The notes beneath the pieces were generated by a model, which worked only from the letters and a program-made list of their open reading frames with translations, did not search any database and had not been told where the DNA came from. Below, piece after piece: positions 1 through 64,000 of a DNA stretch of 64,000 nt (within the stretch, counting starts at the first letter, position 1; the number at the start of each line of letters is the position of its first letter). Both the position numbers and the translations under genes were made by a program. The stretch is from the NCBI RefSeq assembly GCF_001939115.1, contig NZ_MQTZ01000041.1, positions 312,816 through 376,815 on the forward strand. The letters run 5' to 3'. The DNA comes from Leptolyngbya sp. 'hensonii' (GTDB lineage: Bacteria; Cyanobacteriota; Cyanobacteriia; GCF-001939115).

Positions 1-20
1 TAGAGACTTGGTGAAATAAA

Positions 21-53
21 TATAGTCTAATCAGGATTTATAGTCTAATCAGG
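21..53. repeat. Two-copy 15-bp direct repeat
   Basis: TATAGTCTAATCAGG occurs at 21-35 and again at 39-53, an 18-bp period. It lies upstream of the tRNA in AT-rich DNA with no gene. The next visible signal is a possible -10 box (TACAAT, 140-145) ahead of the tRNA. No function can be assigned. Confidence 0.6.
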
Positions 54-155
54 TTTTCTAGCACAAAATATCCGGAGCTGAATCCTCCTGCCAATCCAAT
101 TTATTCACGACATGGGTAGGCAGGCTAAAAAATTATCGGTACAATAGAATGCTGA

Positions 156-228
156 CCAGGGTTGGCCGAGCGGTTGAGGCAGCGAACTCATAATTCGCGA
201 TAGGCAGGTTCGACCCCTGCACCCTGGA
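156..228 (+). tRNA. trnI-CAU: tRNA-Ile2 (CAU anticodon, lysidine-modified type)
   Basis: A 73-nt cloverleaf is visible. The acceptor stem pairs CCAGGGT (156-162) with ACCCTGG (221-227), with discriminator A228. The anticodon stem is GCGAA/TTCGC around loop CTCATAA, and the T arm is GCAGG-TTCGACC-CCTGC. The CAU anticodon could mean Met or Ile2. The loop context ACTCATAATT and the GGCCGAGCGGTTGAGGC-type D arm match the plastid and cyanobacterial trnI-CAU pattern, not initiator or elongator Met, so I infer the AUA-reading species whose C34 is modified by TilS. CCA is not encoded. Confidence 0.85.
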
Positions 229-235
229 TCTAACA

Positions 236-287
236 GCCCTGCAGGGCCATGAAAAAACAAGTCCCTGCAGGCAAGAGGGTTTTATTC
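236..287. terminator. Hairpin between tRNA-Ile2 and the convergent secreted-protein gene
   Basis: CCTGCAGGG (238-246) is the exact reverse complement of CCCTGCAGG (263-271), and a GGGTTTTATT tract follows at 277-286. GCCCTGCAGGGC (236-247) is also a palindrome by itself. The position between two convergent genes suggests a terminator. Confidence 0.5.
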
Positions 288-291
288 TGAA

Positions 292-738
292 TTACCGCAT
301 CGGCAATCTTTCGTAAACCAGCTCACTGGTCATGATGCGGTTGTTGATGTTTGTCCCGGTTAGCAGAGAACTGTTAAATGGATTGTTCAAATCAGGAGTT
401 CGAATGATCGGGGTTGTGGAAACCTGCTGATTCATGAGATCCCGGTAGAGAATCTCAAACAATTTCCCATCGGTGGCCAATTCATTTTCAGCAAACGTCC
501 CATCAACTAACGTGCCAAATCCAAATAGAAAATCAGTTTGCCGTTCCAATGTACGATTCTCGAAATAATTTCTTGACTTTCCAGTCATAATACGATCGAC
601 TGCATCTGGAACAGTTTCAAACCGGACCTGCCGTGAGCCAGTTCGATCCAGTTGTTGAGCATTTGCGCTCGAAGTAACTGCTAGAACAGAAACGGTAAGG
701 AGTAAACTACCCAGTAGACTTCTAGACCCCACACGCAT
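292..738 (-). CDS. Secreted hypothetical protein
   Basis: A 148-residue protein that I do not recognise. The N-terminus has a classical signal peptide: Arg residues, a hydrophobic run around residues 8-22, and a likely cleavage site at ANA-QQ near residue 28. The mature part is polar, about 120 residues, without cysteines or repeats, and rich in Asn, Thr and Leu. It is expected in the periplasm or outside the cell. It is divergent from pyrE, with about 90 bp between them for both promoters, and its 3' end faces the tRNA hairpin. The exclusion of other assignments is weak because no motif stands out. Confidence 0.7.
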   Translation of the reverse strand: MRVGSRSLLGSLLLTVSVLAVTSSANAQQLDRTGSRQVRFETVPDAVDRIMTGKSRNYFENRTLERQTDFLFGFGTLVDGTFAENELATDGKLFEILYRDLMNQQVSTTPIIRTPDLNNPFNSSLLTGTNINNRIMTSELVYERLPMR

Positions 739-827
739 AGACTTTATCCCTCAATTTTGCTAAATCCTAACTCAACTTTTAGAAGTCGGATCCCTAACTG
801 ACAAATTTTGTTTACAAGTTCCACCCT

Positions 828-1460
828 ATGGCAGAAAAATATCTAACCAATGATGACGCAACAGACTCTTTTGTAAGTCTTGAACTTCCTTTTTTAAGGC
901 AAAAACTTCTAGATTTATTCTGTCAGGTTGCCTATCGGGAAGGTGATTTTGTTCTTTCGTCGGGGCAACCCAGTTCTTACTACATCAACGGGAAGCAAGT
1001 AACTCTGCATCCACAGGGGGCCGTGGCTGTGGGTAGAATCCTTTTGCCCCTTCTAACATCTGACACAGTAGCTGTGGCAGGCTTGACCCTGGGGGCTGAT
1101 CCGATCGTCACAGCAGTGAGTGTGGTAGCGGCTTATGCGGGACGCTCCATCACGGCCCTGATTGTTCGCAAAGAAGCCAAAGGTCATGGAACGCAAGCCT
1201 TTATTGAAGGGCCAACCTTGCCCCCAGCAAGTCCTGTCGTGGTGCTGGAAGATGTGGTCACCACCGGACAATCGGCTCTCAAGGCCGTCGATCGTCTCCG
1301 ACAGGCTGGCTACAGGGTTAACCAGATTATTGCCCTGGTCGATCGTCAACAGGGGGGGGCTGAACTGTATCAGCAGATGGGACTGGATTTCCAAACGGTC
1401 TACTCCATTACTGAAATTCAAATCCGCTGGCGAGAATTATTCCCTTCTCCTGCCCCCTAA
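828..1460 (+). CDS. pyrE: Orotate phosphoribosyltransferase
   Basis: A 210-residue enzyme that transfers ribose-5-phosphate from PRPP to orotate to make OMP, the fifth step of pyrimidine synthesis, in the cytoplasm. The PRPP-binding signature is VVVLEDVVTTGQSAL (about 137-151), with the acidic pair E141-D142. The catalytic-loop motif RKEAKGHG lies near 114-121, and the substrate-binding region FVLSSGQPSSYY near 41-52. Length is normal for the family. It has no other pyrimidine genes beside it, as is usual in cyanobacteria, where these genes are scattered. The YjbQ-family gene follows 36 bp downstream and is probably co-transcribed. Confidence 0.93.
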   Translation: MAEKYLTNDDATDSFVSLELPFLRQKLLDLFCQVAYREGDFVLSSGQPSSYYINGKQVTLHPQGAVAVGRILLPLLTSDTVAVAGLTLGADPIVTAVSVVAAYAGRSITALIVRKEAKGHGTQAFIEGPTLPPASPVVVLEDVVTTGQSALKAVDRLRQAGYRVNQIIALVDRQQGGAELYQQMGLDFQTVYSITEIQIRWRELFPSPAP

Positions 1461-1496
1461 CCTAGCAGACCCGATCAACTACGCTTCCTGATACCC

Positions 1497-1949
1497 ATGA
1501 AGATTGTCCATCAGACCCTGGAACTACAAACAGAACCGGGGATCAGCATTCACAACATTACCCCAGCCATTCAGGATCTGATCACTGCATCCTCAATCCA
1601 GAATGGTCAGGCCCTCATTTTTTCCCGCCACACCACAACGGCCCTCACGATTAATGAAAACGAGGAGAGGCTTTTGGAGGATCTGAAAGTTTTCCTCCGC
1701 AAGCTAGCCCCAGAAACCGATCGCTATCTGCACAACGATCTGCATTTGCGGGTTGTCCCACCTGATGAGCCCGAAAATGCCCATGCTCACCTCATGGCCA
1801 TGCTTCTCAGCACCAGTGAAGTGATCCCGATTATCAACGGTAAGCTGGCCCTGGGAACCTGGCAATCTATTTTGCTCTGTGATCTGGATGGCCCCCGTCA
1901 AAGGACAGTCCTTTGCCAGATCAGTGGAGTTTTGGTGAGCGATCGCTAA
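1497..1949 (+). CDS. YjbQ/UPF0047 family protein
   Basis: A 150-residue protein covering the whole UPF0047 fold. It has the family signatures FSRHTTTALTINENE (about 42-56), a His-rich patch HAHLMAMLLS (about 95-104) and the C-terminal GTWQSILLCDLDGPRQRTV (about 120-138). Members of this family have weak thiamine-phosphate synthase activity, but their physiological role is not settled. The conserved His, Glu and Asp residues of the presumed metal site are present. It lies 36 bp after pyrE and converges with the small membrane-protein gene; the two stop codons overlap by 4 bp (1946-1949). Confidence 0.85.
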   Translation: MKIVHQTLELQTEPGISIHNITPAIQDLITASSIQNGQALIFSRHTTTALTINENEERLLEDLKVFLRKLAPETDRYLHNDLHLRVVPPDEPENAHAHLMAMLLSTSEVIPIINGKLALGTWQSILLCDLDGPRQRTVLCQISGVLVSDR

Positions 1950-2140
1950 TCTTCAGAAGCTGCCCTGCTGCGGCGAATCCAGACCATATAAACCAGGACT
2001 CCCACTTGAACGGGGAGCAAGACCAGATACTGCTTCAGGATGAAGTTAACATCCAGGATGGAGAAGCTACCCAGGTAGCCTGCACCCAAGAGGGCCAGCC
2101 CGGTCAAGTAAACCAATTTCTTAGAATTGCGGTATGTCAT
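1946..2140 (-). CDS. Small two-helix membrane protein downstream of gvpJ
   Basis: A protein of about 64 residues if translation begins at the ATG at 2140. That start has an AGGAT-type ribosome site 8-9 nt upstream and does not overlap gvpJ. An earlier ATG at 2161, overlapping the gvpJ stop region, would add seven residues. Two hydrophobic segments are visible (LVYLTGLALLGAGYLGSF and YLVLLPVQVGVLVYMVWI), followed by a charged tail RRSRAASED. I do not recognise it. It is the last gene in the gas vesicle transcription direction, so it may be co-transcribed with gvpJ, but nothing in the protein ties it to gas vesicles. Confidence 0.65.
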   Translation of the reverse strand: MTYRNSKKLVYLTGLALLGAGYLGSFSILDVNFILKQYLVLLPVQVGVLVYMVWIRRSRAASED

Positions 2141-2150
2141 AGTATCGATC

Positions 2151-2681
2151 CTACAGCTCATCCATCAGTGCGTCGAGGGTTAGGGACTGATCCGGGTCCG
2201 ATCGAGGGAAATCCTGCCCAGCGGAGCCCGCCTGAAGGTCCGGTTGTCTGGCCTCAGAAACAGGTAAAGGGGCAGCCGAAGCCTCTTCTGGCAAAGCATT
2301 CCGCAGCGATTTCAGCTCTGCCTCCAGGCTTTGAATGCGCTCCTGGAGTTGCTGGATTTCGTTGGCAGAACCATGGTTCAGCAGAGCCTGAGCTCGGGTA
2401 TTGAGATAGGGATCGTTTTCCCACCAATTGATCCCAATTTCCCTGGCCTTATCCACGGAAGAAATCAGAAGTCGAATCCGAATGCTCAGGAGTTCAGTGG
2501 ACCCAACCGTAATCGAGATGTCCCCAGCAATCACAATTCCCTTGTCCAGAACCCGCTCCAGCACATCTGCCAGACTGGAACCTGTGGTAGATGTCGCAAT
2601 AGCCCGATTGCCGGGTGTTGATGATCGTGCCTGTGGACCGGTAGTCACAGCCCAGTACCCCTGTAAAGGAAATGAAGCCAA
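2151..2681 (-). CDS. gvpJ: Gas vesicle protein GvpJ
   Basis: A 176-residue GvpA-related minor shell or assembly protein. The GvpA-like core (about 35-95) contains SSLADVLERVLDKGIVIAGD and a GINWWENDPYL segment typical of cyanobacterial GvpJ. A coiled-coil (NEIQQLQERIQSLEAELKSL, about 106-125) and a low-complexity acidic tail follow. Translation probably begins at a TTG at 2681, immediately after the gvpN stop (zero spacing). This gives a roughly 30-residue N-terminal extension, slightly longer than usual, so a later start is possible. It is part of the minus-strand operon gvpA-C-N-J. GvpJ is needed in trace amounts for vesicle formation in characterised systems. Confidence 0.9.
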   Translation of the reverse strand: MASFPLQGYWAVTTGPQARSSTPGNRAIATSTTGSSLADVLERVLDKGIVIAGDISITVGSTELLSIRIRLLISSVDKAREIGINWWENDPYLNTRAQALLNHGSANEIQQLQERIQSLEAELKSLRNALPEEASAAPLPVSEARQPDLQAGSAGQDFPRSDPDQSLTLDALMDEL

Positions 2682-3917
2682 CTAGCGGATTTTTCGGTAG
2701 AAGTCGCCACGCTGTTTAAGGATGCCCTTTTTCACCAGAGATTGGAGAGCATTAACCGTCTGAAATCGATCTAACCCCAGGGCAGTCTCAACTTCAGAAA
2801 CCCGAGCACTTTGAGACTGCCCCAGATAGGTATACACCTGTTGTTCCTGGGTTGAGAGGGGATCAGGGGTTGACTCCAGCTCGGCTGAGGGCTGGGATGG
2901 AACCAATGCCTGATCGGGTTGATCCAGATCAGCAATAATTTCACCTGTTTCGATAGCTGAGGCGACCTCTTCTTCAAGTCCGTCCTCCAGCTTAGCGGAC
3001 GGCAGGTCAATTTGCGCTTTTGCTGCAGGATGAAGAGAACAAAACTCATCCAACAATTTCCAGAGAAGTGTCGTGGCTTCCTGGACCGGTAGGCTGGTCC
3101 GAGCCAGCAAGACATCGCTACAGACATCTCGAAACTCCAGGTTGTCTGGCCCAATCGGGATCTGGTGCTCCAGGCAAACTTTACCAATGATCAGGGCAGG
3201 CCGCAGCCCGGATGCTTTTTCTGTTGCAGTACAGGCCCGAAATTCCCGGATTAGACGGACGATGAGTAAAGCCCCTTCCCGATCGAGCCCTACTTTTTGC
3301 ACCAAAATTTCTTGCTGCGTTAATTCATCCGGTTCTGGCATGGCCATCGTGACCAGTCGGTCTAACAACGCATCCTGGGTAGCATGGACCCCGTAATATT
3401 CCTCTGGGTTAGAGGTGAAAATGGCCCGAAACTGAGGATGAACCCGAATGTACTCTGACTTATTACTAGTGGGGGGAAGCACCAGCAGTTTTTCCTCTAA
3501 AGCGGACAGCAGCACATTATTGACTTCAGGGCGCGATCGATTGAATTCGTCATAGACCAGGGTGAACCCTTCTTTGCAAGCCAGAGTCAAGCGAGAATCG
3601 ACCCAGTTCTGGCGCAGCTCATCCTCTACCTTCACCACACTATGGATAAAGTTATCCACCACTTTCTTGCGGGTATAACCAGACTGGTTGCCGATCAGGT
3701 CAGAGGTCTTGAATTCATCATCCCCAAAAACCAGCATAATAGGCCGACCCAACAGATCGGCCAGGTGTAAGGCTAGAGTCGTTTTACCTGTTCCTGCCGG
3801 TCCCCGCAAATGGACTGAATAGCCCGATTGAAGATAGCGCAGCGCTCTGACGGAGAGGCGTTCAACAGCGGGAGTGCTGACAAATCGACGGGAACGAGCT
3901 TGCAGGATAGTCGTCAC
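2682..3917 (-). CDS. gvpN: Gas vesicle AAA+ ATPase GvpN with C-terminal winged-helix-like domain
   Basis: A 411-residue protein. The N-terminal part is a MoxR-like AAA+ ATPase with Walker A GPAGTGKT (39-46), Walker B TLVYDE (119-124) and a sensor segment [14 protein letters not shown]. GvpN assists vesicle growth in known systems. The last 58 residues (354-411) form an extra domain with the pattern [16 protein letters not shown], nearly the same as the end of the preceding GvpC. An acidic, Pro/Gln-rich linker (about 310-353) joins the two. The start is GTG at 3917, overlapping the gvpC stop as GTGA, so translation is probably coupled. The C-terminal extension makes it longer than the classical GvpN. 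Confidence 0.92.
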
Positions 3918-5113
3918 TGGCTATTGACCTCGTTAATGTAATAGATGCGATCGCGCTGCACGACCAATCCCTTCTTCACCAGAGACCGCAGCCCATCCAC
4001 GGCCTGAAAGCGATTAATCCCTAATGCCGATTCTAACTCAACCAGTCGGGATCCATGGCTGTTCTCAATTTGGTAATAAATCTGCTTCTCGATATCCGAT
4101 TGATCGGTGTTGGCGGGTTCCATGCCCTGAGGAAATTGGGTTTTCGGCGCTGGGGGAGGTGCTGGCGGCTCAGCCTTCCCGGCAGTCCCCTGAGAGGCCA
4201 CCGTCGTTGGCGGTACAGGATTGGCGGCTGGTTGTTGCGCTACAGGCTTGGGAGGGGGTGTAACCTGGCTGGTTATGGGGGAAGGAATCTGCAGATCGGC
4301 ATCTGAGCCGCCCCAGACCTGTTGTTTGAGGGTACTCCGGTATTGTTTAACGTCAGCCCGAAAATTGGCCAATGTTTGAAACAGACTCTCAACCTCAGTC
4401 AGTCGTTCTGCCCGGCTTTCAGCCAGGCGCTCCCCCATTTCCTGCGCCCGCTCTTCCCGAAAAAGTTCCAGTTCCGCCAGGGTATTACGGACATCTAGCC
4501 GCAACTTTTTCATAAACTGGGTCAGTTGTTCCAGCACCTCTACCCGCATGATGGCCCGTTGTTGGGCATTTGCTATCATCTGGGTTTGGGTTTCAACCTG
4601 GAGCAATTGAACGTCTGTCTTGATTTCCTGAAGTTTCTGCTGATGGTTTTGCTGGAGGGCCTCAACCGTCTCCTGGAGAGAAGTATAGAACTGCTGTAAG
4701 TCCTGAGAGAGGTGTTGAGCCATCAACTCTCGTTTGACGGATGTGAGCTGCAGAAACTGCTGTGTTTGTTGTTGGATTGCAGCACTGAAGTCATCGAGTT
4801 GGGTAAACAGCGCGCTAGCCTGAGTCAGGCGATCGCAGCGACTATCCATCAAAAAATCCTGGATCTGCTGCTGTCGTTCCAGGCGGGCCTGGTGCAAAGC
4901 AACCTGATAAACGGCGCTGTCTCCCCGGCGCACCTCATCCGTCTTGATGAGCTGGTCATGAAATGTGGTGAGCGATTGCCTCAGGTTGGTGGCCTGATGC
5001 TGCAACTGCTCACGAATTTCGCCCAGAGAGTCGGCCACCTGCCGACGGCGTTGTTGAACTTCCTGTTGTCGTTGCTGTCTCTGCTTTTGCCATTCATCTC
5101 TTAAAGCAGCCAT
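3914..5113 (-). CDS. gvpC: GvpC-like gas vesicle protein with Pro-rich linker and winged-helix-like C-terminus
   Basis: A 399-residue protein from the ATG at 5113, chosen because AGGAGA lies 6-7 nt upstream and the product begins MAALRDEWQ, like GvpC. The open frame extends to 5251 without a good start. Residues 1-270 are a long amphipathic coiled-coil, rich in Gln, Leu and Arg, with degenerate repeats of the type [13 protein letters not shown] and [15 protein letters not shown] that resemble the roughly 33-residue GvpC repeats. Residues about 270-338 are a Pro/Ala linker. Residues 339-399 are a winged-helix-like domain shared with GvpN. GvpC binds the outer face of the vesicle and stiffens it. 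Assignment rests on position and repeat character; the tail is atypical. Confidence 0.8.
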
Positions 5114-5139
5114 GCAAATCTCCTGTTCTACGAAAGATT

Positions 5140-5169
5140 GGAGGTGGAGGGAGTGTTTCCCCCACCTCC
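5140..5169 (-). terminator. Hairpin between gvpA and gvpC, probable attenuator or 3'-end stabiliser
   Basis: GGAGGTGG (5140-5147) pairs perfectly with CCACCTCC (5162-5169), and the inner arms add further pairs. On the minus strand it lies 120 bp after the gvpA stop and 26 bp before the gvpC start. Only a short T run (CTTTC) follows, so full termination is doubtful. Partial read-through would fit the large excess of GvpA over GvpC in gas vesicles. Confidence 0.55.
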
Positions 5170-5290
5170 CGCTGAAGTCAGTTATTAATTGATCGGTATT
5201 AATGAAGTACGGGGCACAGGAAGACCGCACCCAATATTCAGCATGTCTCAATTAACCTTGGTTAAGGGATAGCTTCGCTTAAGGAATTGC

Positions 5291-5509
5291 TTATGCGGAT
5301 GGAACGGCAGCCTGGGCAGTCAGACCCACGGCCTCAGCGTATTTCAGGTAAGTTTCGACGGAAGCGATCACAATACGAGCTTCCACGGCCAGTAATTCAA
5401 TCCCTACGAGAGAAACACGAACCCAGGCATCTATGACAATACCTTTATCCAGAATCCGATCGACGACTTCGGCGAGACTGGAGGAAGAGTTTACTTTTTC
5501 GACAGCCAT
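5291..5509 (-). CDS. gvpA: Gas vesicle structural protein GvpA
   Basis: A 72-residue protein that forms the ribbed shell of the gas vesicle, an air-filled buoyancy organelle in the cytoplasm. The sequence is almost diagnostic: [20 protein letters not shown] at the start, then [20 protein letters not shown] and an alpha-helical [20 protein letters not shown]. Length matches the family (about 70). The start at 5509 has an AGAGGAT ribosome site. It is the first gene of the minus-strand gvp operon. Only one gvpA copy is present here, whereas several cyanobacteria have tandem copies. An 800-bp region upstream must hold its promoter. Confidence 0.97.
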
Positions 5510-6311
5510 GATTTGATCCTCTTAAGTCAAGAACTTACGTAACTTTAGAAAGTGTACAGAATAACTGATATCAACTCCTCGAATAATCCACAGGAGTTTA
5601 GAACTTCTCTGCGAAAATACAGTTGACTACACCCTAAGAATTGATTTGCAGACCTCAAGTCAATAATCTTTGGCACAACAGTTAGCCCGAATTCAAGGGA
5701 ATTTCAGGGAAAGAATGAAAGATTAACCATTCTGTCAAAACCTGTCTGAGCTTCTCACGCCCGCCTTTAATTACGACTCCGACTATTGGCCATTTAACTC
5801 GCTTCAAAGCAGTGAAAGACACCTTATTTCGGAGTAAAGCTCAATCAGCTTTCACGTTCAAAAACTAGAATAGAGGCTCAATTCAGGGAGAGTGTCCGCG
5901 TAAACACTGAACTTAATTTCCTACTGCGATCGAGCCTCAGTAAATAAATGGACGGCTTTTCCGAGTTCGATCCTGCTGCGACGAGTTTTGAAAATGATGA
6001 TTTAGAGCCCGTCATCTTCCCAGAATTTGTAAACAAGGTTTTAGTTTTTCACCTTTTCTTTAAACTTATGTCCCTAAATGCCATCTAAATCGCAGATTCA
6101 GTATAAGCACTTGATATTTCTTTGAGGGCATGGTTCAGAAGCTTCTGGGGAAGCTCGGATTAACGGGGCCATCCCGTCAATATTTATTTTCTGTAGATTA
6201 TTCAAGATAATGCTCGCTATTTTTGAATTTTGACCTGTTCCAAGGGGGTTTCCTGATCGGCACCCTTCCGGCTTGAAAAGAGGGGTGTGAATCAGCAGCC
6301 TGAGGGATATT
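5510..6311. promoter_or_regulatory. Long intergenic region holding the gvpA promoter
   Basis: No convincing gene lies in these 802 bp between the divergent gvpA and TPR/coiled-coil genes. AT-rich stretches alternate with small inverted repeats, for example AAAGCT (5836-5841) and AGCTTT (5847-5852). A 46-codon plus-strand frame (5948-6088) lacks a ribosome site, and a minus-strand frame at 6098-6349 has no family character. The region probably carries both promoters and regulatory sites for gas vesicle expression, but no known operator is recognisable. Confidence 0.4.
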
Positions 6312-9300
6312 GTGGCAAAGCGTCGTTGGCTGGATATTGTCGAATACATATCATTTTCTGGTTCAGTCCTGGGATTGGTGGCCTCAGCAATTTCTCAGCA
6401 GGCCATTTTTGCTTCTGCTCCCTTAACCTTTTCAATTCTGCTGAACCTGGTGAATCGTCGTCGCCTGAACCAGGATATTGAAACTAAAATCCTTCCAGAC
6501 TTAAATCACCTTAATGAGCAGACAGCTAAAGATAGTCAGGCCCTCCTATCTCTCCGGCGTAAAGTTCTGGCTCTGCCCACTCCCGATGATTTGGGAAATC
6601 TCAAAGAGGAGATGCTGAGCCGAGATCGGGATGACATGGCCAGACTGGATGCCCAGATTTCTGTGGTGCAATCGGAACTGAAGAGTCGTCTTGCTCCTCT
6701 GGAGAAACTTGATCTGAGCCCAATCCAGAGCAATCTGGCTCAATTACAAAACCGCACCACAGAGTTAGAAACGGCTCTGGGTAACTTGAACGATAGTCTG
6801 GAGACTGTGCCAACCGCAGATCGGGTGGAGTATTTGGAATCCACGATCGCGGATTTAGTTGCGGAACAGGGGCAGTTCACAACCAACCTGGAAGAACTGG
6901 CCAATCAGCCTCCGCCGGATTTTTCACCCTTACAGGAGCAGATCGATCGCCTGCACGGACTGTTTATTCAGTTGCCACCGCCCTTTAATCCTGCCCCGTT
7001 ACAAGAAACAGTCCATATCTTGCGGCAGGAAATGGAACGATCGATCCAGATGATGAGTAGTTTGGTTCCTCGTCAGGAGTTAACCGTGCTCCTAACGGAG
7101 ATAGAAAACCTACGCCAGCGCCAGCAGGGATTAGGACAGTCGGTGGTGCCATTGCGAGACGCAATCTCTGCGCTTCAGGGTCAGTTGGGTCGTCTGACCC
7201 AGGAGTTTAGCGATCGCATGGAACCCGGGTTACTGGAAGAACTCAGACGGACTCTGTTTAAAGTTGCCAGTAAAGTTAGAGATCTGCAACGTGAGGTTAT
7301 TGCTTTTCAGCATACTGAGCAGACGGTTGCACCTCAACAGTTACAGAGTTTACAAACAGCGTTACAGGCAGAGATCATTTCCTATGCCGATGCCATGGGA
7401 CGACAACTGGCCACAGTTCAGCAAGTGCTGGGGAATCTAGAACCCACCGTGCACCATTTACAGGGACAACCTCAGAAACTGGAGGTGGTGCAACAGGAAC
7501 TGGAGACGTTACGGCAGTACTTGCAGTCCTTAGACCTGGAAGTCCAGTTAATGCGCGATCGACTTCCTGCCAAACCGCCAACTTCTGTCTCCGGGCTAGA
7601 AGAACTGCAGCAGCAACTAGAAGTGATGCAGCAGGCGATCCAGGGCTTAATTCGCCACCAGCAAATGGAGTCTGGCCCTGCAGATCCATTGCCGCAGGAG
7701 GATCCCGAAACAGACATTCTGGAAGTTCTGGCTATCCACAACGATCGACCAGACCATCGGTTTGGTAGCAATGGGATCAAGTTAGGAGGAGGGGATTCAA
7801 CCTATGTTCAAGCAACGACACAGAGTCCGAATCCGCTGATAGCGACAGTTCAGCCGGAAGGATATGCACTCAGGACTGAGGAACTGGATAGTCAGACCTT
7901 GTTAGCGGAAGCCCTGGGAAAAGTTCAGGAGCGTCTGATCGTCATGAGTTCCTGGCTAGAACAATGTTCTCTGGATGATTCCCTATTTCAACGTCTAGAG
8001 CGACTCCTGCGACAGGGCATTCGAATTGATCTGGGGTGGAGTTTGTATAAAACACCAGAAACCCCGTTAATGATTCGCCGGATTAACCAGCAATGGATGG
8101 ATGATTCTTGGCAGCAGGATGGGCTTTACGAAGCCTTAAAACACTTTAAGCAACTGGCTCAGGATTATCCAGAGCGCTTCAAGCTGAGGGCTTTGGCAAC
8201 CCAGGAACGGTTGCTGGTTTGCGATCGTGCCTTTGCCATTCTGGTTCGCCATCCAACTCCTAGCAGTCTTCAGGAGGAAGAAGTCGGCCTCTGCACAGCC
8301 GATCCGGCTATTATTCAGCACCTAATTGACAGTTTTGATCGCTCAATTACGGATTCAGAAACGGCCCTGACCTGCTTTAAGCGGGCAGATACCCGTTACG
8401 ATCTGGGAGATACGCAGGGCGTCATTGCAGATTACACCCGCGGCTTAAGCCTGGAGCCCAGCCAGGATATTGCCTTGAACAACCGGGGCGTGGCTTATTA
8501 TCTTCTGGGGGGCCGGGAACGGGCGATCGAAGACTTTAACCATGCCCTGGAAATTAATCCAGGCAACGCCGACGCCTACTTTAATCGGGGAGTAGCCTGG
8601 GCGGAGTTGGGAGATAAGGAAGCGGCGATCGCGGACTATACCGAAGCCATTCGTCTGCATCCGGGGGATGCCATTGCCTATAACAATCGGGGCTTAGTCC
8701 GCTCTAAATTAGGGGATTATGAGGGCGCAGAGCAGGACTATACGGAGGCCATCGGTATCAACCCCAGCAGCAATGTCGCTTACAACAACCGGGGGCTAGT
8801 GCGATCGAAGTTAGGCAATAAGTCGGGGGCGATCGATGATTATACCGAAGCCCTGCGCCTCACCCCTGATGATGATACGGTCTACTTTAACCGGGGTGCA
8901 GTTCGAGCCAGTGTAGAAGACTATGAAGGAGCGATTGAGGACTATAGTGCCGCCATTCGATTTAACCCAGAGTTTGTCAATGCCTATAACAATCGGGGGT
9001 TTGTCTATCAAAAACTTGGCCATAAACAGGCTGCGATCGAAGACTTCAATCGAGCCTTGCAGATTAATCCTAACTTTGCCAATGCTTACAATAACCGGGG
9101 GACTGCCCGTTCTAAGTTGAAGGATTTCGAAGGGGCGATTAAGGATTTCAATCAGGCACTCCAGATTAATCCCAACTTTGCCAATGCTTACAATAATCGG
9201 GGGACCGCCCGTTCCAAGTTGAAGGACTTTTCAGGGGCGATTCAGGATTTCAACCGGGCCCTTCAGGTCAATCCCCATTTCGCCAATGCCTACAATAACC

Positions 9301-9467
9301 GGGGCCTGGCCCGTTCTGATATCGGGGATATGACCGGTGCGATCGAAGACCTGATCAAAGCAGGCGAGTTATTCCGGGACCAGGGGGATCTGGCAGGTAG
9401 TCAGCAGGCGATCAAGGCAGCCCAGCGACTGCAGCACCAATCCAGTCTGGCGGATATGCCTTATTAA
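6312..9467 (+). CDS. Membrane-anchored coiled-coil protein with C-terminal TPR array
   Basis: A 1051-residue protein starting at GTG 6312 after GAGGGA. Residues about 10-48 form one or two hydrophobic helices (VEYISFSGSVLGLVASAISQ and FASAPLTFSILLNLV), which I read as a membrane anchor. Residues about 50-460 are long coiled-coils. A middle segment (about 520-680) is globular. Residues about 690-1030 hold about nine TPR units of 34 residues, the last ones almost identical (ANAYNNRGTARSKLKDF). TPRs mediate protein-protein contacts, so a scaffold role is likely, but no partner is known. It is the first gene of the plus-strand run after the gvp region. Confidence 0.85.
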   Translation: MAKRRWLDIVEYISFSGSVLGLVASAISQQAIFASAPLTFSILLNLVNRRRLNQDIETKILPDLNHLNEQTAKDSQALLSLRRKVLALPTPDDLGNLKEEMLSRDRDDMARLDAQISVVQSELKSRLAPLEKLDLSPIQSNLAQLQNRTTELETALGNLNDSLETVPTADRVEYLESTIADLVAEQGQFTTNLEELANQPPPDFSPLQEQIDRLHGLFIQLPPPFNPAPLQETVHILRQEMERSIQMMSSLVPRQELTVLLTEIENLRQRQQGLGQSVVPLRDAISALQGQLGRLTQEFSDRMEPGLLEELRRTLFKVASKVRDLQREVIAFQHTEQTVAPQQLQSLQTALQAEIISYADAMGRQLATVQQVLGNLEPTVHHLQGQPQKLEVVQQELETLRQYLQSLDLEVQLMRDRLPAKPPTSVSGLEELQQQLEVMQQAIQGLIRHQQMESGPADPLPQEDPETDILEVLAIHNDRPDHRFGSNGIKLGGGDSTYVQATTQSPNPLIATVQPEGYALRTEELDSQTLLAEALGKVQERLIVMSSWLEQCSLDDSLFQRLERLLRQGIRIDLGWSLYKTPETPLMIRRINQQWMDDSWQQDGLYEALKHFKQLAQDYPERFKLRALATQERLLVCDRAFAILVRHPTPSSLQEEEVGLCTADPAIIQHLIDSFDRSITDSETALTCFKRADTRYDLGDTQGVIADYTRGLSLEPSQDIALNNRGVAYYLLGGRERAIEDFNHALEINPGNADAYFNRGVAWAELGDKEAAIADYTEAIRLHPGDAIAYNNRGLVRSKLGDYEGAEQDYTEAIGINPSSNVAYNNRGLVRSKLGNKSGAIDDYTEALRLTPDDDTVYFNRGAVRASVEDYEGAIEDYSAAIRFNPEFVNAYNNRGFVYQKLGHKQAAIEDFNRALQINPNFANAYNNRGTARSKLKDFEGAIKDFNQALQINPNFANAYNNRGTARSKLKDFSGAIQDFNRALQVNPHFANAYNNRGLARSDIGDMTGAIEDLIKAGELFRDQGDLAGSQQAIKAAQRLQHQSSLADMPY
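9061..9264 (+). repeat. Two near-identical 102-bp TPR units
   Basis: The segments 9061-9162 and 9163-9264 encode consecutive 34-residue TPR units that share most bases, including AACTTTGCCAATGCTTACAA in both copies. The low divergence relative to the upstream TPR units points to a recent in-frame duplication within the gene. Confidence 0.8.
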
Positions 9468-9585
9468 GATAGGCAGGGATTGGAACTCTACCGCCCAACC
9501 TTGCCCATTCCCTGCACCCGATCGTCAAGACTGATATAGTGGAATCCAACGCAGAATCCAAGAGAAATATCCCTGTATCAGTGCT

Positions 9586-10053
9586 ATGAATAGGCCAAAT
9601 ATTGATTTGCTGCTGGAGGATCTAAAAAAACCAGATGAAGGCCTGCGAGAACGGGCTACAGAAGAGCTCTGGCGCATCTGGTTTGAGCAAAAAGGGGTTT
9701 ATGGACTGGACTTAATTCGACGCAGCCAGGTGCTTTTGCAGGGTGGGCAATTGGATGAAGCAGAAGAACTGCTGACCGGGTTGGTCAAGGATCAGCCTGA
9801 TTTTGCTGAAGCCTGGAACCGTCGAGCCGTTCTCTACTACGTCCGAGGAGAGTACCACAAGGCGATCGCCGATTGTGAACAGGTTATCCACCTAAACCCG
9901 ATCCATTTTGGGGCTTTCCATGGTCTGGGTCTGTGCCACGCCGCTCTAGGAGATTACCTGACAGCGATCCAGTCCTTTCGCAAGGCGTTAGAAATTCAGC
10001 CCTATGCGATCGTCAACCAGAAATTAATCCTGGAATGTACAACCAGACTTTAA
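9586..10053 (+). CDS. Small TPR protein
   Basis: A 155-residue soluble protein. An N-terminal helical part (about 1-45) has LRERATEELWRIWFEQKG, a pattern seen in small cyanobacterial TPR proteins. Three TPR units follow (about 46-150), including AEAWNRRAVLYYVRGEYHKA and FGAFHGLGLCHAALGDYLTA. There is no signal peptide or membrane segment. It lies 118 bp after the long TPR protein and 25 bp before the amidotransferase-like gene, so it may share an operon with the latter. No specific role can be read from the sequence. Confidence 0.85.
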   Translation: MNRPNIDLLLEDLKKPDEGLRERATEELWRIWFEQKGVYGLDLIRRSQVLLQGGQLDEAEELLTGLVKDQPDFAEAWNRRAVLYYVRGEYHKAIADCEQVIHLNPIHFGAFHGLGLCHAALGDYLTAIQSFRKALEIQPYAIVNQKLILECTTRL

Positions 10054-10078
10054 GTAACCAGGCACAGGTTCAAGCTTC

Positions 10079-10849
10079 ATGAAGAAATCGCCAATTATTG
10101 GGATCACGACCTTTAGCGGCAATGAGGTGAGGGAATTTACGCTACCAGGCACCTATATTGATGCGGTGCGGGGGGCAGGTGGGGTGCCAGTGTTATTGCC
10201 TCCTGGTGAGGGTGAAATTCAACACCTGCTGGGCGTGGTAGATGGGCTAATTTTTTCAGGTGGAGGGGATATTGACCCAACCCGCTATGGTGGGGAACAT
10301 CATCCCATGGTTTACCTGGTGAATCCCGAGCGAGATGACTTCGAACTGGCTCTGGCAAAAGCGGCGCTGCAGGCTCATGTTCCCGTTCTAGGAATTTGCC
10401 GAGGGTCGCAAATTTTGACGATCGCCAGTGGAGGAACCCTGGTTGCCCATGTTCCCGATCTGTACAGTACGACTGTGGGGCATCGCCATGAGCATCCCAG
10501 CCGTCCGATCGAACATGAGGTTGCCCTGGAGCCAGACAGCCGGTTAGCCAAAATTTTGGGTGAAACCAAGGTCATGGTTGTCTCCTGGCATCATCAGGCC
10601 GTGCAGCAAGTGCCCGCTGATTGGCAGGTGGTGGCGCGGGCCAGAGATGGCGTCGTGGAAGCCATGGAGCACCAGAGCCATCCCTGGGCGATCGCCGTCC
10701 AGTGGCATCCAGAGATGTCTGCCCCTGAGTCTGTTCATCCCCAACTGTTTCAAGCCTTGATTCAGGCTGCCAGCCAGTCTAGGGTCCCATCAGAACCGGA
10801 GACACCCGTTCCCATCCAGCGGATGGACTATGTCAAAATCACGAATTGA
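10079..10849 (+). CDS. Class I glutamine amidotransferase-like hydrolase (peptidase C26, PuuD-like)
   Basis: A 256-residue cytoplasmic enzyme of the gamma-glutamyl-gamma-aminobutyrate hydrolase family, which cleaves gamma-glutamyl amide bonds. Visible features are the oxyanion region GLIFSGGGDIDPTRYGGE (about 56-73), the nucleophile C107 in GICRGSQ, and the catalytic His-x-Glu in VQWHPEMS near residue 218. Length is normal. The true substrate is uncertain, because the family includes enzymes acting on gamma-Glu-GABA, on other gamma-glutamyl compounds and on unknown ones. The 3' end overlaps the convergent amylase gene by 22 bp. Confidence 0.88.
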   Translation: MKKSPIIGITTFSGNEVREFTLPGTYIDAVRGAGGVPVLLPPGEGEIQHLLGVVDGLIFSGGGDIDPTRYGGEHHPMVYLVNPERDDFELALAKAALQAHVPVLGICRGSQILTIASGGTLVAHVPDLYSTTVGHRHEHPSRPIEHEVALEPDSRLAKILGETKVMVVSWHHQAVQQVPADWQVVARARDGVVEAMEHQSHPWAIAVQWHPEMSAPESVHPQLFQALIQAASQSRVPSEPETPVPIQRMDYVKITN

Positions 10850-12534
10850 TTTGGGGCAAGATTCAACTGCACGAAGCAGGACCGGTTACCTGGAGCAGGG
10901 TGCTCCTGAACAGTCACGGTGCCGTCTTGGCCGTACAGAAACTGCAGGGTCGTTCCAATCGGGTGGATGTTGTTATCGACCACCACAAAGTCCTGACGAG
11001 CTTCAGTGGCCGAAGTGTTGTAAGCAATCAGCACTTCCTGCCCCGCTAGAATGCGGGAAAAGGCCAGGGTACAGGGTTGTCCTTCTGGCAGGCCAAAATC
11101 ATGCCCATTGTCAGAGACTTCTCGAAAATACATGCGGCCAAATCTGAGGGCCTCATGGGCTTGATTCACCCGAGCAATTTTGGCAATTTCCTGATAGATC
11201 TGGCAATTCTGATTCAGATAGTTGGTTTGTGAATCCTCCAGATCAAACAGTGCTTCTCGAATAAATTCATCTCCCGGTCCCTGCCCCGAAAGTCCCTGCT
11301 CAGTCCCATAGTAAATACAGGGAGTACCCAAGGCGCAAAGCAGATACCCCACTCCCGCAATGACCTGGAGATGGGGCGTCTCCGCTGCAAAGCGGCGCTT
11401 ATAATCCTGGCCGATCTGATCGTGATTATCCAGAAACGTAATCAGGTATCGTCCCAACTCCCCTTGGCTCAGCGCCCGTTGACGCTGAGCCTCATAGCGG
11501 TTGATCAGGTCAACCGGAGAGCTAAATCCTTTAATCACTCCCGGCAACGTCCAGTACAGGGGGAAATCCAGCACTGAAGTCAGGCCAAAATATACAGTTT
11601 TACTATTGTGCTGAGTGGGTGTATTAGGACCAATGTAGCGATTGATCGCATCATCTCCCCCCACCAGTTCCCCAAATAGTAAAAACCAGCGTTTGTTTAA
11701 GCGGTAGGCGTACTCACGGATTTCCGAGCAGAAGCGAGCAACCGCCAGTTCACCCATGTGCTTCACAGCGTCCATGCGGAAGCCATCGATGTCTGCTTCA
11801 CGCATCCAGTAGCAGTGGGCCTTGATCAGAATCTCCTGCAGTTCCAGCCCATCGGGATCGTCATCATTATTGAAGCCCTTGAGGGAAAAGAAGTCCCCAT
11901 GCTGGGTTTCAGGGTAAGCATCCCAGTTACGAATTTCTCCCCGACGGTGGTAGTAATTGGGATTGCGCAGTTCTAAAGGAACAGGCCGATCGCTCCGACG
12001 CCAGGCCCCAAAGGGAAATGGTCGGTCATGGTCATAGAAGTAGGGATGGCCCCCCAGATAGTACCAGTTGTCCCCGGAATGGTTCACAACCACATCCAGA
12101 AACACCCGAATGTCCTGGCTGTGGGCGGCATCTACCAGATCGATCAGATCCTGTTTGCTCCCAAAGCGGGGATCAATATCCAGGTAGTTCTGGATAGCGT
12201 AGCCGTGATACTTATCTGAATTGCGATCGGGGGCCTCATTGTTTTCAAACACCGGACTCAACCACAGAGCCGTACAACCCAGGTTCTTGATGTAATCCAG
12301 GTGATTCAGAATGCCTTTGAGCGTTCCCCCACAGAATTTTTTCAACTGGGCCTGAGTGCCGCTCCCCCTGGAGGGTTCTGGAATATTGACCGGCTTGCGA
12401 TTCCGATCGTCGTGAAAGCGATCCACCATCAAGAAGTAGATGAATTCTTCACGCCACTCCCGATCGCAGTTCCAGTATTTCTTGCCCGGAATCGGGGTCA
12501 AATCAATATCAGCGATGGAGGTTGGCCCGCTCAT
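10828..12534 (-). CDS. Alpha-amylase family glycosyl hydrolase (GH13)
   Basis: A 568-residue enzyme without a signal peptide, so probably cytoplasmic and acting on glycogen or maltodextrins. The four GH13 regions are present: DVVVNHSG (I), DGFRMDAVKH with the Asp nucleophile (II), LLFGELVGG with the Glu acid/base (III) and FLDNHDQIGQ with the transition-state Asp (IV). The (beta/alpha)8 barrel spans about 30-450, and a beta-sandwich C domain follows. It could be an amylase, a neopullulanase or a transglycosylase. It is monocistronic on the minus strand and overlaps the convergent hydrolase by 22 bp. Confidence 0.9.
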   Translation of the reverse strand: MSGPTSIADIDLTPIPGKKYWNCDREWREEFIYFLMVDRFHDDRNRKPVNIPEPSRGSGTQAQLKKFCGGTLKGILNHLDYIKNLGCTALWLSPVFENNEAPDRNSDKYHGYAIQNYLDIDPRFGSKQDLIDLVDAAHSQDIRVFLDVVVNHSGDNWYYLGGHPYFYDHDRPFPFGAWRRSDRPVPLELRNPNYYHRRGEIRNWDAYPETQHGDFFSLKGFNNDDDPDGLELQEILIKAHCYWMREADIDGFRMDAVKHMGELAVARFCSEIREYAYRLNKRWFLLFGELVGGDDAINRYIGPNTPTQHNSKTVYFGLTSVLDFPLYWTLPGVIKGFSSPVDLINRYEAQRQRALSQGELGRYLITFLDNHDQIGQDYKRRFAAETPHLQVIAGVGYLLCALGTPCIYYGTEQGLSGQGPGDEFIREALFDLEDSQTNYLNQNCQIYQEIAKIARVNQAHEALRFGRMYFREVSDNGHDFGLPEGQPCTLAFSRILAGQEVLIAYNTSATEARQDFVVVDNNIHPIGTTLQFLYGQDGTVTVQEHPAPGNRSCFVQLNLAPNQFVILT

Positions 12535-12540
12535 CTATAG

Positions 12541-12975
12541 AACCTCTGCTTAAGAATCAATTAACTATCATCAGACCTGGGTTCCGGGATTCTTCACCCA
12601 TGGAGCAATACCCGGAACGATAGGATAAATCGCTCAGTAGAATCAACCTGCTTATATAAAGTTTTGATGAAGTTACCTATCAGGGCCAGATTGTTTCTGG
12701 CTCCCAGACTTGTCTTTGACTGTGATCCACCTTACATCAAAATTGTGAAGTTTATGTGAAGCTGCTTCAACAACACCCGTGGTTGTCAAGCAAGACGGGT
12801 AGGATCAGCCTTGAAATTTTTGCCGGTGTTTTTTTCCGTCAGAAAACCATTAGATATTCGGTTGCCTGAACGATCCCAGAAGGACTCTTGCTTCACAGGG
12901 CTAAGGAAATTTTTGATTGAATCGCAGCCCTTAACTGTTTGATAGTTACGTGGAGTTTTATTGGAGCTTACAGTA
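12541..12975. promoter_or_regulatory. Intergenic region upstream of the PEP-CTERM gene
   Basis: About 435 bp lie between the divergent amylase and PEP-CTERM genes. I see no open frame of note. The DNA contains several T-rich runs near 12819-12836. A partial match to the cyanobacterial Pho-box half site (CTTAACTG near 12930) is present, but two or three clean tandem copies are missing, so phosphate control is not supported. Confidence 0.35.
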
Positions 12976-13584
12976 ATGAAGAATATGCTCAGAGAGGCGA
13001 CCGCTGTAGTGGCTGTCGGGAGTTTTTTTGTTGCTTTAGTTGCAGGTGAGGTTCAACAGGCTACTGCTGCTACGGTGGCGTATGATTTTGAGATTAATTT
13101 GACCAGTGGGACGTTTGCAGGGCAAACAGGTTTTGGTCAGGTTACTTATGACGATGCAGTTTTGACTGGTTTTGGTGAAGAGATTATTGAAGTTGATGAT
13201 GGGCTATCCATTGTTTTCAATTTCGCAGGCCAGGACTATACCGAAGCAGATGATGTTGGTTTTGATCCGGCTGTTTTCCCTTCTGCGTTTTTCAATAACG
13301 GCGTCCTGAACGGGATTGATTTTGTAGTGCCTGTGTTGCCTAATACAGCACTCTGGTTGACCAATAATGCCAGCTTTTCTGATCCTGCCAACCCAGGCTG
13401 TGAGCTTAAGCTGGGCGTTTGTGAAGGCACGATCGACACCAATGGTATTTTCTCTGCTTCCACAGCAAATTCTGTCGGTGCTGTAACCTACGTTTTAGTT
13501 CCCGAACCAGCTACCCTGGCAGGTCTGCTGTCTCTCAGCACCTTGGGTATCGCTCTGGGACGTAAGCGTAAACAAGCCGCTTAG
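12976..13584 (+). CDS. PEP-CTERM sorting-signal protein
   Basis: A 202-residue exported protein from the ATG at 12976, where GGAG lies about 10 nt upstream; a TTG at 12961 would add five residues. The N-terminal signal peptide (about 1-32) ends near QQATAAT. The body is beta-rich, polar and poor in Lys, typical of surface proteins. The C-terminus has VPEPATLAGLLSLSTLG, a short hydrophobic helix and the basic tail GRKRKQAA, which is the PEP-CTERM signal recognised by exosortase. It is expected on the cell surface or in the extracellular matrix. The specific function is unknown. It is followed 105 bp later by the PhoX-like gene. Confidence 0.88.
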   Translation: MKNMLREATAVVAVGSFFVALVAGEVQQATAATVAYDFEINLTSGTFAGQTGFGQVTYDDAVLTGFGEEIIEVDDGLSIVFNFAGQDYTEADDVGFDPAVFPSAFFNNGVLNGIDFVVPVLPNTALWLTNNASFSDPANPGCELKLGVCEGTIDTNGIFSASTANSVGAVTYVLVPEPATLAGLLSLSTLGIALGRKRKQAA

Positions 13585-13689
13585 CTTTAGATTCGCATTT
13601 CCAACCCATTAGCTTGATGGTAATTTTGGCAGAACGAAAAATCTGCTGTTATTTCCACGCATCTGTCGTAATGTCTATCAGGTAAAACG

Positions 13690-15198
13690 ATGAGTTTCTC
13701 TAGACGCAAGTTCTTAACGGTAGCTAGCGCATCTGCTGCTGGTGTAACCATGGTTTCCCCTCTGGAAGCTTTCTATGCCCGAGTTGCTCAGGGGCAAAAC
13801 GTCGGGACTGTTGGCTTTGGTCCCCTGGTTCCCAAGCCCGCCCTCAATGCCCAGGATCTGAAGAATACGATTCTGGGAGATCTGAGTAAGGAAGCCTTGC
13901 TTTCCCTACCTGCAGGGTTTAACTACACTGTCCTGTCCATGACAGGGATGCCCATGAGCGATGGAACGCTAGTTCCGGCGGGGCATGATGGGATGGCTGC
14001 TTTCCCAGGTCCCAATAACACCATTGTTCTGGTGCGTAACCACGAATTAAGCAGCGCCCTACCGGCTAACTATAATTACCCAGTTTCCGGGGGACCCCGT
14101 TACTCGGAAGGCTCTCCTGGTGGTACTACGACTCTGGTGGTAGGTCCCGATCGTAAACTGCAGAAGCACTTTGTTTCCCTGGCTGGCAGCCGGACCAACT
14201 GCGCCGGTGGCCCTACCCCCTGGGGCACCTGGATCACCTGTGAGGAAACCTTCTCAACCACCACCAGCAATGGGACTCCAGTCCGACATGGCTATAGCTT
14301 TGAGGTGGTTGCAGACCCCAACTCAGGGGTGGTGACCCCCGTTCCCCTGGTGGCTATGGGCCGTTTCAGCCATGAAGCCATTGCCGTAGACCCCAAAACT
14401 GGCTATGTCTATGAAACAGAAGACCGAGGTGATAGCTGCTTCTATCGCTTCATCCCCGCAGTGGGTAAGCCCACCAAACCGGGTGATCTGGCTATGGGCG
14501 GCACTCTCTACGCTCTGAAGGTCAAGGATAAGCCCAAGTTCAACACCACCAACAATCCATTCCAGGGAGGTACCCCCGGCCTGGTTAAAGTGGGTGAAAC
14601 CCTTTCAGTGGAGTGGGTTCAAATCGATAATCCCGACCCCAATTCTGAGAGTGCCAGCACCGGTGTGGGTGTTCGTTATGAAGCCCAGGCCAAAGGGGCC
14701 GCCACTTTCTTCCGGGGCGAAGGATGCTGGTATGGCAACGGTCTGATTTACTTTGTGGCCACCCAGTCTGGACCTCCCGCTGTCCAAAATCTACCTTCCC
14801 CTCCCGGCAACGGGCGTGGGAATGGTCAGGTTTGGGCCTACAACCCGGCAAAGGAGACCCTGACCCTGGTCGTTGAAGCGGCAGCCAGTGGAACGTTGCT
14901 GGATGAGCCCGACAACGTAACCGTGACCCCCTTTGGGGATCTGTTCCTGTGCGAAGACAGCAGCGATGACTTCCAATACATTGTAGGCGTAAACGCAAAG
15001 GGTGAACTCTATCAGTTCGCCCAGAACACCCTCTTCTCCAAAGTCACTAACGATCCGGCGAAACAGCCTTTTGTGGGTAACGAATTTGCCGGAGCCTGCT
15101 TCTCACCTGATGGTCAGACCCTCTTTGTAAACATCCAAACTCCAGGGCTGACCTTTGCCATTTGGGGTCCCTGGGCCAGAAAGGGTCGCTCCAGATAG
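13690..15198 (+). CDS. Tat-exported PhoX-like phosphatase (DUF839)
   Basis: A 502-residue protein. The first 30 residues are a twin-arginine signal (SFSRRKFLTVASASAAG), so it is exported folded. The body matches the PhoX/DUF839 six-bladed propeller family: LVRNHE, PWGTWITCEET (about 176-186), RFSHEAIAVDP, YETEDRGDSCFYRF and LDEPDNVTVTPFGDLFLCED. PhoX enzymes are Ca/Fe-dependent alkaline phosphatases that release phosphate from organic esters in the periplasm. Whether this member is a phosphatase cannot be read directly, because DUF839 also includes proteins of unknown function. No clear Pho box is visible upstream. Confidence 0.88.
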   Translation: MSFSRRKFLTVASASAAGVTMVSPLEAFYARVAQGQNVGTVGFGPLVPKPALNAQDLKNTILGDLSKEALLSLPAGFNYTVLSMTGMPMSDGTLVPAGHDGMAAFPGPNNTIVLVRNHELSSALPANYNYPVSGGPRYSEGSPGGTTTLVVGPDRKLQKHFVSLAGSRTNCAGGPTPWGTWITCEETFSTTTSNGTPVRHGYSFEVVADPNSGVVTPVPLVAMGRFSHEAIAVDPKTGYVYETEDRGDSCFYRFIPAVGKPTKPGDLAMGGTLYALKVKDKPKFNTTNNPFQGGTPGLVKVGETLSVEWVQIDNPDPNSESASTGVGVRYEAQAKGAATFFRGEGCWYGNGLIYFVATQSGPPAVQNLPSPPGNGRGNGQVWAYNPAKETLTLVVEAAASGTLLDEPDNVTVTPFGDLFLCEDSSDDFQYIVGVNAKGELYQFAQNTLFSKVTNDPAKQPFVGNEFAGACFSPDGQTLFVNIQTPGLTFAIWGPWARKGRSR

Positions 15199-15225
15199 AC
15201 CCTGTCCCCCCATTTCATGACCTTC

Positions 15226-15251
15226 ATGCAGGGGGCGCAAGCCTCCTGCAT
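15226..15251. terminator. GC-rich hairpin after the PhoX-like gene
   Basis: ATGCAGGGGGC (15226-15236) pairs with GCCTCCTGCAT (15241-15251) around loop GCAA, with a single G-T pair. It starts 28 bp after the PhoX-like stop. No strong T run follows. It belongs to a recurring GCAGGGGG/CCCCCTGC hairpin family in this window. Confidence 0.6.
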
Positions 15252-15311
15252 TCTATGGCCATGGTTGGAGAAGTATCAGCATGGCTATTTCTAGAGAACT
15301 TGTTAGGCGTT

Positions 15312-15803
15312 ATGGCGAAGCACCTTAAACCCCGATCGCAATCTGTCAGAAATCTAAGTTGGTCTATCTGTACGATCGGCCTACTCTATCAACTACCATT
15401 TGCCCATATTCAACCTGCTTCTGCGGCAGAACCGCGCTCCGTTGATTTGCCCTGTTATATGCAAACGACAAGTGGGCAGATCATCAACTTGAGTGCATTA
15501 TGTAGTCAAAACCCTATAAATTCTTTGTCGGCAATGGATCGGCAGTTTTTGACCAATTATCAGGTTTTTTTAAAGCAGCGATTGAATGCACCATCTTACT
15601 CACCAAATTTATCCAGCTCCTATTTATCGACCTCTTTATCTCGCTTGCAGAAGAATCCTCGCATAGTGGTTGATCAAGCCAAGCGAGTCTGTCAGGATCT
15701 GCAATCAGGGTTGTCACCTGATCAACTCCAGGTATTCAGCGTTGAAGATGAAATTGTCAACAATCTGGCGCTTGAATTCTACTGTAAAGAATTTCATAAC
15801 TAG
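15312..15803 (+). CDS. Small secreted hypothetical protein
   Basis: A 163-residue protein from the ATG at 15312. The frame is open from 15162, but upstream codons overlap the PhoX-like gene and have no signal-peptide character. A hydrophobic N-terminal segment (SWSICTIGLLYQLPFA, about 17-32) ends at a likely cleavage site after ASAAEP. The mature part contains the pair DLPCYMQTTSGQIINLSALC (about 48-67), a pattern I associate with small secreted cyanobacterial proteins. A C-terminal helix holds VDQAKRVCQDLQSGLSPDQ. Its role is unknown. It sits between the PhoX-like gene and the CTERM fragment, as if inserted. Confidence 0.72.
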   Translation: MAKHLKPRSQSVRNLSWSICTIGLLYQLPFAHIQPASAAEPRSVDLPCYMQTTSGQIINLSALCSQNPINSLSAMDRQFLTNYQVFLKQRLNAPSYSPNLSSSYLSTSLSRLQKNPRIVVDQAKRVCQDLQSGLSPDQLQVFSVEDEIVNNLALEFYCKEFHN

Positions 15804-15804
15804 A

Positions 15805-16059
15805 AGAGGTTGCAACCGCGATGGTGTCGCTGAGTCGATCGCCCGCTGGGCCAGCATGTCCACCAAAGGAGCTGAACCAACTGGTCTGTACTTCGATAAA
15901 TTCAACCCCAATGTGGCCTACGTTAACGTTCAGCATGCAGACAGCGATGTCGATCGCACCATTCAGATTACGGCTGTTCCCGATCAGGGAGCTTCTGCTA
16001 TGACGCTGGCTGGTCTGGGTCTGCTGGGTGCTGCAGTACTCCGCCGCAAACGTCAGTAA
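15805..16059 (+). pseudogene. 3' fragment of a CTERM-tailed PhoX/DUF839-like protein
   Basis: The frame encodes about 84 residues that look like the last part of a larger protein. They contain DGVAESIARWASMSTKGAEP, then TGLYFDKFNPNVAYVNVQH and DRTIQI, the kind of end seen in PhoX/DUF839 proteins, followed by VPDQGASAMTLAGLGLLGAA and the basic tail LRRKRQ, a PEP-CTERM-type sorting signal. There is no signal peptide, and the sequence upstream in frame does not continue the family, so the 5' part is missing. An ATG at 15670 in frame would add non-homologous residues. I read it as a truncated relic, with the lost part perhaps replaced by the neighbouring small secreted gene. Confidence 0.6.
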
Positions 16060-16096
16060 CGGATACTCATTGAGCCAATGTCATTGGCATGAATAG

Positions 16097-16123
16097 GGGT
16101 GTGGGGGGGCTCCCCCTGCACCC
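16097..16123. terminator. Bidirectional GC-rich hairpin
   Basis: GGGTGTGGGGGG (16097-16108) pairs with CCCCCTGCACCC (16112-16123) around loop GCT, a 12-bp stem with two wobble pairs. It separates the plus-strand CTERM fragment from the convergent minus-strand glycosyltransferase. Confidence 0.6.
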
Positions 16124-16162
16124 TCTGTGCTGACAAATCAGGCGGCTGGGATGCCTGCCCGT

Positions 16163-17353
16163 TCAAGTCCATTCCACCTGAGCCCGTTCGTGTAGCACCC
16201 GACCATAGACGGCTTCAGTCTGCTGGGCCAGTTTGGGCCAGCTAAAGCGGCGCTCCAGGTCTTCATAAGCATTGTGCGTCAGCCATTGGGCATAGGCCGG
16301 ATTCTTTAAGACTTCCAGAATGCCCCAGGCCAGAGAATCTGGATTGTTGGTCCAGGTAACCACACCCGTTTTGCTATGTCGGACCACCTCAGGCAACCCT
16401 CCCGTATCAGAAACGACGACAGGCACCCGCGCTGCAAAACTTTCCAGGGCCACAATGCCAAAGGGCTCATACAGGCTGGGGAAAACGGCACAATCTGCCA
16501 CCATCTGGAATTTGTCCAGATCCTGATCAGACATAAACCCTGTGAAATAACACTTGTGCCAGATCCCGCTATCCCAGGCTTGATGCTTTAACTGATCGGC
16601 ATTGCCCCCACCAATAATCACGAACTTGGCCTGTCCTCCCATTTCCCACAACACCTTGGGTGCAGCTCGCAACAGGACTGAAATGCCCTTTTCATAGGCA
16701 ATTCGGCCCACATAGTAAATAATTTTTTCATGATCCGCCGCGAATCGCCGCCGAAACCCCCAATAGTCAAAATTGGGTGGAAGTTGCTTTTTCTCCCGTC
16801 GGATCCCGTTATAAACCACATCAATCTTGTTCCAGGGACTACCCAGAGCCCGCTCGACCTCCCGACGCATATAGTCTGAACAAACAATAACGCGCCAGGC
16901 ATTATAAACCAGTTCCCGTTCCTTCGCATTAATGTAGCGCTGGGTATCATTGTGGATTCCATTGTAGCGACCATATTCTGTAGCATGGACTGTCGCCACC
17001 AGGGGGATTTTGAAGGTGTGCTTGAGGGCGATCGCGGCATCCGCCACCAACCAGTCATGGGCGTGGATAATGTCGAAAGGGCCATCTTCCAGAATCACCT
17101 TACCGCTATGCTGGCCCATGCTTTCGTTCATGTTTCCCACCCAGTGGAAGAAGCTATGGGCCGATCCAACTGGGATCCGATGCACATGCATGCCATCTAC
17201 CCTTTCATAATGGGGAGCCTGACCGAACTCAACCGTAATCAGGTAAACCTGATGCCCTTGCTTGACGAGTTCAGGATAGAGTTCCGCAACATGACGGGCG
17301 ATTCCTCCTACAATCCGGGGAGGAAACTCCCAGGCGAGCACTAGAATCTTCAT
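16163..17353 (-). CDS. GT4/GT5-like glycosyltransferase
   Basis: A 396-residue enzyme from the ATG at 17353 (MKILVLAWEFPPRIVGG); three codons upstream are also open. The N-terminal Rossmann domain begins with a starch-synthase-like K-x-GG-type loop (RIVGGIARHV), and the C-terminal GT-B domain has YEPFGIVALESFA, the E-x7-E nucleotide-sugar motif, plus YVGRIAYEKGISVLLRA. There is no signal peptide, so it acts in the cytoplasm on an activated sugar, perhaps ADP- or UDP-glucose. Acceptor and product cannot be told. It is monocistronic and convergent with the CTERM fragment. Confidence 0.87.
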   Translation of the reverse strand: MKILVLAWEFPPRIVGGIARHVAELYPELVKQGHQVYLITVEFGQAPHYERVDGMHVHRIPVGSAHSFFHWVGNMNESMGQHSGKVILEDGPFDIIHAHDWLVADAAIALKHTFKIPLVATVHATEYGRYNGIHNDTQRYINAKERELVYNAWRVIVCSDYMRREVERALGSPWNKIDVVYNGIRREKKQLPPNFDYWGFRRRFAADHEKIIYYVGRIAYEKGISVLLRAAPKVLWEMGGQAKFVIIGGGNADQLKHQAWDSGIWHKCYFTGFMSDQDLDKFQMVADCAVFPSLYEPFGIVALESFAARVPVVVSDTGGLPEVVRHSKTGVVTWTNNPDSLAWGILEVLKNPAYAQWLTHNAYEDLERRFSWPKLAQQTEAVYGRVLHERAQVEWT

Positions 17354-17596
17354 CGATCCCACTTGGCTAAACTGTACATATCTCTATTCTCTAGTAATTT
17401 TTCTGTTCAAGCCTATGATGAAACTGCTGGCAATTCTACTGTCTTCCCTGGGAGAGAGTGACCTGAATCACCGAAAAACCTATATTCTCCCTCTTCGACT
17501 GTAGAAAGGATAGATCTGCTCTGTAGCCATGGTTTCTGAGAGGCTGTTTTAATGGTGTAGATCATCCCTTACTGCTCAACAGGAGCACTGAATATC

Positions 17597-17833
17597 ATGA
17601 GTTTGATTGCCTGGATCGTGAGTTTTGCCCTTACCAGTCTGTTTTGGAAATGGGTTTTGAGTTGGGGTGGGGCTGAATGGCTGGAAGGCTGGAAGGCTTT
17701 CTTCGTGATCGACTTGTTTGCTGGGTTCTGGTCGGCAAAGCAAATTAAGCTGTACGGATTGATTTGCTGGATAGGTTCTGGTATCTGGTTCGTCGTGGGG
17801 CTGATCTGGCCCGCAATGCGATTCCACTGGTAA
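17597..17833 (+). CDS. Small integral membrane protein
   Basis: A 78-residue protein with a clear ribosome site (CAGGAGC, 11 nt before the ATG). At least two hydrophobic helices are visible: LIAWIVSFALTSLFWKWVL and IKLYGLICWIGSGIWFVVGL. A loop between them carries EWLEGWKAFFVIDLF. It is Trp-rich (nine or more). I do not recognise a family. It lies 101 bp upstream of sasA on the same strand, so it could be co-transcribed. Minus-strand frames over the same stretch lack any protein character. Confidence 0.7.
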   Translation: MSLIAWIVSFALTSLFWKWVLSWGGAEWLEGWKAFFVIDLFAGFWSAKQIKLYGLICWIGSGIWFVVGLIWPAMRFHW

Positions 17834-17934
17834 ATTCTTCCCTTCAGAGAGACAAATTCCCAGGAAATCCTTTCCAGATGATATGAAAGTACCCAGAACA
17901 CGATAGGCTAGTCTAAGAAAGATTAAGAGATTGC

Positions 17935-19119
17935 ATGCAAGCATCTCCTCCCAAACAATTCAATCGAAAAGAGGTTCCTCTACAACTCCTTCTTTTTGTC
18001 GATAAACGTCCCAGTTCAGCTGAGCAAATTCGTCAGATTCGAGATTGCCTGGAGGAACTGCGGTCAGATTTTCATTTTGATCTGCAAGTTGTCGATGTGG
18101 GGGAACAGCCGTATTTAGCTGAGCATTTTAAGCTGGTTGCCACACCCAGCTTGATTAAGATTCATCCAGAACCCCGTCAGGTGATTGCCGGAAGTGACCT
18201 GGTGAGTAAGTTGATGGGTTGTTGGCCCCGCTGGCGACGATCGGCTGAGGATTATACCACCGACTTTAATCCTGCTGTTGGGCTAATGGAGCAGGCCGTT
18301 TCAGAGGTAGATCCATCCGGTGGTTCTATTGCCTATTCGGCTGAACTCCTCCGCCTTTCCGATGAGATTTTCCGCCTCAAACAGGAGAAGGAAGAACTGC
18401 TGGGGCAACTCCAGTTCAAGGATCGGATCATTGCCATGCTGGCCCATGACTTGCGGAATCCCCTGACGGCGACCTCCATTGCCCTGGAAACCCTGGAAAT
18501 GGCCCTTAATCCCAAAGATGGCCAGCCCTCCCGGTTACCGCCTGGGATGATCAACCAGTTACTCAAACATGCCCGTACCCAGACGCGGGCGATCGATCGA
18601 CTGATCACGGATATTCTCCAGGCAGCCAGAGGAACCCAGGCGGAGCTTCGCATCCAATTTCGCCAGTTGGATCTGGGAGAACTGTGCCAGGACGTGCTGG
18701 ACTCTCTGCGGGGGCGGATGCAGGGGAAAGCTCAGCAACTGGAACTCGATATTCCCTCAGATTTGCCCCCCGTCCATGCTGATGCGGAGCGGGTACGGCA
18801 GGTCGTCATTAATTTGCTGGACAATGCCATCAAATACACTCCCCACGAAGGGACGATCAGACTCTCGATTCTGCATCGCACCACCCAAAAGGTGCAGGTC
18901 AGTATTTGCGATAACGGCCCCGGGATTCCAGAAGAAGACCGGGAAGTGATCTTTGAAGATCACTTCCGACTGAAGCGGGATGAAGCTGCCGAGGGCTATG
19001 GGATTGGTCTGTCCCTTTGCCGCCGTATTATTCGAGCCCATTACGGTCAAATTTGGGTGGATACCGATCCGACCCATGGCAGTTGTTTCCATTTCACCCT
19101 GCCAGTGTTTCGATCGTAG
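17935..19119 (+). CDS. sasA: Adaptive-response sensory kinase SasA
   Basis: A 394-residue kinase that links the KaiABC circadian oscillator to the response regulator RpaA. Residues about 17-105 are the KaiB-like thioredoxin-fold sensor ([20 protein letters not shown], then [20 protein letters not shown]), which binds KaiC. The DHp domain has H171 in [15 protein letters not shown]. The ATPase domain has [11 protein letters not shown] (N box), DNGPGIPE and GYGIGLSLC. Length and order match SasA. There is no transmembrane segment, so it is cytoplasmic. The flavoprotein gene begins one base after its stop. Confidence 0.95.
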
Positions 19120-19120
19120 G

Positions 19121-20302
19121 ATGAGTCAAACAATGCCAACCCAAGATCTGGTCCTGATTGGGGGGGGCCACAGTCACGCGATCGCCCTGCGGCTGTTTGG
19201 CCAGAAGCCCTTACCGGGCATCCGGCTCACCTTACTGACGGAACAGGCAGATACGGCCTACTCCGGGATGTTGCCAGGCCATATTGCCGGGTTGTATCAC
19301 CATCAGGAATGCCACATCGATCTGCGAGCCCTAACTCAGTTTGCCGGGGCGGTAATCTTGCTGGATCGGGCGATCGGCCTGAATCTGGCACGTCAGCAGA
19401 TTTTCTGTGCCGATCGATCCCCCATCCGATTTGATTGGGTGTCGATCGATATTGGGAGTACACCAACCTTACCCGTCGTTTTCCAGGCCACTGCCCCTGG
19501 GATCAATATTCCCATCAAACCCGTGGCCCAATTTCTGCAACAATGGCAGCAGGTGATCCAGGAGGTGGCAAACCATCCCCATCGTCCCCTCAGTTTGGGC
19601 ATCGTCGGCGGTGGGGTAGGTGGGGTGGAATTAGCCCTGGCTCTGCAGCAGCGTCTAGAGCAGCTTCTGGCCAGCCCTGAACTCCTGACCCTACACCTGT
19701 TCCAGCGGGGGTCTACCCTTCTGTCTGGCCACAGCATCTTTGTACAGCAGACTTTTGACCGAATTTTGCTCGATCGGGGGATCTCAGTCCATTGCAAAGA
19801 AACCGTCTGTGCGGTAGCCCAGCATCAGGTGATCTGTAAATCCGGGCTGGCCGTAACCTGTGATCGGGTGTTCTGGGTCACTGAAGCCAGCGCCCCTGAA
19901 TGGCTGAGAGAATCCGGGCTGGCTGTCGATCAGCGGGGTTTTCTCCAGGTCCATCCTACCCTGCAATCGACGTCCCATCCTCAGGTCTTTGCTGCCGGGG
20001 ACATTGCCACGATCGTGGGGTATCCCCGACCCAAGGCAGGTGTTTTTGCCGTGCGCCAGGGAAAGCCCCTGTTTGAGAATCTCTGTCGGGTTCTGCAAGG
20101 TCGCTCCCTCCAGCCCCATTACCCCCAACAACGGTATCTGAGTTTGATTGGAACTGGAGGGACAACAAACACACCTCCCAAGGCCATCGCCTCCTGGGGG
20201 CCACTGGGGATTGGCCCTTCTCCTCTCCTGTGGCAATGGAAAGACTGGATCGATCGACGGTTTATGGCTCAGTTCCAGAACTATCCGCAGGCAGCCCGGT
20301 AG
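19121..20302 (+). CDS. SelD-associated FAD/NAD(P) oxidoreductase, standalone
   Basis: A 393-residue flavoprotein from the ATG at 19121, one base after the sasA stop (the frame is open further upstream inside sasA). Two dinucleotide-binding folds are visible: LVLIGGGHSHAIAL at the N-terminus and LGIVGGGVGGVELALAL near 165. The FAD motif VFAAGDIATI lies near 288. It resembles the NDH-2-like domain that is often fused to selenide, water dikinase (SelD) in cyanobacteria. Here the protein ends after this domain (KDWIDRRFMAQFQ) and no kinase part follows. Substrate unknown. It is translationally coupled to sasA, which may be chance or a shared operon. It overlaps the convergent nanE by 22 bp. Confidence 0.8.
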   Translation: MSQTMPTQDLVLIGGGHSHAIALRLFGQKPLPGIRLTLLTEQADTAYSGMLPGHIAGLYHHQECHIDLRALTQFAGAVILLDRAIGLNLARQQIFCADRSPIRFDWVSIDIGSTPTLPVVFQATAPGINIPIKPVAQFLQQWQQVIQEVANHPHRPLSLGIVGGGVGGVELALALQQRLEQLLASPELLTLHLFQRGSTLLSGHSIFVQQTFDRILLDRGISVHCKETVCAVAQHQVICKSGLAVTCDRVFWVTEASAPEWLRESGLAVDQRGFLQVHPTLQSTSHPQVFAAGDIATIVGYPRPKAGVFAVRQGKPLFENLCRVLQGRSLQPHYPQQRYLSLIGTGGTTNTPPKAIASWGPLGIGPSPLLWQWKDWIDRRFMAQFQNYPQAAR

Positions 20303-20949
20303 GCCCGCACCTGCTGCTCAATCCCGGTGATGGCGGTGCCCACCACGATCGCATAAGCGCCCAAGTCCAGAGCCTGTTTGGCCATCTGGGGGGAAGCAAT
20401 GCCTCCTTCACAGAGGATGGGCAGGGGAAGCTGGTCCACCAGTTGCTGCAGTAACTCAAAGCCCGGTGGGGTGAGGTGGCGGGTGGCTGCAGTGTAACCG
20501 TAGAGGGTGGTGCCAATCAGATCGGCACCAGCCGCTGCAGCAGCGATCGCCGCCTCCAGGGTATCGACATCCGCCATCACCGGGCGATGCAGTTCGCTAT
20601 GGATTTGGGCGATCAGGGTGGCCACCGTTTCGCCCCCGGGCCGATCGCGCCGGGTGGCATCGATCGCGATGATATCGGCTCCGGCTGCTGCGATCGCGGC
20701 AGCATGATGGAACTGGGGGGTAATGTACACCTCAAAATCTGGATCCGGTTGTTTCCAGAGACCAATCAGGGGAGCTTGAACCCGCTGCCGCACAGCTCGA
20801 ATATGGGTGGGGGTGTCAATGCGTACTCCCACTGCCCCCTGCTGGATCGCGGCCTGGGCCATGGCTGCGATCACGATCGGATCGTGCAAGGGAGACGCCA
20901 CCGGAGCCTGACAGGAAACAATCAGTCCTCTTCCCAGGATGTTTAGCAT
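20281..20949 (-). CDS. nanE: N-acylglucosamine-6-phosphate 2-epimerase
   Basis: A 222-residue TIM-barrel enzyme that interconverts ManNAc-6-phosphate and GlcNAc-6-phosphate. Family marks are the start GLIVSCQAP, the barrel strand GADIIAIDATRRDRP (about 89-103), MADVDTLEAA, and the phosphate-binding segment LCEGGIASPQMAKQALDLGA (about 178-197) followed by AIVVGTAIT. Length matches NanE. No other sialic-acid catabolic genes lie nearby, so here it may serve amino-sugar recycling. It is monocistronic, and its 3' end overlaps the flavoprotein by 22 bp. Confidence 0.9.
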   Translation of the reverse strand: MLNILGRGLIVSCQAPVASPLHDPIVIAAMAQAAIQQGAVGVRIDTPTHIRAVRQRVQAPLIGLWKQPDPDFEVYITPQFHHAAAIAAAGADIIAIDATRRDRPGGETVATLIAQIHSELHRPVMADVDTLEAAIAAAAAGADLIGTTLYGYTAATRHLTPPGFELLQQLVDQLPLPILCEGGIASPQMAKQALDLGAYAIVVGTAITGIEQQVRAYRAACG

Positions 20950-21009
20950 ACTGACTATCGTATCGCCACTTTAAATCCCCTCCTGGGAGAGGTGGGAAGG
21001 GGACCGGAA

Positions 21010-23337
21010 TCAGGGGTTACTTCCGATCGCTGGGGTTGGGGTGCCCAACAGAGCCGCCAGACGATTGATGAATTGCTCCGGTTGGATGGGTTTTGTCAGA
21101 TAATCATCTGCGCCTAACTCAGACAGGTGCTCCGGCGGGATGGGTTTATCAATCAGGGCCATGATCTTAACGTGCCTGACCAGTGGCGTCTCCCGTAAAG
21201 ATCGAATAATATCACTCCCCGTGATACTGGGCAGTTGCATGGCGGTAATCACCGCTAGAGGCTGCAGCATTTTAATTTGCCGAATCGCGGTTGTCCCTTC
21301 TACAATCCAGACCACCTGATAATTCGCAGCCGTCAGGAGATCACAGAGAAGCATGGCATCCTCTTCCTGTTCCTCAATCAGAATGATTTGCCCCTTGTCT
21401 ATCTTGGCTTCGGGGAGGACTTTATCCGGTTCAGTCTCACTGGGTTCAGCCGTTCGAGGGGGTAACCAGACCGTGAACATGGAGCCAATTCCCAGATTGG
21501 ACTCCACCTCAATTCGCCCCCCATGGAGTTCAGCCAGTTGTTTGGTCAGGGCCAATCCTAGCCCGGTGCCTTCGTATTCCCGATCGTAGGAGGTATCGAG
21601 CTGCTGGAATTTGTTAAACAGGAGGGGTTTTTGATGATCGGCTATCCCGATCCCGGTATCTTCCACCTGGAAAACGGCAGTTTTTCCCTCCAGCCACGAT
21701 CTCAAGATCACCTTCCCCCCGGCAGGGGTAAACTTGATGGCATTGCTGAGTAAATTGAGCAGGATCTGCTTAATGCGACGACGATCGCCGGTAAACGTAT
21801 CCTGTTGAGGAATAATGCTGACCTCCAAAACCAATTCAACTTCGTGTCGCTGGGCTTCTTCCTGCAGAGTCTGCAGACTCTGCTGAGCCAAACGACTGAG
21901 GGAAAACTCGGTAATGCGGAGAACAGCTTTCCCGGCTTCTACCTGGGAAAGGTCGAGAATGTCGCTGATCAGAGCCATCAGATGACTCCCACTATTGTGA
22001 ATGATCTGCAGATAGCGCCGTTGCCGATCGTTCAGATCTCCCAGGGGCCAGCGGAGCAGGGTTTCTGACATGCCGATGATGCAGGTGAGGGGCGTTTTGA
22101 GTTCATGGCTCATCGCAGCCAGAAAATCGCTTTTGGCCCGGTTGGCAGCTTCCGCCGTCTCCATGGCATCGTATAACTCCTGGGTTCTGCGCACAACCCG
22201 TTGTTCCAGATGCCCCTTCTCTTGTTGGATCTGGTTATATAGTTTGGCCTGGTAGATGGCAATTTCCAACTGACGGGCAATGTGCTGAAGAAATTCCTGT
22301 TCATTGTCCAACCAGTAGCGGGGGTGAAAACACTGGTGGGCAATTAAGAGGCCCCAAAGCTCATCTTGGACCACGATCGGCACAATCAATTTAGCGCGCA
22401 CCTGAATCTGACGCAGCATGCTCAGGAGGCAATGGGATTTAGGATAGCTGGTTTCAATGTCAGAGACAGCCTGGGTCAGCCCCCGCCGATACTTCTCTCG
22501 AGAATCCGATACTTGAATAAAGCAGAGATCCCCTTCAGTCCAGTGGAGCACGGAAAGAATCTCGTCTCCCGATCGGGATTCATGGGTAATGCGGCCACAA
22601 TTGGGGGACTGGCTGGCGGGTTGAACAGGGTTCGTACTATTGTCAAATTGATAGATCAGCAGTCGATCCAACTTCAGGAAGGGGCGAACCTGCTGCACAG
22701 CAGTCTCCAGAATGATCGGAAGTTCCAGACTTTGCCGAATCTGAGCACTGACCTGATTCAGCAGTCGTTCCTGTTCAACCTGCTGTCGCAGGGCTTCTTC
22801 TACCGGACGACAAACAGGGGGATATATGGTGGTGGACCCTTCGGCGGCTGCGCCGGTCAGAACTTCAACCAGATGCAGGGTAAATTCACTTTGCAGACCC
22901 GGATCATTGGGTTGCAGGATTGTTCTGGCCTGCTCCAGCTTTTGCTGCACGAGCGGATCTGGGTCAGTCTGGTCCAGACGATCGAGAAAGGCTGCGATCG
23001 CACCTGATTCAAAGGTCAAGGCCACATCATAGGTCGTTAAATCGGCTGCCCGGAAGCGGCCCACCAGCAGGGCACTAAAGTTTGGCGAAGCCAGTAGCGC
23101 AAACTCAGCCACTTGATCTGAGGTTAAAATAGTCGGGTTGATCAGCCACTCTTCGGTCAGGAATACCCCTGTCTCAGGCTGAGGTTGCCCCATCTCTTGG
23201 AGTAAATTCCGCAATTGCTGAAAGGTGGTTCGAGTCAGGGTTCGAGTCAGGGGATGGGCGGAAGAGTTGGCCATGCGAAAAGCAGATGAGCAAGTTGGAT
23301 CAGCAGCACCTGTATAAAAAGCATCGGTCGAACTCAC
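21010..23337 (-). CDS. Soluble hybrid histidine kinase with GAF sensor and degenerate receiver
   Basis: A 775-residue protein. An N-terminal region (about 25-180) looks like a cyanobacterial sensory domain of unknown type. A GAF domain follows (about 190-365; [20 protein letters not shown] and [18 protein letters not shown]). The DHp domain has [14 protein letters not shown] (His near 409), and the ATPase domain has [22 protein letters not shown] and [10 protein letters not shown]. The last 120 residues are a receiver. Its phospho-acceptor strand reads [13 protein letters not shown], with Ala where Asp should be, so it cannot be phosphorylated in the normal way. There are no transmembrane helices. 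The gene is monocistronic and divergent from cobN. Confidence 0.9.
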
Positions 23338-23440
23338 AAATCAAGTTAAGGTATGAGTTGCGTCTGATCGCTTTCCTAAATTGTCAGAGAACAATTATCA
23401 AATCAGCATATCTTAAACTTTTAAAACGCGGGAGAGTACA

Positions 23441-26400
23441 ATGCATCGCTTAGCGGCTGCTCCAGGGGGATGGGATTCCCAGGCTGAGGGCGTTATTTTT
23501 GTCGAGCAGACTCCTGCAGACCTCGTCATCCTCACAGCAGCCGATACGGACATCCAGACTCTGGCTGGAGCAGTCCCTCGTCTGCCCGCCGGATTTCCAT
23601 CGATCCGAGTCGTCAATCTGTTGCAACTTCAGCAGCAACTCACGATCGATACCTATGCTGAAACCGTGCTGCAACAGGCCAAAGTGATTGTGGTGCGCCT
23701 GTTGGGGGGACGAGCCTACTGGTCCTATGGTCTGGAGGTGGTGCGGGAACTGGTGCAGCAGACTGGAGGGGCACTGCTGGTCTTACCGGGAGACGATCGT
23801 CCTGATCCAGACCTGCTCAGTCATTCCACCGTTCCCCTGGCCGTCGTCAACCGGCTCTGGCAATATTTCACGGAAGGGGGCGTTGAGAATCTGGTCAACG
23901 CCCTGAAATTTATGGCGGATAATTGCCTGGGGACTTCTTTCCAGCCCCAACCACCCCAGGTGATTCCCTATGTGGGGCAATATGAGTTTGTGACCCTCAC
24001 ACCGATCTCTGAAAAGTTTGGCTCAAGTCAGCAGACTGGCTTGCAATCCTCTCTGGGGAGGGGATTAGGTATACACGATAGCCTCAAGCGAAGAGGCAAG
24101 AACCACAGAGTCGGGATTCTATTCTACCGAGCGTTGGTTCTGTCCGGAAATACCGGGGTGATCGATGCCCTGTGTCAGGCCTTGGTGGAGCGGCATCTGG
24201 AGCCAGTGCCCCTATACGTGTTTTCACCCCGCGACCCCGATGCCCAGCAGGAGATGCTCAAATTCTTTCGATCGCCTGCAGGTCAATCCATTGACCTGCT
24301 CCTGAATGCCACCAGCTTTTCGGTGGCCCGGTTAGATCAGGAAACCCCCGATCTGGATCTGTGGCAGCAACTGCAGGTGCCCGTGCTTCAGGTAATTTTC
24401 AGCAGTGGCAGTCGAGAGCAATGGCAGAGCCGCTTTCAGGGACTGTCTCCCCGAGATATGGCGATCAACGTGGCCCTGCCAGAAGTGGATGGGCGCATCA
24501 TCAGTCGGGCAGTGTCCTTTAAGGCGGTGCAAAGCCGTTGCGATGCCCTGGAGACAGATGTGGTGGTGTATGAACCAGAGCCCGATCGAATCCAGTTCGT
24601 TGCCGATCTGGCAGCCCACTGGATTCGGTTGCGCCAGACTCCGGTGCCGGAGCGCCGCATTGCCCTGATTCTGGCCAACTATCCCACTCGCGATGGCCGA
24701 TTGGCGAATGGGGTGGGGCTGGATACCCCAGCCAGTTGTATTGAGATTCTGAAAGCGTTGCAGCAAGCAGGCTACTGGGTGGAGAATATTCCAACCAGTG
24801 GGGATGACTTGGTCCAGCAGTTAACCGCTGGAGTCACCAATGACCCTGAAGGTCGAGATCTGCGTCCGGTGCACCAGAGCCTGCCTCTGACGGACTATCG
24901 CCGCTACTTTACCAGCCTCCCGGCTGAAGTCCAGGCAGGCATCACCGATCGCTGGAGCAGTTTTCCGACCTCCGATCTCCCCATTTATGGTCTGCAATTC
25001 GGCCATATTTTTGTTGGTATCCAACCGGCCCGGGGCTATGACCTGGACCCGGCTCTGAACTACCATGCCCCCGATCTGGAACCGCCCCACACTTACCTGG
25101 CATTTTATGCCTGGGTGCGGCAGCAGTTTCAGGCCCAGGCGATCGTGCATGTGGGCAAGCATGGCAACCTGGAATGGCTACCGGGCAAGAGTGCGGCATT
25201 GGGACCCACCTGCTACCCGGAGGTGGTTCTGGGGCCGATGCCCCATCTCTATCCCTTTATCGTTAATGACCCCGGTGAAGGGGCTCAGGCCAAGCGTCGC
25301 ACCCAGGCTGTGATTCTGGATCATCTCACCCCACCCATGACCCGGGCCGAACTCTATGGCCCCCTGGAACGGTTGGAGGTGTTGATCGATGAATATTACG
25401 AAGCCCAGAATCTGAATCCCTCGCGACTGCCGACGATCGCTGAAAAGATTACGACCCTGGTGATCAAAGAGAATTTACACCAAGACTTGAATATCGAACC
25501 TGTGGTCGATGCTGCCTTCTTAACTCGCACCGATGCCTACCTGTGCGAGTTGAAGGAAGCTCAGATCCGAGACGGATTACATATTTTTGGCTGCTGTCCC
25601 AGGGGACGACAACTGCGGGATCTGACCGTGGCGATCGCTCGCCAGCCGGGAGGGGGCCGTCTGGGCCTCACCCGTGCCCTGGCCAGGGATCTGGGCCTGG
25701 ACTTTGACCCCCTTTCCCCCTCTGAGGAGGGAATCTCCGGGCTGCGGGACGGCATCGATCGCCTGGAGGAGCAGGCAGCGGATCTAGTGGATCAACTGAT
25801 CCGGGAGCCAGGAGCGGATTTGGTGACCCCATGCCCTGGTGCGGCCACCTTACGGGAGTTGGAGTGGGTGCGCGATCGGCTCCTACCGGCTCTCTTCCAG
25901 ACCCGATCGGAACTCACCCATCTGCTGCAGGGTCTGGATGGCGGGTATGTTCCCAGCGGTCCCTCTGGGGCTCCGACTAGAGGCCGCCCGGAGGTGCTGC
26001 CCACGGGACGCAATTTCTATACGGTGGACATCCGAGCGGTGCCGACGGAGAGTGCCTGGGATACGGGGCGCAAAGCAGCAGAAATTCTGGTGGAGCGCTA
26101 TACCCAGGAGCATGGGGAATATCCCCGCACCCTGGGCCTGTCCATCTGGGGGACAGCGACCATGCGAACCGGTGGTGATGACCTGGCAGAGGCTTTGGCC
26201 CTGCTGGGGGTGCGCCCGGTGTGGGATGGTCCTTCCCGACGAGTGGTGGACTTTGAGATTCTGCCCTTGAGCGCTCTCGGTCGTCCCCGGGTGGATGTGA
26301 CCCTGCGGGTTTCAGGCTTTTTCCGGGATGCCTTCCCGAACTTGATTGACCTGTTTGACCAGGCGATCGCCGCTGTGGCAGCGCTGGAGGAACCCGCTGA

Positions 26401-27223
26401 CCAGAATCCCCTGGCGGCCCAAGTGCGGCAGGAAGCTGAATCCTGGGAGGCTGCGGGACTGACCCTAGAACAGGCTGCCCAGCAGGCCCATTACCGCATC
26501 TTTGGCTCACGCCCAGGGGCTTACGGAGCTGGGTTGCAGGGCTTGATTGAATCCCAGAACTGGACAGATGACGCTGACCTGGCTCGCGCCTACATTAACT
26601 GGAGCAGCTATGCTTATAGCCGTCGGGCGGAGGGGCAGGCGGCCCCGGCGGCCTTTGAGCAACGGTTACGCCAGATGCAGGTGGTGCTGCATAACCAGGA
26701 CAACCGGGAGCATGACCTGCTGGACTCCGATGATTATTACCAGTTCCAGGGGGGCTTAGCTGCAGCCGTACGGATGGTGGCTGGGCGAGAGGCCCAGACT
26801 TACTTTGGGGATAATGCCTTGCCCGAATCTCCCAAGGTTCGCCTGCTACGGGAGGAAATCGCTAGAGTGTACCGCTCCCGAGTGATTAACCCCAAATGGA
26901 TTGCGGGGGTGATGCGCCACGGCTACAAAGGGGCGGCGGAAATGGCAGCGACGGTGGATTTCCTATTTGCCTACGATGCTACAGCCCGGTGCGTGGCGGA
27001 TTACATGTATCAGGATGTGGCTGAGGCCTACCTGCTCCAGGCCGAGGTCCAAACCTTTATCCAACAGAGTAACCCCTGGGCCTTGCGGGACATGGCCGAA
27101 CGATTGCTGGAGGCTAACCAGCGGGGCCTGTGGCAGGGTGCGGAGTCTAAACTCCTGGATGAGTTACGATCGATCGTCCATCGAGCTGAAGCAGATATTG
27201 AACAACGATCGCATCACCCTTGA
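23441..27223 (+). CDS. cobN: Cobaltochelatase subunit CobN
   Basis: A 1260-residue large subunit of the aerobic-type cobalt chelatase, homologous to ChlH. It inserts Co2+ into hydrogenobyrinate a,c-diamide during cobalamin synthesis; cyanobacteria have no clear CobST and are thought to use ChlI/ChlD-like subunits. Visible motifs are the start of the family ([20 protein letters not shown]), VGILFYRA, the metal-site region HVGKHGNLEWLPGK and the C-terminal HGYKGAAEM. Residues about 195-225 (STGLQSSLGRGLGIHD-type) form an insertion with a basic, Gly-rich character, not typical of this region. No B12 riboswitch is visible upstream. The pentapeptide gene follows 60 bp later. Confidence 0.92.
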   Translation: MHRLAAAPGGWDSQAEGVIFVEQTPADLVILTAADTDIQTLAGAVPRLPAGFPSIRVVNLLQLQQQLTIDTYAETVLQQAKVIVVRLLGGRAYWSYGLEVVRELVQQTGGALLVLPGDDRPDPDLLSHSTVPLAVVNRLWQYFTEGGVENLVNALKFMADNCLGTSFQPQPPQVIPYVGQYEFVTLTPISEKFGSSQQTGLQSSLGRGLGIHDSLKRRGKNHRVGILFYRALVLSGNTGVIDALCQALVERHLEPVPLYVFSPRDPDAQQEMLKFFRSPAGQSIDLLLNATSFSVARLDQETPDLDLWQQLQVPVLQVIFSSGSREQWQSRFQGLSPRDMAINVALPEVDGRIISRAVSFKAVQSRCDALETDVVVYEPEPDRIQFVADLAAHWIRLRQTPVPERRIALILANYPTRDGRLANGVGLDTPASCIEILKALQQAGYWVENIPTSGDDLVQQLTAGVTNDPEGRDLRPVHQSLPLTDYRRYFTSLPAEVQAGITDRWSSFPTSDLPIYGLQFGHIFVGIQPARGYDLDPALNYHAPDLEPPHTYLAFYAWVRQQFQAQAIVHVGKHGNLEWLPGKSAALGPTCYPEVVLGPMPHLYPFIVNDPGEGAQAKRRTQAVILDHLTPPMTRAELYGPLERLEVLIDEYYEAQNLNPSRLPTIAEKITTLVIKENLHQDLNIEPVVDAAFLTRTDAYLCELKEAQIRDGLHIFGCCPRGRQLRDLTVAIARQPGGGRLGLTRALARDLGLDFDPLSPSEEGISGLRDGIDRLEEQAADLVDQLIREPGADLVTPCPGAATLRELEWVRDRLLPALFQTRSELTHLLQGLDGGYVPSGPSGAPTRGRPEVLPTGRNFYTVDIRAVPTESAWDTGRKAAEILVERYTQEHGEYPRTLGLSIWGTATMRTGGDDLAEALALLGVRPVWDGPSRRVVDFEILPLSALGRPRVDVTLRVSGFFRDAFPNLIDLFDQAIAAVAALEEPADQNPLAAQVRQEAESWEAAGLTLEQAAQQAHYRIFGSRPGAYGAGLQGLIESQNWTDDADLARAYINWSSYAYSRRAEGQAAPAAFEQRLRQMQVVLHNQDNREHDLLDSDDYYQFQGGLAAAVRMVAGREAQTYFGDNALPESPKVRLLREEIARVYRSRVINPKWIAGVMRHGYKGAAEMAATVDFLFAYDATARCVADYMYQDVAEAYLLQAEVQTFIQQSNPWALRDMAERLLEANQRGLWQGAESKLLDELRSIVHRAEADIEQRSHHP

Positions 27224-27250
27224 CATTCCCCTGCCATCTGCTTACGTCTG

Positions 27251-27280
27251 AAGTATACTAGCTTATAGTATAAGCGTACT
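27251..27280. promoter_or_regulatory. Palindromic site before the pentapeptide gene
   Basis: CTTATAGTATAAG (27262-27274) is a perfect palindrome around a single G. It is flanked by AGTATACTAG on the left and CGTACT on the right, which extend a partial dyad. It lies 10 bp before the ATG at 27284. It might be an operator or a hairpin in the leader; no regulator can be named. Confidence 0.35.
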
Positions 27281-27283
27281 AAG

Positions 27284-27925
27284 ATGATGGAGACAGAACA
27301 GTATCTGGCGTTGCTGGAAAAAGGGGCGCATGCCTGGAATCATTGGCGAGATCTGAATCCGGAGGTTGATCCCGATCTCGCTCGTACCTCTTTGAATGGC
27401 ACCAACCTGAGTGCCACAAATTTGGCTGGCATGGGGTTTGTCCGGGCCAATCTGATCATGGCGAATCTGCGGAAGGCCGATTGTCGCCGCGCCAACTTCG
27501 CAGGGGCCAATCTCAGAGGGGCTGATCTGAGCAGTGCTGATCTGCGAGGAGCCAGCTTGAAATGGGCCAATCTAGCACGGACAAATCTGCAACGGGCCAA
27601 TCTGAGCGGGGCCAATCTAACTGGCGCGGACCTGAGTAGGGCCGACCTGAGTGGGGCCGACCTGAGTGGGGCGATCGTCACCGATGTGAAATTCACGGGG
27701 GCGATTATGCCCGATGGTCTGCCCTTTGGCATCAGGGAGGCGGAACCTGAGATCGTCCTGGAAGAGAAGACTGCTCCAGAGGAAAACCTGCCAACGCCAG
27801 CCCGGCCCCCAAACCCGCAACGGGTGCGAAGGCGGCTCCCGGCAAGACCACGTTTAAGCGAGCTGGCACCGCCATCGGAAGACATGGCAGCGATCGCCCA
27901 CAAAAACGGCAATTATCCAAGATAA
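27284..27925 (+). CDS. Pentapeptide-repeat protein
   Basis: A 213-residue protein. Residues 1-30 match a short N-terminal module (YLALLEKGAHAWNHW) that also starts the second pentapeptide protein in this window. Residues about 35-140 consist of A(D/N)LxX repeats such as ANLRGADLSS and ADLSGADLSG, which fold as a right-handed quadrilateral beta-helix. The last 60 residues are Pro/Arg-rich and probably disordered. There is no signal peptide. Function is unknown; family members range from gyrase protection to scaffolds. It follows cobN by 60 bp but has its own dyad. Confidence 0.87.
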   Translation: MMETEQYLALLEKGAHAWNHWRDLNPEVDPDLARTSLNGTNLSATNLAGMGFVRANLIMANLRKADCRRANFAGANLRGADLSSADLRGASLKWANLARTNLQRANLSGANLTGADLSRADLSGADLSGAIVTDVKFTGAIMPDGLPFGIREAEPEIVLEEKTAPEENLPTPARPPNPQRVRRRLPARPRLSELAPPSEDMAAIAHKNGNYPR

Positions 27926-27986
27926 AAAGCATCAGACTATCCGCGTCGGGTGCGTAAGCATTCAAGCGAGTCATTAAACTTCAACC

Positions 27987-28016
27987 TTTTTGCAGGGGGC
28001 TGGCCCCCTGCAAAAA
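27987..28016. terminator. Perfect bidirectional terminator
   Basis: TTTTTGCAGGGGGC (27987-28000) is the exact reverse complement of GCCCCCTGCAAAAA (28003-28016), with only TG as the loop. A T run is present on both strands. It separates the plus-strand pentapeptide gene from the convergent RND pump. Confidence 0.9.
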
Positions 28017-28064
28017 GCCATAACTCACAATGCAGTACATATCCCCAACGTTGAACCAACCTCC

Positions 28065-31000
28065 CTAGAGTTTCTCCCGTTGGGCCGGACTGCTGTCGTG
28101 GTGTGGAGTCTCCGGCGAGGCCCCATTACCACTGTAGGAGCCTTTACCATCGTTGGAGAAACTGGCCTCTCCAGCAGGTGCTGGGTTGTGAGATTTCAGC
28201 CCCAGACGGGCCTCAAGCCCTTTGATGATGATATAGAGCACCGGAATCACAAACAGACTCAGCACTGTGGCGACACAAATCCCGCCCACGATCGCCGTCC
28301 CCAGGGATTGGCGGGCTGCGGCTCCAGCTCCCCCAGCAACCAATAGGGGAATTGCACCCGCAACAGAGGCAAAGGCCGTCATCAGAATCGGTCGCAGGCG
28401 ACCTTCAGAAGCCTTAATCGCAGACCGAACGATGGTCTCCCCCTCTTCCCGAAGCTGGTTGGCAAACTCCACAATCAGAATGGCGTTTTTACTGGCAATC
28501 CCCACCAGCATTACTAGACCGATCTGGGTGTAGACATCATTCGCAAAAGCAGGAAGGGGAACTCCCGTGGCAAGGCTGAGGAGGAAGTTCATCATCCCCC
28601 GCAACCAGACTGTGAATAGTGCCCCCAGAATAGCCAGTGGCACCGTCAGCATGATAATTACGGGGTCAATGTAGCTTTCGTACTGGGCCGCCAACACCAG
28701 AAACACGAAGACAACACCCAGGCCAAAGATCAGCAGGGCCTGTCCACCGGCCTGAATTTCTTCCAGAGCAATCCCGGACCACTCATAGCCAAACCCCCGG
28801 GGCAGGGTTTCTTTGGCGATCTGCTGCATGGCCGCGATCGCTTGTCCAGAACTAACCCCCGGGGCAGGTCCACCCTGGATTTCGATCGAGCGGAACAGGT
28901 TGAAGTGGTTGATGATAGAGGGTGCGGTCGTTTGCTTCACCGTCACCAGGTTGCTCAGGGGAATCATCTGGCCTGTGCGCGATCGCACATACAGCTTCCC
29001 AATATCCTCCGGGCTGCTGCGAAACTGCTGATCAGCCTGGACATAGACCCGATAGGTGCGTTCAAACTGGTTAAAGTCATTGACATACTGGGAACCCAGG
29101 AAGATTTGCAGAGTACTGAAAACCTCACTGAGAGAGACTTGAAGCGCATTCGCCCGTACCCGATCCACTTCCACACTCAATTGGGGGGTGTTGACACTGA
29201 AGTTAGGTCGCAGACCCGCCAGTTGAGGACTCTGGGGCGAAGGATAGGTGGTGGCCCGCCCCAGGAATTTACCCAGGGTTTCGCCCATGGCTCCAAACCC
29301 CAATCCCCGCTGATCCTGGAGCTGGAAGGAAAAGCCCCCAAAGTTACCCAGCCCCTGAATGGCTGGGGGTGAAAAGGGAATCACAATGGCATCCTTAATA
29401 CCCAGCAGTTTCGGGAAAAGCCCAGAACCGGGGGGTGGGAAGGGGGTACCAATAATCGCCTGAGCCGTACTCTTCGAACCTTTCCGCTCATCCCAGGGTT
29501 TCAAAGTGGTGAAGATAATCCCGTTGTTAGGGGTATTTCCACTGAAGCTAAAGCCACCGACAGCAAAAATGTTCTTCACTTCCGGTTCTTCCTGAATAAT
29601 CGCCTCAGCTTTTTTCAGGACATCGGTCGTGTAATTAAGAGAGACACCTTCCGGTCCCTGGACGATCGTAATGAAGTAACCCTGATCTTCCTCCGGGATA
29701 AATGCCTTCGGCACAAAGCCATAGAACCAGGATGTTAAGACCAGTCCTCCCGTAAACAGGGCCAGCACCCCCCACTTCCAGCGTACCGTCCGATTCAAGT
29801 TGCGCTCATACCCTCCACGGGTCCATCCGATCCAGCGGTTGATGCCATTAAAAAACCAGTTATTGGGCGTTTGTCCCCGACGCAGAAGCAGGGCTGCCAG
29901 AGTTGGGGTCAGGGTAATGGCATTAAAGGTAGAAATCGTAATCGAAAAGGCGATCGTCAGCGCAAACTGTTTATAAAGCTGGCCAGTGGTGCCAGGAAAA
30001 AACGCCACAGGCACAAACACCGCGATCAGCACCAGGGATGTGGCAATCACGGCACTGAACAGGGCATCCATCGATTGTCGAGCCGCTTCAAAGGGGCTCA
30101 AACCCTGATCTTGAATTCGGCGGGTAATATCCTCCACCACGATAATGGCATCATCCACCACCAGCCCCGTAGCCAGGGAGATGCCGAACAGGGTCAGGGT
30201 GTTGATACTAAACCCGAGGAGCTCGACGAACATGAAGGTTCCGATCAGGGAAACCGGAATCGCAATACTGGGAATCAGTGTAGAGCGCCAGTTTTGCAGA
30301 AACAGGAAGATGACCAGAATCACCAGACCCACCGTCTCAAACAGGGTCTTGACCACCTCTTCCACACCGGCCTTAATAAAGGCTGTGGTATTAAAAGCGT
30401 CCTGGTAGTGCAACCCGGGGGGAAAACTCTCTGCCAGACGGGTCATTTCTGCCAGTACGGCATCGGCTACATCCAGAGCATTACTGCCGGGAAGCTGGGA
30501 AACCCCCATGCCAATCCCCTGGGAAATAACCATCTCACCTGTTTTATCGTCCCTGCGCCCGAAGCGCAGAATACTGCCATAGTTTTCGGCTCCCAGTTCA
30601 ACCCGCCCGATATCTCGCAGGTAAACCAGCGTTCCATTCTGAGCCGATGGAATGACGATATCCCCAAACTCTGCTTCTGTCTTCAGCCTGCCTTTGGCGC
30701 TGATCGTCATCTGATATTGTTGATCGGGCGGGGCAGGTTGTTGACCTACCTGCCCTGCTCCCACCTGCAGGTTCTGATCTTGCAGCGCACTTACCACATC
30801 CTGAGGACTCAATCCTCGACTGGCCAATCGAGTTGGGTCCAGCCAGAGGCGCATGGCATACTTCCGCTCTCCGAAGATGATTACATTACCGACCCCCTTG
30901 ATGCGTTTAACCGCATCTGCGATATACAGGTCGGTGTAGTTGCTCAGGTAGATGTCGTCATAAAGGGGTTTACCATCTGGCCCGGTGTCGGAGTAGATCC

Positions 31001-31433
31001 CGATCGCCAGCAGGAAGCCGCTGTTTTCCTTCTCCACCCGCACTCCTGTCTGGGTCACGGGACCAGGCAGACGGGATAGCACGGTCGCCACCCGGTTTTG
31101 CACATCGACAGCGGCAATGTCCTTATTCCGCTCCAGTTCGAAGGTGAGATTGATGCTACTGGTGCCATCATTGGCGCTGGTGGAGCTAATGTACTTGACC
31201 CCCTCCACCCCATTCAATTCCCGCTCCAGGATATTGGTGACGGTGGATTCAACCACCTCCGCATTGGCTCCCACGTAATTGGCTGTCACCGTAACCTGGG
31301 GAGGGGTGATATCCGGGAATTGAGCCACCGGTAGCAGCGGAATGGCCGCAATACCGAGCAGAGTAATGATGATGGAACAGACGGTAGCCAGAACGGGCCG
31401 CCGAATGAAGAAATCAGATATGGAGAGGATCAT
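28065..31433 (-). CDS. RND efflux pump inner-membrane transporter (HAE1/AcrB type)
   Basis: A 1122-residue proton-driven pump for hydrophobic or amphiphilic compounds. It starts with the usual cytoplasmic helix FFIRRPVLATVCSI and has 12 predicted membrane helices. The proton-relay pair DD is present in TM4 (GLVVDDAIIVVED), and the Lys in TM10 (LVGIASKNAILIVEFAN). The periplasmic loops are the normal size. The C-terminus carries an extra 45-residue disordered tail, making it longer than AcrB (1049). It overlaps the adaptor gene by one base and follows it in the operon. No outer-membrane factor or regulator gene is nearby. Confidence 0.94.
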   Translation of the reverse strand: MILSISDFFIRRPVLATVCSIIITLLGIAAIPLLPVAQFPDITPPQVTVTANYVGANAEVVESTVTNILERELNGVEGVKYISSTSANDGTSSINLTFELERNKDIAAVDVQNRVATVLSRLPGPVTQTGVRVEKENSGFLLAIGIYSDTGPDGKPLYDDIYLSNYTDLYIADAVKRIKGVGNVIIFGERKYAMRLWLDPTRLASRGLSPQDVVSALQDQNLQVGAGQVGQQPAPPDQQYQMTISAKGRLKTEAEFGDIVIPSAQNGTLVYLRDIGRVELGAENYGSILRFGRRDDKTGEMVISQGIGMGVSQLPGSNALDVADAVLAEMTRLAESFPPGLHYQDAFNTTAFIKAGVEEVVKTLFETVGLVILVIFLFLQNWRSTLIPSIAIPVSLIGTFMFVELLGFSINTLTLFGISLATGLVVDDAIIVVEDITRRIQDQGLSPFEAARQSMDALFSAVIATSLVLIAVFVPVAFFPGTTGQLYKQFALTIAFSITISTFNAITLTPTLAALLLRRGQTPNNWFFNGINRWIGWTRGGYERNLNRTVRWKWGVLALFTGGLVLTSWFYGFVPKAFIPEEDQGYFITIVQGPEGVSLNYTTDVLKKAEAIIQEEPEVKNIFAVGGFSFSGNTPNNGIIFTTLKPWDERKGSKSTAQAIIGTPFPPPGSGLFPKLLGIKDAIVIPFSPPAIQGLGNFGGFSFQLQDQRGLGFGAMGETLGKFLGRATTYPSPQSPQLAGLRPNFSVNTPQLSVEVDRVRANALQVSLSEVFSTLQIFLGSQYVNDFNQFERTYRVYVQADQQFRSSPEDIGKLYVRSRTGQMIPLSNLVTVKQTTAPSIINHFNLFRSIEIQGGPAPGVSSGQAIAAMQQIAKETLPRGFGYEWSGIALEEIQAGGQALLIFGLGVVFVFLVLAAQYESYIDPVIIMLTVPLAILGALFTVWLRGMMNFLLSLATGVPLPAFANDVYTQIGLVMLVGIASKNAILIVEFANQLREEGETIVRSAIKASEGRLRPILMTAFASVAGAIPLLVAGGAGAAARQSLGTAIVGGICVATVLSLFVIPVLYIIIKGLEARLGLKSHNPAPAGEASFSNDGKGSYSGNGASPETPHHDSSPAQREKL

Positions 31434-32890
31434 CAGGATTTGCCCTCTGATTTTTCAGCGTTTGTGCTGCCCTGTTCACTGATGGGCGCACAGTCTTGCA
31501 GTTGCAACAGGTTATCCACCGCAATCCGATCGGAGGGTTTTAGCCCTTCCAAAACCTCCTGATTATTGCCGATGATTTTTCCGCTCCGAATAATTTGCTG
31601 GCGCACGACCAGTTGATCATCCTTGGGTAACCGTCCTTTCGGTTTACCCTGCTGCTCATCCGTTGCCTTGCACCGGGCATCATATCGTTCTGGGACAAAG
31701 ACAAAGTCCTTGCCCGCCTGACGGGCAATGGCTGTAACGGGAACCAAAACCCCATTGGCCTGTCGAGCCCAGATAATCCGGGCTCCAATAAACTGCTGGG
31801 TGCGAAGCTTGCCATCGGCATTGTCAAACACGGCCTTCACCAGGACTGATTGGGACTGCGGATCGACATCAGGAGCAATGAAGAAGATTCGTCCAGTTTT
31901 CAGGGGACGACCCCCAGCCTGGCTGATCAACTGGACGGGCAACCCTTTGCGGAGACGGGGGGCTTTTTCGATCGGAATCCCCACCTGAATTTCCAGTTCC
32001 TTATTCTGAGTGATGCTCAGCAGCGAGGTAGTACTGCTGACATAGTCCCCTACTTTGATCGGAATATCCCCCACCGTGCCATTAAAAGGTGCAGCGATGG
32101 TGTAGTACTGAAGCTGAACCTCCTGCTGAGTCACATTGCTCTGAGCTTCGTTGAAGGCACGCTGACTGCGGGTAATGTTGGATTCCTGGCGGGCTATGAT
32201 CGCCCGTTGGGCTCGAATATCGGCCTCAGCTTCTAACAGTTCAGCCTGGGCCGTCTGGAGGCTGTTCAATTTCTGATCCAGCAGTTGGCGACTGGCCGCC
32301 CCCTCCCGATAAAGTCGTTGGAACCGATCGTACTCCTGCTGATTCAGTCTGACATCGGCCTGGCGAGCCTGACGAATCGCCTCAAGGGACTGCAGAGCAT
32401 CTCTGGCATTGGCCGCATCAGCACGGGCTGATTCGATCTCGGCCAGGGAGGTTTCAACGGCAAACTGTCGGTTGCTAACCACGGCCTCCTGCTCTGCCGG
32501 GTCAATCTGCAGGACGGTTTGCCCTGCAGTCACTGGATCCCCAGCTCGAACCAGAATCTCCTGAACCTGACCCGCAACTCGGGGACGCAGGGTAACCGAC
32601 TGACGAGATTGGAGACTGGCTACGTATTCAGAGCTGTCTTCGATCGTGGCTGTCGTCACCGGGGCTGTTTTCACTGGCAAGGGAGGAGGACCACCCTGCC
32701 CCAGGGAAGCCAGAGGAGCCAGCAAGCGACTGAAGATCAGCCAAGCTCCACCCCCCAGGAGTAGCAGGATTGTTAACAAAATAGCCGGGAGTAAAAATCT
32801 CCTCGGCTTGGGACGAGAGGGTCCTGTTTCGCCTCCCTCCTGCTCTGGGGCTGCGGCAGAAATCGAAGTTCCTTCGGGTAAGGATTGCAT
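31433..32890 (-). CDS. RND efflux periplasmic adaptor (HlyD/AcrA type)
   Basis: A 485-residue membrane-fusion protein that joins the RND pump to an outer-membrane channel. An N-terminal helix (FLLPAILLTILLLLGGGAWL, about 32-51) anchors it. The lipoyl/barrel-sandwich halves flank a coiled-coil hairpin (about 135-265; RQFAVETSLAEIESARADAA and later TQQEVQLQYYTIAAPFNGTV). A C-terminal beta domain includes VDPQSQSVLVKAVFDNADG. The end is Gln/Ser-rich and probably disordered. It is first in the operon, and its stop shares one base with the pump start. Confidence 0.92.
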   Translation of the reverse strand: MQSLPEGTSISAAAPEQEGGETGPSRPKPRRFLLPAILLTILLLLGGGAWLIFSRLLAPLASLGQGGPPPLPVKTAPVTTATIEDSSEYVASLQSRQSVTLRPRVAGQVQEILVRAGDPVTAGQTVLQIDPAEQEAVVSNRQFAVETSLAEIESARADAANARDALQSLEAIRQARQADVRLNQQEYDRFQRLYREGAASRQLLDQKLNSLQTAQAELLEAEADIRAQRAIIARQESNITRSQRAFNEAQSNVTQQEVQLQYYTIAAPFNGTVGDIPIKVGDYVSSTTSLLSITQNKELEIQVGIPIEKAPRLRKGLPVQLISQAGGRPLKTGRIFFIAPDVDPQSQSVLVKAVFDNADGKLRTQQFIGARIIWARQANGVLVPVTAIARQAGKDFVFVPERYDARCKATDEQQGKPKGRLPKDDQLVVRQQIIRSGKIIGNNQEVLEGLKPSDRIAVDNLLQLQDCAPISEQGSTNAEKSEGKS

Positions 32891-33112
32891 GGTGTTGTGT
32901 GGTGATGCGGGACAAAGAGACTCAAAGAGTCAGAACAAAAATTGTTAAGCAGTATTACTTGTAGTACATCACTATCATGTTGGGAACTTCGTCTGGGAGG
33001 ATCGTCCGATCGGGTGATAAAGCTTGTGGAGCCATTAAGTTATGTCCCTATCACCTTCGCGTCAGACAGATTGGATTCTGACTTCTGGCCCCTGCAGGCT
33101 CCCGAGGTTTTT

Positions 33113-34102
33113 TCAGGCAGAGGCTACCGTTCCCACTTCAAAGACGCGACCAATAACTTCCTCGATCGGCGGATCTTGCACTGTCAGATCCAGCACATCC
33201 AGCTCTGCCAGAATCCGGGAAACTGTCCCCGTCAAAGCTTCTCGCTGCACCGTAAAGCAGGCGGTCTGGCCATCCAGCCTGGACAGTTCCCCATAGGCTG
33301 CGAGGTCCAGTTGGGAGTAGGGGCACTTGAATTCGATCTGAACCTGACGGTAGGGGGCAAAGCGATCGAGCAACCCATCCAGTCTGCCGTCATAAATCAA
33401 CTGTCCCTGGTGAATCAGCAGCACCCGCTGGCAAAGCGCGATGATATCGGCCATGTAGTGGCTGGTTAGCAAAATAGTTGCCCCATAGCGCTGATTATAT
33501 TCTCGCAAAAAATCCCGCACAGCTGCCTGGGCGTTGACATCCAGCCCCAAGGTTGGCTCGTCCAGAAACAGGACCTGGGGCCGATGCAGCAGGGCCGCCA
33601 GCAATTCCGCTTTCATCCGCTCCCCCAGGGAGAGTTTGCGGACAGGCTGGGTCAGCTTCTCGTGCAGGGCCAGCATATTTGCCAGTTCCTCCACCCGATA
33701 GCGAAATTCCCGCTCACTGATGTCATAGACCGCTGCGTTAATCCGCAACGAGTCCAGAGCTGGCAGATCCCAGATCAGCTGTTGTTTTTGGCCCATGACC
33801 AGGGTAATCTGCTTCAGGAAAGCAGTCTCTCGTTTAAAGGGAACATGCCCCGCCACCCGGACCTGGCCTGCCGAAGGATGGATCAGCCCCGTCAGCATTT
33901 TCAGGGTCGTGGTTTTCCCAGCTCCATTCGGCCCCAGGAAGCCCACAACCTCCCCTGGTTCAATCTGGAATGATACCCCTTTAACGGCTTCGATGTTGCG
34001 GTAGGTGCGACGCAAAAAATGGCGCAACGTCCCCTTTAAAGTGGGCTCTTTCATCGCTACCGGGTAAACCTTCCCCAGCCCCTCTGTTTCGACGATCGCC
34101 AT
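33113..34102 (-). CDS. ABC-2 type exporter ATP-binding protein, orphan
   Basis: A 329-residue nucleotide-binding subunit. Walker A is GPNGAGKTT (about 57-65), the signature is the variant LSLGERMKAEL, Walker B is VLFLDEPTLGLD, and the H loop is LLTSHYMAD. The LSLGER variant and the C-terminal extension (about 240-329) occur in NatA-like and DevA/daunorubicin-type ABC-2 families. Such subunits need a membrane partner. None lies next to it, so the permease must be elsewhere or the gene is a lone paralogue. What it exports cannot be told. Confidence 0.85.
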   Translation of the reverse strand: MAIVETEGLGKVYPVAMKEPTLKGTLRHFLRRTYRNIEAVKGVSFQIEPGEVVGFLGPNGAGKTTTLKMLTGLIHPSAGQVRVAGHVPFKRETAFLKQITLVMGQKQQLIWDLPALDSLRINAAVYDISEREFRYRVEELANMLALHEKLTQPVRKLSLGERMKAELLAALLHRPQVLFLDEPTLGLDVNAQAAVRDFLREYNQRYGATILLTSHYMADIIALCQRVLLIHQGQLIYDGRLDGLLDRFAPYRQVQIEFKCPYSQLDLAAYGELSRLDGQTACFTVQREALTGTVSRILAELDVLDLTVQDPPIEEVIGRVFEVGTVASA

Positions 34103-34171
34103 GATTCCCTAAAACCTATCCTTTCCCCCAATCATAGCGAGGTCTGTTCGACTTCCTGCGAGCAGAATTAG

Positions 34172-34214
34172 AAAACCCGATCGCCAGGAATGATGTTCCG
34201 GTAGGATCGGGTTT
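34172..34214 (-). terminator. Rho-independent terminator of the 45-residue gene
   Basis: On the minus strand AAACCCGATC pairs with GATCGGGTTT (34205-34214 and 34173-34182), and an inner CCGGAA/TTCCTGG stem fits between them. The distal arm ends in TTTT. It lies about 55 bp past the stop of the small membrane protein, giving it its own transcription unit. Confidence 0.75.
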
Positions 34215-34268
34215 ACTTTCAGACTGAAGCAGGACTAATTGACAATATCAATCTCTCAAGAGTCACGT

Positions 34269-34406
34269 CTAAGAAGCGTAGGCAAAATTGAGAGCCCACA
34301 GGATCAAAATAGCGATCGCTCCCAGCACTAGAATGCCAGAGAGCGCAACAGCCACGGGCTTATCTGCACCTTCGAACTTCATGATTCCGCGATTCAGGTC
34401 TGACAT
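34269..34406 (-). CDS. 45-residue single-helix membrane protein
   Basis: A short gene with the start MSDLNRGIMKFEGADKPVAV and one hydrophobic helix (VALSGILVLGAIAILILWAL, about 20-39). An AAGGA ribosome site lies 11 nt upstream, and a strong terminator follows, so I judge it to be a real and probably well-expressed gene. The size and the soluble N-terminus with a single C-terminal helix resemble small subunits of thylakoid complexes (for example those of NDH-1 or photosystem II), but I cannot name it. The ABC ATPase lies downstream beyond the terminator, so they are not an operon. Confidence 0.75.
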   Translation of the reverse strand: MSDLNRGIMKFEGADKPVAVALSGILVLGAIAILILWALNFAYAS

Positions 34407-34653
34407 AGCACTGTAATCCTTAGTCAATGAATGGAAAGACTCCGCCGATTATTTTAGCGACTCCCTCTGATATCCCCCTCAGATTTAAGGTTTTTGATCT
34501 GATTGACCATCCCGATCTGGGAAAGGTGCTAACGAATATCGATCGGGAATAGCCAGATCAAAGGATTACAGGCAACACTTCCGATGAACAAGCGTTGCTT
34601 TGAAACTGTTTCTGGCAAAGCTCCCACCCCACCCGTTTGAATGGATACTAACT

Positions 34654-35670
34654 ATGCCCAATGCTGCTGCCGGGATGGCTGCTCTGCAACTTTTCTACAA
34701 TCTAACCACAGGTCTCTGGGATACCACAGGCTGGTGGAACGCTGCCAACGCCCTGGAAACCACGATCGACTACTCCCGCGTCACCAACACCCTCACCTAC
34801 CGGGGCAACATCTTCAACACCTTCGAGAAGAACAAACACACCGGCTTTTTGAATCCCTGGTTTTACGATGACCAGGGCTGGTGGGCCTTAGCCTGGATCA
34901 AAGCCTATGATCTGACCCACAATCCCCGCTATCTGGAGATGGCAAAAAGTATCTTTGAGGATATGAAGCAGGGGTGGGATAGTGTTTGTCAGGGGGGCCT
35001 GTGGTGGAAAAAGAACCGGACTTACAAAAACGCCATCACCAACGAACTATTTCTGGCGGTGGCGGTGCGGCTGCACCTGCGGACACCCGACGATCGGGAA
35101 TACCTGGACTGGGCCTTAAAGACCTGGGCCTGGTTTCAGCACAGCGGCATGATTAACGGCAACAGTCTGGTGAATGATGGCCTCACCGATGATTGTCGCA
35201 ACAATGGCCAGACAACCTGGACCTACAATCAGGGTGTTATTCTGGGAGCTTTGGTGGATCTGTATCGCGCCACCAAGGATCCAACGCTGCTGGCTCAGGC
35301 AGAGGCGATCGCCGATGCCGCAATTCAGGCATTGGCTCCGAATGGCATCTTGCAAGAACCCTGTGAACCCGATTGCGGTAACGACGGTCCTCAATTCAAA
35401 GGAATTTTTATCCGGAACCTGGCCTATTTGTATGAAGCCAGCCCCAAACCTGCCTATCGTAACTTTGTGATTCAGAATGCCGAGGCCATCTGGCAAAATC
35501 GGAATGAAGCCGATCAGTTTGGTTTGAGTTGGGCGAAAGCCGTAGACAAAGCCGATGCCTCTCGCCAGAGTGCAGCGATGGATGCCCTCAATGCAGCAAT
35601 TGCGGTGGATCTGAATGCACCCCCGACACCCCCGATCGGAGAATTGCCTTCAAATTACCAAAACAGATAA
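34654..35670 (+). CDS. Glycoside hydrolase family 76 protein
   Basis: A 338-residue enzyme from the ATG at 34654; a TTG at 34600 would add 18 unconvincing residues. The (alpha/alpha)6-barrel family GH76 contains endo-alpha-1,6-mannanases. The paired catalytic Asp residues are in FYDDQGWWALAWI (near residue 72), and further family motifs are GGLWWKK, NAITNELFLAVA and TWTYNQGVILGAL. There is no signal peptide, unusual for an enzyme acting on external mannan, so it may process an internal oligosaccharide. A tnpB remnant begins directly at its 3' end. Confidence 0.85.
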   Translation: MPNAAAGMAALQLFYNLTTGLWDTTGWWNAANALETTIDYSRVTNTLTYRGNIFNTFEKNKHTGFLNPWFYDDQGWWALAWIKAYDLTHNPRYLEMAKSIFEDMKQGWDSVCQGGLWWKKNRTYKNAITNELFLAVAVRLHLRTPDDREYLDWALKTWAWFQHSGMINGNSLVNDGLTDDCRNNGQTTWTYNQGVILGALVDLYRATKDPTLLAQAEAIADAAIQALAPNGILQEPCEPDCGNDGPQFKGIFIRNLAYLYEASPKPAYRNFVIQNAEAIWQNRNEADQFGLSWAKAVDKADASRQSAAMDALNAAIAVDLNAPPTPPIGELPSNYQNR

Positions 35671-35671
35671 A

Positions 35672-35812
35672 TCGATTCAGGCAGCAACGCCCAAAAAGGA
35701 ACTCAGTGAACGGGTACATCCTTGTGATGAGTGTGGATATGTCCCTGTCCGAGATGTTGCCGCCGCGCAAGTGGTGATGCAACGTGGAGTTGTAGCCGTT
35801 GGACATAATTAA
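35672..35812 (+). pseudogene. 3' remnant of a TnpB (IS200/IS605 OrfB) gene
   Basis: The frame encodes about 45 residues ending KKELSERVHPCDECGYVPVR then DVAAAQVVMQRGVVAVGHN and a stop at 35810-35812. It matches the C-terminal zinc-finger and RuvC-III part of TnpB nucleases (CxxC followed by RDxxAA). Only one CxxC pair remains, and the rest of the protein is absent. No tnpA is nearby. The first residues overlap the end of the GH76 gene in another frame, so the insertion boundary is not clear. The last 4 bp overlap the convergent permease. Confidence 0.65.
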
Positions 35813-36651
35813 CCCTTTAAGCCGCTCCCTGCTTCGGTTGGAACGATATATCGCTGCATAATCAGGAAAAACAGAAGGATGGGGGCGATCGAAATGACGG
35901 AACCTGCTGCAATCAGTCGCCAGTTGCCGGAAAAGATCCCTTCCAGCTTAGCGACACCCACGGGCAGGGTGTAGAATTCTGGCTGATCCACCACAATCAG
36001 GGGCCAGAGGAAATCACTCCAGGAGCCAATGAACACGAAAATAGCCAGCGTCACCAAAGCTGGACGTACGGAGGGCAGCATGACGTGCCACCACAGTCCT
36101 AACTCTGAGCATCCATCGATGCGGGCGGCTTCCTCCAGTTCCTTGGGCACTCCCTGGAACGCCTGTCGCAGCAGAAAGATGCCAAAGGCAGAGGCGATCG
36201 CGGGAAAAATCATCCCCAGATAGGTGTTGCGGAGGCCCAACTGCACCGTCAGGATGTAAAGGGGAATCATGACGATCTGGAAGGGAATCAGAATGGTGGT
36301 GACGATCGTGGTGAAGATCAGATCTCGACCCCGAAAGGTGAGACGGGCCAGGGGATAAGCGGCCAGGGCGCAGCAAATGAGATTCAGAACCACTGTTAGT
36401 CCGGAGACCAGCACACTGTTGAATAGATAGCGGCCAAAGGGGGTGGTCTGCCATACTTCCAGATAATTCTGTAGGGTGGGGGCAGCGGGCAAGAACTGGG
36501 GCGGATACTGGAACAGGTTTTCCCAGGGGGATTTGAGGGAGGTGCTGATCAGCCAGAGGAGGGGGAACAGCATCAGGAGGGCGATCGCTCCCAGTAGGGC
36601 ATAGGTCCACCCATACCGCCAGACCAGGGTTAGAGAGTTCTGGGATTTCAT
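35809..36651 (-). CDS. ABC sugar-type permease (MalG family), orphan
   Basis: A 280-residue inner-membrane protein with six predicted helices. It has the EAA loop EELEEAARIDGCSELGLWWH (about 172-191), typical of carbohydrate-uptake permeases (CUT1), where the G-x9-I-L segment contacts the ATPase. CUT1 systems need a MalF-like partner, a binding protein and an MalK-type ATPase. None is adjacent. It overlaps the methyltransferase gene by 4 bp (ATGA) and is probably translationally coupled to it, which is unusual. Substrate unknown. Confidence 0.88.
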   Translation of the reverse strand: MKSQNSLTLVWRYGWTYALLGAIALLMLFPLLWLISTSLKSPWENLFQYPPQFLPAAPTLQNYLEVWQTTPFGRYLFNSVLVSGLTVVLNLICCALAAYPLARLTFRGRDLIFTTIVTTILIPFQIVMIPLYILTVQLGLRNTYLGMIFPAIASAFGIFLLRQAFQGVPKELEEAARIDGCSELGLWWHVMLPSVRPALVTLAIFVFIGSWSDFLWPLIVVDQPEFYTLPVGVAKLEGIFSGNWRLIAAGSVISIAPILLFFLIMQRYIVPTEAGSGLKG

Positions 36652-37454
36652 TTCGTGGCCACCACCGCCAGATTCCAGGCAAATCGGCGCAACAGGGGGA
36701 TTTTCTTCAGCAGTTGATCTAATTTTTCCAGCCGCAGATAGGTGGGTTCTAATCGGGCTTGCTCAGAAATAATCTTTTTCCAGTAGCGTTCCTGATTCGG
36801 ATCGACCCGCTCGATCAGATAGAACTGGCAGAAAATCAGCAGACTGGCTAGCCAGAAGGTGTCGTATTCGGTCTGGCTGAACAGGGACTGGATACGATCG
36901 ACAATACGGATATCGAGGGGTGATTCATCTTCGGTTCTGACTGCCGTTGCCATTTGCCGGTAGATATTGATGATGGGATTATGCCGCAGGGGGTCCCAGA
37001 AGCAAACTTTGCCCCCTGGCTTCACCACCCGATGCATTTCCTGCAGGGCTCTGTCTGCATCAGGCAGGTGATGGAGCAGATTGGCGGCATAGACCAGATC
37101 GAACGTGTTGTTTGGGAAGTCAATTTCCATCGCGTTGATGGTTTTCCCCTCCAGTTGTACCCCGTTAGCAGCAGCCAGCTTGAGGGTAACGTCTACCATG
37201 CCGGGAGAATAATCAGAGGCCACACAGCAGGCTCCCCGCTGACTGAAGTAAACGCTGCTTTCCCCGGCCCCACAGCCCAGATCTAGCAGGGACTTCCCCC
37301 GCAAGTCTCCGATTTTTTGCAGAATGAAGCGGTTCTCTGGGGCTGTGCAGGCTTCAAAGTAGTCTTTGACATTGATACCATCCACCTCGATCGCAGCGGC
37401 CCAGAGGTCATGAAATTGCCGCTCTCGCTCCAGTACGTCTTCTGTCATGTCCAT
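36648..37454 (-). CDS. Class I SAM-dependent methyltransferase
   Basis: A 268-residue protein. Motif I, LLDLGCGAGESSVYF (about 55-69), and the following acidic residue in ASDYSPGMVDVT bind S-adenosylmethionine. The post-motif regions FDLVYAANLLHHLPD and VVKPGGKVCFWDP follow at normal spacing (about 118-155). The C-terminal 100 residues are helical, with a hydrophobic segment (FWLASLLIFCQFYLIE), suggesting a lipid-soluble substrate or membrane contact. The target is not predictable. It is followed in the same operon by the orphan sugar permease, with ATGA overlap. Confidence 0.87.
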   Translation of the reverse strand: MDMTEDVLERERQFHDLWAAAIEVDGINVKDYFEACTAPENRFILQKIGDLRGKSLLDLGCGAGESSVYFSQRGACCVASDYSPGMVDVTLKLAAANGVQLEGKTINAMEIDFPNNTFDLVYAANLLHHLPDADRALQEMHRVVKPGGKVCFWDPLRHNPIINIYRQMATAVRTEDESPLDIRIVDRIQSLFSQTEYDTFWLASLLIFCQFYLIERVDPNQERYWKKIISEQARLEPTYLRLEKLDQLLKKIPLLRRFAWNLAVVATK

Positions 37455-37511
37455 TGATTCCGCAGCATGCTGGTCTCTTTCATTTGGTGATATCAGATTT
37501 GCAGGGCCATG

Positions 37512-38861
37512 TCATGCTTTTGGCCGCCACCCCTGTTTGACAATCTGACGGGTGCGGGCAATCACCAGGGCATCCGAGGGCACATCCTTGGTGATGGTGG
37601 ACCCAGCGGCAACTGTCACATCTTCCCCGATCGTCAGGGGAGCGACTAGGACACTGTTAGACCCGGTTTTGCTGCGATCGCCGATCGTGGTGTGGTGTTT
37701 TCTCACCCCATCATAGTTGGCCGTAATGGTACCCGCTCCAATATTGACCTGATTCCCCAGGGTGGCATCCCCCAGATAGGAGAGATGGGCCGCATTGGTG
37801 CGATCGCCCAGGGTGGCATTTTTTAACTCGACGAAATTGCCGATGCGGCAGGCCGCCCCGATGCTAGAGTGGCCGCGCAGATGGGCATAGGGACCAATCC
37901 GGCTATCTGCGGCCACCTGGCTGTCGCTGACCACCGAGAAGAGCACCGTCACCCGCTCCCCAATCTGGCTGTTTTCAATCAGACTACCGGGACCAATCCG
38001 GGAACCTGCTCCAATCACGGTCTGGCCTCGCAGGTGGGTTTGGGGTTCAATCACCACATCGGGATGTAACTGCACGGTGTCATCAATGGTGACGCTATCT
38101 GGGTCGATCAGGGTGACCCCGGCAGCCATCCAGCGATCCTTAATCCGAGTTTGCAGGATGCTGTAGGCGCTGGCCAGTTGCTTGCGATCGTTGATCCCCA
38201 GGATTTCCTGATAATCGTCCACATCCACGGCCATCACCTGACCCATATCACTGACCACATCGGTCAGGTAATATTCCTGCTGGTCATTATCGGCCCGGAG
38301 CCTGGGCAATGCTTCTGCCAGATCAGCCCAGCGGAAACAGTAGATGCCCGCATTAACCCGGTGATTCTGGCGCTGGGCCGGGGTACAGTCCCGGTCCTCC
38401 ACAATTTGCTTGAGAATATTTTGACCATCACAGAACACCCGACCATAGCCTTTAGGATTGGCCAGTTGGGCGGTGAGGATGGTGGCGGCATTCTGGTGTT
38501 GTCGGTGAGTGTCAATCAGAAGCTTTAGGGTCTGGGGGCGCAGCAGGGGCACATCCCCATTCAGCACCAGCACATCTCCTGGATATCCCTGTAAATGGGG
38601 CAGGACTTGTTGCACGGCATGGCCCGTTCCTAGCTGTTCCTGCTGTTCGACAAACTCGATCTGGGGCAAAGTCTGTAAGGTTTGCTGGACCAGTTGCCCC
38701 TGATATCCAATAATCACCAGTTGCCGATCCACCTGAATTTCTGACAGGCTGCTAATCACCCGTTCGACCAGCGATCGTCCCCCCAGGTTGTGAAGTACCT
38801 TGGGCAGGTCAGATTTCATTCTTGTTCCTTTGCCAGCCGCCAGTATTACCGCCGCTACCAT
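37512..38861 (-). CDS. glmU: Bifunctional UDP-GlcNAc pyrophosphorylase/GlcN-1-P acetyltransferase
   Basis: A 449-residue enzyme from the ATG at 38861, where [10 protein letters not shown] is the usual start; seven further codons upstream are open. The N-terminal uridylyltransferase has [17 protein letters not shown]. The C-terminal part is a left-handed beta-helix with repeated hexapeptides ([29 protein letters not shown]) carrying the acetyltransferase site. It makes UDP-GlcNAc for peptidoglycan and lipopolysaccharide. Length is normal. It is divergent from tatA across 167 bp. Confidence 0.95.
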
Positions 38862-39028
38862 GACTCTGTTTCTTCCATCCAATCTTCTCCAACGGAGTAT
38901 ACCCTGTTCGGTTGTCGTATTATAGGGGCGTCCAGGTCAAAGGATGGCGATCGGGGATTTTACTGAAAAAGTTACTCCCTCAGGGCATCTGTCTGGATCA
39001 GTGATGATTTCGATGGGAGAAAGCACAT

Positions 39029-39205
39029 ATGTTTGGTTTAGGTTGGCCCGAAGTCGTGATTATTATCATCGCTGCGGTGATTATTTTTGGACCGAAAAAG
39101 ATCCCCGAGCTGGGTAATGCCCTGGGTAAAACCCTACGGGGTTTCAAGGAAGAACTGCAAAACCCAGAATCCGATCAGGAGAAATCTGACCAAGAAGAGG
39201 ATTAG
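39029..39205 (+). CDS. tatA: Twin-arginine translocase subunit TatA
   Basis: A 58-residue protein with GGGAGA about 8 nt before the ATG. It has the short N-terminal helix MFGLGWPEVVIIIIAAVIIF, the invariant hinge FGPKKIPELGNALGKTLRGF and an acidic amphipathic tail. TatA oligomerises to form the pore for folded Tat substrates; here it would serve proteins such as the PhoX-like enzyme at 13690. No tatB or tatC is next to it, as is common in cyanobacteria. Confidence 0.93.
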   Translation: MFGLGWPEVVIIIIAAVIIFGPKKIPELGNALGKTLRGFKEELQNPESDQEKSDQEED

Positions 39206-39276
39206 AGCATCGCTCCAGTCTCACCGTTTCTTCGACGTGGAGGTGATTTGGAGGATGCGTGGTGTTCTCCAACGGG

Positions 39277-39300
39277 GGGCAGGGGGCCAGACCCCTGCCC
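39277..39300. terminator. GC-rich hairpin between tatA and ugd
   Basis: GGGCAGGGG (39277-39285) pairs exactly with CCCCTGCCC (39292-39300) around loop GCCAGA. It lies between convergent genes and belongs to the same GCAGGGGG family as the hairpins at 15226, 16097 and 27987. Confidence 0.7.
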
Positions 39301-39333
39301 AGTAAAACCAACATTTTAATGCTTGCCGCCCAA

Positions 39334-40725
39334 TCAGCGGCCAATGCCCACATAACGGAAACCCGCCTGCTCCAGCACTTCTTGGCTCAGGAAATTACGC
39401 CCATCAATGATGACGGCATGGCTCATGAACTGGGCCATTTTGCCGTAGTCCAGATTGCGGAACTGTTGCCAATCGGTCACCAGTACCAGGGCATCACACC
39501 CATCTGCCAGCCGTTCTGGATCCGTTTCCACCAGCACATTCGATAAGCCATGGCGAAGCCCGGTTTGAGACACGATCGGGTCATAGGCTTTAACTTTCGC
39601 TCCCAGACGGCTGAGTTGCTCGATCAGGTCCAGGGCGGGGGCATCCCGCATGTCATCGGTATCGGGCTTAAAGGTGAGGCCAAGCAGACCGATCGTTTTT
39701 CCTTTCAAAATCTTCAGGGTCTGCTGTAACTTCTCAACTGCCAGGAGCCGTTGCCGCTGGTTCACGCTCACGGCTGCTTTCAGCAACTGGGCTTCATACC
39801 CATAATCATCAGCGGTATGGATCAGAGCGGAGACATCCTTCGGGAAGCAGGAGCCCCCCCAGCCAATTCCGGCTTGCAGAAACTTGTTGCCAATTCGAGA
39901 ATCCAGACCGATCCCCTTAGCCACCTGGGTCACATCGGCACCCACCCGATCGCAAATATTGGCCACTTCATTGATAAAGCTAATCTTGGTTGCCAGGAAG
40001 GCATTGGCAGCATATTTAATCATTTCTGCCGAGCTCAGGTCCGTTAGCACCACTGGCACTGGTGGCAGGGCATGATTTTCGGCATGCTTGCGCTCCACAA
40101 TTGGGAGATAGAGTTCCTGCATCATCTCTAGGGCTCGGGGGCTGTTGCCACCCAGAACGATGCGATCGGGATTGAAGGTATCGTAAACGGCGGAACCCTC
40201 CCGCAGAAATTCCGGGTTGCTGACCACGTCAAAGTCATCTTTGATTTCGTCGATCGCATCACTCCCGGCGGTATCGCCCGCCTGAATCAGGGATTGCTGG
40301 CGCTCCCGAATCCCATCCAGAACAATCCGCCGGACCCAGTCTCCCGAGCCGATCGGCACCGTTGATTTGTTCACAATTACCTTATACCCACCGGTCAAAT
40401 GAGCGCCAATCCCTTTGGCTACGGCTTCCACATAGCGGGTATCGCTCTCACCCGTGGGCAAAGGAGGTGTGCCCACTGCAATGAAGAGAATTTCTCCATG
40501 GGCTACCCCGGCTCCCAGGTCCGTCGTAAACTCGATTTTACCGGCCTGGATCGCCGCCTGCATGATCTCGGATAGTCCCGGCTCGAAAATAGGAGATTGA
40601 CCGGCCTGCATTAATTTCACTTTTTCTTCATTGTTATCCACACAGATAACCTGGTGCCCAATGTGAGCCAGACAGGCTCCTGTAACAAGGCCGACATATC
40701 CTGTACCGATGACACAAACACGCAT
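39334..40725 (-). CDS. ugd: UDP-glucose 6-dehydrogenase
   Basis: A 463-residue enzyme that oxidises UDP-glucose to UDP-glucuronate with two NAD+. The N-terminal Rossmann fold has GTGYVGLVTGACLAHIGH, the substrate region has EFLREGSAVYDTFNPDRIV, and the catalytic Cys lies in GWGGSCFPKD near 260. The C-terminal UDP-binding domain follows, with LGLTFKPDTDDMRDAPAL. Length fits the short bacterial type. It lies just downstream of the UDP-glucuronate decarboxylase gene on the same strand, so the pair makes UDP-xylose or supplies glucuronate for polysaccharides. Confidence 0.94.
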   Translation of the reverse strand: MRVCVIGTGYVGLVTGACLAHIGHQVICVDNNEEKVKLMQAGQSPIFEPGLSEIMQAAIQAGKIEFTTDLGAGVAHGEILFIAVGTPPLPTGESDTRYVEAVAKGIGAHLTGGYKVIVNKSTVPIGSGDWVRRIVLDGIRERQQSLIQAGDTAGSDAIDEIKDDFDVVSNPEFLREGSAVYDTFNPDRIVLGGNSPRALEMMQELYLPIVERKHAENHALPPVPVVLTDLSSAEMIKYAANAFLATKISFINEVANICDRVGADVTQVAKGIGLDSRIGNKFLQAGIGWGGSCFPKDVSALIHTADDYGYEAQLLKAAVSVNQRQRLLAVEKLQQTLKILKGKTIGLLGLTFKPDTDDMRDAPALDLIEQLSRLGAKVKAYDPIVSQTGLRHGLSNVLVETDPERLADGCDALVLVTDWQQFRNLDYGKMAQFMSHAVIIDGRNFLSQEVLEQAGFRYVGIGR

Positions 40726-40802
40726 GGATGGGTCCTCTAGTTAGCGTAAATAGTAGGATGGGGTTTGTTGAAACAGCGGAAGAACTCTGGGTGAGGCTAC
40801 CC

Positions 40803-41786
40803 TCAGGGGGAAGAGGGAGCACCGATCGTATCCGCCAGCAAGGCATTACCAGATGTTTCGCCCGTAATCCGGGAGCGGAAATCTGCGATCGTGCGGGTGA
40901 GACCTTCTTTCAAGGGAACGGTGGGCTGCCACCCCAGCCAGGTTTTAGCTCGGGTGATATCGGGCTTGCGCCGACGGGGATCATCCTGGGGCAGGGGTTC
41001 GTACTTAATTTCCCCAGTGGGATTGATCATCTCTTGAATCGTTTGAGCCAGTTGCAGAATGGTGTATTCGTCAGGGTTGCCCAGGTTCACCGGTCCCGTA
41101 TGGTCACTGTTCATGAGCCGGATGAAGCCTTCCACCAGATCAGAAACATAGCAGAAGCTGCGAGTTTGTGAACCTGTGCCATAAACGGTCAGGGGATGAT
41201 TGCGGAGGGCCTGAACAATAAAATTGCTGACCACCCGACCATCGTTTTCTAACATGCGGGGACCATAGGTATTGAAGATCCGCACGACCCGAATCTGAAC
41301 ATCATTCTGGCGCATATAGTCAAAGGCCAGGGTTTCGGCGACCCGCTTACCCTCGTCATAGCAAGATCGGATGCCGATCGGATTAACATTGCCCCGGTAG
41401 TCTTCGGTTTGGGGATGGACTTCCGGATCACCATAGACTTCAGAGGTGGAGGCCAGAAAAAACCGGGCTTTGACCCGTTTCGCTAGCCCCAACATGTTCA
41501 GCGTCCCCATGACATTGGTTTTGATCGTTTTAACTGGGTTGTACTGATAATGTTGAGGAGAGGCTGGGCAAGCCAGATGATAAATCTGGTCAGCCTCCAG
41601 ACGAATTGGCTCAGTCACATCATGACGAATCAGTTCAAAGTTAGGGTTCCCCAGCCATTTGAGGATGTTGCGCTTATGGCCGGTAAAAAAATTATCCAGG
41701 CAGAGAACTTCGTGGTTCTCCGCCATCAGACGATCAATCAGATGGGAACCGATAAAGCCCGCTCCACCAGTAACTAAAATCCTCAT
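40803..41786 (-). CDS. uxs: UDP-glucuronate decarboxylase (UDP-xylose synthase)
   Basis: A 327-residue SDR enzyme starting at the ATG at 41786 (AGGAAGG upstream). It has the NAD loop [12 protein letters not shown], the HDV motif, the active-site region [14 protein letters not shown] and [15 protein letters not shown] with the catalytic Y-x3-K. The sequence [10 protein letters not shown] and the C-terminal [14 protein letters not shown] are typical of UXS. It decarboxylates UDP-glucuronate to UDP-xylose. The next gene, ugd, makes its substrate. The pair likely feeds extracellular polysaccharide or lipopolysaccharide synthesis. Confidence 0.9.
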
Positions 41787-41908
41787 AACCTTCCTGTTGC
41801 AGGTGTTCAAATAGATTGGCAATCAAGATAACAGTAAATCACCGCCCCAGCTAGCTTATCCCCGAATTCAATTCCCGGCAGTAAATACTTGATAAATCCT
41901 GTGTAAAT

Positions 41909-41928
41909 TTCAAATCTTTCAATTTGAA
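41909..41928. promoter_or_regulatory. Inverted repeat upstream of uxs
   Basis: TTCAAAT (41909-41915) and ATTTGAA (41922-41928) form a perfect 7-bp dyad around CTTTCA. It lies between the minus-strand pentapeptide gene and uxs, so it could end transcription of the former or serve as an operator for uxs. It is AT-rich, with no T tract, and its role is uncertain. Confidence 0.3.
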
Positions 41929-41978
41929 GTTAAGCTATCCGATTTTTTGAGAAGTCGAATCGTGTAACCCTATATTTT

Positions 41979-42905
41979 TCAAGGATGCCTGGAGCCATCC
42001 GGCATGGTTGCTCCCGTTAACCGGGCACCGTTCAGATTGGCCTCCCAAAGATTGGCTTTACTGAGATTGGCTTTGATCAGATTGGCATTGGTTAGATTGG
42101 CCTGTTGCAGGTTGGCCATGCACAGGTCAGCCCCCTGTAAGTTAGTGTGACTCAGGTTTGCCTGACTCAGGGTCGCCTCACGCAAATCGGCCTGTTGCAG
42201 GTTAGCCCCTGGTAGATTGGCCTTATACAGGTTGGCCCCAATTAGGTTCACCCCTAACATGTTGGCTTTATACAAATTGGTGCCTACTAGATTGGCCATG
42301 CACAGGTTGGCCCGCACCAGATTGGCCATATAAAGGCTGGCCTTACTCAGATCTGCTCCAACTAGATTGGAAAGACTCAGGTCCGCCTCCCGTAAATCGG
42401 CAGATCGCAGGTTGGCTTCCCGCATATTGGCCTGACTCAGGGTAACTTCCCGTAAATCAGCCTTATACAGGTTGGCTTCCCGTAAATTCACGACATATAG
42501 GATAGCTGTGTATAAACTGGCTCCTTCTAGATTGGCCATAGCCAGGTTCGCCTTTTCCAGATTGGCCATGCATAGGTCAGCTCGACTGAGGTTAACTTCC
42601 CGCAGATCCGCCTGATAAAGATTGGCCTCCCTGAGATTACCGATGTAAAGAGTGGCTGTGTATAAGTTGGCCCCTTCCAGGTTGGCATTCCTGAGATTGG
42701 CCCCTTCCAGATTGGCCATACAGAGATCGGCTCCGCTCAAGTTAACCTGACGCAAATCTGCCTCATGCAGATCTGCTTCCCTGAGGTTTGCCATGTCAGA
42801 GGTAGCCCCATTGGCCTGCGTTGCCTGCTCAGTCTGTCTGTCCCACCATTGGTTCCAACTGGCAACGCCTTGTTCTAAAAGAGCGAGGTGTTCCTTGTTT
42901 GCCAT
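41979..42905 (-). CDS. Long pentapeptide-repeat protein
   Basis: A 308-residue protein. The N-terminal 25 residues (HLALLEQGVASWNQWW) match the N-terminus of the pentapeptide protein at 27284, so the two are paralogues. Residues about 38-300 are nearly unbroken A(D/N)LxX repeats, about 52 of them, giving a long quadrilateral beta-helix. A 50-residue block of ten pentapeptides is duplicated (residues 50-149). It has no signal peptide. The repeat surface is rich in Tyr and Met (LYTATLY, LYKANL), unlike its paralogue. Function is unknown. Confidence 0.88.
   Translation of the reverse strand: MANKEHLALLEQGVASWNQWWDRQTEQATQANGATSDMANLREADLHEADLRQVNLSGADLCMANLEGANLRNANLEGANLYTATLYIGNLREANLYQADLREVNLSRADLCMANLEKANLAMANLEGASLYTAILYVVNLREANLYKADLREVTLSQANMREANLRSADLREADLSLSNLVGADLSKASLYMANLVRANLCMANLVGTNLYKANMLGVNLIGANLYKANLPGANLQQADLREATLSQANLSHTNLQGADLCMANLQQANLTNANLIKANLSKANLWEANLNGARLTGATMPDGSRHP
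42459..42758 (-). repeat. Tandem 150-bp duplication inside the pentapeptide gene
   Basis: Residues 50-99 and 100-149 each run through DLR(Q/E)VNLS, DLCMANLE, NLEGA, LYTA and NLREANLY in the same order. The period is exactly 50 residues, or 150 bp. This is a super-repeat on top of the five-residue repeat. Confidence 0.75.
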
Positions 42906-42944
42906 CCGGGATTCTCCTTACATACCCACCAGTATTCCCAGAAT

Positions 42945-44129
42945 TCAGCTAAAATCTCGTTCCTGGTGTAACTGTAGCAGGGATCTGGCTAGGTGCTGAT
43001 ACTGATTCGGCTGGTTATAAATTTGAGCGGAAATACGGATTAGGCGGCTATGGGGAGAGGTCCAGGGAATAATGGGAACTTCAATCTGAAATTGCTCCAG
43101 AAGTATTTCATAGAGGGATTCTGGCAGGCCCTCTGGAAGGGGTAGGGTCGCCATGGCTCCGATCATTTCTGCTGGAGCAGGAAGGGGAATGGACAGGGTC
43201 TGGCTTAAAAGCTGGCGAGCCTGTAAAACCCGATCGTGGTTGCTGGCCATTAACTCTGGCCAACCTCCGGGTAGTAGAGACCCCAGAAAGCGAATCGCCT
43301 CTGGAACCGCCAGATAAGCTGTGGGATCGCCGGTACCGGTCCAATCAAACTCCAGGTGGAAGAAGGATCGATCGCGCCGGGGAGAATTGGCTCCATGACT
43401 GATGGTGAGCGGGCGCAGGGTGCCCTGGCGATCGGGGGGAACGTAGAGGAATGCGGCTCCCTTCGGTGCACAGAGCCACTTATGGCAGTTGCCTGTGTAG
43501 TACGCAGCGCCGATCGCAGATAGATTCAGGGGGATCATGCCTGGGGCATGGGCTCCATCTACCAGGGTTGGAATGCCCCGATCGGCCAGTTGTCCCACCA
43601 GTTCTGCCAGGGGAAAGATTAGAGCCGTCTGACTGGACACATGATCCACCAGGGCCAGACGGGTGCGGGAACTGGCCCTAGCCAGCACTGCTTCCACCAC
43701 CTGATCCGGATCTGCGATCGGAAAGGGCACCTCTGCTACCACTACTGTGGCCCCAGTTTGCTCCGCTACAAAATTCAGCCCATTGCGACAGGCATTGTAC
43801 TCGTGGTTTGTCGTCAATAGTTCGTCGCCGGGGCCAAATTGCGGCAACAGCGATCGCAGTACGGTGTTTACCCCTGTCGTGGCGTTAGGGACAAAAGCCA
43901 GTTCTTCTGGATCAGCTCCGACAAAAGCAGCCAGCTCACGACGGGCCTGATCCAGCAACCCTTCCCACTCTCGTCCAAAGAAGTGGAGAGGTTGTCGTTC
44001 CAGGCGATCGCGCAGCTCTTGCTGTACCTGAAGCACCGGGATTGGACAGGCTCCGAAGGAGCCATGGTTGAGAAAGGTAACTGTGGGATCAAGGGACCAA
44101 AATTTGCTCCAGGCGGTGTCATTAGTCAT
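42945..44129 (-). CDS. Class V aminotransferase (isopenicillin N epimerase-like)
   Basis: A 394-residue PLP enzyme. The N-terminus FLNHGSFGACPIPVL and NATTGVNTVLRSLL (about 82-95) match the epimerase-like branch. PLP would be bound by the Lys in CHKWLCAPKGAAFLYV (near 220), with the Asp in LVDGAHAPGMI below the ring. Members include isopenicillin N epimerase, cysteine desulfurase-like and ergothioneine pathway enzymes; this one cannot be assigned. No biosynthetic neighbours hint at a pathway. It is monocistronic on the minus strand. Confidence 0.87.
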   Translation of the reverse strand: MTNDTAWSKFWSLDPTVTFLNHGSFGACPIPVLQVQQELRDRLERQPLHFFGREWEGLLDQARRELAAFVGADPEELAFVPNATTGVNTVLRSLLPQFGPGDELLTTNHEYNACRNGLNFVAEQTGATVVVAEVPFPIADPDQVVEAVLARASSRTRLALVDHVSSQTALIFPLAELVGQLADRGIPTLVDGAHAPGMIPLNLSAIGAAYYTGNCHKWLCAPKGAAFLYVPPDRQGTLRPLTISHGANSPRRDRSFFHLEFDWTGTGDPTAYLAVPEAIRFLGSLLPGGWPELMASNHDRVLQARQLLSQTLSIPLPAPAEMIGAMATLPLPEGLPESLYEILLEQFQIEVPIIPWTSPHSRLIRISAQIYNQPNQYQHLARSLLQLHQERDFS

Positions 44130-44147
44130 TAGCCATTAGTTATTAGT
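44121..44147. repeat. Short ATTAG-type degenerate repeat
   Basis: ATTAGTCATTAGCCATTAG followed by TTATTAG forms four to five degenerate copies of a CATTAG unit in the gap between the aminotransferase and AlkB genes. Such simple repeats are common between cyanobacterial genes. No spacer structure is present. Confidence 0.6.
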
Positions 44148-44210
44148 GATTGGATTACTTCCTTTCCTTCCCTCGCGCTCAGGCTCTGCCTGGGTGCCCC
44201 AGCATGAATG

Positions 44211-44795
44211 TCAGGGTGGGTCAATGACACGGAAGGTCAAATTAATTCGGGGTGCAACCGGACGTTTGGTCTTCGGCACCTGATGTTGCCAGTCGTGCTG
44301 AGCGGAGCCTTGCATCAGAAGCAAGCTGCCGGAAGTGAGTTCCAGTTGGTGCCGCAAGCCTTTTTCACGTCGATGCCGCAATCGGAAACGGCGTGTTCCT
44401 CCTAGACTGAGGGATGCAATAACTGGATTCAGGCCCAGTTCTGGTTCATCATCGCTGTGCCAACCCATACTGTCGTTACCATCCCGGTAGAGGTTGAGCA
44501 ACACGCTATTGAAGCTGACCCCAGAGACCGCCTCTACCGTTGCCTTCAGCTTCAGTAGCAGGGGCGTCCAGGGGGCGGGCTGCATCGTAATTCGGGAGTA
44601 GGTATAGGACTTACCCGCATCCCCAACCCAGGCAGTGAGTCTGGGTTGGGGCATAGAACGACCGTATATCGTGATCCAGTCCTGCCGCCACTCGATCGTT
44701 TCGACCAGTTCGGTAAAATAGCGATCGCAATCTCCCCCATCCAGTAGGGAAGGATAGAAGCAGATATCAGCATTCAGAAGTTGGCCTGCAAACAT
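44211..44795 (-). CDS. AlkB-like 2-oxoglutarate/Fe(II) dioxygenase
   Basis: A 194-residue enzyme of the AlkB family, which repairs N-alkylated DNA or RNA bases by oxidative demethylation. The iron ligands are visible: H and D in GWHSDDEPELG (near 127) and a second His in QHDWQHQVPK (about 170). The 2-oxoglutarate-binding Arg is in PRINLTFR at the C-terminus. The catalytic start is normal. The nucleotide-flipping lid around VGDAGKSYTYS resembles ALKBH2/3-type proteins. Isolated gene between the aminotransferase and the peptidase. Confidence 0.9.
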   Translation of the reverse strand: MFAGQLLNADICFYPSLLDGGDCDRYFTELVETIEWRQDWITIYGRSMPQPRLTAWVGDAGKSYTYSRITMQPAPWTPLLLKLKATVEAVSGVSFNSVLLNLYRDGNDSMGWHSDDEPELGLNPVIASLSLGGTRRFRLRHRREKGLRHQLELTSGSLLLMQGSAQHDWQHQVPKTKRPVAPRINLTFRVIDPP

Positions 44796-44832
44796 TAACC
44801 GCTCAGGCTTAGACCCTGCTCCTCAGGTCAAT

Positions 44833-46146
44833 TCAGGGGGTTCCCGGTTTAATCACGACAATGCCATAGGCTTCAGGGGAAAGATGTTGCTGGGCAGCAA
44901 TCTGGAGATCGGTGGCGGTCAGAGCCTGGATGTGGGCAGGATAATGGAAGGCCGGAGTTAAGTCGGCAACCAGGGTCTGGTAGTAGCCGTAGAGACTGGC
45001 GCGATCGCTGGGCATTTCATTGCCGAAGACAAACCGATTGGCGACCTGGGTCTGGACACGGGAGACTTCGAGGTCACTGACGAGGTCTGTTTGTAGAGTT
45101 TGAAGATGGGTTAAAATCGCCGATTCTACTGCGGGGACGTTTTCGGCGGGAAGTTGGGCGGAGATGTAGAAAGTTCCCTGCTGGGCGTAGGTCATGTTGC
45201 TGGCGGAGATGGCTGAAACCAGACCCCGTTCTTCCCGCAAATCGCGCACCAGGCGAGCGGTTCTTCCGTATCCCAGGATGGAAGCCAGTACATCCAGGGC
45301 ATAGGTCTGGTTCAGGTTGGCTAACCCTGGTACACGCCAGGCCATAATCAGCCGCGCTTGCTGCAGGCTCTCATCCACAAATTCCTGGCGCACAACCTGG
45401 GTGAAGGCGGGTTCAGGCGCATTGTCGGGTAGTTCGAGGGTTGGCAGGGGAAGGTTGAGACGCTGGGATTGGTGGGATTGGGCTCGATCAAGACCTTCCT
45501 CCACAATTTCAATCAGGTCTGGGACAGGGAGATTGCCAACTGCTACCGCTGTCATGGCAGGGGGGCGGTACCAGGTGGCGTGAAACTCCCGCATCTGCTC
45601 AGGGGTAAGTTGGGCGATCACAGCGGCTGGGCCGAGGACAGGCCGTCGATAGGGGGATCGTTCAAAGGCGACTTCCACGGCCCGCTGAAAGGTGCGACGG
45701 CGAGGATTGTCTTCCGCCCGACGAATTTCTTCTAGTACCACCGATCGTTCCCGCTCAAAAGCGGCATCGGGAATATCTGGATTCAGCACGACATCAATTT
45801 GCAGGGGAGCCAGGTCTGCAAAGTCGTGGGGAGCAGCCGTGATATAAAAGTGGGTGTAATCCTGACTGGTGGCAGCATTGGTCATGGCACCGCGCTCTTC
45901 GACCAGGCGTTCAAACTCCCCACTTTGTAAGCGGGCTGTCCCTTTGAAAACCATGTGCTCTAGAAAGTGGGCCATCCCATTAATAGCATTTGGTTCCAGG
46001 GCAGAACCCACACCCAGCCATAAACTCAAATTAACGGCCTCAACCGGGATTTGTTCGGCAATGATGGTTAATCCACTGGCAGATTGGTGAATGGTCGGTG
46101 AATTCAGGCGGGAAAGGGAAGGGGTCTGGAGCAGGGTGGATGTCAT
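44833..46146 (-). CDS. M16 family zinc peptidase
   Basis: A 437-residue protein. The inverted zinc motif HFLEH is at H60-E63-H64, and the third ligand is one of the Glu residues at 139-140 in SVVLEEIRRAEDNP. The spacing (about 75) is normal. A C-terminal M16C domain (about 180-425) lacks its own zinc site, as is usual. There is no signal peptide. M16 enzymes cleave unfolded or signal-derived peptides, and this single-chain form could work alone or with a partner subunit. The start is 29 bp after the ion-channel stop on the same strand. Confidence 0.9.
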   Translation of the reverse strand: MTSTLLQTPSLSRLNSPTIHQSASGLTIIAEQIPVEAVNLSLWLGVGSALEPNAINGMAHFLEHMVFKGTARLQSGEFERLVEERGAMTNAATSQDYTHFYITAAPHDFADLAPLQIDVVLNPDIPDAAFERERSVVLEEIRRAEDNPRRRTFQRAVEVAFERSPYRRPVLGPAAVIAQLTPEQMREFHATWYRPPAMTAVAVGNLPVPDLIEIVEEGLDRAQSHQSQRLNLPLPTLELPDNAPEPAFTQVVRQEFVDESLQQARLIMAWRVPGLANLNQTYALDVLASILGYGRTARLVRDLREERGLVSAISASNMTYAQQGTFYISAQLPAENVPAVESAILTHLQTLQTDLVSDLEVSRVQTQVANRFVFGNEMPSDRASLYGYYQTLVADLTPAFHYPAHIQALTATDLQIAAQQHLSPEAYGIVVIKPGTP

Positions 46147-46175
46147 TCGTAAACTCTAATTTACGGTGTCTTAAT

Positions 46176-47060
46176 CTATCTTAACTGTCGTTGGGACGAA
46201 TCAATCGTGTTGTTGATTACCAAATTGGTTGAGGTTGGGGCAGCAGGATAGGAACTGAAGGGATATTCCTTTAATGCTGTACCACAGTTTTTGCAAAATC
46301 GGGCATCGGTGTCATGCAGAAATAGGCCACACCCTGAACAGGGGAGTTCCTTGCGGTCAGATGTCCGAGCCAGCCGTTTAATCAGATCGCCAACCTGCCA
46401 GGGGATCAGGGCCACTCCCGTCAGAATCATGGAAACAGCCAGCAGCCGACCAACCTGGGAAACGGGAGCAATGTCGCCAAAACCCACCGTGGTCATGGTT
46501 GCGATCGAAAAATAGACCGCATCCAGAAATGTGTTAAATCCGCTGGGGTTGGCTGGGTGTTCAACCTGATAAATCAGCCCAGAGTAAACAAAGACGATCG
46601 CGAATAGGGTAAACAGGATGCGGGTAAAAATGAAGCCATCGTCACTGCTGACATAGCCCAACAGCGTCCGGCCTTCCAGCAACCGAATCAGCTTCAGGAT
46701 CCGGAACCAGCGCAGCACCCGAACAAAACTGATGTTCGCAGCCCCCAGCAGAAAGGGCAAAATCGCCAGGAGATCAATCAGGGAGTAAAGGCTGAAAAAG
46801 TACCGTAATCGCTTCTCGGCGCACCAAAGCCGCAGCAGATATTCTGCACCGAACAGGATCAGAATACTTAAATCAATCGTATCCAGGACTTGCCGAACCC
46901 CACGGGTGATGGGATAAGTCTCAGCTACAAAGATCAGGGAGGACAGTAGGACCAATCCTGCAATGGAAAGGTTAACCACTTTGCCGATCGAAGTATCGAT
47001 ATCCTCCAGGTAGGAGGTCAATTTTTGACGTAACATTCCAGATCTTTTTCCTTGCAGCAA
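46176..47060 (-). CDS. Voltage-gated-like K+ channel with C-terminal zinc ribbon
   Basis: A 294-residue integral membrane protein. Six helices are predicted; S4 has Arg/Lys at every third position (LRVLRWFRILKLIRLLEG), and the pore loop has the filter TMTTVGFGD. This resembles the Kv/KvAP family. Residues about 248-267 (CSGCGLFLHDTDARFCKNCG) form a CxxC...CxxC zinc ribbon at the cytoplasmic end, which is unusual for a channel. The role is probably K+ conductance with metal-linked or protein-linked regulation. It lies upstream of the M16 peptidase on the same strand. Confidence 0.88.
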   Translation of the reverse strand: MLQGKRSGMLRQKLTSYLEDIDTSIGKVVNLSIAGLVLLSSLIFVAETYPITRGVRQVLDTIDLSILILFGAEYLLRLWCAEKRLRYFFSLYSLIDLLAILPFLLGAANISFVRVLRWFRILKLIRLLEGRTLLGYVSSDDGFIFTRILFTLFAIVFVYSGLIYQVEHPANPSGFNTFLDAVYFSIATMTTVGFGDIAPVSQVGRLLAVSMILTGVALIPWQVGDLIKRLARTSDRKELPCSGCGLFLHDTDARFCKNCGTALKEYPFSSYPAAPTSTNLVINNTIDSSQRQLR

Positions 47061-47115
47061 AGATGCAGTTGCTTCCCTATGCTAGCTTTGAACCCCGATT
47101 GGTCATACCAAATCT

Positions 47116-50100
47116 CTACAGTCCTTCCAGTTCCTTACCCAGGGCAATCAGAGGGTCAAACTTGTAGCTCTTGACCAGGTGAGTTAGAGCCCGAGCCAGG
47201 TCCTCCTGTTCGGCGGGGATCTGCTGAATCAACTGCATACAGGCACCAGGGCTGAGACGACGAATAGCATGGCAAAAGTTGGTTTTCCAGACATCAGGCA
47301 TCATCGAGAAGTACTCGGCTTTGAGTGGGTAAGGAATCTCTGAGCTGCTCGATTGAAAACTGGTGTCGATCGGGCGCTCTTGCTCCTGAAACAGATACTG
47401 GACCTGCAGGTGTCGGGTAATTCCGGCAAACAACTCATCAAACTTGAACGGCTTATAGATGCAATCATCACAGCCCACGGAGAGAATATGCGATCGCTGC
47501 TCATCAAAAGCGCTGGCTGTCAGGGCAATAATTTTAGTGTTATGGATTTCCTGTTCTCTAGTTCTGATCTGTCGGGTTGCCTCATAGCCGTTCATCACGG
47601 GCATCTGCATATCCATCAAGATCAGATGGGGGGACCACTGTTCCCAGAGATCCAGGGCTTCCTGCCCATTTCCGGCCTCCTTGATCTGAAATCCAACTCT
47701 GGATAATAACCGACTGATGAGGAGGCGGCTATCAAAGTTGTCTTCCACAATCAGAATGCGATAGTTGGGTTGATTGGGGGCCAGCCCAATCACCTGTCGA
47801 GAACTCCCTTCTTTGCGGGAATGTTCAGTTGCAACCTGGTATCCCTGCACATAAAACCGGAAGGTCGCTCCCTGGTTAGGGGTACTGGTGACGGCAATCT
47901 CCCCGCCCATCAATTGCACAAAGCGACGACTGATTGCTAACCCCAACCCTGTTCCTTGCTGGGTTTTGCGTCCGGCTGCAGTTTGCACAAAGGCATCAAA
48001 CAAGGTCTCAATTTCTCCAGGCGCAATCCCGGGACCCGTATCTTCCACCTCAAAGCAAAGGATTACTTTATCAGTGGTCCTTTGGGCTGAATTGGGTTCA
48101 AAACGATGGTCCCAGGATGAATGCTCCGTAATCCATGATGCATGACGATCGCCTAATGACACCCGCAGAATCACTTTACCCGCCTGGGTGAATTTAATCG
48201 CATTTCCGAGCAGGTTAATCAAGACCTGACGCAGTTTACCTTCGTCTGTCTGGACAAAAGCAGGCAGATTGGGAGCGTAATCAAAGATGAGCTGGAGCCC
48301 TTTGGATTCTGCCCGCAGACGCAACATTTCCATCAGGTTGGCCACCAGGGGGTAGAGGGCAAAGCCCGTCTCGTTCAGGCTCAACTGGCCTGCATCAATT
48401 TTGGACATCTCCAGAATGTCGTTGATCAGGTTTAACAGGTGTTCACCGCTATTCAGAATGATGCCAAGCTGCTTTTGATGTTTCTGGGTCAGGGTTGTGT
48501 CCCGATTGAGCAATTGCGTAAAGCCCAGAATGGCATTCAAAGGGGTGCGGAGTTCATGGCTCATATTGGCCAGGAAAAGGCTCTTGGCCTGGTTTGCAGC
48601 TTCCGCCGCCTCTTTCGCCTGTTGGAGATCCATCTCTGCCCGCTTCCGATCGCCAATATCCCGAATGATCATCAAAGCGGCCTGCTCGCCACAGGCCACA
48701 ATGCGGACTTCCTCATATTGCAATCGGCCCCGCACCCAGAGTTCTTGCTCATAGATTTGGGGGGTCTGGGTGGCGACAGCCTGTTGAATGGCCCAGAGGT
48801 GACGGTTTGCCAGATCTGGCGGGAGCAATTCATCCAGGCGCTTTCCTCTCCGATCAATTCCTGCTGGAACCACATCACTGGTGGCATTGGTTTGGAGTGA
48901 ATCCAGGTAGACCCCTTCCGTATTCACCAGCAGGATGATATCGGGGATGGTAGACAGGATGGCACGGGTCTGGGCCTCACTCTCCCGCAGGGCCGCTTCG
49001 ACCCGTTTTTGGGTATTGATATCTGCAATTTGCACAATCAAATACATCGGTTTTTTCTGCTCATCTCGCATCAGGGCAACACTCAAGAGCCCCCACAGAC
49101 TCTGACCCTGGCGATGGAGAAAGCGCTTTTCAATCTGATAGCCGGTGATGTCTCCAGAAAACATCTGTTGCGCCAGTTCCAGATCCAGACTCTGATCCTC
49201 TGGATGGATGATGTCTTGCAGACGCAATCCGAGTAACTCGGGCTCAGAATAGCCCAGCATATTGCAGAGAGCCATGTTAACCTCCTGAAAGCCCCCTGCG
49301 AGAGAGACCAGCCCCATACCGACCAGGATGGTGTCGAAAGCCCCCCGAAATTTTCGTTCACTCTCACCCAGAGCCACTTCCATCCGCTTACGATCGCTGA
49401 TATTGCGGATAATCAACAGGGCTTCATTGTTGCCACAGGGTACAACCCGCATTTCTTCGTAATAGGTTTCGCCTTCGATCTGAAGTTGCTGTTCTGTGAT
49501 CTGGAGTTTTCCTGTTTTCAGGGCTTGCTGAATGCTTTGGTATTGTTGTTGGGCAACATCGGGCGGAAGAATGGTGAAAACGGACATTTCCTGCATATCG
49601 TTTTTGGGGCGAATCACATTTACCCCACTCCCCCCAGAGAGGTTGAGATAGTGGCCTTCACCAGACACATGAATCAACAGGTCTGGGATTGCCTGAATCA
49701 GGGCTTGATTGGTGGCTTCACTCTGGCGCAGGGCCGCCTCAGACTGTTTATAGCGGGTAATATCGATCGACATCCCAATCAGATGGGTGGGCTGACCCAT
49801 GGCATTTGTGATCACTCTGGCATGAACCTGCAGCCAGGAACATTGGGACGGCTGAATGGGATTGATCACCCGATGTTCAATCTGAAAGGAACTCTGGTGG
49901 GCAATCGCATCCTGGTTAGCCTGATTGAGGGCTTCTCGATCCTCTGGATGGACAAGGGCTAAAGCTTCAGCATAGGGCAGTTGGGTTGGAACCAGCAGAT
50001 CGATGGTTGAAGTAAAGGTCAGGATATCAGTCTGGAGGTCACGTTCCCAGGCGATCGTATTGGAGACTTCCAGCGCCAATTTCAACCGGATTTCACTGTC

Positions 50101-52203
50101 CCGCAGGGTTTGCTCGGCCCGTTTGCGATCGGTGATGTCCTGGGCCAGGGACAGAATTGAAATCAACTGACCGGATTCATTCAGCAGGGTAGAGTTGTAC
50201 CACTCACAGTCAATCACAGAGCCATTTTTACGATAATTGCGATTACAAAAAGTCCCCCTTGCGCCTTGATTCAGCAATCGTTGGGCCTCCTGATTGACCT
50301 GCTCCAGGTCTTCTTCAAAGACAAACTGCCAATCATGCAGGCTCTTCCCCAAGACTTCATCCTCCGACCAGCCAAAGATTTCCTCGGCCTGTTTAGACCA
50401 TCGCTGGATTCGGAACTGGGCATCCCACACGATCGTTGCCAGTGGGGTGTTTTCAATGTGAAAGGAAAGTTGGTTCAGAGTTTGATAAAGCAGATTTTCG
50501 ATTTGCTTGCGATCGGTGATGTCTTTGAGGGTTCCAATCACACAATCCTGATCCTGGTACTGACTTACCCTGGCAGAGATCAGTACCGTTCTGATTTCCC
50601 CTGATGCAATCCGAAACACAGCCTCAAAGTTGTGCAGGTGGCCCACTTGCTTCAGGGTTTGGCGGAAATACTGTAAGTCTTTCAGGTCATTCCACAACCC
50701 CAATTCCACACAGGTTTTCCCGATAATCTGCTCCCGGGAGCATTCAGCAAAACTGGCGAAGCTGTTGTTGATGTCTAAACAGCGCCCTTCCGCCAGGGTG
50801 GCAATCCAGGCTGGGTCGGGACTGGCGCGGAAAATGGTTGTGAAATTCTCTTCTGAGTCCTCGAGAGCCAGCTTGACCCGATCGAAAGATTGCTGGAGCT
50901 GTTCTGCCGTGAGATTAAAGGACTGAGCCAGGGCAGAAACCTCTGAGATCGGGCTGTTCTCCTCCAGGGGCTGCTGCCAGTCTCCCTTCGCCAACGCCTG
51001 ACTGGCCCGACTCAGCCGTTGGATGGGGCGAACAATCCAGCGGGCTGTCAGTAGACCGATGCCCGTCGCAACCAGCAGAGCAAGGCTATCCAGAAGCAGG
51101 AGGGTACGGCTGTTAGCTTCGCTCTGGGCAGTGAAATCGGACCTCGGTACCACCACCACGATCAGCCAATCCAACCCGTATGGGTCCTGATAGGGAATCA
51201 CCTGGACCAACTGTTGTTGCTGATCGACAGTCAGCTCCAGCCTGTTAGAGGTCTGAACCTGGGAGAGACTGCCCCACTTCTGAATTAGGTGGGCCGTAAT
51301 GGCTTGAATCTTCTGATTCTGACTGTTGGCAGCCCGGAGGGGGAGTAAATCTCCTCCAGCTTGTTTGCTAGAAGTTGATTCCAGGGTTGAGCTGGCCAGT
51401 AAGTTGCCAGCCCGATCCAGAATGAATACCTGCCCGGATGGGGAAAAGTCCAACTGACTCAGAAAAGCACTGATTTCGGAGAGGACAACATAGGAAGCAA
51501 AGATACCTTGAAATTGCCGGTTCTGGTCATAGAGAGGAGCCAGGGCAAACATACCGAGAACAGGCAGAGCCTGAAGTTGAACCACGGGGGACCAGGTTTG
51601 TTTGCCGACAGATCTGGCATGGCGATACCAATGGATTTGCTGAATGTCAACTGGATTCGTGTAAACCCGGTTTTCCGACTTGCCTGCAGCATTGACCAGG
51701 TAATAGGTGCGGATACCTGGTTGCGAGGGTTTGACTTCTCCAAGGTAAGGCGTCCCGATCGGCAGATTTTCCCCCGTCAGTTTCCGGACCTGTTGCCGAA
51801 ATGCTTTGTCCCGGATGCGCCCATATTCCACATGTACGCCGGTTTTGCTGGTGAAGCCAATAGACGGGAGGGACGGATAGGCCACCATCTGTAGCCAGAG
51901 TTGTTTGCGCACCTGCTCCGGGTCGTTTATATCCATTACACCCTGTTCCACTGCCAGTTGATTTCGGATCAGGATCTGATGGGGAACAGTCAAAAAGACT
52001 TTCAGGCGATCGCTGACCCGCTCTCCCACTTCCTCCATGAGCTGATTGGCCATCTGATTGGCAGCCTGCTGGCTGTGTCGCCAGGACAGGTAGCCCGTGA
52101 GACTGGCAAACACCGTAATCTGCAGCAGAAAGGGCACAATCAATAGCCATCGCAGAGAAGCTTTGGGGGCTGAAGATCTGGATCTGGATTGATGATTGAG
52201 CAT
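47116..52203 (-). CDS. Membrane hybrid kinase: dCache-HAMP-multiple PAS-HisKA-ATPase-REC
   Basis: A 1695-residue receptor. Two membrane helices (about 20-40 and 365-385) flank a large periplasmic dCache domain. A HAMP domain follows, then about six PAS domains (about 445-1180), each ended by a short linker such as [13 protein letters not shown]. The DHp domain has [14 protein letters not shown] (His near 1215), and the ATPase domain has [14 protein letters not shown] and [10 protein letters not shown]. The receiver (about 1480-1600) has Asp in LILMDMQMP. The end (about 1620-1695) is a helical tail typical of such cyanobacterial kinases, not an Hpt domain. It is paralogous to the truncated receptor at 62783. 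Confidence 0.92.
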
Positions 52204-52395
52204 TTACGATCGGCCTGAATAACAGAATTCAATTTGAATCAAGGCTGGCTGATCTTCCATGGGTCTTGTTTTCTGGCACGTCTTCTCTTTCCAGCCAGGT
52301 GTATAACGGGTCTTGAGCCTCATGTTAGATTTGTATCCTTCAAAACTTAATCTACCGTTTCTAATGGGGATGGGTTGATAAATTGATGTAATGAA

Positions 52396-54339
52396 TTAGA
52401 CAAGATTGAGGCCAGAGTCATCAGGGGAAGCATCTAGCAGCAGGTTCTCCAATTCGGAGATCGGCAACACCACAACAAAGCAAGTGGCGTTTTGATCACT
52501 GGTCACCCTGACTTCCCCTCCCAGATGTTCTACCAGTCGCTTGATCAAGGTTAGCCCCAACCCAGTGCCGCCGTGTCGCCAGGGATCGTTATTGGGAATG
52601 CGATAAAACTTGTCGAAGATGCGGGACAGTTCCTCTGAAGGAATTTCGACCCCTGTGTTACGAACAGTGAGATGGAGCATGGGTGGTGTAACAGACCTAG
52701 CGAGTTCCGAACTTGCCGGAGGAGGTTCTGTTGGTTGTGCGCCATCTATGAGATTGATCGTCTGAACCACTCTGGCTGCAACAGTGATTCTCCCTCCGGG
52801 GGGGGTATATTTACAGGCATTGTTGACCAGCTCAGTCAGGATGCGCTTAAAACTGCTGGGGTCAACGGTCAGTTGTGGGAGTTCTGAGGATAGTGCGACC
52901 TCTAACGTTTGCTCCTGAGCCTGGAAACGAATTTCAAAGGGTTCTAACAGGTGGGGAATATAGTCATTGAGATCAAGGAGAGTGGGATTGAGCGGAAAGA
53001 CGCCCGCTTCCAGATGTTGCAGATCCAGAATGTCCTGGATCAGACGCAATTCCCGATCGCACTCTTCCTGCAAAATCCTGACGTACTTCAGTAATTGAGC
53101 CTGTTTTCCTTTAGCGATGACCAGGTCCTCTCCCAGCGGCTGCTCCTGATTGATCACCAGGGCCAGCAGGCTACTGACCAGCTTGATATTCGAGATCGGA
53201 GTTCGGAGTTCATGGGAGATGGTGCTGAGGAAGTCATCTTTGAGGCGGTTCAGTCGTTCCAGAGCCTCCACCTGAGTTTGAGCCGCCTGGTACAACTGGG
53301 CCTGTCGTAGGGCGATCGCACATTGGTTGGCCACCTGTTGGACCAACCGAATATCTTGCTCGCTAAAGGAATGGCCCACTTGGTTGGTTAACCATAAATC
53401 ACCCAGCACCACCACGTCCTTCAGAATCGGACAGACGAGAATGGCCCCTGCGGCTTCTTCGGGCAGGGGATAGGCTGGGCAGAACTGGAAGGATTGCCCC
53501 TGTAATAATTGCCGGTAAACCTCCGGGGCATTGCTCATTTGTAAACGGCGTCCCTGGAACTGACCCGGCAGATTGGTATGTTCGTAGCGGATGGTGGAAG
53601 TCTGCTGATTCAAATCATAGAGTGCAGCATCGCACCGATCGGACCCAATGGCCTGGGCCAGTTCCTGAACAGCAGTTTGTAAAATTTGATTTTCGTCCAG
53701 GCTATCTCGCACCCGATCGGTGATCCGTTTTAGGGTTGCTTCAAAGTTATAGGCCAGTTCCAACTGAGCCGTACGGGCTTTGACCTGCCGTTCTAAGTCG
53801 AAGGTCAGCCGCTCCAGACTCTGCTCCACCTGCTTGCGCTCCTGAATCTCCTGTTGCAATCGCAGGTTTTTTTCCTCTAATTGCCGTTGTAGGCTCCTCA
53901 GTCTCAGTTGATGTTCAATCCGGGCCAGGGTTTCTTCCAGTTGAAAGGGCTTGGTAATGTAGTCTGCAACCCCCAGATTGAAAGCCTTGACCTTATCTGA
54001 CACTTCATCCAGAGCGCTGACAAAGATGATGGGAATATGACGAGTCAGAGGATTCGCTTTCAACCGTTCACAGACTTCGTACCCATCCATTTGGGGCATC
54101 AGGATATCTAGCAAAATCAGGTCCGGCAGAATGACCTCGATCCCCATTAGGGCCATCGCGCCACTGGTGGCAATACAGACCTCGTATCCTTTGCGTTCCA
54201 GAGCCAGGTGCAACAGGTTCAGATTTTCGGGAATGTCATCCACAATCAAAACGATTTCCCGAGCGATCGATTCCATGGCGGCAACCAGTTGTCCGACTTT
54301 GGGTAGTTCAGGGAGGTTTTTTTTATGGCACTTATTCAT
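52396..54339 (-). CDS. REC-GAF-histidine kinase
   Basis: A 647-residue soluble protein; an inner start MESIAREIV at 54276 is also possible. An N-terminal receiver (about 25-145; Asp in LILLDILMPQMDGYE, Lys in YITKPF) is followed by a coiled-coil, a GAF domain (about 200-350), a DHp domain with ISHELRTPISNIK (His near 376) and an ATPase domain with NNACKYTPPGG and [10 protein letters not shown]. The REC-first order places it downstream of another kinase in a relay. It is similar in layout to the kinase at 54863. Confidence 0.92.
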   Translation of the reverse strand: MNKCHKKNLPELPKVGQLVAAMESIAREIVLIVDDIPENLNLLHLALERKGYEVCIATSGAMALMGIEVILPDLILLDILMPQMDGYEVCERLKANPLTRHIPIIFVSALDEVSDKVKAFNLGVADYITKPFQLEETLARIEHQLRLRSLQRQLEEKNLRLQQEIQERKQVEQSLERLTFDLERQVKARTAQLELAYNFEATLKRITDRVRDSLDENQILQTAVQELAQAIGSDRCDAALYDLNQQTSTIRYEHTNLPGQFQGRRLQMSNAPEVYRQLLQGQSFQFCPAYPLPEEAAGAILVCPILKDVVVLGDLWLTNQVGHSFSEQDIRLVQQVANQCAIALRQAQLYQAAQTQVEALERLNRLKDDFLSTISHELRTPISNIKLVSSLLALVINQEQPLGEDLVIAKGKQAQLLKYVRILQEECDRELRLIQDILDLQHLEAGVFPLNPTLLDLNDYIPHLLEPFEIRFQAQEQTLEVALSSELPQLTVDPSSFKRILTELVNNACKYTPPGGRITVAARVVQTINLIDGAQPTEPPPASSELARSVTPPMLHLTVRNTGVEIPSEELSRIFDKFYRIPNNDPWRHGGTGLGLTLIKRLVEHLGGEVRVTSDQNATCFVVVLPISELENLLLDASPDDSGLNLV

Positions 54340-54862
54340 AACTTTACAATTCAGGCTTTCAGACCCTAATTAATTGCCAAAGGGGCACAGGGACAAATTT
54401 TTAAGGGTGATTTGACCTGCGGACTGCCATCTCCTCAATCTATCTCTACAATAAAATGGGATTTTGGGTCATGCTGTCCGTCAAACGAGAGTCATAACGG
54501 TAAGAAGGATTGGAAAAGTGGGTAATCATCCTTAGATATCCCTTGATGAGCATAAATCACACAATTGTTGTGAAAGGTTTACAACGGTTGCTTTAGATCC
54601 CTCTTTGGGAGCGCCCCGCCTACCTAAGGCATGAATAGATTTGACGCACCTGATTTCCCCCTCATCTCCTCACCCTTTGTGGGCGAAGGGGAACACACCC
54701 TACAAATTCGTACTAGAGTTGTGCATTGATAGGGAGTGGGAGCGTCTCGCTCACGTTCAGATCGGGCAAATCATACCGTGATTCAGCAACGCCTTAATTC
54801 TCATTCCTAAGTCCCGGATCGCTCCCTTTAATGCCACGGGTAGACCCAAGGACTGATTGCAA
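54340..54862. other. Intergenic region between two minus-strand kinases
   Basis: This 523-bp stretch has no convincing gene. It holds an imperfect 13-bp dyad CACAATTGTTGTG (54560-54572) and two GGGAGCG segments, one of them in GTGGGAGCGTCTCGCTCAC, a palindromic pattern like repeated elements in other cyanobacteria. It must carry the promoter of the REC-GAF kinase (54339). Confidence 0.4.
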
Positions 54863-56029
54863 TTAGGCCAGTGAATGGTCAGAAAGCTGGGCGTAGCGGG
54901 GTAGGGTGACGGTGAAGGTCGTACCCATGCCCTCCTGGCTTTCTACAGTGATATAGCCCTGATGGGCTTCTACGCAGCGCTTGACAACGGCGAGGCCCAA
55001 GCCGGTCCCCTTAATTTGCCCCACGTTGTGGCAGCGGTAGAAAGCATCAAACAAGTGGGGCTGATTTTCCAGGGGAATGCCAATGCCCTGATCCCGAATT
55101 TGAACGATCGCCAACATCTCGCTGCATTCCAGGTTCAAGTTGATTTGACCTGCTGTAGGAGAATACTTGATGGCATTGGAGAGCAAGTTCGTGAAAATTT
55201 GCTGCAACAGCAGGGTGTCCATTTCTGCCTGGGTGGAATTTCCGGTGCAGGTGAAACAAATCTGATGGGAGCTGTTAGTACTGACCTGTAACGTTTCGAT
55301 CAATTCCTGGCAGAAAGATTTTAGGTCAATGGTCATGGGTTGGTACTGCAGCTTGCCTGCTTCAATACTGCCGAGCAGCAGAATTTCATCCAGGAGACAA
55401 AGCAGATGCTCAACGGCAACATCGATCTTATCGACATAATGGTTAACCGTTTCCAGATCGGGCACCTGGCCACTGCAGCGGAGCAATTCGGCAAATCCCT
55501 GAATCGTTGTTAGGGGACTGCGAAAATCGTGGGAGACCATGGAGACGAACTCTGATTTCAGGCGATTGAGTTCCTTTTCCTGTTCCAGGGCTCTGAGGGC
55601 CTCTGCTTCTGCCTGTTGTAACTTGATTTGCATCCGTCTCAGTGCCAGTTGATTCTCGATCCGGGCCAACACTTCCTCAATTTGAAAGGGCTTGGTGATG
55701 TAATCGACCCCACCTAACTGAAAGGCTTTAACTTTGTCGATCGTTTCACTGAGCGCACTTAAGAAGATGACGGGAATCTCCTGGGTTGCCTGATTTTCCT
55801 TTAAGTGCTGGCAAACTTCATACCCATTCATATCGGGCATGCTGATATCCAGGAGAATTAAGTCAGGGTACTCTGTACTGACGGCCATAAGGGCCATAGC
55901 TCCACTACTGGCGCAGCGGACCTCATACCCTAACTCCTCTAACATGCTGGATAGTAGATGCAAGTTGTTCGGAGTGTCATCAACAATGAGAACATCTCCT
56001 TTCCCAGGATCAGGTTGAAGACCATCCAT
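54863..56029 (-). CDS. REC-histidine kinase
   Basis: A 388-residue soluble protein. The receiver (about 10-130) has Asp in LILLDISMPDMNGYE and Lys in YITKPFQIEEVLAR. A helical link leads to the DHp domain with MVSHDFRSPLTTIQG (His near 165) and an ATPase domain with [23 protein letters not shown] and GTGLGLAVVK. It has no sensor of its own, so it is driven by another kinase through the receiver. It is paralogous to the REC-GAF kinase at 52396 and lies upstream of it on the same strand. Confidence 0.92.
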   Translation of the reverse strand: MDGLQPDPGKGDVLIVDDTPNNLHLLSSMLEELGYEVRCASSGAMALMAVSTEYPDLILLDISMPDMNGYEVCQHLKENQATQEIPVIFLSALSETIDKVKAFQLGGVDYITKPFQIEEVLARIENQLALRRMQIKLQQAEAEALRALEQEKELNRLKSEFVSMVSHDFRSPLTTIQGFAELLRCSGQVPDLETVNHYVDKIDVAVEHLLCLLDEILLLGSIEAGKLQYQPMTIDLKSFCQELIETLQVSTNSSHQICFTCTGNSTQAEMDTLLLQQIFTNLLSNAIKYSPTAGQINLNLECSEMLAIVQIRDQGIGIPLENQPHLFDAFYRCHNVGQIKGTGLGLAVVKRCVEAHQGYITVESQEGMGTTFTVTLPRYAQLSDHSLA

Positions 56030-56134
56030 AACTGAAGAAGCGCCAATTAACTTAATGCAGACTTAAGTTATATCAAAACATATGGATGCTTGACTGAAAA
56101 AGGAATCTCCTCTTGATGCAATCTTGGGATGAGG

Positions 56135-56458
56135 TTAGGGTTGCAGGCTTGATGCGGCTGCGATCGATCGTAGACTTTTCCAGACCGTATAGTGGGACCG
56201 AGCCGCTGTGATCACAACCGCTAACCCCTCTTGGGCCAGATTCCAGGCGGTATCAAAGGCTTGTTGCCGTTGGGTGCTGGTAAACCTGCCAGTGCAGCAG
56301 TATAACTCACTTTGAAGGCGCATCCCAATCCGAACTTGGTCGTCCATCCAGAATTTGAAGGGCTGGATAAACTCTTCCCGGACCACGAGTGGATCTGGAT
56401 GATAAGAGTCTTTGGAGAAGGGGGTTAACCCATCTTGGGGTTCACAGATTGCAAGCAT
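56135..56458 (-). CDS. Hypothetical protein
   Basis: A 107-residue soluble protein that I do not recognise. It contains the pair CCTGRFTSTQRQQAFDTAWN (about 54-73) and an alpha/beta pattern (LAQEGLAVVITAARSHYTVW). There is no signal peptide. It lies 106 bp upstream of the REC-kinase on the same strand and may be in the same operon. Its promoter region is where the IS1-family element landed (56647), about 190 bp upstream. Confidence 0.65.
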   Translation of the reverse strand: MLAICEPQDGLTPFSKDSYHPDPLVVREEFIQPFKFWMDDQVRIGMRLQSELYCCTGRFTSTQRQQAFDTAWNLAQEGLAVVITAARSHYTVWKSLRSIAAASSLQP

Positions 56459-56710
56459 AAGCTTCTCCGTGGTTTGGGATTAAGGAAAAAATTAAGAAAT
56501 TATTGGGAGATTGGATGAAGCTACCTTTTTATTCCGGCAAAATCATAACTTACACCTTAAACGACAAAAGTGGAAAACTTGTGGAGATTACGTAAATTGA
56601 CTAACAAGTTACGGATTAGTAACTCTTTTTAACACCTTGGACATTTGGTAGTGCGTCAAACTGATGTGGGTCTGGTAGAGTAAGGAATCAACGATTCACC
56701 TACTCAAGCT

Positions 56711-57082
56711 ATGGAATGTAAGCTCTGCGGTCATTCTAAGACTCACAAGCATGGCAAGATGCCGAATGGGCATCAACGCTACTTTTGCCTGGGGTGCCAA
56801 CAAACCTTCTCAGAGAGTTTTGACACCCTCTACTACTACCGTCACGTCAGTCCAGAGCAAATTCAACAAGTCCTGCAAGCTCACAGTGAGGGCACCAGTT
56901 TACGAGGGATTAGTCGGATTAGCGGGTTAGCTTATAACACGGTAGTGAGTATTATTCGACGAGCGAGTAGCAAAGCTCAACTCATCCACAATCAGGAGGT
57001 GGCTCAAGTTGAAACCGAGGAGGTGAGTGCTGATGAGATGTGGTCCTTTGTGCAAAAAAACAGAAGCAATGTCTGCCCCTAG
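56711..57082 (+). CDS. IS1-family InsA-type regulator/transposase N-terminal part
   Basis: A 123-residue first frame. It begins with a zinc-binding CxxC...CxxC motif (MECKLCGHSKTHKHG and YFCLGCQQTF) and a helix-turn-helix segment (GTSLRGISRISGLAYNTVVS). In IS1 this part binds the ends and represses transcription. The frame passes through the heptamer A AAA AAC (57055-57061) in register, so ribosomes can slip back one base into the second frame; otherwise translation ends soon after. The normal end would make an InsA-like repressor of 123 residues. Confidence 0.88.
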   Translation: MECKLCGHSKTHKHGKMPNGHQRYFCLGCQQTFSESFDTLYYYRHVSPEQIQQVLQAHSEGTSLRGISRISGLAYNTVVSIIRRASSKAQLIHNQEVAQVETEEVSADEMWSFVQKNRSNVCP

Positions 57083-57540
57083 AATTAGACCTGGGAGACT
57101 GTTGGGTGGGGTTGAGTTTAGCCAATAGCAGTGGGCTGATCTTGGCGGCCCGTGTGGGAAAGCATACGGATGAGTTGATTGAAGAACTGATGGTCACAAC
57201 GGAAGGAAAAACGGAGTGCAAACAGTGGAATAGCGATGATTGGGGAGGGTATGAACGAGTCCTTCCACCAGAAATTCATCATCACATTGGTAAGGATAAA
57301 ACCCAACGATTAGAGAGAACCAATGGTATTATCCGGCAACAAACAGGACGGTGGCATCGACGGCAAAACAAGTTTGGCAAGGTGTGGGAGCAAACGAAGG
57401 TGACTACACGATTGGTTGTCAGTTATTTCAATTGGATTTGGCGGCATAGCCGATTCAAAACCACAGCATCTCAACGAGCAAACTTGGCAGCAGAGCCTTG
57501 GACTTGGCAAGACTTCGCAACTTATCCAACAATTATTTGA
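57040..57540 (+). CDS. IS1-family InsB-type transposase part, reached by -1 frameshift
   Basis: The second frame is in the -1 register relative to the first and overlaps it by 43 bp. Its own ATG (57040) has no ribosome site; expression by slipping at 57055-57061 is more likely and would give a fusion of about 276 residues. The DDE catalytic triad can be traced: Asp in the preceding SADEMWSF, Asp in NSDDWGGYE, and Glu in RLERTNGIIR. No internal stop is present, so the element may still be able to move. Confidence 0.88.
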   Translation: MVLCAKKQKQCLPLELDLGDCWVGLSLANSSGLILAARVGKHTDELIEELMVTTEGKTECKQWNSDDWGGYERVLPPEIHHHIGKDKTQRLERTNGIIRQQTGRWHRRQNKFGKVWEQTKVTTRLVVSYFNWIWRHSRFKTTASQRANLAAEPWTWQDFATYPTII

Positions 57541-57825
57541 TGCACAACCGGACATTTTTTGTGAAATTAAAACATCAAGATTTTTGGGGATCGGGGCTGT
57601 TTTCCTTTAAAAAGTTGTGAAGTTGAGAGCAAAGTTAGAGAAGAATCTGTAAAGTAGCCTGGATTCAGGCTTCTCCACAAATTCTCCATTTTTTTTCTAT
57701 AGGCTATAACCATTCTCAATATTGAGTCTTGTAAGCAATCAGGTGAAGCATTGTGACTGACTCTCCTCCCCTGATCAAAGCTAGATTGGTGACCCATTAG
57801 AAGAGTCTTCCGTTTTTAAAGATTT

Positions 57826-59361
57826 ATGAGAATTTTGCTGGTAGAAGATGACGAAGGCATGCTGGAGATCCTGACCAGGCTTCTCTCTCAGCAAAACTAT
57901 GTGGTGGATGTTGCCCAGGATGGGGAATCGGGATGGGAACTGGTAGAAGTCTTTCCCTACGATCTTGTCTTACTGGATGTGATGCTGCCAAGGCTGGATG
58001 GTATTAGTTTTTGTCGTCGCCTAAGGGATCGGAAGAATCAGGTTCTGGTCATGCTTTTAACCGCCCGTGATACGACCACCGATAAGCTCATGGGGCTAGA
58101 TAGTGGGGCCGATGATTATGTGGTGAAGCCGTTCAATGTTCAGGAGCTAGCTGCCCGGATCCGGGCTTTGCTGCGGCGGGGTAGTACAGCAGCCTCGCCC
58201 CTGTTAACCTGCGGGGGCTTATGTTTGGATCCCAACGCCCACGAGGTCACCTATGGGGAGCAATCGCTCCAGTTCAGCCGTAAAGAATACCTCCTGCTGG
58301 AACTCTTCTTACGGAATCAGAGCCGGGTGTATAGCTACAGCGAGGTGGCGGATCATCTCTGGTCCCTGGATGTCGATCCCCCAACGGAGGCCACTATCCG
58401 GACCCATATTAAGAATATCCGCCGGGAGTTAAAGGCTGTCGGGGCCGAGAATTTAATTGAAACGATGTATGGGCAGGGATACCGAATTAATCCTGAGTTT
58501 GTCAAAACAGTTCAGGGTCAACCTAGGCCAGAAGGGGAGACAGGGGGAGGCAAACAAACCAGTCTGGATCTGGGTGTGAGTGAAATCTGGCAGCAAACCA
58601 AGGGAACCAGCTTTGAGCGAGTTGTTTGTCTGGAACAGGCCACTCAGGCCCTTAAATCAGGAACGTTCGATCGGGCAATGGGCCAACTGGCTGTTCAAAG
58701 TGCCCACAAGCTGGCAGGCTCCCTGGGGATGTTTGGATTTGAAACTGGGTCTACCCTGGCCCGACAACTGGAAACCCTGTTCCAAGCTGGGGTTAAACCC
58801 AAATCAAAGCTGACCCAAGATGTTCAGGAAAAACTTCAGCAGCAGGTGGAACCTTTAGTGGTGGCCCTGCGTCGGGAGTTGGAAGGTACGGCTCAGGAGG
58901 TTGTCTGTTTTCCAGAGGCGGAAGTCATTACTGGAGAGCTGGCACAGCTCAGAGCCAGGATTTTAGCAGTGGATGATGACCCACAAGTCCTGATCCTGTT
59001 GCAGTCACTCCTGGAGCCGTTGGAGGTACAGTTCACTGCGCTGGACAGCCCAACCCATTTTTGGGAAGTCTTACAATCAGCCCAGCCCGATCTGCTCCTC
59101 CTGGACATCAACATGCCAGGAATGAGCGGGTTCGAACTGTGCCGATCGCTCCGCCAGAACCAGGAATGGAACTGGTTGCCGGTCTTATTGCTGACAGCTC
59201 GCACCGATCGAGACAGCTTACAACAGGCGTTCTTGAGTGGTGCTGACGACTATGTGATTAAGCCCATTGCGGCCCAAGAATTGTTAATTCGCCTGCTCAA
59301 CCGCTTGCGACGAGCTCAAACCCTGACTAGTCGCAGCAACCCGACGAGAGATCTCAAATAG
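57826..59361 (+). CDS. Response regulator REC-OmpR DNA-binding-Hpt-REC
   Basis: A 511-residue protein. The first receiver (about 1-120) has Asp in LVLLDVMLPRLDG. An OmpR-type winged helix follows (about 135-225; LTCGGLCLDPNAHEVTYGEQ, PPTEATIRTHIKNIRREL). A histidine-phosphotransfer domain has SAHKLAGSLGMFG (His near 292). A second receiver (about 370-500) has Asp in LLLLDINMPGMSG. It can thus both receive and pass phosphate and bind DNA. It heads the plus-strand signalling operon. The IS1-family element lies 268 bp upstream, in what is probably its promoter region. Confidence 0.92.
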   Translation: MRILLVEDDEGMLEILTRLLSQQNYVVDVAQDGESGWELVEVFPYDLVLLDVMLPRLDGISFCRRLRDRKNQVLVMLLTARDTTTDKLMGLDSGADDYVVKPFNVQELAARIRALLRRGSTAASPLLTCGGLCLDPNAHEVTYGEQSLQFSRKEYLLLELFLRNQSRVYSYSEVADHLWSLDVDPPTEATIRTHIKNIRRELKAVGAENLIETMYGQGYRINPEFVKTVQGQPRPEGETGGGKQTSLDLGVSEIWQQTKGTSFERVVCLEQATQALKSGTFDRAMGQLAVQSAHKLAGSLGMFGFETGSTLARQLETLFQAGVKPKSKLTQDVQEKLQQQVEPLVVALRRELEGTAQEVVCFPEAEVITGELAQLRARILAVDDDPQVLILLQSLLEPLEVQFTALDSPTHFWEVLQSAQPDLLLLDINMPGMSGFELCRSLRQNQEWNWLPVLLLTARTDRDSLQQAFLSGADDYVIKPIAAQELLIRLLNRLRRAQTLTSRSNPTRDLK

Positions 59362-59384
59362 ATCCCTCCATATTTTCTTCATAG

Positions 59385-61082
59385 TTGATGGTTAAAGTAA
59401 TGAAGCAGGCCTTGTGGACTGATATGAGCAAAACACTCCACGTTCTGTTTATTGAAGACTCAGAAGATGACATGTTACTGCTTCTGCAGGAATTTCGTAG
59501 AGGAAAGTACACGATCGTTCATGAACGAGTTGAGACTGCCGCTGCGATCACTGCTGCTTTAGCAAAAAAAACGTGGGATGTTGTGATTGCAGACTACCTG
59601 TTGCCGACCCTCAGTGCCCCGGAGGCATTGGAGATTCTCCAGGCCAGTGGTCTTGATCTTCCCTTTATTGTGGTGTCTGGGTCCATTGGAGAAGATGTCG
59701 CGGTCACGGTTATGAAGGCTGGAGCCCATGACTATCTGCTCAAAGGGAATTTGAAGCGGTTTATTCCAGCCGTAGAGCGGGAATTACGGGAAGTAGAAAA
59801 CCGAAACCAGAAACGGCAGGCCGAAGCAGCCTTGCTGGAGGCTTTTAATAAGCTGGAATCACTGGTGGAAATCCGGACGGCGGAGCTGGTCCGGGTCAAT
59901 GAAGAATTACAGGCCGAGGTGGAAGAGCGGATTAAGGCGGAGCAGGCCCTGTTTCAACTGGCGGCGATCGTGCAATCCTCGGAAGATGCGATCATCAGTA
60001 CCAGCCTGGATGGGCGAGTGCTGAGCTGGAATCCGGGGGCCGAAAAACTGTATGGCTATCTAGCGGAGGAAGCCGAGGGGCAGTTCCTGGACAGCCTGAT
60101 CCAACCGAATTCCGACTTTGCTCTCCAGGTGCTTCAAATCAAATACCCGGTTGAGACGGTTGATCATCGTCAAACGATGCATAAGCGGAAAGACGGTGAA
60201 GTGATTGATGTGTTTATGATCGTCTCGCCGATCAGGGATGCCTCCGGTAGAATTGCGGGGATGTCGATGATATCGACGGATATCAGTGATCGTCGCACAA
60301 TTGATCGAATTAAGGATGAACTGATCTCGATCGTGAGCCACGAATTGCGCACCCCCATTACCTCGCTCCAGGCGTCGATCGATCTCTTGCTGACCGGCCA
60401 ACTGGGGGATTTGTCTGATAGTGGTCGGCAGATGCTGGAAATTGCGGCCAATAATATCGATCGCCTGGTTCATGTGACAAACAATATTCTGGATCTGGAG
60501 CGCTTTGCATCCGGGACAAGTCGGCTCTACAAACAGCCCTGTAATGTGACTGATTTGCTGACCCACGCCATGTCAGAGATGCAGGATGTTGCGGGCAAGG
60601 CGGGGGTAACGCTCCATGTTTCGCCGCTGTTTAGCGAGATTCAGGCTGATCCAAAACGAATTATTCAAGTTCTAGCGAATCTTCTGAGTAATGCGATTAA
60701 ATTTTCTGCACCCGGGGGGCGGATCTGGCTCAGCGCAGAGATTCGCCGGGAAGATACAAACCCGACTGCCAGAGCCCAGCCGATTCCTTTTCCCTATCTT
60801 TTGATTACAGTTAAAGATGAAGGGGAGGGAATTCCAATTCAAAACCTCGATACTATTTTTGAGCAGTTTGAACAGGTCGATGCCTCAGATTCCCGGCGGC
60901 AAGGAGGCGCGGGGTTGGGGCTGGCTGTCTGTCGCAGTATTGTACGGCAGCATCAGGGCAATCTCTGGGTCGAGAGTGAACTGGGTCGAGGCAGTACCTT
61001 CTACGTGGCTTTGCCACTGGGAGCAAAAAGGTCAGGGGATATCCAGGACAACCAATTCTTAGGGGTTATGTATGGTAGTTAA
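59385..61082 (+). CDS. REC-PAS histidine kinase
   Basis: A 565-residue soluble protein; translation may instead start at the ATG at 59424, directly before the receiver (SKTLHVLFIEDSEDDMLL). The receiver has Asp in VVIADYLLP. A coiled-coil, a PAS domain (about 190-300; AIVQSSEDAIISTSLDGRVL), a DHp domain with VSHELRTPITSLQAS (His near 318) and an ATPase domain ([30 protein letters not shown]) follow. The last bases overlap the downstream regulator by 11 bp, so translation is probably coupled. It lies 23 bp after the 511-residue regulator. Confidence 0.92.
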   Translation: MMVKVMKQALWTDMSKTLHVLFIEDSEDDMLLLLQEFRRGKYTIVHERVETAAAITAALAKKTWDVVIADYLLPTLSAPEALEILQASGLDLPFIVVSGSIGEDVAVTVMKAGAHDYLLKGNLKRFIPAVERELREVENRNQKRQAEAALLEAFNKLESLVEIRTAELVRVNEELQAEVEERIKAEQALFQLAAIVQSSEDAIISTSLDGRVLSWNPGAEKLYGYLAEEAEGQFLDSLIQPNSDFALQVLQIKYPVETVDHRQTMHKRKDGEVIDVFMIVSPIRDASGRIAGMSMISTDISDRRTIDRIKDELISIVSHELRTPITSLQASIDLLLTGQLGDLSDSGRQMLEIAANNIDRLVHVTNNILDLERFASGTSRLYKQPCNVTDLLTHAMSEMQDVAGKAGVTLHVSPLFSEIQADPKRIIQVLANLLSNAIKFSAPGGRIWLSAEIRREDTNPTARAQPIPFPYLLITVKDEGEGIPIQNLDTIFEQFEQVDASDSRRQGGAGLGLAVCRSIVRQHQGNLWVESELGRGSTFYVALPLGAKRSGDIQDNQFLGVMYGS

Positions 61083-61473
61083 ACGTGTGTTGGTCATTGA
61101 TGACGAAGATGATATTCGGGAAGTTGCAAAGTTGAGTCTGAAAGTTATGGCTGGGATAGATGTAATCCTGGCCGGGACCAGTGGTGAAGGCTTGGCAAAA
61201 GCAGAAGCAGAACAACCCGATGCGATTTTGCTGGATGTCATGTTACCAGATATGGATGGTGTTGTTACCTTTCAACGCCTGCAGTCCAATCCTGCCACCC
61301 AACATATTCCAGTAATTCTACTGACAGCCAAGGTGCATGCCTCCGATCAGCGCCGCTTTGCCAACTTAGGGGTTAAGGCGATGATCACGAAACCATTTAA
61401 ACCCGCCAAACTGGCCGAACAGCTTCTGAGTGTGCTGGGTTGGAGTGCCGGGACTACTTCAGGATCTAACTAA
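61072..61473 (+). CDS. Single-domain response regulator
   Basis: A 133-residue CheY-like receiver: acidic pair in VLVIDDEDDIRE, phospho-acceptor Asp in AILLDVMLPDMDG, Thr in LLTAK and Lys in MITKPFKPAKL. It has no output domain and begins 11 bp before the end of the upstream kinase gene, which strongly suggests that they work as a pair. It could relay phosphate to the DHp-EAL protein encoded 187 bp downstream, or to an Hpt domain such as that of the 511-residue regulator. That is inference. Confidence 0.92.
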   Translation: MVVKRVLVIDDEDDIREVAKLSLKVMAGIDVILAGTSGEGLAKAEAEQPDAILLDVMLPDMDGVVTFQRLQSNPATQHIPVILLTAKVHASDQRRFANLGVKAMITKPFKPAKLAEQLLSVLGWSAGTTSGSN

Positions 61474-61660
61474 ATATCCACAAGTTTTTCACATTTACAG
61501 CTTATTCTTTTACTGGTGCTATATCAAACACCTACCCTTGCCCTAGCCGGAATTTCCCCTGCCCCTGATCAGACTTTCCGCACTGTCGATGAAGTTAGTA
61601 TAAAATTTGCTACTGTTGGAGCAAATTCCCTGAATCTTTGCCCTGGGAGAACGTATCGGT

Positions 61661-62761
61661 ATGACAGTTAGCCAACCCCATACTCTACAAGTTGCTCATT
61701 CCGCTACTCCGGTCATGACAGATAAAGAGCTTTCAGATGTATTGTTTGTTGACCTCAGTCATGAATTACGCACACCTTTAACTGCGATTCAGGGTGCTCT
61801 TGAACTCCTCGGTAGTGGCAAACTGGGAACTCTCTCTGAGCAGGAGCGCCGAATGGTAGAGATTGCTGCCAGTAATGCCAATCGCTTGCTGCGGCTGACT
61901 GCAGCGATCGAGGGGGAACTGGAGTCCCAGGTGAGCTTTCTGTCGGCTGACGAAATGGCCCGGCTCCGCCTGGAGCGGGATCTGGAAATGGCTTTAGAAC
62001 AGAAAGAATTTAAACTTCATTATCAGCCCATTATTTCCCTGGAATCCTCCTCGATTGTGGGGTTTGAAGCGCTGCTCCGATGGCAACATCCCTATCTTGG
62101 GCTGATCCCACCGGATGAATTTATTCCGCTGGCAGAAGCCAGCGGCTCCATCATTGAGATTGGAGCCTGGGTTTTATGGGAAGCCTGTCGCCAACTGCGA
62201 AGCTGGCAGCAGCGTTTTCCCGAAGCCTTTCGCTCCCTTACCGTCAGTGTTAACCTGTCCAGCAAACAACTGGCCCTGCCGGATCTGGTGGAACACATCG
62301 GACAGGTTTTGCAAGAAACAGGGCTGAGTTCCCAGAGCCTCGTTCTGGAAATCACTGAAAGTGCCGTCGTAGAGAATTCCAAAACGGCCAAGCAGGCTTT
62401 GGAACGGATTCAAAATCTGGGGGTACGGGTTTATATCGATGACTTTGGGACAGGCTATTCCTCCCTGAGCCGATTATATGAATTGCCCCTGGATGTCTTG
62501 AAGATTGATCGCTCCTTTGTCCAGCAATTGAACTCCCAGAGTGGCGAGCATCTGGTGCGGGCGATCGTGAACCTGGCGCACAATCTAGGAATGGAGGTCA
62601 TTGCTGAAGGGGTGGAAATGGTTGAACAGGTGATGAAACTGCGATTGTTAGGGTGTAATCGGGTTCAAGGTTATTTCTTTGCCAAACCCCTCTCCCAGGA
62701 TGACCTGGCTGAACTTGTTTGTGAATTACCCTCTAACACTTTGTGGCAGCCGGTTTCATAA
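61661..62761 (+). CDS. DHp (HisKA)-EAL fusion: c-di-GMP phosphodiesterase with phospho-acceptor histidine
   Basis: A 366-residue soluble protein. Residues about 25-90 are a HisKA dimerisation domain with an intact H box, [15 protein letters not shown] (His34). No ATPase (HATPase_c) domain follows. Residues about 105-355 are an EAL domain with the metal and catalytic motifs intact: FEALLRW (E136), NLSSKQL, EITES, DDFGTGYSSLSRL, KIDRSFV, AEGVE and GYFFAKPLS. EAL domains hydrolyse c-di-GMP to pGpG. By hand alignment the DHp segment shares about 28 of 62 residues with the DHp of the kinase at 59385, so it was probably copied from that or a related gene. Phosphorylation at His34 in trans could control the EAL output, which is inference. 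Confidence 0.9.
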   Translation: MTVSQPHTLQVAHSATPVMTDKELSDVLFVDLSHELRTPLTAIQGALELLGSGKLGTLSEQERRMVEIAASNANRLLRLTAAIEGELESQVSFLSADEMARLRLERDLEMALEQKEFKLHYQPIISLESSSIVGFEALLRWQHPYLGLIPPDEFIPLAEASGSIIEIGAWVLWEACRQLRSWQQRFPEAFRSLTVSVNLSSKQLALPDLVEHIGQVLQETGLSSQSLVLEITESAVVENSKTAKQALERIQNLGVRVYIDDFGTGYSSLSRLYELPLDVLKIDRSFVQQLNSQSGEHLVRAIVNLAHNLGMEVIAEGVEMVEQVMKLRLLGCNRVQGYFFAKPLSQDDLAELVCELPSNTLWQPVS

Positions 62762-62782
62762 ACTTTTACTGATAAGCCAGCG

Positions 62783-64000
62783 ATGAGGAAGAGGCGGCTT
62801 TGGCTTAGGTTATCTCCTGGCAAAACGCCCAGTCTGCCATTAAGGGTTGCACTGGTTGTTCCGTTTGTGTTTCAGATCTCGATCGCTGTGGGGCTGACCG
62901 GATATTTATCTCTCCGCAATGGGCAGAAGGCGGTTGATGATGTCACCATTCAGCTCCGGAATGAAATCAGCAATCGGGTTCAAAAGCATCTGGATACCTA
63001 TCTAGCTACCCCTCACCAGATCAATCAGATCAACCTGGCTGCGGCTGAAATGGGGCTGCTTAATCTGGATGATTTTCAGAAAACAGGTCAATACTTCTGG
63101 AAACAGATGCAGATCTTTCAGGTGGGGTACAACAACTTTGCCACAACCACCGGTGAATTTATTGGGGTAGAACGAACGGATAAGGGGGAACTCCTGATCA
63201 ACGAAGTCTCCCAGCGGGCTACCAGGGGCAAGTTATATGTCTATCAGACAAATTCCCAGGGCGATCGGGTCCAGCGGCAGGCTGTCAAGGACTACGATCC
63301 TCGTCAGGAAGCCTGGTATGCCGATGCTGTGGAGGTTAGGCGTCCCGTCTGGAGCAAGATTTACCAGTGGGAAGATAAACCGGAAGTACTTTCTCTTTCA
63401 GCCAGCTATCCGGTTTACGGGAAGAACCATACCCTGATTGGGGTCATTGGGGTGGATTTAATTTTGTCCCAGATCAGTGAATTTTTGAATGGTTTGGATG
63501 TGGGTCAGTCGGGGAAAATCCTGATCCTGGAACGGGATGGCCTACTCGTGGCCAGTTCTGAAATCGATCGGCCCTTTGTGCTGGTCGATCGACAGGCCAG
63601 GCGACTCAGGGCGGTAAAAAGTAGTGATCCGCTGATCCAGGCAACGGCACTATCCCTGACCGAAAAATTTGCCGATTTGAGGCAGATCCGGAGCAGTCAG
63701 CAATGGGAGTTCAGAACAGCAGAAGGGGCGCGGCAGTTCGTCCAGGTGACGCCATGGCGGGATTCCTTCGGGCTGAACTGGTTGATCGTTGTCATGCTTC
63801 CAGAAGCAAACTTCATGGAACAAATTCATGCCAGCACCCGCACCACTATTCTGCTTTGTCTGCTGGCGTCCCTGGTGGCTTTCTTGATGAGCTTAAAAAC
63901 AGCCCAATGGATTACAACCCGGATCGTTCAGTTGATTACCGCCAGTCAGAAGATTGCCAGCGGGGACTATGATCAAAAAGTTGCCATCAGCGGGCTGCAA
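62783..64000 (+). CDS. dCache-HAMP sensory receptor, partial (3' end outside the window)
   Basis: An open frame of 406 residues runs from the ATG at 62783 to the window end without a stop. A first membrane helix (LRVALVVPFVFQISIAVGLT, about 21-40), a periplasmic dCache domain (about 45-335; QEAWYADAVEVRRPVWSKIY and GVIGVDLILSQISEFL) and a second helix (TTILLCLLASLVAFLMSL) are followed by the start of HAMP (ITASQKIASGDYDQKV). Its N-terminal half is paralogous to the receptor at 47116. The output domain (kinase, cyclase or chemotaxis) lies beyond the window. It follows the DHp-EAL gene by 21 bp. Confidence 0.88.
   Translation, partial: MRKRRLWLRLSPGKTPSLPLRVALVVPFVFQISIAVGLTGYLSLRNGQKAVDDVTIQLRNEISNRVQKHLDTYLATPHQINQINLAAAEMGLLNLDDFQKTGQYFWKQMQIFQVGYNNFATTTGEFIGVERTDKGELLINEVSQRATRGKLYVYQTNSQGDRVQRQAVKDYDPRQEAWYADAVEVRRPVWSKIYQWEDKPEVLSLSASYPVYGKNHTLIGVIGVDLILSQISEFLNGLDVGQSGKILILERDGLLVASSEIDRPFVLVDRQARRLRAVKSSDPLIQATALSLTEKFADLRQIRSSQQWEFRTAEGARQFVQVTPWRDSFGLNWLIVVMLPEANFMEQIHASTRTTILLCLLASLVAFLMSLKTAQWITTRIVQLITASQKIASGDYDQKVAISGLQ

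Follow-up and report, generated by a model that had tools for sequence, protein, structure and literature searches.

The window analyzed here is a 64,000-nucleotide stretch of Leptolyngbya sp. 'hensonii' (RefSeq assembly GCF_001939115.1, contig NZ_MQTZ01000041.1, positions 312,816 to 376,815 of the forward strand). It contains a gas vesicle (gvp) gene cluster on the reverse strand, in which the genes and their parts are laid out as follows:

5291..5509, reverse strand: gvpA, upstream in the same cluster (Pfam Gas_vesicle, 61.2 bits)
3914..5113, reverse strand: gvpC, with an intact frame of 399 aa at 3917-5113
4319..5113, reverse strand: coiled body of GvpC with putative degenerate 33-residue repeats (from phmmer homology and autocorrelation)
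4115..4318, reverse strand: Pro/Ala-rich linker of GvpC, residues 266-333 (26% Pro; 65% P/A/Q/S/T)
3938..4090, reverse strand: predicted winged-helix tail core of GvpC (tail HMM, 79.2 bits); the last ~65 residues reach 3917
2682..3917, reverse strand: gvpN, an intact frame of 411 aa with a GTG start, its start base adjoining the gvpC stop
3099..3884, reverse strand: AAA+ ATPase body of GvpN (NCBIfam TIGR02640, 391 bits against a cut-off of 267)
2862..3050, reverse strand: acidic linker of GvpN, residues 290-352 (25% D/E)
2697..2846, reverse strand: predicted winged-helix tail core of GvpN (tail HMM, 75.4 bits)
2151..2681, reverse strand: downstream gvpJ/A-like gene (Pfam Gas_vesicle, 56.4 bits; no NCBIfam Gvp model above its own cut-off)

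The body of the window GvpC, a predicted coat protein, is similar to GvpC of P. rubescens PCC 7821 (phmmer E 9e-19) and to the repeats of Nostoc GvpC (E 2e-10). Its self-similarity at a lag of 33 residues was 0.14 versus -0.54 +/- 0.15 in shuffled sequences, with lags of 18 and 62 equally high, and the Pfam model of the 33-residue repeats (PF01304) had no match on the protein. This body is related to the 33-residue-repeat coat body of classical Anabaena and Nostoc GvpC. However, the classical proteins that we compared end directly after the repeats, with neither the linker nor the tail of the window GvpC. The gvp genes of the source genome are scattered, with two GvpL/F genes on contigs other than this one (L155 and L156, corresponding to C42 and C12), one of them adjoining frames that we named GvpK-like and GvpG-like by eye. 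Near the gvp cluster on the other strand, at 6312-9467 (+), is a 1051-aa open reading frame whose first half is coiled-coil and which has numerous TPR-like repeats (NAYNNRG...).

A first-pass annotation of this locus had claimed that GvpC and GvpN end in the same winged-helix-like module, joined to each body by a low-complexity linker, and both parts of the claim were borne out. The reported 23 identities over 49 positions were slightly conservative: the two window tails align without gaps at 25 of 53 identical positions and 72% positives (BLASTP, 53.5 bits, single-pair E 7e-17). The pair reached a Smith-Waterman score of 125, compared to 23.4 +/- 4.5 in 5000 shuffles (maximum 49), and by the same measure five MarR winged helices taken from related cyanobacterial genomes scored only 20-44; the resemblance is therefore far beyond both chance and generic winged helix-turn-helix likeness. 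Significance extends to the profile level, where 71 GvpC tails matched 71 GvpN tails with a probability of 99.9 and an E value of 2e-35. By these alignments, GvpC and GvpN have homologous C-termini, which are paralogous copies of one module.

Structure predictions of both tails agree with the proposed fold. AlphaFold2 models built from the locus alignments consist of three helices and a two-stranded wing, i.e., a minimal winged helix, with a mean pLDDT of 89 for the GvpC tail (core ~97) and 82 for the GvpN tail (core 85-89). The best Pfam family is TrmB, which at E values up to 0.01 is found on 61 of the 71 GvpC tails and on 46 of the 71 GvpN tails; among the window tails it exceeds its cut-off of 25.6 bits on GvpN only (28.4 bits, versus 17.9 bits on GvpC). 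Structure matches of the models include Z-alpha, MarR, IclR, TrmBL2, and a 59-residue Sulfolobus DNA-binding protein. Foldseek TM scores reached up to 0.87 by target length, with no E value below 0.001, and VIA gave Z of 10-11 to winged helices across 55-70 residues. The fold is thus held in common with the domains of TrmB and MarR (PF01978 and PF01047). Unlike in those regulators, the tail is attached to the C-terminus of a coat protein or AAA+ ATPase and is accompanied by no dimerization or sensor domain. Protein-binding winged helices (ESCRT-II and ScpB) are also among the fold relatives, and therefore the fold by itself does not decide the function.

GvpN was detected in 151 of 291 genomes sampled class-wide; 120 loci were taken and, with the window, make up the 121 cyanobacterial gvpN loci surveyed, in which all open frames were scanned with an iterated tail profile. 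Both proteins carry the tail in 71 of these loci, GvpC only in 14, GvpN only in 8 (one of which, L109, begins at a contig edge), and neither in 28, so that the module is not peculiar to the source genome. In the GvpC-only loci the GvpN linker is still there and the tail is gone, and in one of them (L122) GvpN stops even before the linker. Tailed frames other than GvpN are nearly all GvpC: 83 of 85 match a GvpC-body profile, which was used instead of a classical-repeat HMM (built from two published consensus strings) that missed most GvpCs. Scanning the source genome with the tail profile up to an E value of 10 returned two matches, the gvpC and gvpN of the window, and across 59 class-wide genomes every strong match was a gvp pair. 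So far, then, the tail is confined to GvpC and GvpN in the genomes scanned whole, one weak match apart. That match (G027:C119:3961-4053, E 0.003) lies in a 639-aa frame. A generic winged helix-turn-helix spread over many proteins is ruled out for the source genome and, with this one exception, for the 59 genomes as well.

Present in many filamentous cyanobacteria, the tail is the common state in those of the Leptolyngbya, Nodosilinea, Oscillatoria, and Oculatella types; among 80 named loci it occurs in Leptolyngbya, Nodosilinea, Oculatella, Oscillatoria, Kamptonema, Planktothrix, and others. As the first-pass annotation had supposed, it is missing from classical GvpC of the Nostocales type; it is also missing from GvpN in the haloarchaeal and Methylosinus loci compared. 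The named loci of Nostoc and P. rubescens PCC 7821 carry the tail on GvpN only, and several Nostoc and P. rubescens GvpCs lack it; the tail HMM had no significant match in Halobacterium GvpC, GvpN, or GvpO or in a Methylosinus gvp locus. Of 60 Nostocaceae genomes sampled, 11 have a tail. Five of the 11 have a rearranged cluster, with gvpA-gvpC ~5 kb away from gvpN, and retain both tails, showing that adjacency alone does not explain the pairing of the tails. A third tailed protein suspected in these five genomes proved to be the relocated GvpC. In one Arthrospira genome (PCC 9108), gvpC appears to break off within its linker (L198:5127-6111), with a shortened tail in another frame, as if the tail were decaying.

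The unicellular-type GvpCs and GvpNs sampled have no tail. Together with the tail-less Nostoc and P. rubescens GvpCs, they show that the tail is not general among cyanobacterial GvpC and GvpN with a known function. After the linker, tail-less GvpCs of this type have another conserved end of ~60 residues (KIEQFVVDYVAQL...VNDRDTVRDLLAQGANTLKVDPSDILNTLL), found in 15 loci (L134:8787-9950, L139:9086-10123, L148:9492-10754, and 12 more) and absent from GvpN; three examples scanned against Pfam gave no match.

The history of the module was traced on trees of the GvpN body and of the tails themselves. The GvpN-body tree, with SH-aLRT support only, places the tailed sequences in a single group of 102 loci (98%) and leaves 17 tail-less loci outside; on it, tail presence takes 10 changes for GvpN and 4 for GvpC. 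The tail tree separates N and C tails into mostly distinct sets (5 changes versus 55 when shuffled), and a single N-tail clade, i.e., one ancient duplication, is compatible with the data (p-AU 0.30). N tails are the less conserved, with a mean identity of 40% among themselves versus 59% among C tails. Identity between N and C tails is 43% within a locus and 42% between loci, and since the former is not above the latter nothing points to recent copying. A duplication or gene conversion of recent date within the source genome is likewise ruled out, as each window tail clusters with tails of its own kind. Read most simply, the module was duplicated once, long ago, between neighboring genes, and repeated loss of either tail would have followed. 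The first-pass suggestion that one tail was copied from the other is supported as to common ancestry, and the duplication is old.

The resemblance of the tails was in part noticed before. In the accessible text of Pancrace et al. 2017 (PMC5259702), a 28-residue stretch at the end of Planktothrix GvpC40 has 64% identity to GvpN of Planktothrix, the end of GvpC of Geitlerinema PCC 7407 is similar to that of GvpC40, and the large GvpC40 belongs to non-planktic Planktothrix, whereas planktic strains have shorter GvpCs. Here, non-planktic Planktothrix GvpC (L206) carries the tail, as the window GvpC does; the tail occurs in PCC 11201, and GvpC of PCC 7821 lacks it. The same portion of that paper gives no domain or fold, survey of GvpN tails, mechanism, or distribution past Planktothrix and Geitlerinema. 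Our literature search, which scarcely covered subscription journals, found no publication naming a winged helix in GvpC or GvpN.

At three columns of the recognition helix the same letters are common in both tails: column 27 is R in 100% of C tails and 96% of N tails, column 29 is Q in 91% and 54%, and column 35 is R in 89% and 70%, respectively, as expected for one ligand. We tentatively lean toward a winged-helix docking module dedicated to gas vesicles, which would bind the same partner or surface from both proteins and thereby concentrate GvpN on coated vesicles. Each tail would ride on its flexible linker, in many copies on the GvpC coat and once per subunit of the GvpN ATPase. The partner recognized by both would most likely be a protein, either another Gvp or the tails one another without obligate pairing, and GvpN would as a result be gathered on GvpC-coated, growing vesicles. 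Contact with GvpN at the end of GvpC has a precedent in haloarchaea, where the small C-terminal domain of GvpC is bound by GvpN and GvpO in pulldowns of whole proteins (PMC9372576). However, the haloarchaeal end is unrelated in sequence: in Halobacterium it is a CxxC...HxxxH, zinc-finger-like end with no tail-HMM match, and the GvpN there is tail-less. In L237:1964-2821 this GvpC ends in the zinc-finger-like motif CRVCEEYYQAITEPHLQTH, in the end bound by GvpN in that organism (PMC9372576). Against this reading, the tails are often lost, including the GvpN tail in 14 sampled loci, and the module is thus not essential for vesicles.

The first-pass annotation had offered either a shared binding partner or a pairing of the ATPase with the coat. 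Of these, a shared partner agrees better with the data, and obligate pairing of the tails is unsupported, since either tail is lost alone. A direct dimer, in which contact between the GvpN tail and the GvpC tail would anchor the ATPase on the coat, would suit the presence of homologous domains on GvpC and GvpN in the same operon and their joint retention in 71 of 121 loci, as well as the haloarchaeal contact through the GvpC C-terminus. N tails also score lower where the C tail is absent (54.8 versus 64.0 bits, p 0.0025, not phylogeny-corrected), which slightly favors some mutual dependence. However, the C tail of the 14 GvpC-only loci scores no lower for the loss of its counterpart (84.0 versus 84.8 bits, p 0.43), and 8 loci (the one at a contig edge included) keep the GvpN tail by itself. 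Given the GvpN body, distances among N tails and among C tails are correlated at a partial Mantel r of 0.05, inside the null; there is no coevolution beyond ancestry, and tail-tail coevolution as proof of contact is ruled out. The correlated presence of the two tails on the GvpN tree offered too few independent pairs. Because the losses are independent, the C tail is equally conserved alone, and covariation does not exceed ancestry, a common partner is likelier than obligate pairing, and we regard the dimer as unlikely.

One point against protein docking is that most of the structure matches at the size of the tail are winged helices that bind DNA (Z-alpha, MarR, IclR, and TrmBL2). Together with TrmB as the best Pfam family, they fit a DNA-binding module. 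Unassembled GvpC and GvpN would then bind a site such as the gvp promoter and either report on vesicle synthesis or repress it; alternatively, the module would tie vesicles to the nucleoid. The net charge of the tails equals that of cyanobacterial MarR domains, which this reading would allow, but N tails average -0.05, and as the tails are not separable from the MarR domains the charge is uninformative on DNA binding. When the regions 5' of gvpA in tailed loci were searched for an operator, a weak test, no shared palindrome rose above shuffles (at most 3 regions, versus up to 4 in shuffles); the 8-mers of these regions are led by GCGATCGC. An abundant outer coat protein would moreover be an unusual regulator, and DNA binding seems improbable to us. 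That the old duplicates instead took up different partners, for example coat self-assembly for GvpC and a substrate or subunit contact for GvpN, is doubtful: it would agree with the independent loss of either tail, the far lower conservation of N tails, and the largely separate N and C sets in the tail tree, but the recognition-helix residues remain common to both.

A domain so far seen only on GvpN and the coat gives a testable handle on the way in which the GvpN ATPase reaches gas vesicles and enlarges them. A broader proposal, which we put forward as rather speculative, is that this gvp-specific adaptor arose a single time in cyanobacteria, was copied between the coat protein and the ATPase, and may serve as a GvpN recruitment code in mat- and filament-forming lineages. 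Planktonic and unicellular lineages, where GvpC may have a different conserved end, would then have lost or replaced it. The tails define architectures of cyanobacterial GvpC, with bare repeats, a winged-helix tail, or another conserved end, and these classes bear on the comparison of vesicle strength between benthic and planktic cyanobacteria and on vesicles engineered as ultrasound reporters.

Follow-up and report, generated by a model that had tools for sequence, protein, structure and literature searches.

Cyanobacterial proteins of the DHp-EAL type join a histidine phospho-acceptor (DHp) domain directly to an EAL domain predicted to hydrolyze c-di-GMP, and their steady partner is a single-domain receiver (SD-REC) encoded close by, not a neighboring kinase. 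Judged from the sequences, the small receiver beside DHp-EAL probably switches the enzyme. We lean, if only modestly, toward the view that a DHp captured from a local kinase class now reads SD-REC and gates the EAL domain. If true, what serves as the output module of a kinase now works as the input to a second-messenger enzyme, and a direct receiver-to-DHp-to-EAL wire would run from a phosphorelay to c-di-GMP breakdown.

Architecture and conservation of DHp-EAL

In the window, the 64,000-nucleotide stretch of Leptolyngbya sp. 'hensonii' DNA that was analyzed, an ORF on the + strand (61661..62761) starts with ATG and encodes a protein of 366 aa, for which 58 homologs were aligned. Pfam assigns HisKA to residues 31-80 (E = 1.9e-13; 50.7 bits, cut-off 26.9) and EAL to residues 106-343 (61976..62689, +; E = 1.2e-80). 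His34 (codon CAT, 61760-61762) lies inside an intact H box, HELRTP. The protein thus has the DHp and phospho-acceptor His of HisKA kinases together with the fold and the conserved catalytic and metal residues of EAL phosphodiesterases. Pfam gave no match to HATPase_c at E ≤ 1 and none to Response_reg, so that DHp-EAL is neither a histidine kinase, as defined by an ATPase domain in the same protein, nor a REC-EAL response regulator. An AlphaFold2 model, computed from an alignment of 17 sequences, consists of a two-helix hairpin (helices 21-51 and 60-84), then a linker, then the EAL fold. Its mean pLDDT is 81.7, with about 52-77 in the hairpin, low values in the linker (residues ~85-95) and confident values in the EAL domain. 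Helices and HisKA match together place the DHp hairpin at residues 21-84 (61721..61912, +) and the linker at residues 85-95 (61913..61945, +). The best PDB matches of the model in Foldseek were the EAL domains of BifA (8arv) and MorA. From this domain content DHp-EAL is predicted to be a c-di-GMP phosphodiesterase with the DHp as its only control part. An earlier sequence-only reading of this DNA had described an intact HisKA H box and a complete EAL domain with no ATPase domain, and ORF, Pfam and AlphaFold2 bear this out. Loss of an ATPase domain through a frameshift or sequencing error was considered and rejected, as the identical compact frame occurs in 58 proteins; in these 58 homologs the DHp continues straight into the EAL domain.

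Eight EAL residues (E136, N198, D260, D261, K281, E316, E319, and Q336) are invariant among the 58 aligned members and E230 is kept in 57; they correspond to the catalytic residues of RocR and other EAL enzymes. Conservation in the DHp extends to His34 (56/58), Glu35 (57/58), Thr38 (54/58), and Pro39 (58/58). Median pairwise identity is 56% for the DHp and 55% for the EAL domain, indicating that the two evolve at similar rates. The linker is the most variable stretch (entropy of 2.41 bits, vs. 1.37 for the DHp and 1.42 for the EAL domain), yet its length is constant: His34 and Leu108, in the first EAL helix, are separated by 74 residues in 56 members and by 73 in the other two. Because linker length is fixed while its sequence is free, the alignment suggests that DHp and EAL are mechanically coupled through it.

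EAL enzymes function as dimers, and some members lack the acceptor His, both of which would fit a DHp that merely dimerizes the EAL domain. However, DHp structures show the acceptor His exposed to solvent, and dimerization does not require it; in this family it is kept in 56/58 even though DHp identity between members falls to 32%. Dimerization would also leave the association with SD-REC, described below, unexplained, and we give a purely scaffolding DHp only a slim chance. The objection that the DHp is a dimerization relic in related genomes, anticipated in the sequence-only reading, was checked in relatives and appears unlikely because of this same retention of the phospho-acceptor His.

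Occurrence in cyanobacteria

A single-protein scan of genome contigs yielded three further full-length DHp-EAL proteins. Profile A1, built from 17 members and counted at E ≤ 1e-120, matched 52 of 390 Cyanobacteriia genomes (13% of the sample), spread over 25 of 160 genera; almost every match spans the two domains within a compact frame of some 330-420 residues. Profile A2, which is shorter and covers the DHp and the start of the EAL domain, matched 26 of 194 Cyanobacteriia genomes at E ≤ 1e-25, more distant members included, and at E ≤ 1e-20 it detected DHp-EAL in 0 of 299 Pseudomonadota genomes. The recurrence of DHp-EAL among the 390 genomes is well beyond chance, and the family looks cyanobacterial, judged from the Cyanobacteriia and Pseudomonadota samples; the order-level sample was the source genome alone. 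A search for HisKA-EAL proteins without HATPase_c in cyanobacterial genomes, with comparison of their gene neighborhoods, had been proposed on first reading, and it has returned both a family and, in SD-REC, a recurrent neighbor. All plasmid matches were below 60% identity; where the matched features were annotated, most were named as EAL or GGDEF proteins, and some alignments reach into the DHp region. Among the NCBIfam matches of DHp-EAL there was no model spanning the whole architecture. The term 'HisKA-EAL' was not found in a literature search conducted mostly without subscription papers, and domain databases may list the architecture; the accessible parts of the cyanobacterial c-di-GMP literature make no mention of a protein of this type. 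One contig carries a tandem pair of DHp-EAL genes (L170:6821-9066) and, at a distance of some 20 kb, a third copy.

The conserved neighborhood and its receiver

The window locus runs on a single strand (+), in the order REC-Trans_reg_C-Hpt-REC regulator (57826..59361), REC-PAS-HisKA-HATPase kinase (59385..61082), SD-REC (61072..61473; Response_reg, 1.9e-23), DHp-EAL, dCache-HAMP-PAS-HisKA-HATPase kinase, and a large REC/GAF/PAS hybrid kinase, with the domains of the first three assigned by Pfam. The SD-REC gene overlaps that of the REC-PAS kinase by 11 nt, and a scan of the interval from SD-REC to DHp-EAL for promoters and terminators found none. The ORF of the dCache kinase begins 21 nt after DHp-EAL; only its start (62783..64000) is contained here, as the ORF runs beyond the window end, and the full protein is in L216. 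The first regulator has an unusual order, combining a DNA-binding regulator, a phosphorelay Hpt and a second receiver in one protein. Between it and a minus-strand REC kinase sits an IS1-type transposase in two overlapping frames (56711-57540, +), with a DDE_Tnp_IS1 match (E = 6.9e-11) and a weak InsA-like zinc ribbon.

Across the family, 37/58 DHp-EAL genes have an SD-REC gene within 3 kb. Of the cyanobacterial EAL genes taken as controls (19 of the same genome, 17 of other cyanobacteria), 1/36 does (Fisher p = 7e-10). The association holds after the family is collapsed at 70% identity (p = 8e-7), and short contigs account for some of the 21/58 loci where no SD-REC was present within 3 kb. 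The REC-Trans_reg_C-Hpt-REC regulator behaves likewise: 32/58 DHp-EAL genes have it within 5 kb, compared with 0/36 controls (Fisher p = 3e-9). D10, D55, T85, and K107 are present in 36/36 SD-REC neighbors and D11 in 35/36, the residues expected of a working receiver. Gene association by itself is no demonstration of contact between SD-REC and DHp-EAL.

The sequence-only reading had offered two ways of linking the DHp to its surroundings. The first, pairing with the adjacent REC-PAS kinase, fails as a general case. That kinase adjoins DHp-EAL in about 5/58 loci (the window and L105-L108; 4 under a strict criterion), and with two loci that have a different kinase of the same DHp class nearby (L174, L175), the class is near about 7/58. 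For many cassettes of SD-REC and DHp-EAL no kinase was detected within 3 kb by phmmer with the window domains, a search that may miss distant kinases. The frequencies above favor the second option, in which the DHp is linked to the single-REC regulator, and the broader proposal of a tie to two-component signaling gains support from the conserved gene order.

Kinase pairing could also take the form of a split kinase, DHp-EAL hetero-dimerizing with, or being trans-phosphorylated by, a kinase whose DHp is related to its own, so that His34~P would control the EAL domain. The closely related DHps of the nearby kinases at the window, L105-L108, L174, and L175 are consistent with this, as is the near-invariant E35, at a position next to the His that is implicated in kinase autophosphorylation. 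The scarcity of such kinases at the loci argues against it. In addition, an alignment comparison shows that the DHp of DHp-EAL stops short of the NDxLDLxR-like segment that connects to the ATPase domain in histidine kinases. In SMART, HATPase is missing from 3.66% of HisKA proteins, and for some of these a split-kinase arrangement has been proposed (PMC3591291). Like split kinases, among them CheA3/CheA4 and HisKA proteins lacking HATPase (PMC3591291), DHp-EAL has a phospho-acceptor domain without an ATPase domain and an HE/DxxT motif. Unlike them, it carries a second-messenger enzyme, and near DHp-EAL loci we saw complete kinases at some but no dedicated ATPase-only protein. A split kinase is, in our view, unlikely.

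Ancestry of the DHp and its possible control by SD-REC

A profile of the DHp-EAL DHp scored eight kinases at 64-85 bits, including the REC-PAS kinase of the window at 70.8 bits, while the other kinases at these loci reached at most 28. They comprise the kinases close to DHp-EAL in the window, L105-L108, L174, and L175, plus one in L196, elsewhere in the same genome. In a DHp tree, weakly resolved because it rests on about 65 residues, the DHps of all 58 DHp-EAL proteins fall into one group, to which the eight kinases are closest; local support is 0.96 for the 58/61 clade and 0.79 for the 58/66 clade, and the branch uniting the 58 alone is unsupported. The DHp of the REC-PAS kinase had been singled out as the closest relative in the window, which holds among the window kinases; genome-wide, kinase C19 is slightly closer, with 52% DHp identity to DHp-EAL vs. 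47%. The L196 locus (L196:5865-10478) carries a paralogous module, made up of Hpt regulator, PAS kinase and an overlapping SD-REC, without DHp-EAL; the DHp of its kinase is the closest to the DHp-EAL family. As the simplest history, we infer that within a module of this kind an EAL domain became joined to a DHp of the kinase class, and that many loci later lost the kinase but retained SD-REC and DHp-EAL together.

Receivers are the usual partners of DHp domains. A DHp of the local kinase class, its kept His, the fixed spacing, an intact EAL domain, and a competent adjoining SD-REC together point to the DHp as a receiver-sensing input. In the mechanism we favor, a cognate kinase or Hpt relay would phosphorylate SD-REC, and the four-helix dimer of the DHp would dock it; SD-REC~P would then hand its phosphate back to His34, or bind in a phospho-dependent manner, and the fixed-length linker would relay the signal to the EAL dimer, altering its activity. 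The observed core of this scheme comprises architecture, conservation, spacing, gene association, and DHp ancestry; around it we infer REC docking, phosphate transfer, an active EAL domain, and the sign of its control. Its most specific form, in which phosphate passes backward from the SD-REC Asp to the DHp His and thereby switches c-di-GMP hydrolysis, with docking alone serving some His-less lineages, is put forward tentatively.

Signal could also travel in the opposite direction, as EAL domains can serve as c-di-GMP sensors, e.g., in LapD and FimX. The main role of DHp-EAL would then be to dephosphorylate SD-REC~P or drain phosphate from it, at a level set by c-di-GMP sensing in the EAL domain. 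HELRT does match the phosphatase motif HE/DxxN/T (PMC3591291), including the well-kept T38. However, motifs of this type are generic for HisKA, and catalytic EAL residues kept in 57-58/58 members fit an active enzyme better than a pure sensor like LapD or FimX. Such reverse flow strikes us as decidedly unlikely.

Two-component control of EAL proteins through a receiver is well known. DHp-EAL resembles the REC-EAL regulators RocR and PvrR in tying an EAL phosphodiesterase to two-component signaling, but its input is a DHp, the His side, rather than a receiver, the Asp side. A precedent for receiver sensing that reverses the usual flow is the pseudokinase DivL of Caulobacter, whose kinase-derived DHp senses DivK~P (PMC4211667). 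The proposed sensing of a single-domain receiver by a kinase-derived DHp is similar in DHp-EAL, and several members have Tyr in place of the His. DivL retains a CA domain and PAS sensors and acts in the CckA-CtrA pathway, whereas DHp-EAL has no CA domain, is fused to an EAL enzyme and keeps the His in most members. In Anabaena PCC 7120, a REC and Hpt relay, CdgK/CdgS, drives a c-di-GMP enzyme (PMC9927289). It shares with DHp-EAL a cyanobacterial REC/Hpt setting linked to c-di-GMP turnover, although the enzyme at its output is a diguanylate cyclase with a REC domain, not a DHp-EAL phosphodiesterase.

The window protein keeps His34, unlike DivL, but in six other members the acceptor His is replaced as in DivL, by Tyr (L174 and L217-L219, the latter one family), Asp (L172), or Gln (L220). 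Since these six carry Y, D, or Q, phosphorylation of the His cannot be essential in every lineage. An SD-REC lies within 3 kb of 1/6 His-less members (L220 only) vs. 37/56 His-bearing ones (Fisher p = 0.03, a value that ignores relatedness among members), a hint that presence of the His and of SD-REC are linked. As L220 demonstrates, though, the pairing with SD-REC can outlast the His. Being common, compact (about 330-430 aa) and supplied with natural His-less variants, the DHp-EAL family can be used to test phosphotransfer against docking. At L220, the Gln-bearing member has its SD-REC adjacent and a REC-EAL gene upstream.
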